Part shown: one piece after another, positions 1-53,881 of the stretch
How the letters are laid out: each line of letters opens with the position of its first letter
How positions within the stretch are numbered: the first letter of the stretch is position 1
DNA from: Bacteroidota bacterium
GTDB taxonomy: Bacteria; Bacteroidota; Ignavibacteria; Ignavibacteriales; Ignavibacteriaceae
Assembly: GCA_022562275.1 (NCBI GenBank)
Contig: JADFPP010000015.1
Location: 1-53,881, forward strand
Direction: 5' to 3'
DNA: 53,881 nucleotides
Notes under the pieces: generated by a model
The model's database searches: none
What the model saw: only the letters and a program-made list of their open reading frames with translations
Told to the model about the DNA's origin: nothing
Position numbers and translations under genes: made by a program

Positions 1-359
1 AAAACATTGTGTAACATTTGTTATTCTATATTTTAATCTGTTCGCTTTTCTTCTTGTTGGTTGAATATCTTTGGTCCTCGGTAGGTGCAATTTGAAATGA
101 GACATTTAACCTGTTTAGTCTTAAATTTACCTAATATTATCTCTACTCGAGGAAGAGTTGAAAGGGCTAGTAAATAGTTATCCTGGTTTTGTCTATGTGA
201 TCCGCTAATTGGTGCAGTAAAGTACTTGATTTGTTGAATATCATCATCTTGCCTGAGTAGAGTAAAATATTTTTCCAAATCTAACCATTTCCATGGAGTA
301 CCTTTAACAGCCCCATAGTACAGATTAAACCCATCAATATATATTATACTCTTCTTCAT
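1..359 (-). pseudogene. NYN-domain (LabA/DUF88-like) nuclease, broken and cut by window edge
   Basis: The reading frame from 359 starts with the NYN/PIN-like signature IYIDGFNLYYG (the first catalytic Asp is in YIDGFN) and keeps an EEKRTD block, which in this family normally continues as DVNIA..ML. Here the frame hits TAA at 33-35 right after that Asp. The same frame goes on with N-I-E, another TAA (18-20), then Q-M-L, so the expected motif is still visible across two in-frame stops. I therefore read it as a decayed gene and not as a short protein. Intact relatives have roughly 200-250 residues and are predicted metal-dependent RNases. The remainder lies outside the window. Confidence is good for the family, moderate for the pseudogene call. 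Confidence 0.65.
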
Positions 360-368
360 TCAGTGTAT

Positions 369-396
369 AAATAAAAAGAGCAGCCATATAGGCTGC
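369..396 (-). terminator. Rho-independent terminator
   Basis: On the minus strand GCAGCC and GGCTGC (380-385 and 391-396) form a 6-bp stem with a 5-nt loop, followed by TCTTTTTATTT. It lies downstream of the small lysine-rich gene and the clpB fossil and just before the NYN start at 359, so it would end transcription from the upstream minus-strand genes. Confidence 0.65.
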
Positions 397-488
397 CCAA
401 CCGACCATTTAAAAGCCGGGGAGTCGTAAAGACAGTACAAAAATATAATATCACCACGTGAAAATCAACATAATTATTTGTACAATAA

Positions 489-563
489 CTATTCCACAAC
501 TATTTTTTTGCTTTTCTCAAACCCCAGTTTTCCATTATTCCCAACAGTAACTTTTATTGTATC
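489..563 (-). pseudogene. Fossil 3' end of a second clpB copy
   Basis: Minus-strand reading from 563 to the TAG at 489-491 gives 24 residues starting DTIKVTVGNNGKLGFEK and ending KKIVVE. They align end to end with the last 24 residues of the intact ClpB at 879 ([17 protein letters not shown]...EKLVVE). Upstream of 563 the frame meets a stop codon (TAA, 564-566) and similarity is lost, so only the tail of a former gene remains. The sequence downstream of the stop (458-488) is almost identical to that downstream of clpB (848-878), about 390 bp away. This indicates a partial tandem duplication or the remnant of a ClpB paralogue. Confidence 0.75.
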
Positions 564-643
564 TTAACGCCAAAGCGGATTTAGTTATTAAGCAGCAAGA
601 ACATCCCCTTTGCTAATTAAATCTATGATCGAATGTTCCCTGT

Positions 644-748
644 TTATTTTTTTTGATTTTTCTTTTCTCTTTTAGCAGCCTTTTTTTCCTTCATAGTTTT
701 TTTCGGTTCTTTCTTTGATCCTTTTTTAGCGTTCAGACCTTTACTCAT
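644..748 (-). CDS. Small lysine-rich protein (34 aa)
   Basis: An ATG at 746-748 has a good Shine-Dalgarno (AAAGGAG, about 8 nt upstream). The 34 codons end in TAA at 644-646. The product begins MSKGLNAKKGSKKEPKKT and is about half lysine, with no hydrophobic segment. I recall short MSKG...KKEPKK proteins annotated as hypothetical in Bacteroidetes genomes, but no function is known to me. Being that basic, it could bind nucleic acid or ribosomes; this is inference. It lies between the clpB fossil and clpB, on the same strand. Confidence 0.6.
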   Translation of the reverse strand: MSKGLNAKKGSKKEPKKTMKEKKAAKREKKNQKK

Positions 749-878
749 TTTATTTTCTCCTTTTGATTAGAATTGATTTCCCCGGTTAAAGTTTTAATTA
801 TTTTCATTTTTTCGAATTTTGTTACGATATAACATAAAATTCGCAAAGTGAAAATCAACATAATTATTTATACAATAA

Positions 879-3515
879 CTATTCCACAACCAGTTTTTCA
901 TTTTTTTCAAACACTAACTTACCTTTATCACCAACTGAAATGTATATTGTATCACCGGATTCAAAATTATCCATGAGCAATTCCTGCGATAACGGATTTA
1001 TAAGATATTTTTGTATAGTCCTCTTCAACGGTCTTGCACCAAAAGTAACATCGTAACCAAGATTTGTAAGCCAATCTTTTGCTTCATCACTTACAACAAG
1101 CTCTAACTCTTTTGCTTTAAGCATATCAACAAGTTTATTCAGTTGAATATCAACTATTTTCCTAATCTCTTTATGTGTTAGTGGTTTGAAGAGCACTATC
1201 TCATCTATTCTGTTTAAGAATTCCGGTCTGATTGTTTTTCTTAACAGATCAACCAAGTTCTCTCTCAACTCACCCATAACGTCGTCGATCTGTTCTTCAT
1301 TGATATCAATCAATTTATCCTGTATCAAATGTGATCCAAGGTTTGATGTCATTATAATTATTGTATTCTTAAAGTTTACTGTTCTGCCCTGGTTGTCTGT
1401 TAATCTTCCATCATCTAATACCTGAAGAAGAACATTAAATACATCAGGATGAGCTTTTTCAATTTCATCCAAAAGAACAACTGAATAAGGTTTTCTTCTA
1501 ACTGCTTCTGTTAATTGCCCGCCCTCTTCGTAACCCACATAACCGGGTGGTGCACCGATCAATCTCGAAACAGAAAACTTTTCCATGTATTCACTCATAT
1601 CAATTCGTATCATAGCATGTTCATCATCAAACAAATAATCTGCAAGCGCGCGCGCAAGCTCTGTTTTGCCAACACCTGTTGTTCCGAGAAAAATAAACGA
1701 ACCAATCGGGCGATTTACATCCTGTAAACCTGTGCGCGATCTTCGGATAGCGTTTGCGACTGCTGAGACAGCTTCGTCCTGCCCGATAATTCTTTTGTGA
1801 AGTTCTTCTTCTAAATGTAAAAGTTTGCTCCTTTCGCTCTCAAGCATTTTACTTACCGGTATCCCGGTCCATTTCGCTACAACCTCAGCAATATCTTCTG
1901 CATCAACTTCTTCTTTAAGCATCTTTGTATCTTTTTGGATTTCGCCAAGCTGTTTCGTTTCTTCTTCAAATTGCTGCTGAAGTTCGATTATCTTCCCATA
2001 TCTTAACTCAGCAACTTTTCCAAGGTCACCTTCGCGTTCGTATTGTTCGGCAAGGTTTTTAGCATTCTCTATTTCAGTTTTTAATGAACGTATTTTTTGG
2101 ATTTTTTCTTTTTCAAGATTCCAATGCATTCTAAGTTTATCTCTATCCTCTTCAAGGTCACTCAATTCTTTTTCAATCTCTACCAATCTTTTAGCGGAGG
2201 CATCATCTTTTTCGCGTTTTAATGCTTCGCGTTCAATTTCAAGTTGTTTTACCTTTCTCTCAATAGTATCAAGCTCTTCCGGCATTGAATCTATTTCTAT
2301 TCTGAGCTTGGATGCAGCTTCATCAACAAGATCAATTGCTTTATCAGGCAGGAATCTATCGGTTATATATCTTTCCGAAAGTTGTGTTGCTGCAACTATG
2401 GCACCATCAGTTATTCTAACACCATGATGAACTTCGTATCGTTCCTTCAATCCTCTCAATATTGAGATAGTATCTTCTTCTGATGGTTCACCCACAAGTA
2501 TTGGTTGGAATCTTCTTTCCAGAGCAGCATCTTTTTCAATATACTTTTTGTATTCGTTAAAAGTAGTGGCACCAATTGCATGCAGTTCGCCCCTTGCCAG
2601 CGCGGGCTTAAGAATGTTTGCCGCATCCATCGCTCCCTGTGTTGCCCCGGCACCAACAAGGAGATGAAGTTCATCTATAAAAAGAATAATTTCTCCATTG
2701 GAACTTTCAACTTCTTTTATAACAGCTTTCATTCTCTCTTCAAACTGTCCGCGGAATTGAGCCCCGGCAACAAGCGCTCCCATATCAAGTGACACAATTC
2801 TTGTTGTTTTCAGGTTTTCCGGCATATCGCCTGAAACAATTCTATGCGCAATTCCTTCTACTATAGCCGTTTTACCCACACCGGGTTCACCAATAAGTAC
2901 CGGGTTGTTTTTTGTCCGTCGGGAAAGAACCTGCAGCACTCTGCGTATCTCTTCGTCTCTTCCTATTACCGGATCGAGTTTACCGGCTTTAACAAGTTCA
3001 TTCAAATCCCTTCCGTATTTTTTTAAAGACTGATAAGTATCCTCGGGATTCTGCGAGGTGACTCTCTGGTTTCCTCTTACATCTTTAAGCGCAGTCAAAA
3101 TAAGATCATGTGAAATACCGTTATCTCTAAGCAACTGACCAACCTTCCCTTTATCTTGCGAAATTGCTAAAAGAAGATGTTCCGTAGAAACATATTCGTC
3201 CTTAAGGTTTTTTGCTTTGTCTGCAGCAAAATCGAATAGTTTAGCAAGATTTTGCGACATCTGCTGATTACCGACACCCGCACCGGTTACTTTTGGAAGA
3301 GATTCCAGAAGTCCGTTTGCCTTTATTTTTATTGCATCCACATTACCCCCTGCTTTGCGAAGAATGGTATCGGCAATGTTTCCGCTTTCCTGAATTAATG
3401 CGGCAATCAGATGTTCAGGTTCTAAAATTTGATTGTTATAATTCTGCGCAATTTCAATTGCATTTTGTACAACTTCCTGCGCTTTTACTGTGAGTTTATT
3501 TAAATTAAAATTCAT
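879..3515 (-). CDS. clpB: ATP-dependent disaggregase ClpB
   Basis: This is the AAA+ chaperone that resolubilises aggregated proteins with DnaK/DnaJ in the cytoplasm. The 878 residues match full-length ClpB. An N-terminal Clp repeat domain covers about 1-145. AAA1 has Walker A GEPGVGKT at 209-216, a long charged coiled-coil M domain lies about 395-520, and AAA2 has Walker A GTTGVGKT at 611-618 followed by [11 protein letters not shown] chose the ATG at 3515 (MNFNLNKLT) because it matches the family start and has AAGGAAG upstream. An in-frame ATG 13 codons earlier lies inside the intergenic repeat. It is the last gene of the hsp20-cbpA-htpG-clpB series, 77 bp after htpG. Confidence 0.97.
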
Positions 3516-3559
3516 TTTATTGCTTCCTTTAAAAACCACCCCAGCCACCTTCAAAGTTT

Positions 3560-3580
3560 CCCCTCCTTTATAAGGAGGGG
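3560..3580. repeat. Perfect 9-bp-arm palindrome between htpG and clpB
   Basis: CCCCTCCTT and AAGGAGGGG flank a 3-nt loop. A further CCTCCCC/GGGGAGG-like sequence follows (3585-3592), and the minus-strand continuation reads AAACTTTGAAGGTGGCTGGGG. No U-run follows on either strand, so it is not a standard terminator. The layout resembles a dispersed intergenic hairpin repeat seen in related genomes. In transcripts it could act as an mRNA stabiliser or processing site between htpG and clpB; that role is inference. Confidence 0.5.
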
Positions 3581-3592
3581 ATTAAGGGGAGG

Positions 3593-5503
3593 TTAATATT
3601 TTTTTACTTCAACATACCACTCACTCGATTCTTCCAACATTTTATTCAATCTGTTAACAAGTTTATGCGGATCATCAAGGGTTCCTTCGAGTAATAGTGC
3701 TGATTCAAATAACTGTTCTGTTACGTTTTTAATGTATTCATTGTCTGTCGATTTTTTAAAAACCGACAATAAATTTCTTATAAGTTTATGATCTTTATTA
3801 ACTTCAAAAATCTTTTTCTGTTCATCAATATTTTGATTAGCAAGTTTTAACATTTTCTGCATTGTGGCTGACATTCCCTCTTCCTTTGCAACAATACACG
3901 AAGGGCTGTCTGTCAACCGGTTTGATTCTTTAACATCTTCAACCTTGTTACCAAGTATCTCTTTCATTTTTGCAAGCAGACTATCAAAATGAAGCTGATC
4001 ATCACTACTTAATTTTTCGGTCTTTTCTTTTTTCTCTTCAACCGATTCCATTTTTTCAAGCTTATTTGGATCAGCATTTTCAACAGATTTGAAGTCAAAA
4101 TCTTTATACTTACCAAGTGCGTTTATTACAAATTCATCGACAGGATCATATAGATAAAGCACCTCAATTCCTTTGCTCTTAAATATTTCAAGATGAGGAT
4201 CGAGAGCAAGCGCATCTCTGCTTGGACCCAGCGCATAATAAATTTCTTTCTGATCCTTTTTCATTCTTTCAACATATTCTTCAAGAGAAATAAGTTCATA
4301 TGCATTTTTAGAAATAGATGAGTTGAAACGTAATAAACTTTTATACTTGTCGGCATTTGTAAAATCCATATATCCAAGTTTGAATATTTGTCCATGCTCT
4401 TTCCAGAATTTTACATATTGTTCCTTATCATCTTTAGCAATTTTTTGCAGATTTGAAAGCACCTGGCTTGTAATGCTTGATGAAATTTTATTGAAGATTA
4501 TATCTTCCTGTAAAGTTTCTCTTGATATGTTTAAAGGGAGGTCCTCCGAATCAACAACACCAACAATAAAACTCAAATACTCCGGTAAGAGGTCTTTATT
4601 CTTATGCTGAATTAATACTCTTTTTACATAAAGATCCAAACCATAATCCTCTCTGTTGTATTTGAACCACTCATTACTTTTTTGCGGAATGAAAAGTAGC
4701 GCTCCAAACTGTATTGGCGCATCAACAGATGTGTGAATTATCTCGAGCGGCTCTTCGCTATCGAAACTTAAATACTTATAAAATTCAGTGTACTGCTCCT
4801 TGGTTACAGAACTCTTAGGTTCACGCCAAATTGCAGAAACTGTATTTACTTTTTCTTTCTCCAATAAGATTGGGAATTGAATAAAGTTGGAATATTTTTT
4901 AATTGTTGATTCCAGCCGATACTTTTCAATGAATTCTTTTGCGTCATCTTTAAGATGAATTTCAATTGTAGTTCCTCTTTTAAGGTCTTCGTCAGGTTCT
5001 GAAATATCATAATCACCCAGTCCATCCGAATGCCATTTGCTTGCGGGCTCATCTTGTTTGAAGGACTTTGTTTTAATTATAACTTCCTTTGCAACCATAA
5101 AAACCGAGTAGAAACCAACACCAAATTTTCCGATAATATTATCCACACCCTGCTTACTTTCTGCAAGTTGCTTTAAAAATTCTTCTGATCCTGATTTAGC
5201 AATTGTTCCGATATTAGTTATTAATTCATCCTTTGTCATACCGATACCGGTATCTTCAATAGTTAAAATATTTTTCTTCTCATCAAAATTAATTCTTATT
5301 TCCAATGGCAAATCATTATCAATTAATTCTGTACCCTTATTGGATTCAAACCGTAACTTATCTAAAGCATCCGATGAGTTAGATATTAACTCTCTTAAAA
5401 ATATTTCTTTACTTGTATACAGAGAATGAACAAGGATATCGAGCAATTGTTTTACTTCTGCTTTAAAATGATATTTTTTTGCTTTAACCTTTGTTGTTGC
5501 CAT
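3593..5503 (-). CDS. htpG: Molecular chaperone HtpG (Hsp90)
   Basis: Bacterial Hsp90 of 636 residues, the usual length. The GHKL ATPase domain is N-terminal, with LRELISNSSDALDKLR (the ATP-binding Asn/Asp helix), DTGIGMT and the lid GKFGVGFYSVFMV. The middle domain has the conserved LPLNISRETLQE at about residue 330, and the C-terminal dimerisation domain ends in a charged tail. The start ATG at 5503 has AAGGAG upstream with suitable spacing. It is 25 bp downstream of the DnaJ-like gene, so co-transcription is likely. Confidence 0.97.
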   Translation of the reverse strand: MATTKVKAKKYHFKAEVKQLLDILVHSLYTSKEIFLRELISNSSDALDKLRFESNKGTELIDNDLPLEIRINFDEKKNILTIEDTGIGMTKDELITNIGTIAKSGSEEFLKQLAESKQGVDNIIGKFGVGFYSVFMVAKEVIIKTKSFKQDEPASKWHSDGLGDYDISEPDEDLKRGTTIEIHLKDDAKEFIEKYRLESTIKKYSNFIQFPILLEKEKVNTVSAIWREPKSSVTKEQYTEFYKYLSFDSEEPLEIIHTSVDAPIQFGALLFIPQKSNEWFKYNREDYGLDLYVKRVLIQHKNKDLLPEYLSFIVGVVDSEDLPLNISRETLQEDIIFNKISSSITSQVLSNLQKIAKDDKEQYVKFWKEHGQIFKLGYMDFTNADKYKSLLRFNSSISKNAYELISLEEYVERMKKDQKEIYYALGPSRDALALDPHLEIFKSKGIEVLYLYDPVDEFVINALGKYKDFDFKSVENADPNKLEKMESVEEKKEKTEKLSSDDQLHFDSLLAKMKEILGNKVEDVKESNRLTDSPSCIVAKEEGMSATMQKMLKLANQNIDEQKKIFEVNKDHKLIRNLLSVFKKSTDNEYIKNVTEQLFESALLLEGTLDDPHKLVNRLNKMLEESSEWYVEVKKY

Positions 5504-5528
5504 TAATGTAAATACTCCTTATTTAATA

Positions 5529-6473
5529 TTAAAAATTTGTCTCGCTTCTTATTGAAGCTAACTTTCTAAAAAGTTCTTTTTCTTTATTTGATAAATTCTT
5601 CGGAAGTTCAACTTTAATTCTAACCAGCAGGTCTCCGTAAGTTTTGCTTTTTTCCGAAGTTGGAAATCCCAATCCTTTTAGTCTTAAAATCTTTCCTGAT
5701 TCTGTTCCATTTGGAATAGTAAGGTTTATAGTTTTTCCTCCTAATGCTATAATCTCTTTTCCGCCGCCAAGAACGGCTGTGTATAAATCTATGTAAAGAT
5801 CATAATAAAGATTTTTCCCATCAATTTCGAAGTAGGGATCCTTTTCAAATTTTATAGTGAGGTATAAATCTCCTTTTTCACCGCCATTGAAACCCTCGTT
5901 TCCTAATCCTTTCAACCTTAACCTTTTGCCATCCTTCGTTCCGGGATCAATTTTGATTCTCACCTTTTTATTATTAATCAGAATTTCTTTTTTTGTTCCG
6001 TTGTATGCTTCTATAAGCGGAATATATAAAGTTGCTTCAAAGTCCTGCCCCTTTCTGTTTCTTTGGCGACGTGTTCCACCAGAAGCAGCACCACTTCTTC
6101 CAAAAAAACTTTCAAAGAAATCGGAAAAACCACTAACATTTCCAAATATATCACCCAGGTCGCCAGAAAAGTTATATTGAGCACCGGTACCGCCCCGGCT
6201 TCTAAAGTGCGAAGAAAAATCATCAAAACCTTGTCCGCGGGATTGATATTGTCTCCAGTTGATTCCAAGCATATCATACTTTTTTCTTTTCTCCGAATCA
6301 CTTAATACTTCATTCGCCTCAGTAATTTGTTTAAACATTTCCTCGGCTTTTTTATTACCCTGATTACGATCCGGATGATATTTCATTGCAAGTTTACGGT
6401 AAGCCTTTTTTATATCATCCTGGGTTGCGGATTTATCTACGCCTAATATTTTATAATAGTCTTTAAATTCCAT
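5529..6473 (-). CDS. cbpA: CbpA-type DnaJ co-chaperone (type II, no zinc finger)
   Basis: A 314-residue Hsp40. The J domain occupies about 1-70 with the diagnostic HPD in [11 protein letters not shown] Gly/Phe-rich linker ([14 protein letters not shown]...FFGRSG) follows, then two beta-sandwich C-terminal substrate-binding domains ([27 protein letters not shown]). The CxxCxGxG zinc repeats of DnaJ proper are absent, so it is CbpA-like. It should stimulate DnaK ATPase; no dnaK is in the window. ATG 6473 is preferred over an upstream TTG because it starts directly at the J domain. It is 110 bp after hsp20, with a terminator between them. Confidence 0.92.
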
Positions 6474-6525
6474 TTGCAAATTTACCTTATTATTCTCCTC
6501 AAATTAAATATGAAGGAATTTATAA

Positions 6526-6553
6526 CTAAAAAAGAGCAGCTGAAATCAGCCGC
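6526..6553 (-). terminator. Rho-independent terminator after hsp20
   Basis: On the minus strand GCGGCTGA (6546-6553) and TCAGCTGC (6536-6543) make an 8-bp stem with one G-U pair, followed by TCTTTTTTAG. It lies 31 bp past the hsp20 stop, so hsp20 may be made as a separate abundant transcript with partial read-through into cbpA. Confidence 0.75.
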
Positions 6554-6583
6554 CCTTTTCATTATAGAGAAAGTATCATTAAT

Positions 6584-7048
6584 TTAGCTAACCTTTATAT
6601 CGATCTCTTTAGGCTTTACTTCTTCAGCTTTTGGAATGGTAATTGTCAATTGTCCATTTTTAAAATCAGCATAAATTTTATCTTCCTTTATTTCTGTAGG
6701 AATATTAAATGATCTGTAATACTTTCCATAAGATCTTTCTATGCGATGAAATTTCTTATCTTTGGTTTCCTTCTCCTGGTTTCTCTCACCACTGATGCTA
6801 ATAGCACCATCGGTATAAGAGATTTTAACATCTTCCTTTTTTATTCCAGGAAGGTCAGCTTTTAAATAGAAATTATCTTTATCCTCAGAAATATCAGTTA
6901 AAGGCATCCAAACAGCGTTATCATACTCTTCATCAATAGCATCTTTATGTGCTATTCCGAATCTGCTGCCCAAAGTATTGAACATTTTGTTGAATTCCCT
7001 TTCAACGTCTAACAAATCTCTAACCGGATTAAATCTTACCAGTGTCAT
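6584..7048 (-). CDS. hsp20: Hsp20/alpha-crystallin small heat-shock protein
   Basis: A 154-residue holdase chaperone. The alpha-crystallin domain runs from about 45 to 145, with KADLPGIKKEDVKI, the AISISGER strand and the closing FKNGQLTITIPK (the NGxLxIxxPK family signature). A C-terminal PKEIDIKV carries the I-x-I/V oligomerisation motif. ATG 7048 (MTLVRFNP) has a near-perfect AAAGGAGG 8 nt upstream; longer in-frame starts lack support. It heads the heat-shock cluster, and its upstream region is shared divergently with mnmE. No CIRCE element was found. Confidence 0.95.
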   Translation of the reverse strand: MTLVRFNPVRDLLDVEREFNKMFNTLGSRFGIAHKDAIDEEYDNAVWMPLTDISEDKDNFYLKADLPGIKKEDVKISYTDGAISISGERNQEKETKDKKFHRIERSYGKYYRSFNIPTEIKEDKIYADFKNGQLTITIPKAEEVKPKEIDIKVS

Positions 7049-7398
7049 AATAACACCTCCTTTGTTTATTTTTTGAATTTCCTTAGATAAATTACAATTG
7101 GTGTGCCAAGTGACAATATTTTCGTAAAGCACTATAAAACAATAGGTTAATGGGAATCGTGATGATATTTGTGCTTATGACATAATGTCTCATACTGTGA
7201 TAAATGTTGTGCTATCCAGACAAAATGGTTGTTTTTGTATGTCATATATTCATAACTAACAAAAGGAAGGATTCTAATTATTAGAGACTCTAACTCTAAG
7301 CTATCTTTTATATAAGTCACTGAATATTGAAGAGAAAATATATTGCAAATAGAGGAGTTTATCTTTATTTTTGCATCCTTTTAATTATTATTGTTTAC
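7049..7398. promoter_or_regulatory. Divergent intergenic region, hsp20 / mnmE
   Basis: 350 bp without a gene, carrying promoters for hsp20 (leftward) and mnmE (rightward). On the minus strand TTGTCA, 16 nt, TAATTT lies upstream of hsp20 and is a possible sigma-70-like promoter. A perfect palindrome GACATAATGTC lies at 7179-7189. I find no CIRCE (TTAGCACTC) half-sites, so HrcA control is not supported. No transcription factor site can be assigned with confidence. Confidence 0.35.
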
Positions 7399-8760
7399 AT
7401 GAAAAAGTTATTCGCTGAAGATACCATAGCTGCCCTGGCTACCCCTCCTGGGAAGGGTGCTATTTCAGTTGTGAGAGTAAGTGGACCCGATGCAATTTAT
7501 TCTGTTGACAAGATTTTCAGAGGAAAAAAAAAGTTAATTGAGGTTGATTCACATACTATTCATTACGGGAATATTGAAAGTAAAGATCAAAACCTGATTG
7601 ATGATGTGCTTATATCTGTCTTCAGAGAGCCGAATTCCTTTACCGGCGAAAATGCGGTAGAGATTAGTACGCATGGAAATCCGTTAATTACACAGAAAAT
7701 TATAGAACTACTGCTATCAGAAAATGTGCGTTTAGCAGAACCGGGCGAATTCACTAAGCGAGCGTTTTTAAATAACCGAATCGATCTATTGCAGGCAGAA
7801 GCAGTTGCAGATGTTATAAGTGCAAGGACGGAAGTAGCATTGCGCGGGTCTCGTAACCAGCTTGATGGGTTGCTTTCGCAAAAAGTAAATGAGCTTAGGG
7901 AACTACTTATTAATACTTCTTCATTTGTGGAACTGGAATTGGATTTCGCAGAAGAGGATCTGGTATTTATTGATAAAAGTGAGCTAACTAAAAGAATTAA
8001 TAATGTAATTGAAGAGATAGATGCACTCCTTTCAACGTATTCATTTGGCAGAGTTATAAGGGATGGTGTAAATGTAGCTATAGTTGGTCAAACAAATGTT
8101 GGAAAATCATCTTTACTGAACTATATTTTGAAAGAATCCCGTGCGATTGTAAGCAGCATACCCGGAACTACAAGGGATGTGATAAGAGAAGAAGTATCAA
8201 TTGACGGAGTTCTTTTCAGAATGTTCGATACTGCAGGTATAAGGGCTCCTGAAGATGTGATTGAAAAAGAAGGCGTCTCCAGATCAAGAGAAGTTGTTAA
8301 AACTTCGGATTTGATACTTTTCCTTGGAGATGTCGAACAATTATTTTCAGATGAATTATTTCAGGATATAAAAGACTTGAACAAACAAGGGAATATTTTA
8401 AAGATCTTAAACAAGATTGATTTAGTGAATGAAGTGGATGTCGAATTTGATGTGAAAGTTTCTGCAAAAACCGGCGAAGGAATAGATATACTTCTTAATA
8501 AATTAAAAGAAAAAGCGCTTAATAATTCAAACTATAGTGAAAAATCAGCAATAGTTTCAAATTTGCGTCATTATAATTGTTTGAAGAGAGCTAAGGATAA
8601 TTTGCTAATTGCAAGAAAATCTGCTGAAAATAAAATGAGTGGCGAATTCATCTCAGTTGATTTAAGAAGTGCCGAGAAAGATCTGGCAGAAATAATTGGT
8701 GAAGTGACAAATGAAGATATATTAAATAACATTTTCTCTAAATTTTGTATAGGCAAGTGA
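7399..8760 (+). CDS. mnmE: tRNA uridine-5-carboxymethylaminomethyl GTPase MnmE
   Basis: A 453-residue GTPase that with MnmG installs the (carboxymethyl)aminomethyl group on wobble U34 of tRNAs. The N-terminal formyl-THF-binding domain begins DTIAALATPPGKGAISVVRVSG. The inserted G domain has the P-loop GQTNVGKSS at about 230, switch II DTAGIR and NKID. The C-terminus ends FCIGK, the C-x-G-K motif essential for modification. The ATG at 7399 matches family starts; the 24 codons upstream are hydrophobic and unrelated. No clear Shine-Dalgarno. Its partner mnmG follows after two parS-like sites. Confidence 0.96.
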   Translation: MKKLFAEDTIAALATPPGKGAISVVRVSGPDAIYSVDKIFRGKKKLIEVDSHTIHYGNIESKDQNLIDDVLISVFREPNSFTGENAVEISTHGNPLITQKIIELLLSENVRLAEPGEFTKRAFLNNRIDLLQAEAVADVISARTEVALRGSRNQLDGLLSQKVNELRELLINTSSFVELELDFAEEDLVFIDKSELTKRINNVIEEIDALLSTYSFGRVIRDGVNVAIVGQTNVGKSSLLNYILKESRAIVSSIPGTTRDVIREEVSIDGVLFRMFDTAGIRAPEDVIEKEGVSRSREVVKTSDLILFLGDVEQLFSDELFQDIKDLNKQGNILKILNKIDLVNEVDVEFDVKVSAKTGEGIDILLNKLKEKALNNSNYSEKSAIVSNLRHYNCLKRAKDNLLIARKSAENKMSGEFISVDLRSAEKDLAEIIGEVTNEDILNNIFSKFCIGK

Positions 8761-8762
8761 AA

Positions 8763-8776
8763 GTTTCACGTGAAAC
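8763..8776. promoter_or_regulatory. parS-type palindrome, copy 1
   Basis: The 14-bp perfect palindrome GTTTCACGTGAAAC matches the core of the bacterial parS consensus TGTTTCACGTGAAACA, bound by ParB to load it on the chromosome near the origin. It starts 2 bp after the mnmE stop and is preceded by AA, as is copy 2. Confidence 0.85.
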
Positions 8777-8817
8777 TGACATTTGACCCCGAACACTTGA
8801 ATGAGTAAAAAAATTAA

Positions 8818-8831
8818 GTTTCACGTGAAAC
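8818..8831. promoter_or_regulatory. parS-type palindrome, copy 2
   Basis: A second identical GTTTCACGTGAAAC, 55 bp centre to centre from copy 1 and 17 bp before the mnmG start. Two exact copies in an 87-bp intergenic gap are very unlikely by chance. Their position beside mnmG/rsmG (gidA/gidB), commonly origin-linked genes, supports a centromere role. Confidence 0.85.
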
Positions 8832-8847
8832 AGAAAGATTATTCAAA

Positions 8848-10722
8848 ATGAATTTTGACATCATTGTTATAGGTGGGGGACATGCAGGAATTGAAGCTGC
8901 TTCGGCAAGTGCCAGAATGGGATGCTCGGTTGCACTTATTTCGATGGATAAGTATGCGCTTGGGCGTATGTCTTGCAACCCGGCAATTGGGGGAACTGCA
9001 AAGGGACATTTGGTTCGCGAAATAGATGCACTTGGTGGATTAATGGGGAAAATTGCTGATCATACCGGAATACAATTCCGGATGTTAAATAAATCTAAGG
9101 GTCCGGCAGTTTGGTCACCTCGTTGTCAATCAGATAGGAAGCTGTATTCCGAAAAAGTATACCATTTCATCTCTAACACCTGCAACCTGGAAATAGTGGA
9201 AGAATCAGTCATCGACATTATAATTGAAAACGGAGTGATTCGGGGTATTAAGACTCAATCGGGAAGAGAAATCCTTAGCAAGGCTGTGATCTTATCTTCT
9301 GGTACTTTTCTTAATGCATTAATGCATACGGGGCTGAATTCAACCAATGGCGGAAGATATGGGGAGGCACCATCCACCGGTATAACCGAATTGTTGGTAA
9401 AGCAAGGTTTTGAAAAGGGAAGACTAAAAACCGGAACTCCACCAAGATTAGCAAAGGATTCCATCAATTGGGATGTATTAGAGGTACAGCCGGGCGATGA
9501 TAATCCACAGCCATTTTCTTATCAAACAGATCTAAGTGAGTTCCCTTTTTTACCCCAATTAGTTTGTCATATTACTTATACAGATCCAATTGTTCATAGA
9601 ACACTCGAAAAGGGATTTAAAGAATCTCCGATGTTTACAGGATTAATAAATGGTGTTGGGCCTCGTTATTGTCCTTCTATCGAGGATAAAATTGTTAGAT
9701 TTTCAGATAAAGATAAACATCAACTATTTTTAGAACCGGAAGGACTAGACTCAGATACAATATATGTAAACGGTTTCTCAACATCTTTACCTGCTGAAGT
9801 GCAACTTGAAGCAATTCACAAAATTAAAGGACTTGAAGATGCGGAGATGACAAGACCAGGTTATGCTGTTGAGTATGATTTTTTTCCTCCACATCAAATT
9901 GATAACACTCTGGAGACAAAATTGGTATCCGGACTTTATTTTGCAGGACAGATAAATGGAACCTCTGGATATGAAGAAGCTGCCGCACAGGGATTGATGG
10001 CGGGAATAAATGCCGCATCAAAGATTCTGGGAAGAAAGGACCTCGTGCTTAAGAGAAGCGAGGCATATATTGGTGTTTTAATAGATGATTTAGTAACGAA
10101 ATCAACTGAAGAACCTTACCGAATGTTTACTTCGCGTGCAGAGTACAGACTGCTGTTAAGACAGGATAATGCCGATAGACGACTTATACCATATGCTGCA
10201 GATTTAGGATTGATTGAAAAAGATTTTAGCGAATGTGTAAAAGCAAGAGAAATATTGATAAGCACCGGGATTGATATTTGTTCTAAAACAAAACTGCATG
10301 CAAGGGTAGTAAATGAATTTCTAAGATCAGTAAACTCCTCGCCGATTGATTCATCGGAGACAATATCAAAGTTATGCAAACGACCGGAACTTGGATTGAA
10401 AGACATCCTTATTTTGGATGGGTTAAGTGAAGATATACATTTCAATAAGTTGTTAAACGATGTAACTGCTTTGAGACAGGTTGAGATAGAATTAAAATAC
10501 GAAGGATATATCAAACGCCAGGAAAAAACAATTGAAAGGTTTGAGAGATACGAAGATCTAAAAATACCTTTAACATTAAACTATTTAATATTAAATGCTC
10601 TTTCTGCCGAGGCAAAAGAGAAGTTAGACCGAATAAAACCAAGGTCTATTGGGCAGGCATCGCGTATATCGGGAGTAACACCTTCTGATATTTCTATATT
10701 ATTGGTATATTTGAAAAAGTAA
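8848..10722 (+). CDS. mnmG: tRNA uridine-5-carboxymethylaminomethyl synthase MnmG
   Basis: A 624-residue FAD protein, MnmE's partner in wobble U34 modification. The N-terminal Rossmann motif is [12 protein letters not shown] (residues 7-18). The family blocks [25 protein letters not shown] are written here only by their key parts: SCNPAIGG carries the conserved Cys, and KTGTPPRL and [16 protein letters not shown] follow. The C-terminal domain with [13 protein letters not shown] contacts MnmE and tRNA. Length is typical. No strong Shine-Dalgarno; the ATG matches family starts. rsmG follows after 16 bp, probably in one operon. Confidence 0.97.
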
Positions 10723-10738
10723 TTTTCTGGAATAATTT

Positions 10739-11422
10739 ATGGCAAACTTGCAGGATAATTATCTTAAAGAACTTAAAATATATTGCTGGGAAAATGGATT
10801 CACACCTGAACCGGCAAGGGCGGAAAGATTAGCGTATTTTGCAGAGCTGGTAACTAAAAAGAACGAAAAAATGAATCTCATCTCTAAGAGAGATGTTAAT
10901 TCAATAATCGAAAAGCACGTTTTTCTTTCAGCATATATAACAAAATATATTCCTGAAAAATCAACAAGATTTTTAGATATCGGTACCGGCGGAGGTTTCC
11001 CAGGCATACCGCTGGCAATTATGCGTCCTGATTTGAGAGGCGTTTTGGTGGATTCTACTTCTAAAAAAATAAGTGCAGTACAGGAATTTATAGATAAACT
11101 TAAACTAAGTAATGTTATTGCGGAAAATGATCGTGTTGAAAGCGAACGTTTTAAAGAGAATTATTCAGACACGTTTGATCTTATAGTTAGCAGATCTTCT
11201 GTTCCTCTTATCATATTATTTCGATATGCACTGCCCTTGATAAAAGAAAAAGCATATCTTCTGGCCATGAAAGGTGGAGATCTGACTCTTGAGTTCAAAA
11301 AGGCGGAAACCAAATATAAAGCTCATATTAAAAAATCTACAATCTATGAGTTAGCATATAAACCAACAAATATTCGTAATCAAAAAGGTAAAAAACTTGT
11401 TTTGTTAGAACTTCAAAAATAA
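10739..11422 (+). CDS. rsmG: 16S rRNA (guanine-N7)-methyltransferase RsmG (GidB)
   Basis: A 227-residue SAM-dependent enzyme that methylates G527 of 16S rRNA. The SAM-binding glycine loop is LDIGTGGGFPGIPLAI at about residue 78, followed by the acidic loop VLVDSTSKKI. The upstream KMNLISKRD is the family's N-terminal signature, and VSRSSVPL aligns with the catalytic VARA region. It is a little longer than the E. coli enzyme (207). It follows mnmG by 16 bp and ends at a rho-independent terminator 40 bp downstream. Confidence 0.95.
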   Translation: MANLQDNYLKELKIYCWENGFTPEPARAERLAYFAELVTKKNEKMNLISKRDVNSIIEKHVFLSAYITKYIPEKSTRFLDIGTGGGFPGIPLAIMRPDLRGVLVDSTSKKISAVQEFIDKLKLSNVIAENDRVESERFKENYSDTFDLIVSRSSVPLIILFRYALPLIKEKAYLLAMKGGDLTLEFKKAETKYKAHIKKSTIYELAYKPTNIRNQKGKKLVLLELQK

Positions 11423-11462
11423 TAACACTTTTGATTGACAGTCATTTTAGATCTTATATTTT

Positions 11463-11498
11463 AAGGGTTCACATTGATGAGCCCTTTGTTATTTTTTG
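11463..11498 (+). terminator. Rho-independent terminator after rsmG
   Basis: AAGGGTTCA (11463-11471) and TGAGCCCTT (11478-11486) form a 9-bp stem with one G-U pair and a 6-nt loop, followed by TGTTATTTTTTG. It ends the mnmG-rsmG unit, 28 bp before the mfd start. Confidence 0.8.
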
Positions 11499-11526
11499 TT
11501 GATAATTTCAAGCAATTTTTCAATAA

Positions 11527-14500
11527 ATGAGCTTACATGAATTCTTAACATATCTTTTATCGTTTAACTTTTTTGGTGATTTAAAAAATCTAATTGTCTC
11601 GGGAAAAAGTAACAAGCATAATATTTTTATATCACCCCTTTATGGAGCAGCTAAAAGTTTTCTTATAAGTGAGCTTACAGCAATTGAAAATCAATTGCTG
11701 GTATTAACTTCCGATGATAAACTAGCCACGGAATTAAGTGTTGAGCTGGATTTTTTGAATTTAAATAGCAAAATAATTTTATTAAATAACTTCACTCCGG
11801 AGTTAATTCAAGAAAAGCTTACTGAAATATCTAACCGCGAAAAATTTATTCTAATCTCAACCTACCAGCTGCTTCATATGCAGTTTCCCAACCGGAAAGA
11901 AGTGGAAAAGAAAACAACTAAATTGCATGTGGGGGGTGATATTACACATGAAGACCTGACTGAGTATTTAAATTTATTGGAATATCAACAGGATAAATTT
12001 GTTGAAGCTCCGGGAGAATTTTCATTACGCGGTTCTATAATTGATTTTTGGTCTTACAGTGAGCAGAATCCGGTTAGATTAGAATTTGATGGTGACTTCT
12101 TGGAATCAATTCGTCATTTTGATCCTGAAAGCCAGCGCTCAATTGAAAAAGTTGATACAGTAACTTTAGCCGGCAAACTGGAGAGCAAAAGTGAGTCCGA
12201 TGAAGAACAAATCTATTCGAATATTTTTGATTATCTGAATAACCCAATAGTGCTTGCTTCTAGCTATGAAATAAATAATTTCAAATCATTTATACAAGGT
12301 CCAATCTCAAAGATTGATAATGTCATTGAAAATATATTAGAAAAATATGATAACAACCCCATAGAACTAATTGTTGAAGAAGAGAATGGGGCATGGGGGG
12401 AGATCGCATCTGGTAATTTTGGCAACATACCTGCACGTTGGATAATTGAAGAAGAAATTGGATCCTCTACAGAAAAATTTGAATTAGGTTTTGCAGATAC
12501 ACCAACTATTAATGCGAATTATGAAATTCTGTTTTCTGTACTGAAAATTTATACTGATAAATCGTTTGAAGTAGTGATCACAGCCGAGAATGATCTTCAA
12601 TCAATTAGATTAAAAGAATTGCTGAGCGAGTTTAAATCTGAACTTGCAGAATTAATAGAAAGTGGAAAGATTAAAATTGAAACATTAGCGATTAAAGAGG
12701 GATTTCTTCATAAAGAAAAAAAACTTCTTGTTTTAACAGACTATCAAATATTTAACAAACCGTATCGCACAAAAAGCCCTTCAAAAATAAAGTATAAAAA
12801 ATCCAAATCGCGTGCTTTTGCTTCAATTAAGAGAGGGGATTATGTTGTTCATGAAGAATATGGAATTGGCAAATACTCAGGTTTGGAAACAATTCATATA
12901 GGTAACACAAAGCAGGAATCGATGAAACTGCTGTATAAAAATGACGATGTAGTTTACGTAAATCTGAATTACCTTACTTTGGTAAAGAGGTACTCTTCAA
13001 ATGAGAACCTTGTACCATCGCTTTCAACTCTTGGCACAAACGATTGGACAAACACAAAACGAAAAACAAGGAAAAAGATAAAAGAAGCCGCAAGGGAATT
13101 GATTGAACTCTATGCAAAACGAAAATCAACAAAAGGTTTTCAGTTTGGTGCGGATACTGTGTGGCAAAAAGAGCTTGAAGCTTCATTTATGTACGAGGAT
13201 ACGCCTGACCAGGAAACAGTAACGGCTAGTGTTAAGAATGATATGGAGGCTGAGAACCCTATGGATAGGTTGGTTTGCGGTGATGTTGGTTTTGGTAAAA
13301 CAGAGATTGCAGTTAGAGCAGCATTTAAAGCAGTGCAAGACGATAAACAAACGGCTCTTCTTGTGCCGACAACAATTTTAGCCGAACAACATTTTAATAC
13401 ATTTAAGGATCGCTTAAATCAGTTTCCTGTAAGGATTGGAATGCTTTCGCGTTTTCAAACTAAGAAAGAACAAACAATTACACTTAAAGAATTAAAAGAA
13501 GGAAAGGTTGATGTTGTAATTGGAACACACAGGTTGCTTTCTAAAGACATTCAGTTTAAAGACCTGGGTTTGTTGATAATTGATGAGGAACATCGCTTTG
13601 GAGTTACAGCCAAAGAAAAACTCCGGTCTATAAAAATCAATGTCGATACACTAACGCTTACAGCAACTCCAATACCCCGAACATTAAATCTTTCATTACT
13701 TGGTGCGAGGGATCTTTCTATAATTGCAACATCACCCCCCAACAGACAGTCAATAATAACAACGGTTTCCACATTTGAAATACATAAAATTAGGGAGTGG
13801 ATACTTAAGGAGATTAAACGCAGTGGGCAGGTTTACTTTGTTCACGATAGGGTTCAATCCATTGATAAATTGGCAGATTATCTTAATAAACATATTCCCG
13901 ATATAAAAATTTGTATTGCTCACGGTCAAATGCGTCCCACACAACTTGAGAATGCTATTCACGGTTTCTTGAATAGAAAATACGACGTTCTCCTCTCTAC
14001 AAAAATAATTGAATCCGGAATAGATATACCAAATGTTAACACTATAATTGTTAATCGTGCAGATAGGTTTGGATTGGCTGAGCTGCATCAGTTAAGAGGA
14101 AGAGTTGGAAGATCCTCAAGACAGGCATATGCTTACCTTCTTGTTCCTTCGCTAAGCGGAATAACAAAAAAAGCTTTAAGAAGATTGCAGGCAATTGAGG
14201 AATTTACGGAAGTAGGTTCCGGGTTTAATATTTCTATGCGCGATCTTGAAATACGTGGTGCCGGAAATCTGCTTGGTAAAGAGCAAACCGGGTTCATAAA
14301 TGAAATTGGCTTTGATCTTTACTTAAAAATGATTGATCGGGCTGTGGAAGAATTAAAGTATGAAGAGTTTAAGGAAGTGTTTAAGACTTTGCCGCAGAAG
14401 GAAGATAGAACAGAGCCAACACTAGATACTTATTTTGATATTGGTATCCCGGATACCTACATGCCTGAACAAACAGACAGGTTAAACTTTTATACTTCAC

Positions 14501-14898
14501 TTTATTCAGTTAAAAATATGGATGAACTGAACGATCTTAAAGATGAAATGACAGACCGCTTCGGAAACATTCCAGCAATTGTAAACAGACTATTATTAGC
14601 AGCCACACTTCGTTATTATGCTTCCTACGCTTTGTTTGAAAGAATAATAATGCAGAAAAAAAATGCTATTATTATTTTACCCAAAGGGGAAAAGGAAGAC
14701 TACTACAAAAATCAATTTGTTAAGTTAATGAAATTTATTTTGGATGAGCATAAAAACCAAATAACATTCGAGCAGAGAAAAGAAATTATGAAATTGATAG
14801 TTAAAAATAACTTTGCAAATCCCGAAGAACTTTTACTGTTTTTAATTGAATTTTGCCAAAACACTTCTACGCTATTTATAACTAAAAATGATAATTAG
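11527..14898 (+). CDS. mfd: Transcription-repair coupling factor Mfd
   Basis: A 1123-residue SF2 translocase that removes stalled RNA polymerase and recruits UvrA. The UvrB-like N-terminal part includes GEFSLRGSIIDFW. The CarD-like RNA polymerase interaction domain starts around residue 435 (GDYVVHEEYGIGKYSG). The motor has Walker A GDVGFGKTE at about 585, the DEEHRFG box near 686, TATPIPRT and LRGRVGRS. The C-terminal TRCF domain holds back UvrA binding. Length matches E. coli Mfd (1148). No ribosome-binding site is visible; the ATG gives a normal N-terminus. Confidence 0.96.
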   Translation: MSLHEFLTYLLSFNFFGDLKNLIVSGKSNKHNIFISPLYGAAKSFLISELTAIENQLLVLTSDDKLATELSVELDFLNLNSKIILLNNFTPELIQEKLTEISNREKFILISTYQLLHMQFPNRKEVEKKTTKLHVGGDITHEDLTEYLNLLEYQQDKFVEAPGEFSLRGSIIDFWSYSEQNPVRLEFDGDFLESIRHFDPESQRSIEKVDTVTLAGKLESKSESDEEQIYSNIFDYLNNPIVLASSYEINNFKSFIQGPISKIDNVIENILEKYDNNPIELIVEEENGAWGEIASGNFGNIPARWIIEEEIGSSTEKFELGFADTPTINANYEILFSVLKIYTDKSFEVVITAENDLQSIRLKELLSEFKSELAELIESGKIKIETLAIKEGFLHKEKKLLVLTDYQIFNKPYRTKSPSKIKYKKSKSRAFASIKRGDYVVHEEYGIGKYSGLETIHIGNTKQESMKLLYKNDDVVYVNLNYLTLVKRYSSNENLVPSLSTLGTNDWTNTKRKTRKKIKEAARELIELYAKRKSTKGFQFGADTVWQKELEASFMYEDTPDQETVTASVKNDMEAENPMDRLVCGDVGFGKTEIAVRAAFKAVQDDKQTALLVPTTILAEQHFNTFKDRLNQFPVRIGMLSRFQTKKEQTITLKELKEGKVDVVIGTHRLLSKDIQFKDLGLLIIDEEHRFGVTAKEKLRSIKINVDTLTLTATPIPRTLNLSLLGARDLSIIATSPPNRQSIITTVSTFEIHKIREWILKEIKRSGQVYFVHDRVQSIDKLADYLNKHIPDIKICIAHGQMRPTQLENAIHGFLNRKYDVLLSTKIIESGIDIPNVNTIIVNRADRFGLAELHQLRGRVGRSSRQAYAYLLVPSLSGITKKALRRLQAIEEFTEVGSGFNISMRDLEIRGAGNLLGKEQTGFINEIGFDLYLKMIDRAVEELKYEEFKEVFKTLPQKEDRTEPTLDTYFDIGIPDTYMPEQTDRLNFYTSLYSVKNMDELNDLKDEMTDRFGNIPAIVNRLLLAATLRYYASYALFERIIMQKKNAIIILPKGEKEDYYKNQFVKLMKFILDEHKNQITFEQRKEIMKLIVKNNFANPEELLLFLIEFCQNTSTLFITKNDN

Positions 14899-15164
14899 CA
14901 GGGTGTTAAGTACGAACTTTCATAACAAAAGATATGCTCGCTGATTATATTACCACAAAAGAAATTTTTAATACATTCAACTATTAGAAGATTATAGAAA
15001 TACTCCGGATTTTGAATTCTTTGCATTAAATGCCCAACCTTATTGACACATCACACATTTTTGGTTATATTCTATTATAAATAGGCAGCAGCGTATTTGC
15101 TTAACCCTGTAATTTGCATGATAGAAAGCCTCTATTCTTTTCAACCATTGAAGCAAGGACAATT

Positions 15165-15599
15165 ATGAAACAATTATTTTTTCTTTTCTTAATCATCTCA
15201 ATATTTTCCTGCTCAAATGATGTGTCTAATGATAAAAAAAATGATAATTCCAAAGTGCCAATTAGTAACAAAGGGCCGGGACCAACGATAATTCAGAATA
15301 AATCCGTTGTTGTTGCAAAGCTAATTAGTATAGAAATAATAGATGAGCACAATTTTAGTTTAAAAGTAAAGGTTTTAAAGGTGGAAGATAACTTAAATTA
15401 CGCAAGTATTGTTGTGGCAGGTGATGAATATACCCTAAAACCAGGATTTTATTATGATGAAAATAAAGAGTTATCTGATAATGATCGTAACAGAAGATTG
15501 AAAGAGCTTACTGCATTAAATCCGGGAGATGAATTTAAAGCAGAAATTTCGTTAGAACATTTAAAGGGTTGGATTATAAGTAAAGTTATAAATCAATAG
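15165..15599 (+). CDS. Lipoprotein, unknown function
   Basis: A 144-residue protein starting MKQLFFLFLIISIFSC. The lipobox IFSC places the lipidated Cys at residue 16, so the mature protein should sit on a membrane facing the periplasm. After a low-complexity Ser/Asn/Asp/Lys linker there is a beta-rich domain (KSVVVAKLISIEII...FSLKVKVLKV) reminiscent of an OB-like fold, but no family is recognised. An in-frame ATG 17 codons upstream would destroy the signal peptide, so 15165 is preferred. The next gene starts 10 bp later behind a strong AGGAGG, so the two are probably one operon. Confidence 0.7.
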   Translation: MKQLFFLFLIISIFSCSNDVSNDKKNDNSKVPISNKGPGPTIIQNKSVVVAKLISIEIIDEHNFSLKVKVLKVEDNLNYASIVVAGDEYTLKPGFYYDENKELSDNDRNRRLKELTALNPGDEFKAEISLEHLKGWIISKVINQ

Positions 15600-15609
15600 G
15601 AGGTTAAAA

Positions 15610-18201
15610 ATGAAAAGGAGAAGTTATATTAGGATTTCCATTTTTCTAATTGTAGGGATAGTCTCATTCTTTCTGCTTTATGAAAGAGAACCACAAACTT
15701 TTACAAAAGATGACTTTCTTCAATGGAAAATAGAACCGAAAGAAAGTCAAAATCCTTTTGCGGGATTTCCTGACAAAGCAATGAAGCAGTATTACGAGCA
15801 GAGAGCGTTTCCGCTTGGATACATTCCCGAGGGCTGGAGGCAAGACGCAATGGAGCATATGAGTCTTTATAATAAACCGGAAAGAGAGAATATCTTTGCG
15901 TTAAATTGGTCTGAACTTGGTCCCGGTAACATTCCCGGAAGAACAAGATCTATAGTTATTCATCCAAGCAATTCAAATATAATTTATTCGGGTTCTGTAA
16001 GCGGGGGGGTGTGGAAAACAACCAATGGAGGATCGTCCTGGTTTCCTTTAAAAGACACAATGGAAAACCTTGCCGTTTGTTCAATGGTAATGGATCCTGC
16101 TAACCCTGATATTATTTATGCGGGAACAGGTGAGGGATTTTTTCCAGCTGATGCTATAAGGGGAGAAGGAATTTTTAAAACAACTAACGGCGGAACTACG
16201 TGGACACAACTATCTTCAACAACCAATTCAGATTTTTATTATGTAAACAAATTAGTGTTTGATAATACTACAAACACCCTTTGGGCTGGAACCCTGCGGG
16301 GTTTATTCAAATCTACCAATGGAGGGGACAGTTTTAGTGAAATTATTGGCGGAGGTAATGTATTCTGTATGGATATTGAAATCGCCAATACATCTCCAAC
16401 CACAATTTATGCTACATTTGGTCTCATCAATAGTTCAGAGATTTGGAGAAGTATAGATGCCGGCATCAATTGGAGCCAAAATTTTTCAGTAGTGAATACC
16501 GGAAGAATAGAATTAGCTGTTTCCCCTTCAAACTCTAGTGTAGTTTACGCTTCATTCCTGGATCTTGATATTTCTTCCCCAACATATTTTGGTGTTGGAT
16601 TTATGGCTATAACAACTAATGCTGGGGGTAATTGGAACAGCATAACGGTGCCCGGCCCAACATTTGCCGGGGATAATAACTATGCAAGAAATCAAGCCTG
16701 GTACGATAACATCTTAGCTGTGGATCCGAACAATCCCAATATTCTGTATGCCGGAGGTGTTGATTATTGGAAATCAACTGACAGTGGAACCAGCTGGACC
16801 CAGAAAACAAATTGGTATGTGACAGCAGGAGCTCCTCCCTTTGCACACGCAGATCACCACGTAGTTGTTTTTGATCCTTCAAATCCAAATACTATTTATC
16901 TGGGAACGGATGGGGGAATATTTAAATCGACAGACGCTGCAGATACATGGACAGATTTAAATAATGATTTATTCACTACTCAATTTTATTATGGTGCAGT
17001 TGATCCTGTTGCTAACACTTATTACGGGGGCACACAGGATAATGGCACATTAAAATCAACAGGCAGTACAAATTGGTTTAGTATATTGGGAGGAGACGGC
17101 GGTGCTACAGAGGTTGATTTTAATAACCCTAATACAATTTATATGGAATTTCAACTTCTGGCATTCTTTAAATCAACAGACGGCGGCTCTTCATCCTTCA
17201 AAGCAATGAATGGCATTCCCACAGGTCCCAATCCAAATGACGGTACTACAGACAGAACAGAATTTATTTCACCTTTTTCTATGGATCCAAATAATGCCAG
17301 CACGTTAGTTGTCGGAACATACAGAGTATTTAGAACTACAAATGGCGCATCGAACTGGACGGATATTAGCGGCGACTTAACAGGCGATGGAACTGGTTCT
17401 ACCGGGGCTAAAATTTCTACTGTAATTATTGCAAAAGGAAACTCTGATGTGATATATGCCGGATGTACAAACGGCAAGGTGCAGGTCACTGCAAATGCAG
17501 GAGCTTTATGGAATGACGTTAGCTCAGGTCTGCCCACTCTTTATTGTACAAGAATTGCGACCGATCCAAATGATCCTGCTACGGCATTTGCAACTTTCTC
17601 AGGTTTTAGTTCCGGGGAGAAAGTTTACAAGACTACTAATACCGGCTCAAGCTGGTCTAACATTAGCGGAGATTTGCCCAACTTACCTGTAAACTGCATA
17701 ATTGTTGATCCGTCCAATGTAAATAAATTGGTGGTAGGAACGGACCTGGGAGTTTTTACTACCGTTAACGGAGGCAGTTCATGGTTTCAAAAGAATAATG
17801 GTATGGCAAATGTTTCAGTTGCTGATTTAGATTATAGAAGCTCGGACGGGAAAGTATTTGCCGCTACTCATGGAAGAGGTATGTTTTCCGCACCTCTCTC
17901 TGATGTAACTTCGGCAGAAGACGATTTAGAAGTTCCTGTTGATTTTGTGCTGGAGCAAAACTACCCAAACCCGTTTAATCCCAGTACAATAATTAAATTT
18001 TCACTACCACAAACTGAATCAGTATCTATTATTATTTATAATACTATTGGTGAGGAAGTTTCAGAATTATTAAACAGCCAGTTAAGTGCAGGAACACATA
18101 CTATTAGGTTTAATTCCGGTTCGCTGGCAAGCGGAGTTTATTTTTATAGTATTAAAGCAGGAAATTATAGTGATGTAAAGAAAATGATGTTGATAAAGTA
18201 A
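15610..18201 (+). CDS. T9SS-exported BNR/sortilin-type beta-propeller protein
   Basis: An 863-residue cell-surface or secreted protein. An N-terminal membrane-spanning signal (residues 7-23) is followed by many repeats of the type IYAGT..GGVFKSTNGGTTW..., the BNR/VPS10 beta-propeller repeat (for example GGVWKTTNGGSSW, GIFKTTNGGTTW, GLFKSTNGGDSF), probably making two propellers. The last 80 or so residues are a type A T9SS sorting domain: LEQNYPNPFNPSTIIKF, an Ig-like sandwich, then GVYFYSIKAG and a final KKMMLIK. It should cross the outer membrane by the PorSS machinery and be anchored or released. A Shine-Dalgarno AGGAGG lies 7 nt upstream. Ligand unknown. Confidence 0.9.
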   Translation: MKRRSYIRISIFLIVGIVSFFLLYEREPQTFTKDDFLQWKIEPKESQNPFAGFPDKAMKQYYEQRAFPLGYIPEGWRQDAMEHMSLYNKPERENIFALNWSELGPGNIPGRTRSIVIHPSNSNIIYSGSVSGGVWKTTNGGSSWFPLKDTMENLAVCSMVMDPANPDIIYAGTGEGFFPADAIRGEGIFKTTNGGTTWTQLSSTTNSDFYYVNKLVFDNTTNTLWAGTLRGLFKSTNGGDSFSEIIGGGNVFCMDIEIANTSPTTIYATFGLINSSEIWRSIDAGINWSQNFSVVNTGRIELAVSPSNSSVVYASFLDLDISSPTYFGVGFMAITTNAGGNWNSITVPGPTFAGDNNYARNQAWYDNILAVDPNNPNILYAGGVDYWKSTDSGTSWTQKTNWYVTAGAPPFAHADHHVVVFDPSNPNTIYLGTDGGIFKSTDAADTWTDLNNDLFTTQFYYGAVDPVANTYYGGTQDNGTLKSTGSTNWFSILGGDGGATEVDFNNPNTIYMEFQLLAFFKSTDGGSSSFKAMNGIPTGPNPNDGTTDRTEFISPFSMDPNNASTLVVGTYRVFRTTNGASNWTDISGDLTGDGTGSTGAKISTVIIAKGNSDVIYAGCTNGKVQVTANAGALWNDVSSGLPTLYCTRIATDPNDPATAFATFSGFSSGEKVYKTTNTGSSWSNISGDLPNLPVNCIIVDPSNVNKLVVGTDLGVFTTVNGGSSWFQKNNGMANVSVADLDYRSSDGKVFAATHGRGMFSAPLSDVTSAEDDLEVPVDFVLEQNYPNPFNPSTIIKFSLPQTESVSIIIYNTIGEEVSELLNSQLSAGTHTIRFNSGSLASGVYFYSIKAGNYSDVKKMMLIK

Positions 18202-18363
18202 GAACAAAGATTAAGGTTATGAAATTTGAACGGCATCATAGATCATAGTATATCCGTGAGCTTAATATTTAATGCGACGGAAATTCTAAGGCTTTGGACA
18301 TGGTCGGAATCTAACTTTTGTAGGTTTAACATTTTAACTGTCGATTCTAATTATATCACAATC

Positions 18364-19596
18364 TTAATATTCAAAAGGGCCAATACTCCACATATTTGCC
18401 GGGCGGCATTTGTTATTAAAATCAAAGTCGAAAAAAGATATTACCTCACCGCTGCCTGTAATAAATTCAGCTGACGGAACAAGTTTATTACCCTTGAGCT
18501 TTGGATCTTTATTAAACCCGTGCTGATCGAAACCGAAAGCCTGCCAATCATTCCATGATAGATCGTTCCCGTTAAAATTAATTACCTTTGAGCCTTCCGG
18601 ACTATAAAACACATTATGATCAATGTTAGCAGCATTACCATCCCAGCCTTTTATTTCGGCTATAGTTCCGGAATAATTTGACACAAAGATGTTATTTTTC
18701 ACTATAGGATCATCAGTTTCTGAAATGTATAATGCATGATATAATCTTTTACCGAAAACAATATTATTATACATCTCTACAGTTCCGGTACCATCAATCC
18801 GTCTGAAAGTTAAGGCATTCGATTGTGTGTTATACATTATGATAACATTATTATAATACCTATGAACACCGGTTCCGTTTGTACTGTAGATACCCTGACT
18901 GTTATGTGTTTTTTCTGTCTGCTGAATAATGTAATTATTATAAACAATAGTAGAATGATCTTTGTACATTTGTAAACAATCGTTATGCCCGTAATCATAA
19001 GTATTATAAACAGCCAGGGAGTTATGATGATAAATTGTATTAATATTTTCTTGTGAGTAAATACAATCTGATTGTTCTGCAACATATTCGGGTGTTTGAA
19101 TATCACAGTAGGCAATCTCACAGTTAGAATTGTATTTAAGAGAAATACCATCAGCATATGGCTTGGGAATGTCAACATTAATTACCCGGCAGTATTCATT
19201 GTATCTAAATCTGTATGCATAGTGTCCGCCCCCATTTAGTACGAGATCCTTTACGGTTACGTAACTGCAATATTCTTGAAATACTGCATACTTTCTATAT
19301 TGTCCTTCAGCATCAATTATAACCTGTCCGGTACCTTTTATTATTATAGGGGATGACTTCGAGCCGTTAATGTTTTTAATAGTAAGCTCTTCATAGTACC
19401 TTCCAGCCAAAATACTAATTACATCACCGGGCATAATAGAAGACCAATCAATAGAAGAAAAATTTACCCAGGCATTCTCCGGCGAAGTACCGTCATTCTT
19501 TCCCGATGCGTTTTTGCTAACATACCAATCGGTTGCATTCAGGGTAAAGGTGAATAATAGCGCTATTTTTATTATGTTATGTAGTAATTTAATCAC
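18364..19596 (-). CDS. Exported right-handed beta-helix protein
   Basis: A 410-residue protein with a signal peptide (MIKLLHNIIKIALLFTFTLN) followed by ATDWYVSKNASGKNDGTSPENAW, a frequent opening of pectate-lyase-like proteins (DUF1565 type), given here as WYVS, ASGKNDGT and ENAW blocks. Repeated beta-helix rungs carry N-N-I/V ladders (VYNNYIIQ, YYNNVIIMY, MYNNIVFG, VKNNIFVS). No catalytic site can be picked out. It lacks the T9SS sorting domain of its neighbour, so it may remain periplasmic or leave by another route. It is convergent with the propeller gene and divergent from msrAB. A polysaccharide lyase or binding role is a guess. Confidence 0.8.
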   Translation of the reverse strand: MIKLLHNIIKIALLFTFTLNATDWYVSKNASGKNDGTSPENAWVNFSSIDWSSIMPGDVISILAGRYYEELTIKNINGSKSSPIIIKGTGQVIIDAEGQYRKYAVFQEYCSYVTVKDLVLNGGGHYAYRFRYNEYCRVINVDIPKPYADGISLKYNSNCEIAYCDIQTPEYVAEQSDCIYSQENINTIYHHNSLAVYNTYDYGHNDCLQMYKDHSTIVYNNYIIQQTEKTHNSQGIYSTNGTGVHRYYNNVIIMYNTQSNALTFRRIDGTGTVEMYNNIVFGKRLYHALYISETDDPIVKNNIFVSNYSGTIAEIKGWDGNAANIDHNVFYSPEGSKVINFNGNDLSWNDWQAFGFDQHGFNKDPKLKGNKLVPSAEFITGSGEVISFFDFDFNNKCRPANMWSIGPFEY

Positions 19597-19809
19597 TAAA
19601 GTATCACTGTTATTTTTTATTAATTTGTACTTTAAGCTAAGTTAATTGTTTCAAATACTCAATTATTTCTCAAATTGCAGGGTGTAATTTTAGTTATAGA
19701 AATTCTAACATTGTGTGATTATTATGTGATAATTCTAATTTATATTTGTTGTGTGTAAATTATTAATTAATACATTGTTGAAACTCACATTTTAAAACGA
19801 GGATTTATT

Positions 19810-20886
19810 ATGAAATTGATGTTAAATATTTTGCCTGTGTTGTTTTTACTTACAACGGCATGTTCAAAAACAATTCCGAAAGAAAGCAAGGACAGTATGA
19901 ACAGCACAGTTATTAGTAATACAGATGATGAAATTGCAACGATAGCAGGTGGATGCTTCTGGTGCATAGAAGCACCGTTTGAAAAAATTGAAGGGGTAAC
20001 AAAAGTTATTTCCGGTTATGGCGGAGGAACAGAGCATAATCCAACTTACAAGCAAGTATCCAGCGGGAAAACCGGATATGTTGAAGCCGTACAAGTATAT
20101 TTTGATCCTGATATTATAAGCTATGCAGAAATCCTCGATATTTACTGGAAACAATTTGATCCGTCGGATGAAGGCGGTTCGTTTTACGACAGAGGACATC
20201 AATATACTTCAGCAATATTTTATCACGATAAAGTACAACAACAAGTTGCTGCTGATTCAAAGCAAAGGCTTAATGAATCGGGAATTTTTAATAAACCAAT
20301 AGTAACACCAATTAAAAAATTTACAACATTTTATCCTGCTGAAGATTATCATCAGGATTATTATAAAAAGGATCCCGAAAGATATTACAGCTATCGAAAA
20401 GGATCCGGGAGGAATGCATTTATTATGAAAATCTGGAAAGATAAATCCGATTACAAAAATCCATCGGATGACGAAATAAAGGAAAAGTTATCCGATCTTC
20501 AATATAGAGTAACACGCGAAGATGCAACCGAGAGAGCTTTTAATAACGAATATTGGGATAATAAAAAGCCGGGAATTTATGTTGATATTGTTTCCGGCGA
20601 ACCTCTTTTCAGTTCCAGGGACAAGTTTAAATCCGGTACCGGCTGGCCAAGCTTTACAAAACCAATTGATACAAAATTCATAGCTAAAAAAACCGATGAA
20701 TCTTACGGAATGAAAAGAGTTGAAGTCAGAAGTAAAAACGGCGATTCTCATTTAGGTCATATTTTTAACGATGGTCCCGAACCTACAAACTTACGCTATT
20801 GCATTAACTCTGCCTCACTCAGATTCATCCCGAAGGAAAAAATGGAAGAAGAAGGATATAGGGAATATCTTTGGTTAGTCGAATAA
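19810..20886 (+). CDS. msrAB: Bifunctional methionine sulfoxide reductase MsrAB, lipoprotein
   Basis: A 358-residue fusion that repairs both methionine-S- and -R-sulfoxide. A lipoprotein signal ends at LLTTAC (Cys18), so it works outside the cytoplasmic membrane. MsrA (about 40-200) has the catalytic GGCFWC (Cys49). MsrB (about 225-355) has [15 protein letters not shown] and the catalytic Cys in [11 protein letters not shown]. The zinc-binding CxxC pairs of many MsrB proteins are absent, as in several MsrAB fusions. A Shine-Dalgarno-like ACGAGGA precedes the ATG. Regeneration would need an envelope thiol reductant, not seen in this window. Confidence 0.95.
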
Positions 20887-20933
20887 TTTTTTGTTCGTAT
20901 AATTGATGATAATTATTGACTAATCATTCTCTA

Positions 20934-21176
20934 TTATATTGAAGCCGCTTTCAACCTTTCAGCTATCCAGATCTTTATAATTGACTGCCTGGTTACTCCT
21001 AATCTCTTTGCCTCTTTGTCCAGTGAAGTTATCATCCAGACAGGGAAATCCACGTTTACCCTCCTCTGCTCTCTTCCGGGCCGCTCTGCCTTGGATAAGT
21101 CCAGTGAGGTTACAATATTTTCACCCTCGTCGAATTTTTTATCGAACTCCTCAGCCTTCATAGATTTCTTTTTCAT
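20934..21176 (-). CDS. brnA: Antitoxin BrnA
   Basis: An 80-residue protein. The C-terminal half is a ribbon-helix-helix DNA-binding domain (VNVDFPVWMITSLDKEAKRL, then GVTRQSIIKIWIAERL), typical of BrnA (CopG-like). The N-terminal charged part should wrap the toxin. It overlaps the toxin gene by 26 nt and lies downstream of it, the usual brnT-brnA order. An internal ATG at 21161 is also possible. BrnA-BrnT complexes normally repress their own promoter; a palindrome is present at 21416-21430. Confidence 0.88.
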   Translation of the reverse strand: MKKKSMKAEEFDKKFDEGENIVTSLDLSKAERPGREQRRVNVDFPVWMITSLDKEAKRLGVTRQSIIKIWIAERLKAASI

Positions 21177-21411
21177 TTTTTCTTGACCTTCTTACTGAGA
21201 TTAATCTAATTTCGGTTTTTCGTATAGTGAATATTGCTGACCAGTATTGATTGTCTATTTTTCCAATCAATAAAAATCTGGGTTCATCTAAATTCCTCGC
21301 TGGAATTATAAGTCTTTCAGGATCTTCCCATAATTTGTGTGCCTCTTTGAAATCAATTCCGTGCTTCTCTTTATTCAACCGGCTCTTTTTGGGATCAAAT
21401 GCAAATTCCAT
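21151..21411 (-). CDS. brnT: Toxin BrnT, ribonuclease
   Basis: An 86-residue BrnT-family toxin with a RelE-like fold. The family opening FAFDPKKSRLNKEKHGIDFKEA is present (FDP..K...N..KHGI.F), then RFLLIGKIDNQYWSAIFT and RLISVRRSRKNEKEIYE, which carries the basic catalytic residues. It should cleave mRNA and halt translation until BrnA binds. No Shine-Dalgarno is seen: the ATG lies only about 13 nt from a TATAAT box, so translation may be near-leaderless. Confidence 0.88.
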   Translation of the reverse strand: MEFAFDPKKSRLNKEKHGIDFKEAHKLWEDPERLIIPARNLDEPRFLLIGKIDNQYWSAIFTIRKTEIRLISVRRSRKNEKEIYEG

Positions 21412-21415
21412 TATA

Positions 21416-21430
21416 GTATAATTATTATAC
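21416..21430 (-). promoter_or_regulatory. Palindromic operator over the brnTA -10 box
   Basis: GTATAAT-T-ATTATAC is a perfect palindrome with 7-bp arms just upstream of the brnT ATG. Its minus-strand TATAAT fits a -10 element. A repressor bound here would block the promoter, as expected for BrnA autoregulation. Confidence 0.55.
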
Positions 21431-21620
21431 CATTATTAAGTAAAAATTAAATATTTATTCTACCAAAAGCAAATTTCGAAGTATATTTGTGGTTGGTTGA
21501 GTGAATAATACCAGTTGCCATTTTTTAGAATAGCTTGTGGGTAACTATAACTGCTTATGTTGGTTTTTAAAAGGGGACTTTATTAAAGCCAATAAATTAA
21601 AACGATTTGGGTACAATCTA

Positions 21621-23168
21621 TTATGCGGTTAGTACTTGCTGTTCGGTAGAGTTTAAATATGCATGGTGATCATGATATATTGCTCCTTCCGGGAGCCATT
21701 CCCAAAGTGGACCCAAGTCTTCTTTTATCTTGTTCACATAAAACTGTGGTATCACATCAGTCTCCTGCTCAAAAAACATACGGAACTGGCGGTCGGTTTC
21801 AAGGAGTTGAATAAGGGTAGCGATGTATTTTATTCTGCCAAAACCTTCGGAAGAAACTGCACGCATCAGGTTCATCCATCCGGCTATCGAGAACTTATTG
21901 GCTTGAAATCTGCGGGCAATTGCCTTCTTTGAAAACGAGTATTTTTTTAAATCCAGTACTCGTTTATAAAATTCCGGAAAAGTATAATTCCTGGGTATTA
22001 CATTCATTGCTGAAGTATTATCTAAAAAGTGAAATGGAAAACCAAGCACACGGTTATTTTGCTGATATTCTAAATTTAGAGGGGCTGCTTCTCCAAATGC
22101 TGAAAGCTGAGAATATCCAGGGAATGCGCCGGGTGCGAGATCAATAAATTTTTTGGTCAGCTCGAATGGTTCATCGCCTTCATCCGAATCGAGCCCCATT
22201 ACAAAGTTTGCCTGCATGTAGGGAGCGTAACTCATAATCATATTTACATGTTCCGAAACCTGCAGTACTTTATCCATCCCTTTGTTACTGCCGGTTTTGG
22301 ATTTATTACCCAAATCGTACCACGACTCTATTCCGGGTAGAAAAGCTTTAAATCCGTTTCTTTTAAACCGTTTCATATGTGCTTCGCTGAGAATTGAAAG
22401 ACTGCTTTCTGCAACAAAATCAATGCTGTCTGCAGGGACCACTTCTTCAATTGCATCCATGCATTCGTTAAATTTAATTCCAAAGTTTGGATCGTGCCAG
22501 CCAACAAGGGGGCGTTTAAATTTTTTCAGAAGGAACTGAAGATCTTCTTTCATCACATCGAATTCCAGCTGCTGATACGGCACTACAGAATCAATACAGA
22601 AACTGCAGGTGTAAGGACAACCCAAGCTGCCGATCATAGGTACCATTTTAATCCAGGGTGCTTTTTTCAAAGTTGGTTCAATAAATTTCCATCGTTCTTT
22701 AACACCCGGTAAACTCTTTGGTTGAATTTGAGCAGATAGATACATTCCCATTGGACGGTGCGCAGATAAATCATTTAAAACCTGCTGAATAATTTCTTTA
22801 TCTGTAAAACCAAGTACGTAATCGAAATATTTCTGTGCATCCTGTGGATAACACCTTGCGTGCGGGCCGCCAATAGCGGTTAATATACCTTTACTTCTTA
22901 ATAAATTGCTTAAAGCATATGCAGTTTGTGCAGATTGTGTAAATGTACCAATGAAAACCAAGTCAGTATCTTTCGGCAGCTCTTCAATTAAATCCTCAAA
23001 ACCTGTGTAACAAACGAATGCTACATTATGTCCTTCTTCTTCACACCATACACCTAAGACCTGCGGCATAATACTGGCAAGATTCGGATACATTACGCGT
23101 GCCCATAATGCTTTAGTCGGACCTCTACTTACAAGATCTATTATTCCTATTCTCAGATTTTTTTTCAA
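21621..23168 (-). CDS. B12-binding-type radical SAM protein
   Basis: A 515-residue protein. The N-terminal 150 residues resemble the cobalamin-binding Rossmann domain of B12-dependent radical SAM enzymes (LASIMPQVLGVWCEEEGHNV; LVFIGTFTQSAQTAYALS; AIGGPHARCYP). The radical SAM core begins near 185 with GCPYTCSFC (C-x3-C-x2-C binding the 4Fe-4S cluster). The usual DxHxxG B12 base-off motif is not evident, so cobalamin may not be bound tightly. The C-terminal 130 residues are helical. It stands alone, so the substrate cannot be inferred; relatives act in lipid, hopanoid or methyl-transfer chemistry. Confidence 0.8.
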   Translation of the reverse strand: MKKNLRIGIIDLVSRGPTKALWARVMYPNLASIMPQVLGVWCEEEGHNVAFVCYTGFEDLIEELPKDTDLVFIGTFTQSAQTAYALSNLLRSKGILTAIGGPHARCYPQDAQKYFDYVLGFTDKEIIQQVLNDLSAHRPMGMYLSAQIQPKSLPGVKERWKFIEPTLKKAPWIKMVPMIGSLGCPYTCSFCIDSVVPYQQLEFDVMKEDLQFLLKKFKRPLVGWHDPNFGIKFNECMDAIEEVVPADSIDFVAESSLSILSEAHMKRFKRNGFKAFLPGIESWYDLGNKSKTGSNKGMDKVLQVSEHVNMIMSYAPYMQANFVMGLDSDEGDEPFELTKKFIDLAPGAFPGYSQLSAFGEAAPLNLEYQQNNRVLGFPFHFLDNTSAMNVIPRNYTFPEFYKRVLDLKKYSFSKKAIARRFQANKFSIAGWMNLMRAVSSEGFGRIKYIATLIQLLETDRQFRMFFEQETDVIPQFYVNKIKEDLGPLWEWLPEGAIYHDHHAYLNSTEQQVLTA

Positions 23169-23499
23169 AATTTCTCCAATTTAAATCATTGTTTACAGCC
23201 AAGTGCCTAATGCAAGATAACATTATTTCTTATCCATTAGCAAATATAAATTCTATTGAATTACATAATTATTTAACGCTGTTAAGCAAAATATTAAATA
23301 GCGATCATAGTTGTATGAAGACCTGGTAGATAACTTTTACTGCAATGTTTGGTTGTGATGTACAATTATAAAAGATATAAGCTATGTAAATAGTAAAGCT
23401 CAATCGAATTTTTTTTCTCTGCAAAGATTAGGATGGTTGTTATCTATAGAATGCTAATTGTTTTTATCCGGCACAAGAACTATAGCAAAACCCACTAAA
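23169..23499. other. Gene-free stretch
   Basis: 331 AT-rich bases between the radical SAM gene and the DUF1579-like gene. No protein-coding remnant, hairpin with U-run or repeat was recognised. It presumably holds the radical SAM gene's promoter. Confidence 0.4.
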
Positions 23500-23923
23500 T
23501 TATTCCCTGGTAAAAATAACCTCTAATATTAATTCATACTTTTCTTCAGACGAAGGATGTTCCATTCTTAAAACAATTCTATTTGGATCAACTTTTGAGA
23601 ATGTCTGAATTAATAAACTATCATGCCAGCTTAAGTGCAGAATATCTTCATTGATAAAATTGCAGGTTGCTGTCATAAAACTACCGGAATCCTCAAACCA
23701 CCAAAACTTATACATTTTTACTTTTTCGTCCCACGCGAAAATGGCGTGTGCAGAACCCCTGCCAGAACTTAACTCTGCCGAGTAATCGAACATAACATAT
23801 TTATCATTCAATGCTTTTATAAATTCTCCGGCTCCTATGCCTTTATACTTCTTTACTGAATGAACTTTTCGGTACTCTATATTCCATATTCCACTTACCG
23901 AGCAGAAAATCAAATTTATCCAT
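23500..23923 (-). pseudogene. DUF1579-like protein with a frameshift
   Basis: From the ATG at 23921-23923 the minus strand reads MDKFDFLLGKWNMEYRVPKS followed by SFSKE, which is the expected N-terminus of a DUF1579-like protein, but this frame soon hits TAA. The neighbouring frame then supplies YKGIGAGEFIKAL, DYSAELSSGRGSAHAIFAWD, WWFEDSG and the C-terminus EVIFTRE at 23500. The two parts join near 23850 by a net 2-nt loss (or 1-nt gain). A longer reading in the second frame alone begins with an unrelated N-terminus from a GTG. The reconstructed protein would have about 140 residues. Either the gene is broken or there is a sequencing error here. Confidence 0.65.
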
Positions 23924-24030
23924 TTTATTTGATTGGTCGGACAATAGTACACCCTAATAATTATATGATTTAAAAATTGTGTATCTCTTATGAAACTTAA
24001 GTTGTAGCAGCAAAATAGTAAAGATTTAAT

Positions 24031-24798
24031 TCAATCATTTTCTAGTTTACGGGGCAGTAACAATTCTTTGGTTCTGCTGCCGCTCCCGGTTACTGTTCTC
24101 AAATTGGGTGGTATATGTCCCATATCATTAAAGGATACAAGTTTCATGGAACCATCAGGTTTTATCTGAACTACTGTTAACCCGCAGTTACCCGTAGTCA
24201 TCTGCAGCCACGACATGGTATCAACTTTTAATACTTTTGTTACGAAGTAACGGATTACATTACCATGACAAATGATGATATCATTCCGATCTTGATTATC
24301 GGGCGAAGGAATGAAATATTCTAAAAAAGCCGTTTCAAGTTGATCTGTACATTCTTCTAAGTTCTCCGGATCTTCACGATCCATTATATCTTCACGCCAG
24401 GTTGGAGGAGTGCATTCACGTATTATACGTGATTGCTGTAATTCAAGGCCGGGAAATTCCTTATTTATAATCATAGCAGTCTGTCGTGCCCTCGTCATCG
24501 TGCTGCTAATGAGTGAATTCATTGTTACGGGTAGTGTTTTGAGACGATTTGCTATTAGTCTTGCCTGTGCAATGCCTAATGGTATTAATGCTTTACCGAT
24601 ATCAGGATCCCGTTTTTCTTCGTGATCGTATTGACCGTGACGGATTAGGTATATAGTGCGTGTGCCTTTCTTATTTATAAAGGGATTCTGACCACATGCC
24701 AATGGCGCATTAATCAAAATTACTAAAGTTGTAATTGTGAGAATAAGCCGGGTAATGATTGTCAAAGATAGATTTAAATTAATTGGGTTCTTTCTCAT
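24031..24798 (-). CDS. Exported histidine-phosphatase-superfamily protein
   Basis: A 255-residue protein. A long N-terminal hydrophobic segment ends in NAPLAC, a lipobox-like site, so it is probably a lipoprotein. The histidine phosphatase core has the catalytic YLIRHGQYD (RHG), the second Arg in SSTMTRARQTA, the acid region RECTPP and the second catalytic His in IICHGNVIRYF. It resembles PGAM5-type phosphatases. The ATG at 24798 has AAAGGA at a good distance; a GTG five codons earlier is less likely. Substrate unknown. Confidence 0.85.
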   Translation of the reverse strand: MRKNPINLNLSLTIITRLILTITTLVILINAPLACGQNPFINKKGTRTIYLIRHGQYDHEEKRDPDIGKALIPLGIAQARLIANRLKTLPVTMNSLISSTMTRARQTAMIINKEFPGLELQQSRIIRECTPPTWREDIMDREDPENLEECTDQLETAFLEYFIPSPDNQDRNDIIICHGNVIRYFVTKVLKVDTMSWLQMTTGNCGLTVVQIKPDGSMKLVSFNDMGHIPPNLRTVTGSGSRTKELLLPRKLEND

Positions 24799-24889
24799 AT
24801 TAATTCCTTTCACAAGAGTAATTAATTTTGGGGATAGTTATTAACTTGTTTAATTATATAAGTTGTCATGTACTGGATTTATTTTGTTC

Positions 24890-25025
24890 AGACTTCTAAA
24901 AAATTCAATCATCTTGGTCATGCTGAATTCATTTCAGCATCTTTTGTAGGATTTTGAAATAAACCTGTCTGCCGATAGGTAGATTCAAAATGACAGGTTT
25001 ATCAAATATTATTTTTCAGAAGTCT
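24890..25025. repeat. Nested-palindrome (MITE-like) element
   Basis: AGACTTCT (24890-24897) and AGAAGTCT (25018-25025) form the outer inverted repeat, extended by A-rich/T-rich arms. Inside are a hairpin ATGCTGAA/TTCAGCAT (24920-24940) and a stem AACCTGTC/GACAGGTT (24962-24999). TTTGTT occurs just outside both ends, one C away, and looks like a 6-bp target duplication. It encodes nothing. It fits a dispersed non-autonomous palindromic repeat of this lineage. Confidence 0.6.
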
Positions 25026-25080
25026 CTTTGTTATAAAAAAGAATTCTCTACATTCTCTTTCAATTCAATGTTTACACAAA

Positions 25081-25902
25081 TTACTTTTTGTTAGAATATA
25101 AAGTTTCTGCCTTTTGTGCTGAGGTTACTATTCCTTTAATAAGCGATGAACTAAAACCGGAATGTTCCATTTGGTTAAGACCGGATATCGTACAACCCTG
25201 TGGTGTAGTAACTTTATCAACCTCTCTCTCGGGATGATTATTTTTATCAACCAACATTGATGCTGCACCCTTTGCTGTTTGTGCAGCCATAAACAAAGCC
25301 TCTTCAGCATGAAAACCAATCTCAATCCCGCCCTGTGATGCAGCACGAATTGCTCTTAAAAAGAAAGCAATTCCACAAGCACATAGCGCAGTAGCAGGTA
25401 TCATCAGTTCTTCTTGAATTATTACACATTTGCCAAGTTCGCCGAACATCTGGTTTGCCTTTTCGATAGCAGCTTTATCCGAAGCGTCTCCGCTAATACA
25501 GGTCATTGATTCTCTGATTGCGATTGCCGTATTGGGCATTACCCTCACAACAGGTATATCGTTGGGAAAAAGATTTTTAATCTGTTTTATTGTTGCACCG
25601 GATACAACAGAAAAAATATAATGCCTTTTTGAATCAATTACATCTTTAATTTCCTCTATCAAATCCTTTAATTGCTGTGGTGTTACGGCAATTATTATCA
25701 CATCCGAATTTTTTACAGCATCTCGATTATTCGTGGTAAAGTTAATTCCCAGGTTTGTAAATTTAGATGAGTGGGAATTATTTCTTCTTGTTACTGTGAT
25801 ATTTTTAGGTTTAATAGATTCTGATTCTATCAGACCAAATGCAATGGCTGACCCTATATTTCCACAACCCAGGATTGATATATTATTTTTAGTTTGGCTC
25901 AT
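25081..25902 (-). CDS. proC: Pyrroline-5-carboxylate reductase ProC
   Basis: A 273-residue NAD(P)H-dependent enzyme catalysing the last step of proline synthesis. The Rossmann start is ISILGCGNIGSAIAFG (residues 8-23). AVTPQQL, VRVMPNTAI and the C-terminal dimer helix block, including KVTTPQGCTISGLNQME near 245, are diagnostic. Length is typical. It is a single gene with a MITE-like repeat 55 bp downstream and no other proline gene in the window. Confidence 0.95.
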   Translation of the reverse strand: MSQTKNNISILGCGNIGSAIAFGLIESESIKPKNITVTRRNNSHSSKFTNLGINFTTNNRDAVKNSDVIIIAVTPQQLKDLIEEIKDVIDSKRHYIFSVVSGATIKQIKNLFPNDIPVVRVMPNTAIAIRESMTCISGDASDKAAIEKANQMFGELGKCVIIQEELMIPATALCACGIAFFLRAIRAASQGGIEIGFHAEEALFMAAQTAKGAASMLVDKNNHPEREVDKVTTPQGCTISGLNQMEHSGFSSSLIKGIVTSAQKAETLYSNKK

Positions 25903-26021
25903 AATAAAATCTCATAATTTCTGATTCAAGAACTGATTTTGTTGATAGAACAAATAGAATGCATTTAAATTTAAAAAACACCGTAAGTCTTTAATATTTA
26001 TTACCAGTGATAGTTGTGTTA

Positions 26022-27560
26022 TTAAGATTCTACTAGTGATTGATTCAAACGAGCGATTCCTCCCGTTAATGTATATACCGCGGGATATCCATTTTCACGA
26101 AGTAATGACGCAGCATAACGGCTGCGAATTCCGTATTGGCAGACAATAACATAAGATTTGTCGGGATTAAGCTCTTTCATTAAAATTGAATAATCTGTTA
26201 CAATAGAAATTTGGTGTGCAGCATAAGGAAATGGACCTAATTGTTCCCTTTCGGTTTCTGAACGAATATCGACCCATTCAAAATCGTTTTTTAACAGACT
26301 TGAAACTTTCTCCATTTCAATTTCAAGCAATGCGATGTTGTCATTCACCAGTTGTTTTGAAGCAGCCTTTTTATCAGATGTGTTTCCGCAAATTGTGCAA
26401 TCCGGATTTTGAAGTCGTTTAATTTTTCGTATGCTTAAATTGTTCAGGTCTACCAAGGATAAATGTGTTTCACTGTATTCTTCGGATATTCCTAATAAGT
26501 AATTCAATGCCAGTGTTGCCTGCAATGTTCCGAGAACACCGGCAACAGAACCCAACACTCCTACTTCTGTGCAGGAACCAACACACCCGGATTGCGGTAT
26601 ATCCTGCCAGATACAGCGGATACAGGGCGAATCGTATTCAGGCAAGTAACTCCAGAGTTGTCCCTCAAATTGATAAATGCTTGCAAACACAACGGGTTTA
26701 TTCATTTTAACTGCTGTATCGCTGATCAAAAATTTTGTTTCAAAATTATCGGTACAATCAAGCATCAAATCGTAATTTTTAAAAATAGATTCAATATTAT
26801 TCTGTGATAATATTTCATCGTGTCTGTTTATCTGAATAAATGGATTTATACTTGAGATAAACTCTGCGGCAAGTTCAACTTTTGGTTTACCAATATCTTC
26901 AAATTTGTAAAAGGTCTGTCTGTGAATATTGCTGATATCAAGGATATCAAAATCGCAAATTCCTATTGTGCCAACACCACCGCCACCTAAATACTGCAAG
27001 ACCGGACATCCTAAACCGCCCGCCCCTACAACCAGGACTTTGCTGTTTTTCAATTTTCCCTGCCCTTGCATTCCAATCGTTGGTAGTATTGTTTGCCGCG
27101 AGTAGTACATCGTTTCCTGCTTCTTTTTATCATGTGAATGTTCTGCGCAAGTTTTACAATTAACCCATTCTGAAAAGCCATCTGCATAATACTCCTTTTT
27201 CCAGATAGGAAGTCTGGTTTTTATTTCATCAATAATGTACCGGCAAGCTTTAAATGCAGCAGCGCGATGAACTGCAGTTACACCAATCCATACAGCCAAT
27301 TCACCTATATTAAGATGACCGATGCGGTGTGTACAGGCAGCATTCAGTATATCAAATTTATTTTTTGCTTCGGATAAAATTATTTTTGCTTCATTCTCTG
27401 CAAGCTCTTTATAGGCTTCATATTCAAGGCTGTTTACTGCTTTTCCTTCCTGATAGTTTCGGACCCATCCTTCAAAGCTTGCAAATCCCCCGGCAGAAGG
27501 ATTGTAAAGTTTTTCTTTTAGTAACTCAACATTAATTGGGTTTTTAGTTAGGGTAAACAT
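26022..27560 (-). CDS. MoaE-MoeB/ThiF-rhodanese three-domain fusion
   Basis: A 512-residue protein joining three steps of molybdopterin synthesis. MoaE (1-140) has ASFEGWVRN, THRIGHLNIGE, HRAAAFKACRY and the active Lys region PIWKKE. The MoeB/ThiF E1-like adenylyltransferase (about 150-395) has VVGAGGLGCPVLQY at 177-190 and two zinc CxxC pairs (PCIRC and DCTIC). The rhodanese domain (about 415-512) has the active loop CQYGIRS with its Cys. The E1 part should adenylate the MoaD C-terminus, rhodanese may supply sulfur, and MoaE completes MPT synthase. moaD ends 7 bp upstream, so the complete MoaD/MoaE/MoeB module lies in two adjacent genes. Confidence 0.9.
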   Translation of the reverse strand: MFTLTKNPINVELLKEKLYNPSAGGFASFEGWVRNYQEGKAVNSLEYEAYKELAENEAKIILSEAKNKFDILNAACTHRIGHLNIGELAVWIGVTAVHRAAAFKACRYIIDEIKTRLPIWKKEYYADGFSEWVNCKTCAEHSHDKKKQETMYYSRQTILPTIGMQGQGKLKNSKVLVVGAGGLGCPVLQYLGGGGVGTIGICDFDILDISNIHRQTFYKFEDIGKPKVELAAEFISSINPFIQINRHDEILSQNNIESIFKNYDLMLDCTDNFETKFLISDTAVKMNKPVVFASIYQFEGQLWSYLPEYDSPCIRCIWQDIPQSGCVGSCTEVGVLGSVAGVLGTLQATLALNYLLGISEEYSETHLSLVDLNNLSIRKIKRLQNPDCTICGNTSDKKAASKQLVNDNIALLEIEMEKVSSLLKNDFEWVDIRSETEREQLGPFPYAAHQISIVTDYSILMKELNPDKSYVIVCQYGIRSRYAASLLRENGYPAVYTLTGGIARLNQSLVES

Positions 27561-27567
27561 AATTTAT

Positions 27568-27822
27568 CTATCCCCCTGCAACCGGTGGAATAAATACAAT
27601 AGTATCGTTTGGTTTAAGCACGGTATTCCACGGTACAAACTTATCGTTAACAGCAACTTTTACTATTTCTTTATTCAATGTTAAACCGTATGCTGCTGCA
27701 AGTTCATCGTATAATTGTTCGGCGTTGTCTGAAGAAGATTCAATTGTTTCTTCGCTGATGCCCCTCATTTCTCTGAGAGCAGCGTAGTAACAAACCTGAA
27801 GACGTTTTCTTTTATTATTCAA
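27568..27822 (-). CDS. moaD: Molybdopterin synthase sulfur-carrier subunit MoaD
   Basis: An 84-residue beta-grasp protein ending in PPVAGG, the Gly-Gly tail that is adenylated and converted to thiocarboxylate. LQVCYYAALREMRG and NDTIVFIPPVAGG are family-typical. The apparent start is TTG (27822) and no better ATG exists. It is followed 7 bp later by the MoaE-MoeB-rhodanese fusion, which should both activate it and form MPT synthase with it. Moco genes moaA/moaC are not here. Confidence 0.92.
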   Translation of the reverse strand: MNNKRKRLQVCYYAALREMRGISEETIESSSDNAEQLYDELAAAYGLTLNKEIVKVAVNDKFVPWNTVLKPNDTIVFIPPVAGG

Positions 27823-28221
27823 TTTAATAATTACTCCAAATTAATCACATAATATTAAGATTAACATCAAAAAAATCTAATGTATAAGTTTAAAACAAAT
27901 TAAGCAATTTGCGTTAGCTAATCTACCCATATTTATTGAAGAATAGACAGGCATATCATCACAATAGATAAAACATTGTTCATCTTTAACCATTTTTTAA
28001 CGAATGATCGTAGCGAATAAATATTTTTATTAAAATGAAACTTCCATTTTGTCTAATGAATAATAGGTATGAAGATGAGCATTTTGTTACAATACTTGGT
28101 ATCGGAAAGGGGGAACATCAACATTTACATTTCGTCTATAATGTAAGTGATTTATTTTTTCGCAGTGTGATTATTTATATTTTGAAAAAGGAAATACAGA
28201 ATTTATTTAGGAAAATATTAA
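27823..28221. other. Intergenic region, moaD / small protein gene
   Basis: 399 AT-rich bases with divergent promoters. No Moco riboswitch-like structure was recognised upstream of moaD. A 72-codon open frame at 28035-28253 (+) has no Shine-Dalgarno, unusual composition and overlaps the next gene's start, so I do not call it. Confidence 0.4.
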
Positions 28222-28464
28222 ATGTCATACAGAGATCAGAAAAAATATCTTGAAGATCTTAAAAAGTTTGAAAGAAATTTTACTGGTAAAGAGCAGGATG
28301 AGTATAAAATGTTTATCAAAAGGCAAAAGGATGATGAAGATTTTGATTCGGTTTCCATGAAAAGGCTAAAAGAGCTGTATGACAAATACAATAAACCGGT
28401 TGATCTATCAAAGTATGATAAATTTTTCAAAAAGAATGGGGATTCAAAAAACCATTCGAATTAA
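28222..28464 (+). CDS. Small charged protein, unknown
   Basis: An 80-residue, highly charged, soluble protein (starts MSYRDQKKYLEDLKKFERN, ends KNGDSKNHSN) with predicted helices and no signal or membrane segment. AGGAAA lies 8-10 nt before the ATG. Composition looks like a genuine coding sequence, with regular amphipathic spacing. No family is recognised. It is 83 bp upstream of the GT117 gene on the same strand. Confidence 0.6.
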   Translation: MSYRDQKKYLEDLKKFERNFTGKEQDEYKMFIKRQKDDEDFDSVSMKRLKELYDKYNKPVDLSKYDKFFKKNGDSKNHSN

Positions 28465-28547
28465 TCACTATCCGTTAAACTCACTATCTTTGCTAAAAAG
28501 GGGCAATGTGAGTAATTTTACTATTCTTATTCTAGTTTGAGGAACAG

Positions 28548-31517
28548 ATGAATTTGAAATTATTACACCGCATATTTGCAGCGGTAGTTTTTGTAATCGC
28601 ATTAGTAACTTTTTGGAGTACAGTACAGCCAAGCGTATCTTTTTGGGATGGAGGTGAGTTTACTGCGGCAGCATTTTATCTGCAAGTACCGCATCCTCCC
28701 GGTGCGCCATTCTTTCTTCTCCTTGGGAACATTATGGGAAAGCTTCCTATTGCTGATAATTTTGGTTACAAAATGAATCTTATCTCGGTTTTTTCAAGTG
28801 CACTGGCAATTCTGTTCCTATATCTTGTTGCAGTAAAACTTATAAATAATTATAAAGGTAAAAGACCCGATTCGTTATTGGAAGCATTGGGGACCTTTAT
28901 TGCAGCCGCCGTGGGAGCTCTTGCATTAGCTTTTAGCGATACGTTCTGGTTTAATGCTGTTGAAGCAGAAGTTTACGCCCTTAGTACTTTGTTAGTTGCA
29001 GCTATTACCTATCTTATTTTAAGATGGTACGAAAGAGCAGATGAAAAGGACAATGAAAAATATATTCTAATGATTGCATATTTAGTGGGGCTATCCACAG
29101 GCGTTCATTTGATGAGTGTTTTAACCATAGTTCCTGTTGCCATGGTAATCGCTTTCAGAAAATATGTTAAAGATGATGATGCACTAAAAAATACGGCTAT
29201 AATCTTTCTAACTCATGCAGGAATTATCATTATCATTGCACTAATATGGTGGGCAGGTGAAACCTCTAAAACACCACCAAGCCAGGAGCAGTACAAAGAT
29301 TTTGATACAAAGTTTAAATTGCTTGTGCTGGGTATAAGTGCTGTTGTGATGGGAATATTCTGGAAAAAATTGTTTAGTCGAAATTCATTTTACATGCCTC
29401 TTATTTTAGGTGGTGCGGTACTGTTTTTTACATACCCGGGGATTGTAAAATATTTAACTTCAGTGATGAATTCAGTTGCCGGAGGCAGCCTAACTGCCCA
29501 AATCGTTTTTCTGCTGGTATTGTTCGGTGCCATAGGATATGCTATTCACTATACGGTTAAGAATAACAGGCCGACACTCCATCTTGTGGTTTCATCACTG
29601 TTGTTTATAATCATTGGTTTTACAACATTTGCAATGGTTATAATCAGGGCGAATCAGGATCCGCCGATGAATGAGAATTCACCTAAAACATTTTCAGAAC
29701 TCGAGTCATATCTTAACAGGGAGCAATACGGTGACTTCCCAACATTTAAAAGAAGATTTGCTACAGAGCCGCATCAAAAGATAGTTTATTCAAACTACTC
29801 AAGCGATCTCAATTTCTTTTACAGCTACCAGATGAATCATATGATGACAAGATACTGGTTGTGGAATTTTGCCGGAAGAGAAGGATGGAGGCAGGATGAT
29901 GGTGCTAATATAGTACCTTTCAACGGCATCGGGAATACAATCGGTGCTTTATTTGGCAATATAAGATTTGGCGGTGATGTTAAAGATTCTCTTTTCGGTA
30001 TTCCGTTTCTTATCGGGTTGCTTGGAATATATTTTCACTTTAGAAAAGATTGGAAGATGGCTTCTGTGTTCATGATAATGTTTGTTTTATTAGGCTATCT
30101 AACTGCTTTCTATCAAAACCAGCAAGAGCCACAGCCCAGGGAAAGAGATTATTTTTATGTGGGGGCGTTCTTTGTGTACGCCATCTGGATTGCTATTGGT
30201 GTACGCGGATTACTTGATCTTGTTCAGTCAAAGATAAAAAAAGGGGTACCTCAAAAAGCAGCATTAGCAGGCGTACTTACACTTGCAGTTATTTTTATTC
30301 CGGTAAGAATGTTTCAGACAAACTATTTTAGCCACGATCGCTCTAATAATTGGTTCCCGTGGGATTATTCGTATAATATTCTCCAAAGCGTTGCAACAAA
30401 TGGAATATTATTTACCAATGGCGATAATGATACTTTCCCTTTGTGGTATTTGCAGGATGTTGAAGGAGTTAGGAGAGATGTAAAAATTGTGAATCTCAGC
30501 TTGCTTAACACGGAATGGTACATAAAGCAGTTGAAAAATAATGATCCCTATAATGTGGGAACAGTACGCTTACGTGTAAGCGATACACAGATTGGTCAGC
30601 TAAGACCTGTTCAGTGGGAACCAAGAGATATCACTATTCCAACACCCAATCCAGGAAGTGAAGCAGGGTTTTCTGAGTTGATCGGGATTTATAATATTAC
30701 AGATACTACCACGCTTGCATCGGGGAGTATTACCTGGAATATGCCTAATTCGCTTACCTTCGGGGATGTAAAAGCAGTTCGTGTTCAGGATTTGATGGTT
30801 AAAGAAATTGTTGAAGCAAACAATTGGCAGAGACCGATTTACTTTGCAGTTACCGTTTCCAATGACAGCCGGATTGGGCTGGGTGATTATCTGAAAATGG
30901 AAGGAATGGCATTCAGGCTGGTTCCCGAAAAACGTAAACCAAATTTAGAGTTTATAAACGAACCTGTGCTAAGTAAACAATTAATTGAAAATCCCGGTTA
31001 TAGTAAAAAATATATGCCCGGATTTAAATTCAGAGGACTTAATGATCCGGAAATCTTTTTTGATAATAATCATAGAAGAATGGTTCAGAATTACCGCAAT
31101 TCTTTTATAAGATTAACTATACATTATCTCAACCAAAATCAGAACAATAAAGCAATTGCAGTATTGGATGGTCTAAATGAAAAATTACCTTATAAGTTCT
31201 TAGGCATTGATAACGGTTTATTATTTGAGATTGCAAATCTATACTTAGAAGCAGGCGATAATGAAAAATATAAGTCGCTTGCACTTGATATTGAAAAGAC
31301 TGCCTTAGCCTCAATTGAACGCAACCCGGAAGATGTTAAATCATATTACAATCCCTATAGACTAGTTTTGGAAACTTATGAAAACCTGCGGGAGTATGAA
31401 AAGGCAGTAAAAATTTGGGAGAAGCTAGGTTTGATCTTTCCCGATGATCCAAGTATTAAATCAGGTATAGAAAAGTACAAACAACTGGCTGCACAGAAGG
31501 ATAGTCTTTCTAAATAA
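28548..31517 (+). CDS. GT117/DUF2723 membrane glycosyltransferase-like protein
   Basis: A 989-residue integral membrane protein. The N-terminal part has the DUF2723 signature: SVSFWDGGEFTAAAFYLQVP with the acidic WDGGEF loop, followed by HPPGAPFF, typical of GT-C-fold protein O-mannosyltransferase relatives. About a dozen membrane segments follow up to residue ~590. The C-terminal ~400 residues are soluble with FTNGDNDTFPLWYLQDVEGV and helical TPR-like repeats at the end (ENLREYEKAVKIWEKLG). It probably transfers a lipid-linked sugar to exported proteins. A terminator follows 30 bp after the stop. Confidence 0.88.
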   Translation: MNLKLLHRIFAAVVFVIALVTFWSTVQPSVSFWDGGEFTAAAFYLQVPHPPGAPFFLLLGNIMGKLPIADNFGYKMNLISVFSSALAILFLYLVAVKLINNYKGKRPDSLLEALGTFIAAAVGALALAFSDTFWFNAVEAEVYALSTLLVAAITYLILRWYERADEKDNEKYILMIAYLVGLSTGVHLMSVLTIVPVAMVIAFRKYVKDDDALKNTAIIFLTHAGIIIIIALIWWAGETSKTPPSQEQYKDFDTKFKLLVLGISAVVMGIFWKKLFSRNSFYMPLILGGAVLFFTYPGIVKYLTSVMNSVAGGSLTAQIVFLLVLFGAIGYAIHYTVKNNRPTLHLVVSSLLFIIIGFTTFAMVIIRANQDPPMNENSPKTFSELESYLNREQYGDFPTFKRRFATEPHQKIVYSNYSSDLNFFYSYQMNHMMTRYWLWNFAGREGWRQDDGANIVPFNGIGNTIGALFGNIRFGGDVKDSLFGIPFLIGLLGIYFHFRKDWKMASVFMIMFVLLGYLTAFYQNQQEPQPRERDYFYVGAFFVYAIWIAIGVRGLLDLVQSKIKKGVPQKAALAGVLTLAVIFIPVRMFQTNYFSHDRSNNWFPWDYSYNILQSVATNGILFTNGDNDTFPLWYLQDVEGVRRDVKIVNLSLLNTEWYIKQLKNNDPYNVGTVRLRVSDTQIGQLRPVQWEPRDITIPTPNPGSEAGFSELIGIYNITDTTTLASGSITWNMPNSLTFGDVKAVRVQDLMVKEIVEANNWQRPIYFAVTVSNDSRIGLGDYLKMEGMAFRLVPEKRKPNLEFINEPVLSKQLIENPGYSKKYMPGFKFRGLNDPEIFFDNNHRRMVQNYRNSFIRLTIHYLNQNQNNKAIAVLDGLNEKLPYKFLGIDNGLLFEIANLYLEAGDNEKYKSLALDIEKTALASIERNPEDVKSYYNPYRLVLETYENLREYEKAVKIWEKLGLIFPDDPSIKSGIEKYKQLAAQKDSLSK

Positions 31518-31548
31518 TATTTAAAGTTCCGAATTATACAATATTTGA

Positions 31549-31584
31549 GCGGCATTAATGCCGCTTATTTTTTTGTATTTTTTA
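31549..31584 (+). terminator. Rho-independent terminator between GT117 and GT9
   Basis: GCGGCATTAATGCCGC is a perfect 16-nt palindrome at 31549-31564, followed by TTATTTTTTTGTATTTTTT. It ends the GT117 transcript, and its U-run stops 3 bp before the GT9 start codon, so the GT9 message either starts inside it or arises by read-through. Confidence 0.85.
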
Positions 31585-31586
31585 AT

Positions 31587-32651
31587 ATGAAAATTCTGAT
31601 TATTGTTTTATCCGGCATCGGCGATGCACTTATGTTTACACCGGCACTAAAACTGTTACGGAACAAAATACCGGATGGTCGGATTGACGCACTTGTAATG
31701 TATCAAGGTGCCGGGGATATTTATAAAAATAACCCAAACCTGGATAATGTTTATCAATTTAACTTTCTTAAAGAAGGAGTTATTGCATCCTTAAAATACA
31801 TTTCACAATTAAGGGGCAAGTACGATACAACAATTAATGTTTATCCTTCTAATCGAAAAGAATATAATATAATCGGCTTTTTAATTGGCGCAAAAAACAG
31901 AGCCGCAGTAAAATATTTAAGAAAAGATTTTTCCAATCTTGGTTTTTTGAATAGCATCAGGATAACAGAAAATGATTCTGTTCACAATGTAGAAACAAAC
32001 ATTAAGCTGATTGAAAAACTGTTAAATAAAAAATTTGATGAAGATCCCACTCTTGAATTAATTGTTACTGAAGAAGATGAGATTCGGGCACAAAAATTCT
32101 TTTCGGAAAACAATATTTTAAAAGATGATTTAGTGATAGGTTTCCATCCCGGTTGTGCAACATTAAAAAATCATATTAAGCGAAGATGGGAACCGGAAAA
32201 GTTTTCTGAACTTGGGAAAAAGTTAATTGATCATCATCATACAAAAATTTTATTGTTTGGCGGACCCGATGAAGATGAATTAAAAAAATTGGTGAAAGTA
32301 AAAATCGATTCGCAAGATGCATTTGTTATTAATACAAATGGGATTTTGCAAAGTGCAGCTATTATGAAACGCTGCAGCATTTTTGTTACAAACGATTCAA
32401 GCCAGATGCACATTGCCGCCGCTCAGCAGTTAAAAGTAGTCGCAATTATTGGTCCCACTAATCCGAATTACATTCATCCGTGGAAAACTGAGCATAAAAT
32501 AGTTACGTTAAATTTAGATTGCGCCCCATGTTTCTTTTACTCACCCCGCTCTCTTATTTGCAGCCGGGATGACGTGCAATTTAAATGCATCAAGGAACTT
32601 ACAGTTGATATGGTTTATTCTGCTGTAAAGGAATTTTTAACCAAAACCTGA
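31587..32651 (+). CDS. Glycosyltransferase family 9 (heptosyltransferase-like)
   Basis: A 354-residue GT-B enzyme. MKILIIVLSGIGDALMFTPAL is the family N-terminus (GIGD.L..TP). The second half carries GFHPGCA, RRWEPEKFSELG, LLFGGPDEDEL, the FVTNDSSQMHIAAA acceptor/donor block and GPTNP. It likely adds a heptose or related sugar to LPS core. ATG 31587 is chosen because the upstream 14 codons come from the terminator hairpin. No ribosome-binding site, as expected if the leader is almost absent. It follows the GT117 gene; both are envelope glycosylation genes. Confidence 0.9.
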   Translation: MKILIIVLSGIGDALMFTPALKLLRNKIPDGRIDALVMYQGAGDIYKNNPNLDNVYQFNFLKEGVIASLKYISQLRGKYDTTINVYPSNRKEYNIIGFLIGAKNRAAVKYLRKDFSNLGFLNSIRITENDSVHNVETNIKLIEKLLNKKFDEDPTLELIVTEEDEIRAQKFFSENNILKDDLVIGFHPGCATLKNHIKRRWEPEKFSELGKKLIDHHHTKILLFGGPDEDELKKLVKVKIDSQDAFVINTNGILQSAAIMKRCSIFVTNDSSQMHIAAAQQLKVVAIIGPTNPNYIHPWKTEHKIVTLNLDCAPCFFYSPRSLICSRDDVQFKCIKELTVDMVYSAVKEFLTKT

Positions 32652-32959
32652 TTTGATAGGTATTGTATTAAGATTTAACAGCAAAAAGTTAGCGGCGATT
32701 CGCGCTAAAATCTCATATAAGACTATCAGTTTAAATTGGAATTTTCAATTTTCTATTAAAAGAAATCTTTGAAAAACTAATATAGGCGGGCGAAGCAAAA
32801 CAATATACTTAGAATTCGACAGAATTAGCCTTTATAAAAGAATTGATTTGCTAATTTCAACAGGTTTTGCAAAGCCCCCTAAAAATATTAAATTTGAAAC
32901 ATTTTCTCTTGTTTACAATGTTTACAATTACTATATTGTACTACAAAATAGGAGCAAAA
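32652..32959. promoter_or_regulatory. Promoter region of the RelBE-type pair
   Basis: 308 bp without a gene. Near the 3' end two tandem GTTTACAAT copies (32911-32928) overlap a plausible promoter: TTGTTT (32909-32914), 17 nt, TATATT (32932-32937). AGGAG lies just before the antitoxin ATG. The tandem repeat is a good candidate for the antitoxin operator. Upstream, TTAGCG/CGCTAA makes a weak hairpin; nothing else is recognised. Confidence 0.5.
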
Positions 32960-33178
32960 ATGAGCAAAGTAATATCGATAAGATTACCTGACGAAACCGA
33001 AAAAAAGTTGACGGAAATATCAAAAGAAACGGAAAGAGCAAAATCGTTTCACATTCAAAAAGCGATTGAGATTTACATCGAACAATTTTCTGATTACCGG
33101 ATTGCTCTTGATAGATTAAACGATTCGAATGACGAAATCATATCTGCCGAAGAGATGAGGAAGCTTCTTGACGTATAA
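32960..33178 (+). CDS. Ribbon-helix-helix antitoxin (RelB/CopG type)
   Basis: A 72-residue protein starting MSKVISIRLPDETEKKL, a classic RHH beta-strand and helix, followed by a toxin-binding C-terminal tail (DEIISAEEMRKLLDV). ATG 32960 has AGGAG 5 nt upstream; an upstream in-frame ATG would add an unrelated hydrophobic stretch. It overlaps the toxin gene by 11 nt, so the two are translationally coupled. It should neutralise the RelE-like toxin and repress the promoter. Confidence 0.9.
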   Translation: MSKVISIRLPDETEKKLTEISKETERAKSFHIQKAIEIYIEQFSDYRIALDRLNDSNDEIISAEEMRKLLDV

Positions 33179-33419
33179 GATAAAATTCAAGAAATCAGTT
33201 TACAAAGACCTCTCAAAAGTTCCATCCGAAGAAGCTAAAACAATTCTCAATAAAATAGATATGTTATTAGCTGAAAAGCCAACAATGCTTCCTGCATTAA
33301 AGGGTAAGTTTAAAGGAATGAGAAGAATGCGCGTAGGGAGCTACAGGATTATCTATGTGATAATAGAAGATGTAGTTTTAGTCTTAAGAATTCATCATAG
33401 AAAAGATGTGCATAAGTAA
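33168..33419 (+). CDS. RelE/ParE-family toxin
   Basis: An 83-residue toxin. TYKIKFKKSVYKDLSKVP opens like RelE (xxIxFxxxAxKdLxKLp), and ALKGKFKGMRRMRVGSYRII with IHHRKDVHK gives the R-x-G-x-Y-R core and the basic C-terminus of mRNA-cleaving RelE proteins. The start is a TTG at 33168, preceded by GAGGAAG inside the antitoxin gene, giving an 11-nt overlap. It is expected to be a ribosome-dependent endoribonuclease. Confidence 0.88.
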   Translation: MTYKIKFKKSVYKDLSKVPSEEAKTILNKIDMLLAEKPTMLPALKGKFKGMRRMRVGSYRIIYVIIEDVVLVLRIHHRKDVHK

Positions 33420-33543
33420 TTTTCTCAACGTTTATATGGTTTATGATGCGGTAATAAATTATTTGTAAACATCTTTGTAATAATAATTGGTGTAAAATAA
33501 TTTTGTAGCTTACGTTATTATTTCATTTGAGAAAGGGATAATA

Positions 33544-33805
33544 ATGACTGCAAAAATATCAGTCGAGGATTTTTTTCTCAAAAGAACATTGCTGTGATTG
33601 GTGTTTCGCGCAATCAGAAACAGCAGTAAAATATTACCAAAGAAATGGAATAGACGTTGTTGACAACGAATGCATTCTAATGTTCGCACAACCCACAGGA
33701 TTTATTAATCACGCGCACAGATGGATTTGGAGTGTTTTTGGTCAAATTGCCGAGGGAAGGGCTTTTAATTTGTCCTTTATTAACTATTTACGACTAAAGA
33801 CCTGA
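33544..33805 (+). pseudogene. CoA-binding-domain protein (COG1832-like), internally deleted
   Basis: From ATG 33544 the reading is MTAKISVEDFF, then a missing T shifts the frame; the adjacent frame continues SQKNIAVIGVSRNQK, the nucleotide-binding start of CoA-binding (YccU-like) proteins. After that the sequence jumps to AVKYYQRNGIDVVDNECILMF and AQPTGFINHAHRWIW, the C-terminus of the same family, ending at TGA 33803-33805. The central ~70-80 residues are gone, so the gene has at least one frameshift and one deletion. It lies just downstream of the RelBE-type pair. Confidence 0.75.
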
Positions 33806-34620
33806 GAATACCTGCAATTTTTTTACTTAAGCTCTAATTTTATCACCCTCTCTCCCCTTTTCCTTATCTTAGTATTAAAATTTAGTTACTTACTATCACC
33901 TTACGCAAAATTGTCATTCTGAGCGGAACGGAGTGGAGTGAAGAATCTCAGGGTTTACGATTTGCACTATTTGGAGATATTTCTCCCGATAAATCGGGAT
34001 CAATATGACAAAAATCATTCCTTTGCGTAACATGAGTTGCTTATTTTCTAAGTTTAATAATTTATGGCGCATATTAGCAATAGGCGTTCAACTTTTCGGT
34101 TGCTAAACTAATTGAAATTGAGTGTTAATTTGTTTATCTTGTTTTCGTATAAAAGGATATAGACCGGTTTCTCTATTTTTTCTAAGCATGTAAGTTGCTT
34201 GTGAAATTAAGATGAGATTAAAAAAACATTGCTTAGCAATGGTATAAGACGGAGCTAATTTTCGTCAGTAGTAGCTCACTCAATTTACAAGTAATTTAAT
34301 GAAGGTTGTCATGTATAAATTCGAGGGCTAAGAGGAGAAATGGTTTAATGGAGCCCCTTAAAGCCCCACCCATATAAAACAGCCGAAATAAAATTACTAT
34401 GATTCCTTCAAGGTATGCATTTATATATTTGCAGAAGATGTTTTGTTTTTAGTCGAAGGATTTAATTAGATCAGTTTGATAAGTTGATTAAGTATTCTGA
34501 TTTATATCAACAAGGCGTCAGGTAAATGATTTGATAAATATTGGGACCGAATTTATATCGTTTTATACACTTTAATTAATAACAGAATATTTTTTAGACA
34601 GAATCAGAAAGAGGTAAAAT
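33806..34620. other. Long gene-free stretch upstream of ino1
   Basis: 815 bp without a recognisable gene. It holds the palindromic element at 33901-34030 and a short hairpin CATTGC-TTA-GCAATG around 34230. AGAGG lies 6 nt before the ino1 ATG. Its length suggests an extended regulatory leader, or former genes decayed beyond recognition. Confidence 0.4.
33901..34030. repeat. Nested-palindrome element of the GTCATTCTGAGCG type
   Basis: TTACGCAAA (33901-33909) and TTTGCGTAA (34022-34030) are a perfect outer inverted repeat. Inside, TTGTCAT and ATGACAA pair, the left arm reads TGTCATTCTGAGCGGAACG, and a small hairpin CCCGAT-AA-ATCGGG lies near the right arm. Sequences of the form GTCATTCTGAGCG...GAAGAATCTC are common dispersed intergenic repeats in Bacteroidetes/Chlorobi genomes. 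It has no coding capacity. Confidence 0.65.
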
Positions 34621-35778
34621 ATGAAGAATATAAGAATTGCAATTGCGGGAATAGGTAATTGTGCAAGTTCACTAATTCAGGGATTTCACTTTTACAAAAA
34701 CAAGTCTATAGAAGAAGCAATAGGATTAATGCATTGGGAAATTGGGGGATATAAGCCATCCGATATTGAAGTTGTTGCAGCATTTGATATAGATAAAAGA
34801 AAAGTAGGCAAAGATGTAAATCAAGCTATATTTGAAAAACCGAATTGTACAACTGTTTTCTGCAATCAACTGCCTGAATCCGGAGTGATAGTACAGATGG
34901 GCAGGATTCTGGATGGCGTAGCCGATCATATGAAAGAGTATGATGAGAATTTCACTTTCCTCCCCGCAGATGAGACTGAACCGACCAAGGAGGAAGTAGT
35001 GCAAATCCTACAAGATTCAGGTGCAGAGATCCTTTTAAATTATCTCCCGGTTGGATCTGAAGAAGCTGTTCGCTTTTACGCCACATGTGCACTCGAAGCA
35101 GGCGTTGCCTTCATTAACAATGTGCCAGTATTTATTGCAAGCAATCCCATTTGGGCAAGAAGATTCGAAGAAAAGAATCTTCCTTTAATAGGCGATGATA
35201 TTAAATCTCAGTTAGGTGCTACTATTACACATAGAATGTTGGCTGATTTATTTAAGAAACGCGGGGTTAAGCTTGAGCGAACTTATCAGCTAAACACCGG
35301 GGGTAACACTGATTTTCTGAATATGCTCGAGCGCAAAAGACTAACATCCAAGAAAATATCGAAGACTGAAGCCGTACAATCTGTAGTAGCTAAAAGACTG
35401 GAGAACGAGAATATTCATATCGGTCCAAGCGATTATATTCCATGGCAAAAGGATAACAAGCTCTGCTTTCTGCGTATAGAAGGTAAACTCTTTGGTGATG
35501 TTCCTATGAATCTGGAACTTCGGCTTTCTGTTGAGGATTCTCCGAACTCTGCAGGAGTTGCTGTTGATGCAATTCGCTGCACTAAGTTAGCCTTGGACCG
35601 CGGGCAGGGCGGTGTACTTTACGCACCTTCTGCTTATTTCTGCAAGCATCCTCCTCGCCAATTTACAGATGATGTGGCTTTTCAAATGGTAGAACAATTT
35701 ATCAATAATGTTGAACTGGAAAGCATTCAGTATGAAGTGCCTGATTTTAGCAGCGGGGAAAGGGAGCCGGCTGCGTAA
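34621..35778 (+). CDS. ino1: Inositol-1-phosphate synthase
   Basis: A 385-residue NAD-dependent enzyme converting glucose-6-phosphate to myo-inositol-1-phosphate. [16 protein letters not shown] is the Rossmann start; [15 protein letters not shown] and [12 protein letters not shown] are the hallmark active-site blocks of MIPS, and [19 protein letters not shown] is also conserved. The length fits the short bacterial/archaeal class. Its 3' end overlaps the next gene by 47 nt, giving tight coupling to the cytidylyltransferase that would use its product. Confidence 0.95.
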
Positions 35779-37063
35779 TAAGGTTGATAGCAAACCCTTA
35801 CTGCCGGTTCTTGGTGTGCCTCTAATTGAACGCGTTATCCGCAATGCCATGCAAGGCGGAGCGGATGACTTTTATATTGTTACGGGTAATCAGAAAGAAA
35901 AAGTCACTTCATTTCTTAATGTTTTATCAAAAAGATTAAATGTATCTATTAAAACCGTAGAAAATAATGAGTGGGCTAACAGTGAAAACGGAACATCAAT
36001 ATATAAAGCGAAGAATTATTTAACCGAGCCATTCTTATTGTTGATGTCTGATCATTTATTCGATCCTTCTATTGTAAAGCAATTGATCGCTTCAGATTTG
36101 GGTGAAGGAGAGATTACACTTGCAGTTGATGAAAACATTACTAATCCAATTATCGATCTTGAAGATGTAACCCGTGTTCGCTATGATGACGGTAAAATTC
36201 AAAATATTGGAAAAGAACTTTCATCTTACAATGCCTTTGACACCGGGATTTTTTATTGTGCTCCTGCGATTTTCGATGCGTTAGAGAAGAGCAGTGAAAA
36301 AGGTGATACGTCCCTTTCAGGCGCTGTGAGGATTTTGGCAAAGAATGGCAAAGCTAATGTGCTGGGTATAAATGGAAGTTTTTGGATTGATATTGATGAT
36401 GAAAAAAGCCTAAAGAAAGCTGAAGATGCTTTAATAAGTCAGCTTCGTAACAAACCAAATGATGGACCGGTTTCCCGTTATCTTAACCGCCCTCTTTCAA
36501 TCAGAATCTCAAAGTTACTGGTAAGATTTCCAATTACACCCAATGTGATCTCTGCCCTCTCATTTCTTTTATCATTATTTGCTGCCGGATTATTTGCGTT
36601 CGGTAAAAATTATGTATCACTGCTCATTGGCGGATTGATAACTCAATTAGCTTCTGTTATTGATGGATGTGATGGCGAAATTGCCCGATTAAAATTTATG
36701 AGAAGTAAATACGGCGGCTGGTTCGATGCAGTGCTTGACAGATATGCTGATGCTTTTCTGCTTTTTGGTTTAACCTGGCATGAATATATGATTAACAATG
36801 GAAATTTGATTTTGATTATCGGGTTTATGGCAATCATTGGTTCATTTATGTTAAGCTATACTGCTGATAAATATGATAATCTCATGAATGAAAGAATAGC
36901 TTCTGGTGGTACCTGGCAAATAAGAATTGGAAGGGACGTTAGGCTGTTTATTATTTTAATTGGAGCTGTGTTGAATCAAATTTTTATTCTACTGGTGATT
37001 ATAGCTGTTGTTATGAATCTTGAAACTGTGCGAAGAATAATTGTATGTAAAAGTGATGAGTAA
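35732..37063 (+). CDS. Inositol-1-P cytidylyltransferase / CDP-alcohol phosphotransferase fusion (IPCT-DIPPS-like)
   Basis: A 443-residue two-domain protein. Residues 1-~235 form a nucleotidyltransferase ([20 protein letters not shown], then [16 protein letters not shown]). From ~245 there is a membrane CDP-alcohol phosphotransferase with the full motif [11 protein letters not shown]...[13 protein letters not shown] (D-x2-D-G-x2-A-R-x8-G-x3-D-x3-D). This is the architecture of the bifunctional enzyme of di-myo-inositol-phosphate synthesis: CTP plus inositol-1-P gives CDP-inositol, then condensation with inositol-1-P. Phospholipid head-group synthesis is the alternative. ATG 35732 lies inside ino1; the stop overlaps the next start by 8 nt. 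Confidence 0.88.
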
Positions 37064-37634
37064 CATTGAATGTGCAAATCAAAAAATTTTACAGATTGTT
37101 GCCATATCTAAATTACCAGAGGACTTACCTCACGCCAAAAACACATTGAAATGGCTCTTAAGATTACAACCAAAGGCGGACGAATCACTCCGGCTTGCGG
37201 CACTTGCGCACGATATTGATCGCGCAGGCGAACACACAAAAGTAAAACGGTTGGATTTTAAAGATTATTCCTCCTTTAAAGCAGCTCACGCCAAACACAG
37301 CGCCGAAATATTGCAGTCAATACTTGAAGAGTGCAAAGTAGAGAAGTCTGTTGTTGAAGAATCATGCAGACTTGTATCACTTCATGAAGTTGGTGGAGAT
37401 GATCGTTCTGATTTACTGATGTATGCAGATAGTATTTCTTTTTTTGATGTAAACCTGCCTCACTATTTCCGGCGGGAGGGTTGGGAGGAAACTTTAAGAC
37501 GGGTAATATGGGGTTTGAAACGCATTCCAAATGAACTCTGGTCTTTAATTGATAATATTTCTTTTAATAATAAAGATTTAGTAAAAATAATTAATGTAGC
37601 TAAGAAGAAAGTAGTGGATTCAGCTTTTTGTTAA
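37056..37634 (+). CDS. HD-domain (DUF4202-like) protein, candidate phosphohydrolase
   Basis: A 192-residue helical protein. LRLAALAHDIDRAGEHTK carries the HD metal-binding pair. Further candidate ligands are the His residues in HAKNTLKW, HAKHSAEI and SLHEVGGDD and the Asp in LMYADSISFFDVN, giving an H..HD..H..D pattern. It overlaps the preceding gene by 8 nt, so it belongs to the inositol operon. Inference: it could remove the phosphate from di-myo-inositol phosphate phosphate (DIPP), a step for which no phosphatase is present in the other two genes. The family itself has no firm function known to me. Confidence 0.75.
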   Translation: MSNIECANQKILQIVAISKLPEDLPHAKNTLKWLLRLQPKADESLRLAALAHDIDRAGEHTKVKRLDFKDYSSFKAAHAKHSAEILQSILEECKVEKSVVEESCRLVSLHEVGGDDRSDLLMYADSISFFDVNLPHYFRREGWEETLRRVIWGLKRIPNELWSLIDNISFNNKDLVKIINVAKKKVVDSAFC

Positions 37635-38176
37635 TTGGACAAAATATGTTATAAAAAGAAATAATCTTTTGCCCCGGAAGAGAAACAATATCCACTTCAA
37701 TACGTGGACTGTTCTAATTTGTATGTATCAGCCTGTTAGTTTTTAACGTTTAACATTATTGTTCCCTACCAGAAATATTTAAATTGATTCTGCTTAAGAA
37801 ATAGATTAGTTTATTTCAAATATTGAAGCACTATTAATAAGGGAGGGTGTTATGAGAAATTGTAACTTATTTCTTACCGCAATAATATGATTTGATGGGG
37901 AAACGCAATAAATCATTACCTTACAACTGGCAAAATTCTTAAGAAGAATAAAAAATAGATGTGATATTAAAAGTTAAGAAAAATGCCGAAAGAACATGCT
38001 ATTATTTGAAGAAATTACTTTGATGGGAATATCTGATCCGAACAAATCTTTTAATTTATAAGATGCAAATCGGAAACTAAACAGTGTTCTTGATGAATTT
38101 ATTTAAGTCAGTTAAAAATTCATTCCTTTTGATATCCAAAAGTGGTATGCTCTTTTCTAATTTCTCTATTCAACTT
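37635..38176. other. Gene-free stretch between convergent operons
   Basis: 542 bp between the inositol operon (+) and the ParA-HAD gene (-). A very good Shine-Dalgarno (GGGAGGG, 4 nt spacing) precedes an ATG at 37852, but the frame stops after 12 codons (MRNCNLFLTAII), so it is a broken gene start or a tiny peptide. Weak inverted repeat TCCAC/GTGGA near 37690-37710. No terminator was found for either operon. Confidence 0.4.
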
Positions 38177-39862
38177 TTAATTATCTAAAAAATTATAGTG
38201 TTTTATTCCGTCAATTAATCCTCCTGCATATTCATGCGATGAGAAATATACTTTTTTCTTTCCCTTCAAGTTTTCAAGTTCTAAACTATGATTTGCAACA
38301 ACTACACCTAAGAGCTTACCATTTAATATTTCTCTATCAATCCCCGATTCTCCGGCGACGAGTATATTATCGTAAGGAATATTCCATTCGTTTGCCAGGT
38401 ATAATATTGCTTTTCCTTTTGAGGCTCTGAATGGGAGAATGTCCAAATACAATCCGTGACTGAAAATAATATTAGCTTTTATGTTATTTTCTATCAGAAT
38501 GCGATTTATCATTTTTGTCTTCTCCGGGCTATCCGAAGTATAGTAACTTATTTTAAAAATACGTTGTGCCTCATTTTCTTGTAATTGTAAAAATTTTAAT
38601 CCGGATAACAAATTGACTATTGAATTTCTGTTCCACAAGTATGAAATATGAGCATCCCACCCCATCGAATAAATTTGCTCACCGTCATAGTTATAATAAA
38701 TTTCCGAGCCAGCCGAAGAAATAATTGCTTTCGGTAACGGTACATTCATTCTATTTAACAAATCATGTGTTGAACTTACGGAACGACCGGTTGCCACGAC
38801 GAATCCTATTTTTTTCGGCATATTTTTTACAATGCTGATAAATTCTTTTAATGAGCTGTTAACTCCAACTAATGTATAGTCGATATCCGATACTATCATC
38901 TTATCTATGCGAAGCAACTGTTTGCCGGTCTTTTCAATTGAATGTACTTGATCTGGCTTGGTTATAGGAGTTGATTTACTTTTCTGTAAAATCTTTTTTG
39001 TTTGAACCTGACGGGCGTGATCTTCTTTAATATTATTTTTACTAATTTGGGAATGCCTTTCCTTCAGTTTAACCTCACCAAATATATCTTTTACTTTACT
39101 GGGAATACTTTTTCTGTTTCCGTATAGTATTATTTTCAACTCATGCCACAGTGCGATATATGATAAAGATGCTTCGGATGTTAAACTATAACACAATAGT
39201 GGTTTACGATAAATGCCCATTTTTTCCACGTCGGAGGCATAGGGAATAAGGTGCTGAAGAAACCGTTCATCTTTTTCTACCATTGATTCGATTGTAAACC
39301 TGTGCAGTTTCTTTCGCATTTCAACCATAGAAAAAAATGGGGATAGTTTAGAGCGATCAAAATTATTGTTTTTAAAAAATTTCAACATTTTTTTGTAGGT
39401 CATCTCAGATAAGGTTGTTGGTATGAACGGTACCAGAATCTTATCTGCTGCGCAAAACACATTTTCCGATAGAAGTGTTAAATTGGAGGGACAGTCTAAA
39501 AAGATATATTTATAAGTAGAAGCAAGCGGTTTTAAAATCTTTTTTAAGTGTTTCTTTGGATTTTTTAGATCGTTCAACTTTATGTCTAAATTTCGATAGG
39601 AAATATCAGATGGAAGAAGATCGAGATAATCGAAGTCTGTGCCCCTTATATATTTATCAATACCAGTTTTAATTCTCAAAAATTCTTTTGAATTATATTT
39701 CTTGGAGGCTTTTATTCTAAGATAGAAGGAAGCAGATCCCTGTGGATCAAGATCACAAAGCAAAGTACGTGCACGTTCTCTGGAGGCTAAATAAGCTAAA
39801 TTTACAGATGTTACTGTTTTCCCGACCCCACCTTTAATATTGTAGAGCGCAATGATCTTCAA
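38177..39862 (-). CDS. ParA-type ATPase fused to sucrose-phosphatase-like HAD hydrolase
   Basis: A 561-residue protein. Residues 1-~255 are a ParA/Soj-like deviant Walker ATPase: YNIKGGVGKTVT (P-loop), LLCDLDPQGSAS (Walker A') and YIFLDCPSN (Walker B). A ~65-residue charged linker follows. Residues ~322-561 are an HAD-IIB domain like sucrose-6-phosphate phosphatase: motif I VSDIDYTLVG, motif II VATGRS, ISSAGSEIYY, the Lys motif RASKGKAILY, motif IV VAGESGIDREIL and the SPP-like tail VYFSSHEYAGGLIDGIKHY. Motif IV departs from the usual GDSGND (GESGID). The start is TTG, overlapping the upstream gene by 4 nt. A single polypeptide joining these two activities is unusual; its substrate is unknown. 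Confidence 0.85.
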   Translation of the reverse strand: MKIIALYNIKGGVGKTVTSVNLAYLASRERARTLLCDLDPQGSASFYLRIKASKKYNSKEFLRIKTGIDKYIRGTDFDYLDLLPSDISYRNLDIKLNDLKNPKKHLKKILKPLASTYKYIFLDCPSNLTLLSENVFCAADKILVPFIPTTLSEMTYKKMLKFFKNNNFDRSKLSPFFSMVEMRKKLHRFTIESMVEKDERFLQHLIPYASDVEKMGIYRKPLLCYSLTSEASLSYIALWHELKIILYGNRKSIPSKVKDIFGEVKLKERHSQISKNNIKEDHARQVQTKKILQKSKSTPITKPDQVHSIEKTGKQLLRIDKMIVSDIDYTLVGVNSSLKEFISIVKNMPKKIGFVVATGRSVSSTHDLLNRMNVPLPKAIISSAGSEIYYNYDGEQIYSMGWDAHISYLWNRNSIVNLLSGLKFLQLQENEAQRIFKISYYTSDSPEKTKMINRILIENNIKANIIFSHGLYLDILPFRASKGKAILYLANEWNIPYDNILVAGESGIDREILNGKLLGVVVANHSLELENLKGKKKVYFSSHEYAGGLIDGIKHYNFLDN

Positions 39863-40086
39863 ATTTTTATTTTTTCTTTTTTATTATTTGATAATAATGC
39901 ACGAAATAAATTCATATTAATTTTTGCACTAAAGTGTTTAAATTTTCCTTGAAAAGCATTCCTCACATTCTTTTTTTCATGATTTAGTTCAGAAATTAAA
40001 ACACCGATAGCATCAGCTTCAAGCACAAAATTCTTTTCATTTAAAAATAATTTATCCGGATAGTTATTTAACACACTAATTTGCAC
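39859..40086 (-). CDS. Small protein translationally coupled to ParA-HAD
   Basis: A 75-residue protein, start GTG at 40086, starting MQISVLNNYPDKLFLNEKNF and ending with a basic tail KKEKIKI. It contains EADAIGVLISELNHEKK, suggesting an amphipathic helix. Its TGA overlaps the TTG start of the ParA-HAD gene (39859-39862), a sign of coupling. No family is recognised. By position it resembles the small partner proteins that accompany ParA-like ATPases, which is inference. No Shine-Dalgarno. Confidence 0.55.
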   Translation of the reverse strand: MQISVLNNYPDKLFLNEKNFVLEADAIGVLISELNHEKKNVRNAFQGKFKHFSAKINMNLFRALLSNNKKEKIKI

Positions 40087-40335
40087 AGAGTAATTAGTAA
40101 ATAAACCAAGATTATCCTGTAATTTTTTTTAACTGTTTACTTAATATAACTATCTTTTTTAAGGAAAAAAGCGATGAGAATATCCGGAAAGTAGTAGATG
40201 GTTACAAATGATTAAAGATATTTGTGCTTGAGTAAACCTTTAAAATACAGTAACGAAATAATTATGATATCGGTTATCTATAAAAATGCATTCGTATAAG
40301 ACCACAATCTTGTTGTCATCGGTATTCCTGGCATA

Positions 40336-42534
40336 TCATTCCTTCACAAACTCCTTACCAAAGAAATGTCTGTACCAGAAATTCCAGGCATTCCTTTTTG
40401 CATGATTCCATTTGGGGAATCTCACACCATGCCCGGAGCTGGGATAAAGCATTAATTCGAAATCTTTATCAAGGTCCGTAAGCTTATCAACTAACTGCAA
40501 TGCATTTTGTACATGAACATTATCATCAAGCATGCCATGTGTTATTAGGAGATGTCCTTTATATTTTTCCACGTGAGTCATTGCTGAGCCAAATTCGTAT
40601 CCGTCATGATTTTCATCCGGTGTATCCATATAACGTTCAGTGTAAATATTATCATATAAACGCCAATCGGTTCCAGAATATTCAGCAATACCATGTGTAA
40701 AATAATCTGCACCGTAAGTAAGAGCTAAGCAGGTAACATAACCTCCGTAACTCCCGCCGGTAATCCCCACCCTTGTTGAATCAACGAATGGTTGTTTCTT
40801 TAACCACTTAACAGCTTCGATGTAATCGTGCATTTCCCATTTACCCAGGTTCCGGTGCATCAATGATGTGCCCTTCTTCCCAAAATGTGCAGAACCTCGG
40901 TGATCAATAACAAAGTATATTATTTCGTTTTGTGCAATAAAATATCTGTTGAAATGAGCGGAATAATTATTTTTAACATCTTTTACACCCGGCCCACCGT
41001 AAACTGAAAAGATAACCGGATACTTTTTGGCTTTATCAAAATCTGGTGGCAGCACCCATTTAGCTGGTAGTTCAATTCCATCTTCTGTGGGTAGGGAGAA
41101 CAACTCGGTTGTTCCCAAATTATATTCATCGAAAATTTTGGTTTTACTATCAGAAATTACTCTAACAGTTTGACCATCGGAATTAAACAATTCAAGTTTT
41201 GGCGGCTGATTAATATTACTGTAACTATCATAAAAGTATTTTCCTCTTGGAGAAATGGTTGTATTGTGTGTCCATCCAGACTTTGTTAGCTGCTCAAAAT
41301 CAGTTCCGTCATACTTTACTTTATAAAGATGGGTTTCAAGGGAGTTATGTACTGAACCTTCAAAATAAATCACACTTTTTTCTGAATCTATATATTTAAT
41401 TTCATCAACTGCCCAATCGCCTTCTGTTATTCTGTTTATTAATTTTCCATTCATATCATAATAGTATAAGTGTCTCCAGCCATCCCTATCCGATCTTAAT
41501 ATAAACCCGCTGCCGTTTTTAAAAATGTAAATATCTTTGAAAAACTCCACCCAGCTTGTTTGTGTTTCGGTATAAATCGCTTTGTTCTTTCCTGTGCTCA
41601 GATCAGCAGATAAAATTTGTAATGTGTCCTGTCCCCTGTTCAACAACTGGTAGAAAAGCTCTTTGCTATCCGGAGTCCAAAATGTCCAGGCGGTGTATTG
41701 ATCAACGGTTTCATCTTCTTGAACCCAAACGATATTATTGTTTTTAAGATGAACAATACCAAGTTTAACATTTGCATTGGGATCGCCTGCTTTTGGGTAA
41801 TGTTCCCATTCAAGTTTGCCGTGAACACCTTCGGAATTAAAGATGGGAAACTTAGGAACGGGAGAATCATCCGTATGAAGAAAAGCGATCATCTCGCTGT
41901 TCGGCGACCACCAATAAGCTTTATGCCTTGTTGATCTTCCTAAAATCTCTTCCATATAAACCCACGAAGCCCAACCGTTATAGATATCATCCGTACCATC
42001 AAATGTTAGCTGCGTAACTTCGCCCGATTCTATATCAACAACAAACAAATTATGTCCCTTAGTAAATACAACTTTTTTGCCATTGGGAGATAATGTGGGA
42101 TTGTTTTCTTTTGCTTCATCTTGTGTTAGTCTTTTAAATTCATTCCTGGGAACTGAATAGTAATAAAGATCGTTATCTTTTGTAAATAAAAAATCATTGT
42201 AATCATTAGTTACATCTACACTTTTTGAAGCATCTAATCCATTTTTCAAATTTTCATTTATCACTGCGTAATCAACATAAATATCCTCTTCACCTGAATA
42301 AGCATTTACTTTCATTATAAAAGTCTTGTCATTTTCCTTTTTTGTCTGAAGATAATGATTTTCATCAAACCAGCCTTTTAATGAAGGTAATCTATCTAAA
42401 ATTCGGGGCTGTCCGAAAAGATAAACTTGTGTAAATGTTAATTTTTTATCCTGTGCAAAGCCAACCAGGTGAATGCTGATTGATAATAGTGTAAGTATGA
42501 CTGTAAGAGAAAGTTTTTTAGAGTTGAAAGACAT
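40336..42534 (-). CDS. Dipeptidyl peptidase IV-like serine peptidase (S9B)
   Basis: A 732-residue exported peptidase removing Xaa-Pro dipeptides or tripeptides. The signal peptide is residues 1-27 (SLTVILTLLSISIHLVGFAQ). The beta-propeller domain (about 40-480) includes ASWVYMEEILGRSTRHKAYW with the Glu pair that binds the substrate N-terminus (YMEEIL). The alpha/beta-hydrolase domain has nucleophile GGSYGGY (Ser near 597), acid GMLDDNVH and base SSGHGVRF. It is divergent from transketolase and probably periplasmic, for peptide nutrition. Confidence 0.94.
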   Translation of the reverse strand: MSFNSKKLSLTVILTLLSISIHLVGFAQDKKLTFTQVYLFGQPRILDRLPSLKGWFDENHYLQTKKENDKTFIMKVNAYSGEEDIYVDYAVINENLKNGLDASKSVDVTNDYNDFLFTKDNDLYYYSVPRNEFKRLTQDEAKENNPTLSPNGKKVVFTKGHNLFVVDIESGEVTQLTFDGTDDIYNGWASWVYMEEILGRSTRHKAYWWSPNSEMIAFLHTDDSPVPKFPIFNSEGVHGKLEWEHYPKAGDPNANVKLGIVHLKNNNIVWVQEDETVDQYTAWTFWTPDSKELFYQLLNRGQDTLQILSADLSTGKNKAIYTETQTSWVEFFKDIYIFKNGSGFILRSDRDGWRHLYYYDMNGKLINRITEGDWAVDEIKYIDSEKSVIYFEGSVHNSLETHLYKVKYDGTDFEQLTKSGWTHNTTISPRGKYFYDSYSNINQPPKLELFNSDGQTVRVISDSKTKIFDEYNLGTTELFSLPTEDGIELPAKWVLPPDFDKAKKYPVIFSVYGGPGVKDVKNNYSAHFNRYFIAQNEIIYFVIDHRGSAHFGKKGTSLMHRNLGKWEMHDYIEAVKWLKKQPFVDSTRVGITGGSYGGYVTCLALTYGADYFTHGIAEYSGTDWRLYDNIYTERYMDTPDENHDGYEFGSAMTHVEKYKGHLLITHGMLDDNVHVQNALQLVDKLTDLDKDFELMLYPSSGHGVRFPKWNHAKRNAWNFWYRHFFGKEFVKE

Positions 42535-42624
42535 TTTACTTTTCTCCGTGAATGGTTAAAAAAATAATTATCCCGCGAACAAATATTAATCTGTAATTTA
42601 TCTTATTTAATATAATAATACTTA

Positions 42625-42658
42625 TTTGATCAACACTTATTCATATCGTATACTTTTG
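42625..42658 (+). promoter_or_regulatory. Bacteroidetes-type promoter candidate for tkt
   Basis: TTTG (42625-42628), a 22-nt spacer and TACTTTTG (42651-42658) match the TTTG/TAnnTTTG pattern of the Bacteroidetes primary sigma factor, 52 bp before the transketolase ATG. Pattern match only. Confidence 0.35.
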
Positions 42659-42710
42659 ATATATTAGCCCAATTAAATTTGAACTTTTCTTTTTACTTAG
42701 GAAACAATTT

Positions 42711-44732
42711 ATGTCTGAAAATATCGATCAGCTATCTATAAACACAATAAGATTCCTTGCTGTTGACGCCGTACAAAAGGCAAATTCCGGGCATCCCGGG
42801 TTACCGATGGGATGTGCACCGATTGCTTACGCCCTTTATACAAAATATATGAATCATAACCCCGCAAATCCCAACTGGCTTAACAGAGATAGATTCATTT
42901 TGTCTGCCGGGCATGGAAGTATGATGCTCTATTCAATTCTTCATCTGTCAGGGTATAAGATATCTTTAGACGATTTAAAAAGCTTCAGGCAATGGAACAG
43001 CATTACGCCCGGTCATCCGGAATATGGCTTAACCCCGGGAGTTGAAACAACAACAGGACCTTTGGGGCAGGGTTTTGCAAATGCAGTTGGCATGGCTATA
43101 GCACAAGATTATTTAGCCTCGATGTTTAACAAAGATGATGCAGCTATACTTGACCACTATATCTATGGAATATGTTCGGATGGAGATATGATGGAAGGAC
43201 TTTCTCATGAAGCAGCATCCATCGCCGGTCATCTTAAACTTGGTAAAATAATATTTTTTTATGATGATAATGGTATTACGATTGACGGACGTACATCATT
43301 GTCTTTTTCTGAGGATGTAGGAAAAAGATTTGAAGGATACGGCTGGCAGGTACTGAAAATAGATGATGTAAACAATCTTGAACAAATTGATGATGCTATT
43401 AAATCAGCATGGGGTGAAAAATCAAAACCATCGTTGATAAGAACAAAAACACACATTGGTTATGGAAGCCCGAACAAACAGGATACTGCTGCTGCTCACG
43501 GCTCTCCCCTTGGGGGGGATGAAATAAAGCTAACAAAAAAAAATCTTAACTGGAAGGAAGACAAATCGTTTTTTATACCGGAAGAAGTTAGCGAACACTT
43601 TGAAATTGTTATGCGGAACGGCAAAAAAGCCGAAAAAAAATGGAATGAATTATTTGATGATTACCAAGAAAAATATCCTAAAGAAGCGGAGCTTTTTACC
43701 TCATATATGAATGGAAATTACGGTGAAGAATGGAAAAATAAATTGCCGTCATACAGTGATCCTTCAGAAAAAGTTGCAACCAGATCGGCATCCGGAAATG
43801 TTTTAAACTCGATCGCAGATTCACTCCCAACTTTAATCGGCGGCTCCGCAGATCTTGCCCCATCAAACAATACAATGCTCAAAGGATTCGAAAACTTTTC
43901 TGCAGAAGATAAAAGCGGGCGTAATTTTCATTTTGGTATAAGAGAGCATGGGATGGGAAGTATTCTTAACGGGATGGCGATTTATGGAGGGGTTATACCT
44001 TATGGTGGAACGTTCCTGATTTTCTCGGATTATATGCGCCCTGCAATTAGATTGGCTTCTCTATCAGGAATAAAAGCCATATATGTTTTTACCCATGACA
44101 GTGTTGGATTAGGTGAGGACGGTCCGACACATCAGCCGATTGAACATATTGCTTCATTAAGGGCAATTCCCAATGTGTTGGTTATACGTCCTGCAGATGC
44201 AAATGAAACTGTCAAAGCCTGGGAAATTGCATTAGAACATAAAGGTAGTCCAGTAGCATTATTATTAACGAGACAAAAACTTTCAGTAATCGATAGGACG
44301 AAATTTGCCGGTGCAGAAAATGTTAAGAGAGGCGCCTATATTCTTAATGATACTAAAGGAGAACCGGATTTAATTTTAATGGCATCAGGATCCGAGGTTG
44401 AAATTGCACTTGGGGCAGCAGAGCAGCTTGATGCTGCTGGCATTACAACAAGGGTTGTAAGCTTTCCTTGCTGGGAGCTGTTTGAAAAACAAAGTCCGGA
44501 ATACAAAAAAAGAGTTTTTCCCGTATCTGTTAAAGCAAGAGTATCAATTGAAGCCGGTGTAAAGCAGGGATGGGAGAAGTACGTTGGAGATTTTGGTGAA
44601 TCAATCAGTATAGAAAAGTTTGGTGCATCAGCACCATATAATATAATATTTGAAAATTATGGATTTACCATTGATAACATAGTCACAACGGCTAAAAGTG
44701 TTTTAAGAAAATCAAATGGAACAGTTGAATAA
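42711..44732 (+). CDS. tkt: Transketolase
   Basis: A 673-residue thiamine-diphosphate enzyme of the non-oxidative pentose phosphate pathway. DAVQKANSGHPGLPMGCAP is the N-terminal signature. TPGHPEYG, GPLGQGFANAVGMA and the TPP/Mg motif SDGDMMEG...YDDNGITIDG follow. The pyrimidine domain has the catalytic Glu in FGIREHGMG and the transketolase signature DSVGLGEDGPTHQPIEH (given with its central GEDGPTHQP). Full length. Its last codons overlap the start of a broken haem-binding gene. Confidence 0.97.
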   Translation: MSENIDQLSINTIRFLAVDAVQKANSGHPGLPMGCAPIAYALYTKYMNHNPANPNWLNRDRFILSAGHGSMMLYSILHLSGYKISLDDLKSFRQWNSITPGHPEYGLTPGVETTTGPLGQGFANAVGMAIAQDYLASMFNKDDAAILDHYIYGICSDGDMMEGLSHEAASIAGHLKLGKIIFFYDDNGITIDGRTSLSFSEDVGKRFEGYGWQVLKIDDVNNLEQIDDAIKSAWGEKSKPSLIRTKTHIGYGSPNKQDTAAAHGSPLGGDEIKLTKKNLNWKEDKSFFIPEEVSEHFEIVMRNGKKAEKKWNELFDDYQEKYPKEAELFTSYMNGNYGEEWKNKLPSYSDPSEKVATRSASGNVLNSIADSLPTLIGGSADLAPSNNTMLKGFENFSAEDKSGRNFHFGIREHGMGSILNGMAIYGGVIPYGGTFLIFSDYMRPAIRLASLSGIKAIYVFTHDSVGLGEDGPTHQPIEHIASLRAIPNVLVIRPADANETVKAWEIALEHKGSPVALLLTRQKLSVIDRTKFAGAENVKRGAYILNDTKGEPDLILMASGSEVEIALGAAEQLDAAGITTRVVSFPCWELFEKQSPEYKKRVFPVSVKARVSIEAGVKQGWEKYVGDFGESISIEKFGASAPYNIIFENYGFTIDNIVTTAKSVLRKSNGTVE

Positions 44733-45118
44733 AAAAGGTATTAATAGGATTAGTAATATTATTTATTGCCATTCAGTTTTTTTCTGATAAAAAACTAATC
44801 CGCCGGTTAAAGCTGATATAGATGCACCAACAAAGGGCTTGTTATGATTACCATTCTAACAAAACAAAGTGGTCCTGGTATGCAAATATTGCACCCGTTT
44901 CGTGGTTAATTACAAATGATGTTGCTAAAGGTCGGGAACATTTTAACTTTTCCGATTGGGAAAATTTATCGAGAAAGGATAAGGCAAGATTAAGAGAAAA
45001 AATATGGGCAGAGATTATTAAGGACGAGGTGCCGCTATGGCAGTATAAATTATTGCATTCGGAGGCTAAGCTTACACAAAAAGATAGGAGCTTGATCAAA
45101 GAATGGGCGGGGAAATAA
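44716..45118 (+). pseudogene. Haem-binding-domain (Haem_bd, c-type) protein, frameshifted
   Basis: Three frames must be joined to recover the protein. A signal segment KKVLIGLVILFIAIQFF follows the transketolase stop in its frame; KTNPPVKADIDAPTK comes next in a second frame; then RACYDYHSNKTKWSWYANIA, PVSWL, REHFNFSDW and LHSEAKLTQKD in a third, ending at 45118. These are the successive blocks of Haem_bd proteins, whose signature is C-Y-D-C-H-S. Here the second Cys is Tyr (CYDYH), so covalent haem attachment would be lost. About six codons before the CxxCH site are also missing. An ATG at 44716 inside tkt is the likely original start. Confidence 0.75.
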
Positions 45119-45181
45119 TTTTAATAGTTTACTTGCATTGTAATATCTCTCTCGGAAAATTATCAGATAAAAAAAACTAAT

Positions 45182-46327
45182 ATGAAAAAAGTAATTGTTT
45201 TAGGCGGGGGAATGATTGGCAGCGTAATAGCAGCCGATCTTTGTAATGAGTATGATGTTACAATTGCTGATAAAAATTCAAAAAGACTATCGTACCTAAA
45301 AACTCAACATAAGTTAAAAACCATCGTTTGGGATTTTTCCGATAAACCGGATATTAATAATTTGATAGAAGACTTTAACCTTGTTATTGGTGCCGTTCCG
45401 GGAAATATAGGGTTTGAAACTTTACGTGCTACTCTCTCCGCAGGTAAAAATGTTGTGGATATTTCTTTCTTCGAGCGCGATCCATTTGAATTAGATGAGC
45501 TGGCAAACGAAATGAACGTTACTGCAGTTATAGACTGTGGCATCTCGCCGGGATTAAGTAATATAATTCTTGGCTTCCATAATGAATGGATGGAGATTGA
45601 AAGCTACAAATGTTATGTTGGCGGATTACCTTTCAAAAGATATTGGCCGTTTAATTATAAAGCTTTTTTCTCTCCTGTAGATGTTATTCAGGAATACATA
45701 CGTCCTGCCCGAATTGTTTCCAACAGCAAAGTTATTGTTAAAGAAGCTCTTTCAGATCCTGAGATGATCGAATTTGATGAAGTTGGTACGCTTGAAGCAT
45801 TTAATACCGACGGGCTGAGAACCTTACTTAAAACAATGAAGATTCCCAATATGATAGAAAAAACTCTTAGGTATCCGGGACATCGTGAACTCATGAAAAT
45901 TTTTCGGGAGACAGGATTTTTCAGTTATGATGAAATAAATATTGGCAATCAGGTTATACGCCCAATTGATTTAACATCGAGATTATTATTCTCGCAGTGG
46001 AAAGCGAAAGATGAAGACGATGAATTTACCATGTTAAGAATTGAGATAAGTGGAAAAGAAGGAAATGAAATGAAAAAATATGTTTATGAGATATTTGATC
46101 GATATGATAAAGAAAACAAAACAACTTCTATGGCGCGCACCACAGGATTTACCTGCACAACAGTTGCACGATTAATACTGGAAGGCAATTTGAAAAATAA
46201 AGGTATCTTGCCTCCTGAATATATCGGTGCAATACCGGGTTATAAGGATAAAGTTCTGAATATGTTAAAACAGAAAAATATTACAATACGACTATCAGAA
46301 AATATGATGGGGCAATTGAACAGTTAG
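45182..46327 (+). CDS. Saccharopine dehydrogenase-family oxidoreductase (lysine dehydrogenase-like)
   Basis: A 381-residue NAD(P)-dependent enzyme. VIVLGGGMIGSVIAADL is the Rossmann start; DISFFERDPFELDELA, DCGISPGLSNIILG and YVGGLP are conserved in the saccharopine dehydrogenase/LysDH group. FNTDGLRTLL, TLRYPGHRELM and TTGFTCTTVARLI in the second half also match. It probably acts on an amino acid or its imine adduct in lysine metabolism. The last ~10 residues run into a TPR gene fragment and may not be the ancestral C-terminus. No ribosome-binding site is clear. Confidence 0.88.
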   Translation: MKKVIVLGGGMIGSVIAADLCNEYDVTIADKNSKRLSYLKTQHKLKTIVWDFSDKPDINNLIEDFNLVIGAVPGNIGFETLRATLSAGKNVVDISFFERDPFELDELANEMNVTAVIDCGISPGLSNIILGFHNEWMEIESYKCYVGGLPFKRYWPFNYKAFFSPVDVIQEYIRPARIVSNSKVIVKEALSDPEMIEFDEVGTLEAFNTDGLRTLLKTMKIPNMIEKTLRYPGHRELMKIFRETGFFSYDEINIGNQVIRPIDLTSRLLFSQWKAKDEDDEFTMLRIEISGKEGNEMKKYVYEIFDRYDKENKTTSMARTTGFTCTTVARLILEGNLKNKGILPPEYIGAIPGYKDKVLNMLKQKNITIRLSENMMGQLNS

Positions 46328-46589
46328 ATATAACTTTGGAACTTGATCCAAACTTTAGATCAGCAATTGAAACTAAAGGTTGGCTTACTTATTCAAAGGG
46401 GAAAACGATAATGCAATTGAAACACTCAAAGAATTCCACAAAAAAACAGGTGATCCGTTAAAAGGACAAATCAGTTTGTGTTATGCGTACAGTGTTGCAT
46501 TTTTTCTAAAAACACATCCTTTTGCTGAGAACATTAAAAATGATCCTCGATTTAATGAGTTATTAATTAAAGCAGGATTTAAAGAATAA
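46297..46589 (+). pseudogene. C-terminal fragment of a TPR protein
   Basis: Starting inside the 3' end of the dehydrogenase gene but in another frame, the sequence reads RKYDGAIEQLDITLELDPNF then RSAIETKGW, a canonical TPR unit. A single missing base near 46384 shifts it, and the next frame continues AYLFKGENDNAIETLKEFHK, KTGDP and ends DPRFNELLIKAGFKE, the usual closing of TPR-tailed proteins. No start codon or N-terminal part exists. It is therefore a gene fossil, not a functional small protein, although 46380-46589 remains open. Confidence 0.7.
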
Positions 46590-46605
46590 TTTAATAATAA
46601 CTTTT

Positions 46606-46692
46606 ATGATTAAGTCTTCATATATTATTACATTAAGCATAATGTTAATAAATCCCTTACTTGCAAAAACCAAACCCAAACATTCCCAATAA
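46606..46692 (+). pseudogene. Truncated signal-peptide fragment (28 aa)
   Basis: ATG 46606 opens MIKSSYIITLSIMLINPLLA, a plausible signal peptide, followed by only KTKPKHSQ and a stop. It looks like the first part of an exported protein whose body is lost, in keeping with the fossils on both sides. A real tiny peptide cannot be excluded. Confidence 0.3.
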
Positions 46693-46805
46693 CTGATCAT
46701 CATCATTTAAGTTCGTTAAATTATATAATTCTTTTGTTTTTCGAACCTTACCTTCAGTTATTCGTCTTAAGTAACAGTAATCAAAAATTATTAGGAGAGT
46801 AGAGA

Positions 46806-47437
46806 ATGAAATCAAGTCATACAATTTTTATCAGCTTCATTATCCTCATAGCGGTTCTGTTAACTCAATTCGATACCAAACTGGATGTATATCCGGCGGA
46901 TAGCAATACCAATACTGCTTCATTTATAAATCATTTTTCAGAAATCGACACATTTCTTTTTAATGAAAAAAGTTTGAAAGTGAAATGGAGCGGCTTCGTA
47001 CAGAATTAGAATCACTTAGAAATCATAAGTTCAAGTTTGAATTCGATTCCGATGAATTTAAGAAAAACATGGAAGAGTTAGCAGAAGAGTTGAAAAATCA
47101 ACAATTTACTTTTCAAGACTTTGAATTTGATATGAGCGAGTTTAAAGAAGAAATGAAGGAATTAAAGGAAGAGATAAAAAATTTTAATATTGATTTTAAA
47201 GATTTGAATATGGAAATGGAAAAACTTAATGGCTTATTAAAAGACCTGAAAATTGAATTGAAAAAAGATAATTTAATTGATGATGAGGATGAAGAGATAA
47301 ATTTAGAGCTGAATGAAAACGAAATGAAAATTAATGGCGAACAAATTCCAGATGATCTTTTCACAAAATACAAGGAATTATATGAAAAACATTTTGGAAT
47401 AGATCTGGAAAAAGATACTCATATCCATATTAACTGA
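46806..47437 (+). pseudogene. Exported coiled-coil protein split by a frameshift
   Basis: A first frame (46806-47009), with AGGAGAG before its ATG, encodes a signal segment (HTIFISFIILIAVLLTQFD) and a short linker, then runs out. A second frame overlapping by 25 nt (from 46985) encodes 150 residues of highly charged coiled coil (MERLRTELESLRNHKFKFEF; FKEEMKELKEEIKNFNIDF) ending EKDTHIHIN. Restoring one G after AAAGTG near 46983 joins them as ...SLKV-E-MERLR. The merged product of ~210 residues would be an exported helical protein of the kind found as C-terminal tails of BlaR/M56-like proteins. It is either inactivated or a programmed frameshift. Confidence 0.6.
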
Positions 47438-47466
47438 GGTTTATGCCCGAAGCCAATTAGACCGTA

Positions 47467-47770
47467 TTATACAAGCGTAACCAGTGAATCGATAATTATT
47501 TTTTTCGTTTCTTCAAATTTTGAAGAACCACTAACCCTGTCAATTAAACTTACAAAATTTTCTTCGTTCATATTTGAATACCAAATATATTCGTCCAGAT
47601 TTAAAACTGTCACAGTTCCGGATGAATACTTTTCTAGTTTGTTCTTTTAGTAACAACAAAGCATTCCTGGAATAGGCGATTGGAATTATATCAACGGAAT
47701 CATCAACCGGGAAAAATCATACACTATCTGAATTATCAGAATCTAATTGCTTCTTAGTTTTCACTGTTTG
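47467..47770 (-). pseudogene. Unidentified decayed gene
   Basis: On the minus strand a coding-like stretch ends at TAA 47467-47469: TVTVLNLDEYIWYSNMNEEN, then FVSLIDRVSGSSKFEETKK and IIIDSLVTLV. Upstream, another frame gives FFPVDDSVDIIPIAYSRNAL and LLLKEQT, joined by a frameshift near 47640 and preceded by an in-frame stop. Composition looks like former coding sequence, but I cannot name the family. The rest of the 435-bp gap shows nothing else. Confidence 0.35.
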
Positions 47771-47872
47771 ATTGTTCCCGCGCTGGCACAAAATTGAATA
47801 ATTGTCAATATAGATGTTAACGATATCGAAACAAAAATTTTAGCCGAAAGCCTTCCCATCAAAACAAACCGT

Positions 47873-48286
47873 TTAAAAAGAAATCACCTCTAATACCCGC
47901 TCATCCAGATATACCTTGCCTTCAATACTCAATTCTTCGTTGTGATGTCCATTGATAAGCTCCGTACTTTTATCTGTTTCAAGATAAAACAAAAGCCAGC
48001 CGGTCATATCCGACAACTCGTTTCCATCTTGATCTGTTGCTTTGGAAACCTTAAGTGAATGCTTATGTCCGTACACTTTGCACTGCGCCCCGGCACCCTT
48101 TTCTTTTTTTAATGAACATCCAACGCAAACATTAGTTCCGGCTACTGTTGCTGTAACGACGTCGGAATCCATTGTTTGCTTTGTTGTTACTTTCTCCGCA
48201 TCATATTCCTGAGCTAATACCCCGGTAGATAATCCACAAAAGAAAATAAATAAAAGAGCTATTAAAAACTTAGAATAATTAATCAC
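47873..48286 (-). CDS. Exported Cys-containing protein, unknown
   Basis: A 137-residue protein. Residues 1-25 are a signal peptide (FLIALLFIFFCGLSTGVLAQ). The mature part has ATVAGTNVCVGCSLKKEKGA then GAQCKVYGHKHSLKV: a CxxC, a third Cys and a G-H-K-H motif that could bind a metal or haem. The C-terminal half (GWLLFYLETDKSTELI; GKVYLDERVLEVISF) looks like an OB/beta-barrel in which a modified-state term such as GKVY.D.RVLEV closes. Family unnamed. Upstream GAGGTGAAACGTG gives a ribosome-binding site for the ATG at 48286. Confidence 0.7.
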   Translation of the reverse strand: MINYSKFLIALLFIFFCGLSTGVLAQEYDAEKVTTKQTMDSDVVTATVAGTNVCVGCSLKKEKGAGAQCKVYGHKHSLKVSKATDQDGNELSDMTGWLLFYLETDKSTELINGHHNEELSIEGKVYLDERVLEVISF

Positions 48287-48438
48287 GTTTCACCTCCGAA
48301 TATTATAAAATTTAATTTTAGATTAGTTAATAATAATTTAAGTTAACAATAATAATCTTTCAAGTGAATAAAAATACTAAGTTTAACCCAAACGCGATTC
48401 ATTTGTAAATACAAAAATATATTAGAGAGGTATTTAAC

Positions 48439-50109
48439 ATGAAAAAAGCATCACACGCACCATTATTCATTTTTAGTGTTGTTTTTAGTCTCATCACGAT
48501 TGCATTGATTCTAACACTGTATGCCCAGACAGAAATAAGTAAAATGGAAATTGAAAATGCAGAAAAATTATTTGGGCTTGAATTCAACGATGCTGAACGA
48601 GATTCTATGTTGGATAATTTAATTACAAATATCGAGAGTTATAAATCAAACAGAAATATAAAACTCAGCAACAGAATCATGCCTGCTATTTTATTTAATC
48701 CACTTCCAGTTGGTTTTGAATTTGAGAAAGTACAAGAACAATTGATATTCGGTAATTATTCTTATTCAAAATTACCGGAGAATATAAATGACCTTGCATT
48801 TTACTCTATCGGCGAATTAGCAGAATTAATTCGAACTAAAAAAATTTCATCAGTTGAGCTAACAAAATTCTTTCTGGATAGATTAAAAAAATATGATCCT
48901 TTACTCAAATGTGTAATCGTTTTAACTGAAGAACGCGCTCTGGAAAAAGCAAAATATATGGATGAAGAATTAAATGCCGGAAAGTACAGAGGTTTATTAC
49001 ATGGTATTCCTTTCGGAGTAAAAGACTTATTTGCAACAATAGATTATAAAACAACCTGGGGCGCAATGCCATATAAAGATCAGATTATAAATGAAGATGC
49101 AGCGGTGATTAAAAATCTTGAGGAAGTTGGCGGTGTGCTGGTGGCAAAGTTAACTTTGGGTGCTCTTGCCTGGGGTGACGTTTGGTTTGGCGGTAAAACG
49201 AGGAATCCGTGGGATATAACAAAAGGATCAAGCGGTTCATCAGCCGGACCCGCTTCAGCAGTATCTGCCGGACTGATTCCCTTTGCAATTGGAACTGAAA
49301 CATGGGGCTCTATTGTTTCCCCCTCTACCGTGTGCGGTGTAACGGGTTTGCGCCCAACTTATGGAAGAGTAAGCCGCACAGGTGCAATGGCTCTAAGCTG
49401 GTCGATGGATAAGATTGGACCGATCTGCAGAAATACAGAGGATCTTGCTATAGTGTTCAATGCTATTACTGGTAAAGATGGAATTGATCAAACTTTGTAT
49501 GATGTGCCGTTTAACTATTCGCTGCAAATAGATTTAAGCAAGTTAAAAATAGGTTATTTAAAAAATGATTTCGATAAAGATTATGATTTTCACAAAAATG
49601 ATTCTTTAACGCTTGCAAAATTAAGAGAGTTGGGTGCAGAATTAATTCCTGTTGAATTACCTGATGTTGATGTTAACTCACTATCATTCATTCTTTCCGC
49701 AGAAGCCGGTGCTGCATTTGATGAGTTAACACGAAGCAACAGGGATGACTTGCTTGTGAGGCAGATTAAAAATGCATGGTCAAACACATTCCGTTCTGCA
49801 CGTTTCATTCCCGCGGTTGAATATATAAATGCTAACCGAATAAGAACGGTTTTAATTAATGAGATGCAGAAATTTTTTGAAGAAGTTGATCTCTATATTG
49901 CTCCCTCGTGGGAGGGCGATAATCTCCTGTTAACAAATTTAACAGGGCATCCGTGCGTGGTTCTGCCAAATGGTTTTTCTGAAGAAGGAACACCCACGAG
50001 TATTTCTTTTATTGGGGATCTTTTTGATGAAGGAAGATTGATTACGGTTGCAAAAAAATATCAGGATGCTACTGATTTTCATCTTAAGCATCCCGAATTA
50101 AATTATTGA
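48439..50109 (+). CDS. Membrane-anchored amidase-signature hydrolase
   Basis: A 556-residue amidase-signature (GatA-like) enzyme. The catalytic triad is Ser-cisSer-Lys: Lys in GIPFGVKDLFAT, and both Ser in KGSSGSSAGPASAVSAG. The block GTETWGSIVSPSTVCGVTGL contains the third conserved Ser region. Unlike GatA it carries an N-terminal hydrophobic segment (residues 8-29) and a ~100-residue extension, so it probably acts in the envelope on an amide substrate. A GAGAGG ribosome-binding site precedes the ATG. No gatB/gatC nearby, so a role in tRNA amidation is unlikely. It is convergent with the peroxiredoxin, 7 bp apart. Confidence 0.9.
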   Translation: MKKASHAPLFIFSVVFSLITIALILTLYAQTEISKMEIENAEKLFGLEFNDAERDSMLDNLITNIESYKSNRNIKLSNRIMPAILFNPLPVGFEFEKVQEQLIFGNYSYSKLPENINDLAFYSIGELAELIRTKKISSVELTKFFLDRLKKYDPLLKCVIVLTEERALEKAKYMDEELNAGKYRGLLHGIPFGVKDLFATIDYKTTWGAMPYKDQIINEDAAVIKNLEEVGGVLVAKLTLGALAWGDVWFGGKTRNPWDITKGSSGSSAGPASAVSAGLIPFAIGTETWGSIVSPSTVCGVTGLRPTYGRVSRTGAMALSWSMDKIGPICRNTEDLAIVFNAITGKDGIDQTLYDVPFNYSLQIDLSKLKIGYLKNDFDKDYDFHKNDSLTLAKLRELGAELIPVELPDVDVNSLSFILSAEAGAAFDELTRSNRDDLLVRQIKNAWSNTFRSARFIPAVEYINANRIRTVLINEMQKFFEEVDLYIAPSWEGDNLLLTNLTGHPCVVLPNGFSEEGTPTSISFIGDLFDEGRLITVAKKYQDATDFHLKHPELNY

Positions 50110-50116
50110 AACGACA

Positions 50117-50788
50117 CTAATTAATTGCTTGCTGTTTTTGGACAGTCAGCTCTTTTAATTTTCTGATAATTTCAGTTGGTTCCATTCGCTGCGTATAATC
50201 TGCATTAACAAAAGAGTGAACGATTTTGCCATCAGTATTAACAATATAAGTTGCAGGGATTGGAAGTTCCCAAGATTCATCACCGTTGTAATTTGTTATA
50301 TCAAAATTGAACTGTTGATAAATAGGACGCAGATCTTCGGCAAGGTTAAATACTAATCTGAATTCCTTTGCAATTTTATTTCCTGCATCGGTTAATACTT
50401 CAAATTCCAACCCATGTTTTTCAATCGATGAAATAGAATTATCCGGAGTGTTTGGAGAGATTGCAATTAATTGGGCATCTAATGATTTTATTTCAGGCAA
50501 TATTTGCTGTAAAGCGTTTAGCTCAAGATTACAATACGGGCACCAGGCACCGCGATAAAAACTTATCACAACGGGTCCGTCTTTCAACATTGAATTTACA
50601 TCTATCGTTTTACCAACAGCGTTGGGTAAATTTATTTGAGGAATTTCGTCACCTGCATTTAAAGTGCGTTCGGCGATTCCGGAATTTATAAGCTCCTCTG
50701 TTTTACTGAATAGTAGTTTTAATACTTCTTCAGGTATTTGGGGAAGCATAGCTTCCTGTACTTTTTTGATTTCATCTTTCAACAGCAT
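50117..50788 (-). CDS. Peroxiredoxin-like (AhpC/TSA) protein
   Basis: A 223-residue thioredoxin-fold protein. A helical N-terminal ~55 residues precede the redoxin domain: GDEIPQINLPNAVGKTIDV, VVISFYRGAWCPYCNLELNA (a C-P-Y-C redox pair where classical peroxiredoxins have T..C), LIAISPNTPDNS. It probably reduces peroxides or works as a thiol oxidoreductase in the cytoplasm. ATG 50788 (MLLKDEIKKVQEAM) has AAAGG upstream and is preferred over a more distant in-frame start at 50842. Confidence 0.88.
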   Translation of the reverse strand: MLLKDEIKKVQEAMLPQIPEEVLKLLFSKTEELINSGIAERTLNAGDEIPQINLPNAVGKTIDVNSMLKDGPVVISFYRGAWCPYCNLELNALQQILPEIKSLDAQLIAISPNTPDNSISSIEKHGLEFEVLTDAGNKIAKEFRLVFNLAEDLRPIYQQFNFDITNYNGDESWELPIPATYIVNTDGKIVHSFVNADYTQRMEPTEIIRKLKELTVQKQQAIN

Positions 50789-51289
50789 AGTGTTTACCTT
50801 TACATTTAATTTATTGGATATTGTATTTATTGCAACAAGCACCTTTAATCTTGTAATTCATTAAGTATAAATGTTTATCACATTTAAACGAAAGAGCGAA
50901 GGCAATTTGGGGTTCTGCTGTCTGTTTATAAATCAGTTAGCGGACACATTTAAAGTTTAAAATGTTTTCTGATTAAGATGTGATATAGCGCACTTTGTTT
51001 TCTGTACATTATTGCTTTCCGCTTGCAGCAACCAAATAAATATTATAGCTTGAAGCTGCCTGCGGTTGTTGAAGAGCTTGGCAGTTTTGGGGGCTATGAA
51101 ACCTTTAGCGAAGACACCTTTTCTTTTGAGGAAGCATTGGAATTATTAAGAGATGAAAAAGAAGATTAAAAATTTTCTTATTTTACTCCTGACTCATAAT
51201 CGGAGAATATTTTTTGTTAATACTAAATAAGTATTTTATGTTTTATTATTTTTGTTTTAACTCGATTAACTTATTCTCTTATTAAACTT
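50789..51289. other. Intergenic stretch with possible gene fossil
   Basis: 501 bp. A stop-free frame on the plus strand (50984-51169) ends in KLPAVVEELGSFGGYETFSE followed by DTFSFEEALELLRDEKED and a stop. This tail looks coding but no start codon, family or upstream part is evident. The rest shows no hairpin terminator, repeat or RNA gene. No clear Shine-Dalgarno precedes the MfnB-like ATG at 51290. Confidence 0.3.
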
Positions 51290-51904
51290 ATGCAAAGACT
51301 ACTTGTAAGTGTACGCGTACCGATTGAAGCTGTTGAAGCAGCAAAAGGTGGCGCACACATTGCTGATGTTGAATATCCTGCTTCTGCATTGGGGACACCA
51401 TATCCCTTAAATATTTTAGCTGTAAGGCAAAGACTGGATAGAAACGGATTTAAAAAGATTCCGATTTCAACAAACATTGGAGAAGAACAAAAGGTAAGGA
51501 GCAGTTCCTGCCAGGCAGCGCTGGGTGTTGCGTTAGCCGGAGCTGATTATGTTAAACTTGGTTTTGCCGGATTAAATTATGATGAAGCTGTTTATCTTGG
51601 TGATATTTTAGTGAGAACTGTTAAAAAATGGTTCCCTAAAAAGAAAGTATATCCTGCTGTTTTTCCCGAACCTAGATACTCAAAATTATTTGATCCGCTA
51701 AAAGATGGGCCCAATTTAGTTAAGCAAATTAAATGTGACGGGCTTCTTATAGATACATTTAAGAAAGATATTGGAAAAGGTTTAATGGATTATTATACTA
51801 TAAGACAGTTGAAAAAATTTGTGAATGATTTACATAAGATTAATAAAGAAGCATTGCGACAAGCTAGTTTTGACAAATGTATGTATTGTGAAAGCAAAAT
51901 TTAA
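51290..51904 (+). CDS. MfnB/DUF556 homologue with altered active site and replaced C-terminus
   Basis: A 204-residue reading of a (5-formylfuran-3-yl)methyl-phosphate-synthase-type TIM barrel (DUF556): RLLVSVRVPIEAVEAAKGGA, VALAGADYVKLGF and GLLIDTFKKDIGKGLMDYY. MfnB makes the furan precursor of methanofuran. Where MfnB has DVKNP with the Schiff-base Lys, this protein has DVEYPASALGTPYP (Glu28), so chemistry may differ; the later Lys residues (DYVK, DTFKKD) remain. After about residue 185 the expected final barrel strands are missing, and the frame runs into an HNH-nuclease fragment (FDKCMYCESKI). True MfnB has ~235 residues, so the gene is probably truncated. Confidence 0.7.
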   Translation: MQRLLVSVRVPIEAVEAAKGGAHIADVEYPASALGTPYPLNILAVRQRLDRNGFKKIPISTNIGEEQKVRSSSCQAALGVALAGADYVKLGFAGLNYDEAVYLGDILVRTVKKWFPKKKVYPAVFPEPRYSKLFDPLKDGPNLVKQIKCDGLLIDTFKKDIGKGLMDYYTIRQLKKFVNDLHKINKEALRQASFDKCMYCESKI

Positions 51905-52084
51905 CATATAGATTATGCACATATTGAAAACATTAAACCAAAAGCCGAAGATAAATATCCCAACCATAATTCCTGCCTCCACACTTCCGCTAAACCCTAC
52001 AACTAAGCCTACAACAGCCAATAAAAACAGTAGAATAGATTCGTTTGAGAGCGATGACTTAAATTCTTTTAGGAAGTTTTTCAT
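51830..52084 (-). CDS. Possible small membrane protein (84 aa)
   Basis: The minus-strand frame starts MKNFLKEFKSSLSNESILLF and has two hydrophobic segments (LLFLLAVVGLVVGFSGSV; AGIMVGIFIFGFWFNVF). Its C-terminal half is antisense to the HNH fragment and the MfnB-like 3' end, and its ATG lies at the edge of the palindromic element at 52083. There is no good Shine-Dalgarno. It may be a real gene clipped by the element or a chance frame. Confidence 0.25.
   Translation of the reverse strand: MKNFLKEFKSSLSNESILLFLLAVVGLVVGFSGSVEAGIMVGIFIFGFWFNVFNMCIIYMLNFAFTIHTFVKTSLSQCFFINLM
51854..51961 (+). pseudogene. HNH-endonuclease fragment
   Basis: In the MfnB reading frame, the last codons give RQASFDKCMYCESKI, then TAA (51902-51904), then HIDYAHIENIKPKAEDKYP with no break in frame. 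This matches the C-x2-C-E...H-x-D-Y-x-x-I-E-H-I-x-P-K core of TIGR02646-like HNH nucleases, with a stop in the middle and the catalytic His of IEH changed to Asn. Only ~36 codons remain, joined to the 3' end of the MfnB-like gene. Confidence 0.65.
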
Positions 52085-52339
52085 CCCGATAGTGCTAGGT
52101 CGCCAAAGGCGACCGTAAATCAGCGGTCAGTCCTGTATACCACATACCACTCATTTTACTACGTAGTATGTAGACATAATAAAATTGATTAACACTATCG
52201 GGATTCATGGTTTTACGCGAATCTTTAGAAGTTGGGATTTGAATATTAGTTATTTTCCCATATTGCCATTACCTCTTCAAGGCACCATAATCGTAAAGTT
52301 GTGGTTGCTGAAACCTCGACCTATAATTATAAAAAGATC
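51962..52339. other. Junction region before the GC-richer segment
   Basis: 378 bp between the HNH fossil and the epimerase fusion. It contains the palindromic element at 52083-52204. From there to 52339 no gene, terminator or clear ribosome-binding site is seen. Base composition changes across this interval. Confidence 0.4.
52083..52204. repeat. 122-bp nested-palindrome (MITE-like) element
   Basis: ATCCCGATAGTG (52083-52094) and CACTATCGGGAT (52193-52204) are perfect 12-bp terminal inverted repeats. Inside are a 7-bp hairpin GGTCGCC-AAA-GGCGACC (52098-52114), an alternative pairing of its 3' arm GACCG with CGGTC (52124-52128), ACATAC/GTATGT, and the palindrome TACTACGTAGTA (52157-52168). It has no coding capacity and could fold as a multi-branched RNA or cruciform. 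Confidence 0.65.
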
Positions 52340-53881
52340 ATGTCGGAATCTAAACCAAAAATAGGCATCACCGGAGCAAACGGATTTATAGGCAAGCACT
52401 TTTTGGAAAAATTCCTTAAAGACGGATTTGTTGTAAACGCATATGTCAGAAACGCTAAAACCATTGATTCTTTTTCACAAGAAGGAACGCGCCTAAATGT
52501 TTTTGAAGGTGATATTGCCGACAAAGACAAGCTCGCCGAATTCGTAAAAGAATCCGATGTTGTCATCCACCTGGCAGCCGGCACAAAAGGACGCTGGGAA
52601 GACTACTATAACGCCACCGTCCTCGGTTCCACAATACTCCTTGAATTGTGCGAAAAGCATAACGTCAAAAAGCTCATTTACATGAGCTCAATCGGCAACT
52701 ATGATATTTTTGCCCGCGGGGTTCGGCGCGGCCTTAAAGAAAATACGCCCCTTGAGCCCTGCCTTGATTTGAGAGGCTGGTATGCAAAATCAAAAGTTTT
52801 AGGAGAGCAAATAATTACCTCTAAATTTAAGTTGTCTCCGATTGAGACCGTTGTGCTAAGGGCCGGACTTGTCTATGCGCCAAATATGAAAGCGCCGATT
52901 ATGGGGTGCGGCATTGTTATTAAGGGCAGGTGCATAAATCTCGGAATGCGCAAAAAAAGAATACCATTCGTGCACATTGATGACTTGTATGCAGCGGTGA
53001 AACTCGCGATGCAAAGCAATAAAAAAGGTGAAGTTTACAACGTAGTAAGCGATGAACAGCCCGAAGTACGAAAAATTCTAAAACTTTACAATAAATTTTC
53101 CCCCGTTAAAGTGAAGCCGTTCTACGTACCCAGGATTTTATTCGTCGGCAATTGGCTTTTAAACAGAGTAATTTCCAAAAAAACACGGTTCGGCCGATAT
53201 AATTTCCTTCTCTGCCGAACACAAAGAAATATTTACTACTCGTCGGAAAAAATAATGGTTGACCTTGGATGGAAACCTAAGGTGGATTTTAAAACAACGA
53301 TGAAGCAAATGGTTGAATACAAATATAAAAAGGTGAGTATCGGCATTATCGGCTGCGGCTTCGCGTTTAAGACTCTCCACCTTCCTGTAATCTTAGGTGA
53401 CTCGCGCATAAAAGTTAAGGTAATTTATGACAGAGATGAAAAAGTTGCCCGTGAAGTGAAAAAAGAATTTTTGAAAAATGCCGAGACCTTGGACAAAATT
53501 GAGGATTTTAAAAAAAATAAACATGAACTGGATTTCGTAGTAATCTCCACCCCGCCGGACACTCATTTTAAAATTGCTAAAGACCTCATTCAAGAAAAGT
53601 ATAATCTTCTTATAGAAAAACCCCTGACGCTCAATTATAGTGAAGCGGAAGAGCTTGATGAATTGTCAAAAAAGAGCGGGGTTAAGGTTTGCGTGGTAAA
53701 TAATTACCGCTTCCGGAAAAATGTGCTTGGACTTAAGTCCGCGCTTCAATCCGATGGATTGGATATCCGTTCCATTGCCGTAAAATTCTACAGTGGCCCC
53801 GTTATAACAAGTGCCGGTGACTGGAGGGACAAACTAAAAGACATGCTCTTGTATGAAATGGCTTATCATTTTATTGATATC
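52340..53881 (+). CDS. NAD-dependent epimerase fused to Gfo/Idh/MocA oxidoreductase (partial)
   Basis: The frame is open from ATG 52340 to the window end (514 codons, no stop). Residues 1-~325 are an extended-SDR epimerase/dehydratase: GITGANGFIGKHFL (GxxGxxG), VVIHLAAGTKG, YMSSIGN and the catalytic Tyr-Lys in GWYAKSKVLGEQ, then FVHIDDLYAAV. From ~330 a second Rossmann domain starts, KVSIGIIGCGFAFKTLHLP, with STPPDTHF and the EKP motif in LLIEKPLTLNYSEAEEL, diagnostic of Gfo/Idh/MocA enzymes. Such a pair suggests two steps on a nucleotide sugar for surface polysaccharide. Codons are richer in C/G at third positions (GCC, GGC, CTC) than upstream genes, hinting at transfer or a lineage-specific island. 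The C-terminal Gfo/Idh/MocA domain continues beyond the window. Confidence 0.88.
   Translation, partial: MSESKPKIGITGANGFIGKHFLEKFLKDGFVVNAYVRNAKTIDSFSQEGTRLNVFEGDIADKDKLAEFVKESDVVIHLAAGTKGRWEDYYNATVLGSTILLELCEKHNVKKLIYMSSIGNYDIFARGVRRGLKENTPLEPCLDLRGWYAKSKVLGEQIITSKFKLSPIETVVLRAGLVYAPNMKAPIMGCGIVIKGRCINLGMRKKRIPFVHIDDLYAAVKLAMQSNKKGEVYNVVSDEQPEVRKILKLYNKFSPVKVKPFYVPRILFVGNWLLNRVISKKTRFGRYNFLLCRTQRNIYYSSEKIMVDLGWKPKVDFKTTMKQMVEYKYKKVSIGIIGCGFAFKTLHLPVILGDSRIKVKVIYDRDEKVAREVKKEFLKNAETLDKIEDFKKNKHELDFVVISTPPDTHFKIAKDLIQEKYNLLIEKPLTLNYSEAEELDELSKKSGVKVCVVNNYRFRKNVLGLKSALQSDGLDIRSIAVKFYSGPVITSAGDWRDKLKDMLLYEMAYHFIDI

Follow-up and report, generated by a model that had tools for sequence, protein, structure and literature searches.

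In one gene of an Ignavibacteriaceae draft genome a ParA-type ATPase and an SPP domain are joined in a single frame. The gene lies on the minus strand of the window, the whole stretch of 53,881 nucleotides that was analysed. The account that explains it best, to which we give a probability of roughly 60%, combines descent from a CHAD-ParA operon and a bifunctional SPS-SPP gene with a present role for the SPP part as a tethered, catalytically weak domain.

The origin is the firmer part of this account. Sequence comparison makes it very probable that two ancestors were combined: a CHAD-ParA operon of a widespread type and a gene for a bifunctional SPS-SPP. The natural end of ParA would have come to run on into ~55 residues from the end of the SPS glycosyltransferase, followed by the complete SPP domain. 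The rest of the glycosyltransferase would have been lost, and the CHAD gene truncated and frameshifted. Purifying selection would have continued to act on ParA and SPP, whereas what was left of the glycosyltransferase diverged into an unconstrained linker. The fusion is a case of traceable domain shuffling: the sequence still shows each parent, the vestige of the missing partner and a linker in decay.

The gene (38177-39862) is one unbroken ORF of 561 codons. Its parts and immediate surroundings are as follows.

39125..39862, minus strand: ParA domain (aa 1-246), from the TTG start to the natural ParA C-terminus
38954..39124, minus strand: linker (aa 247-303), a diverged C-terminal remnant of the SPS glycosyltransferase domain
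38177..38953, minus strand: SPP/HAD-IIB domain (aa 304-561 plus stop), derived from a bifunctional SPS-SPP
38336..38353, minus strand: altered HAD motif IV, GESGID (aa 504-509), with D505E and N508I at the positions of D186 and N189 of Synechocystis SPP
39859..40187, minus strand: CHAD pseudogene, last ~100 residues, with a frameshift in the A8 run at 40123-40130; includes a 75-aa ORF
39859..39862, minus strand: TTGA, the 4 nt shared by the stop of the CHAD tail and the start of ParA; an overlap inherited from operons of the CHAD-ParA type

An earlier note on this DNA had recognized ParA and SPP-like domains in one frame, and the ORF, the profile matches and every motif it listed agree. The ParA motifs are KGGVGKT (aa 10-16), DLDPQG (37-42) and LDCPSN (122-127), and the HAD motifs are DIDYT (326-330), ATGRS (357-361), SKGKA (481-485) and GESGID (504-509). 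Pfam AAA_31 matches at aa 1-165 (8.9e-36) and S6PP at aa 321-558 (4.7e-65), and the score against NCBIfam TIGR02471 (sucr_syn_bact_C), 236.3 bits, exceeds the cut-off of 209.75. The note was also right that motif IV is aberrant, all relatives aligned having GDSGND, and that a 75-aa ORF (39859-40086) overlaps the start of the fusion by the 4 nt TTGA. In an AlphaFold model made from an alignment with ParA rows only, ParA folds well and SPP is unresolved; because the alignment held no SPP relatives, the model is silent on the SPP fold.

Two parents and a lost partner

The fusion ParA is up to 59-60% identical, over its full length, to stand-alone ParA proteins of ~248 aa. The top identities are with proteins from a family of the same phylum (Chlorobiaceae, judged by identical named sequences), stand-alone ParA proteins of one family of the same order (f2) are 46-52% identical, and close relatives are present in many other phyla. 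None of 34 invariant ParA positions is altered. A quick tree places the fusion ParA inside a CHAD-linked ParA family and away from the genome's own Soj-type ParA; identity to the latter is about 30%, and the two are separate proteins. The PDB match, 8ray, is named in a study of chromosome segregation by ParAB.

The association with CHAD is widespread. In 68 of the best 80 named ParA loci the gene immediately upstream of ParA encodes CHAD, and 32 of these 68 pairs overlap by 4 nt. Five genes in the same position in other genomes have Pfam CHAD matches of 8.4e-42 or better. The fusion also points to a broader pattern, a ParA encoded with a polyphosphate-binding CHAD protein, that recurs across many phyla. 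The pair is spread over about ten of them (L081-L160; examples are L102 3343-5735 and L119 3397-5726). Polyphosphate is the ligand of CHAD domains, which are found at polyphosphate granules (PMC6537752), and the pair is a candidate system for positioning such granules. The literature searched makes one passing mention of the pairing, the gene order folD-ppk-parA-CHAD in Acidithiobacillus, noted without functional study (PMC10892726), and contains no functional work on the pair. In the same literature the worked ParA-type organelle case is the carboxysome, and the protein given for polyphosphate granules in Pseudomonas is the histone-like AlgP. ParA lacks a directly upstream CHAD gene in 12 named loci, mostly of Methylococcaceae (L139 5001-8291 and 11 others); in Methylobacter tundripaludum a glycogen/carbohydrate phosphorylase gene lies 3' of the CHAD-less ParA.

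At the fusion locus there is no intact CHAD gene directly upstream as in most of the named loci, but its tail is still recognizable. The frame of the 75-aa ORF is already open back to a stop at 40131. Extended to that point, it reads KKLQDNLGLFTNYSVQIS... and matches CHAD C-termini with E values down to 1.4e-9. When frameshifts are allowed, the relic aligns with CHAD residues 397-495, the reading frame changing once, in the A8 run. The sequence upstream of the frameshift, taken alone, does not stand above shuffles (5 of 60 reach its score), so the identification of the relic rests on the tail match. That match and the alignment rule out the ORF as a conserved partner, and the small coupled adaptor proposed in the earlier note turns out to be the end of a CHAD gene that has been truncated and frameshifted. 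No CHAD gene was found elsewhere in this genome, in which a polyphosphate kinase gene is present. With a frameshifted tail here and no other CHAD in the genome, the adaptor gene has therefore been lost and the 4-nt overlap inherited.

The other parent is a bifunctional SPS-SPP of ~720 aa, whose C-terminus is matched by the SPP half; such proteins are encoded by many members of the family and the order. Residues 248-561 of the fusion are 59% identical to the SPS-SPP of a sister species. A genome of the same genus (G004) has an intact SPS-SPP of 719 aa (L004), flanked on one side by a fructokinase-like ORF and on the other by a second, sucrose-synthase-like glycosyltransferase ORF (names judged from sequence). 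No SPS glycosyltransferase was found in the genome with the fusion, which gave weak generic glycosyltransferase matches only. The likeness to SPS extends into the stretch that had been described as a ~65-residue charged linker. Residues 247-303 align nearly gap-free with the end of the SPS glycosyltransferase domain, with an in-register PSSM score of 30.7; shuffles have a mean of -40.6 (sd 12.5), and none of 20,000 reaches 30.7. Judged by this alignment, the linker did not arise as new sequence and is decayed SPS sequence from the C-terminal end of the glycosyltransferase.

A single occurrence in a variable slot

No second ParA-SPP fusion was found in the order (164 genomes), in samples from the class (391 genomes) and the phylum (395 genomes), or in the best 80 named ParA loci, and a back-translated protein search of named genomes with the fusion as query gave no match. 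Nor does any of those 80 loci have an SPS or SPP gene beside ParA. The one weak match beside ParA, in L156, was rejected because it spans no more than part of the glycosyltransferase profile. In G247 and G099 ParA lies within long open frames (517 and 589 aa), but these were not accepted as fusions either; at G099 the ORF is a normal ParA of 247 aa that follows a CHAD gene. The literature searched, which covered related topics and not this exact pairing, has no mention of a ParA-SPP fusion.

The earlier note had reasoned that a lack of homologues would point to a one-off fusion or to an assembly error. The first possibility fits what was found, whereas the second runs against the evidence. A chimera of two unrelated genes might be suspected in a single case from a fragmented draft of 148 contigs. 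However, the outer genes are colinear with those of a sister species (G005:C22), in the order transketolase, DPP-IV-like peptidase, then CDP-inositol enzyme and inositol-phosphate synthase. In addition, ParA is joined in frame and at its C-terminus, and the linker alone has lost SPS constraint, unlike what would be seen in a fresh chimera. This makes an assembly error extremely improbable. The fusion occupies a variable slot between the colinear flanks, and the content of that slot is different in G005.

The cluster adjoining the fusion (34621-37634) encodes an inositol-phosphate synthase, a CDP-inositol-type nucleotidyl/phosphatidyl transferase fusion and an HD/DUF4202 protein. In G005 (L069 13253-15337) the middle protein of the cluster has an extra C-terminal HAD-like stretch and is followed by an inositol-monophosphatase-like ORF (names judged from sequence). 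What if the SPP domain was taken over as a phosphatase of the inositol-phosphate type to serve the inositol-1-phosphate synthase and CDP-inositol enzymes next door? The proximity of the cluster and the content of the G005 slot would suit this scenario. However, the cluster is on the opposite strand from the fusion, its HD-domain gene (37041-37634) could do the job, two genes of the inositol-monophosphatase family are present elsewhere in the genome, and the ParA domain would be left without a reason. Such a recruitment is very unlikely. Elsewhere in the window (32867-33419), a ~103-aa protein without a Pfam match overlaps a ParE/RelE-type toxin-like protein (Pfam ParE_toxin), and the two are probably a toxin-antitoxin pair.

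Selection and the phosphatase site

Change rates at conserved codon positions 1, 2 and 3 are 0.143, 0.070 and 0.400 in ParA and 0.067, 0.077 and 0.533 in SPP. Changes in both domains are therefore mostly at third positions, and neither has gaps relative to its relatives. The linker is different. Conserved first and second positions are altered at 20 of 59 in the linker versus 21 of 288 in SPP (Fisher p 4e-7), and its divergence is near-neutral. In the intact SPS-SPP of G004 the same contrast is not significant (p 0.12). This suggests that the fusion is old enough for a freed linker to have drifted while ParA and SPP were both retained. Because there is a single example, selection after the fusion is read from this internal contrast and not from orthologues, and the constraint on SPP is partly older than the fusion event.

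Perhaps the fusion is a by-product of rearrangement that is drifting to loss and has no present function. Its single occurrence among the genomes searched, the destroyed CHAD partner, the lost SPS, the altered motif IV and the variable slot would all be in keeping with this, and the decay of motif IV could be the onset of function loss. Nevertheless, 561 codons are still open, ParA and SPP are gapless with changes clustered at third codon positions, drift is confined to the linker, and no ParA invariant has changed. A gene without function is somewhat unlikely on these grounds.

The phosphatase site is where the SPP domain has changed most clearly. Six of 78 SPP positions that are invariant in 13 relatives are altered in the fusion, and four of the six lie within aa 501-515, the motif IV region (hypergeometric p 0.004, a guide only, because this interval was picked after the changes were seen). 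In an alignment to Synechocystis SPP, D186 is replaced by E and N189 by I, whereas D190 is retained. N189, Q107 and K116 of the Synechocystis enzyme touch the glucose ring of sucrose-6-phosphate, and both motif IV Asp residues are thought to serve acyl-phosphate hydrolysis (PMC9971976). Motifs I-III are present in the fusion, with the HAD nucleophile and acid Asp (in DIDYT), Thr and Lys retained, as are the equivalents of Q107 and K116, two of the three glucose contacts. Both catalysis and specificity for sucrose have probably suffered.

This bears on the model of the earlier note, in which the ParA ATPase positions or gates a sugar-phosphate phosphatase that is active. The retained catalytic residues and glucose contacts would favor activity. 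However, the changes in motif IV affect an active-site Asp and the glucose-contacting Asn, there is no SPS in the genome to supply sucrose-6-phosphate, and the supposed adaptor is a pseudogene tail. The motif IV change and the absence of SPS therefore make sucrose-6-phosphatase activity improbable. A role as a sucrose or sugar-phosphate phosphatase is doubtful, and the model as a whole is quite unlikely.

Possible function and known systems

The function that we prefer is put forward tentatively, as one possibility. A working, nucleoid-binding ParA ATPase would carry a catalytically weak or dead SPP as a tethered binding or assembly domain in place of the lost CHAD adaptor. The tethered domain may, for example, bind a sugar phosphate or a cargo surface, and might substitute for a cargo-binding, ATPase-stimulating partner. 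A more specific version is that the ATPase has swapped its CHAD adaptor for a covalently attached, repurposed sugar-phosphatase as cargo or ligand module, in which case a metabolite could control positioning. This extension is unlikely.

Several known systems resemble the fusion in part. With bifunctional SPS-SPP (TIGR02471/PF05116) it shares the whole SPP domain and the last ~55 glycosyltransferase residues, in register, but it has ParA in place of the glycosyltransferase and GESGID instead of GDSGND. Bidomainal cyanobacterial SPS proteins, such as Synechocystis SPS, provide a precedent for SPP domains retained without activity (PMC9971976). There too the SPP domain is kept with altered active-site residues, and a non-catalytic role has been proposed. 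In those proteins, however, the alteration is in motif I and SPS is still present; the fusion has its alteration in motif IV and ParA as the partner.

On the other side, CHAD-linked ParA proteins share with the fusion the full-length ParA likeness, the 4-nt overlap with the upstream frame and a non-ATG start, which is also found in same-order relatives. They differ in that the CHAD gene of the fusion locus is only a frameshifted tail and its ParA bears a C-terminal SPP domain. The McdA/ParA/MinD cargo-positioning ATPases share the deviant Walker A ParA fold, and positioning along a nucleoid gradient may apply to the fusion as well. However, no intact partner gene adjoins the fusion at its locus; where those systems have a separate adaptor gene, the fusion has an enzyme-derived domain covalently attached.
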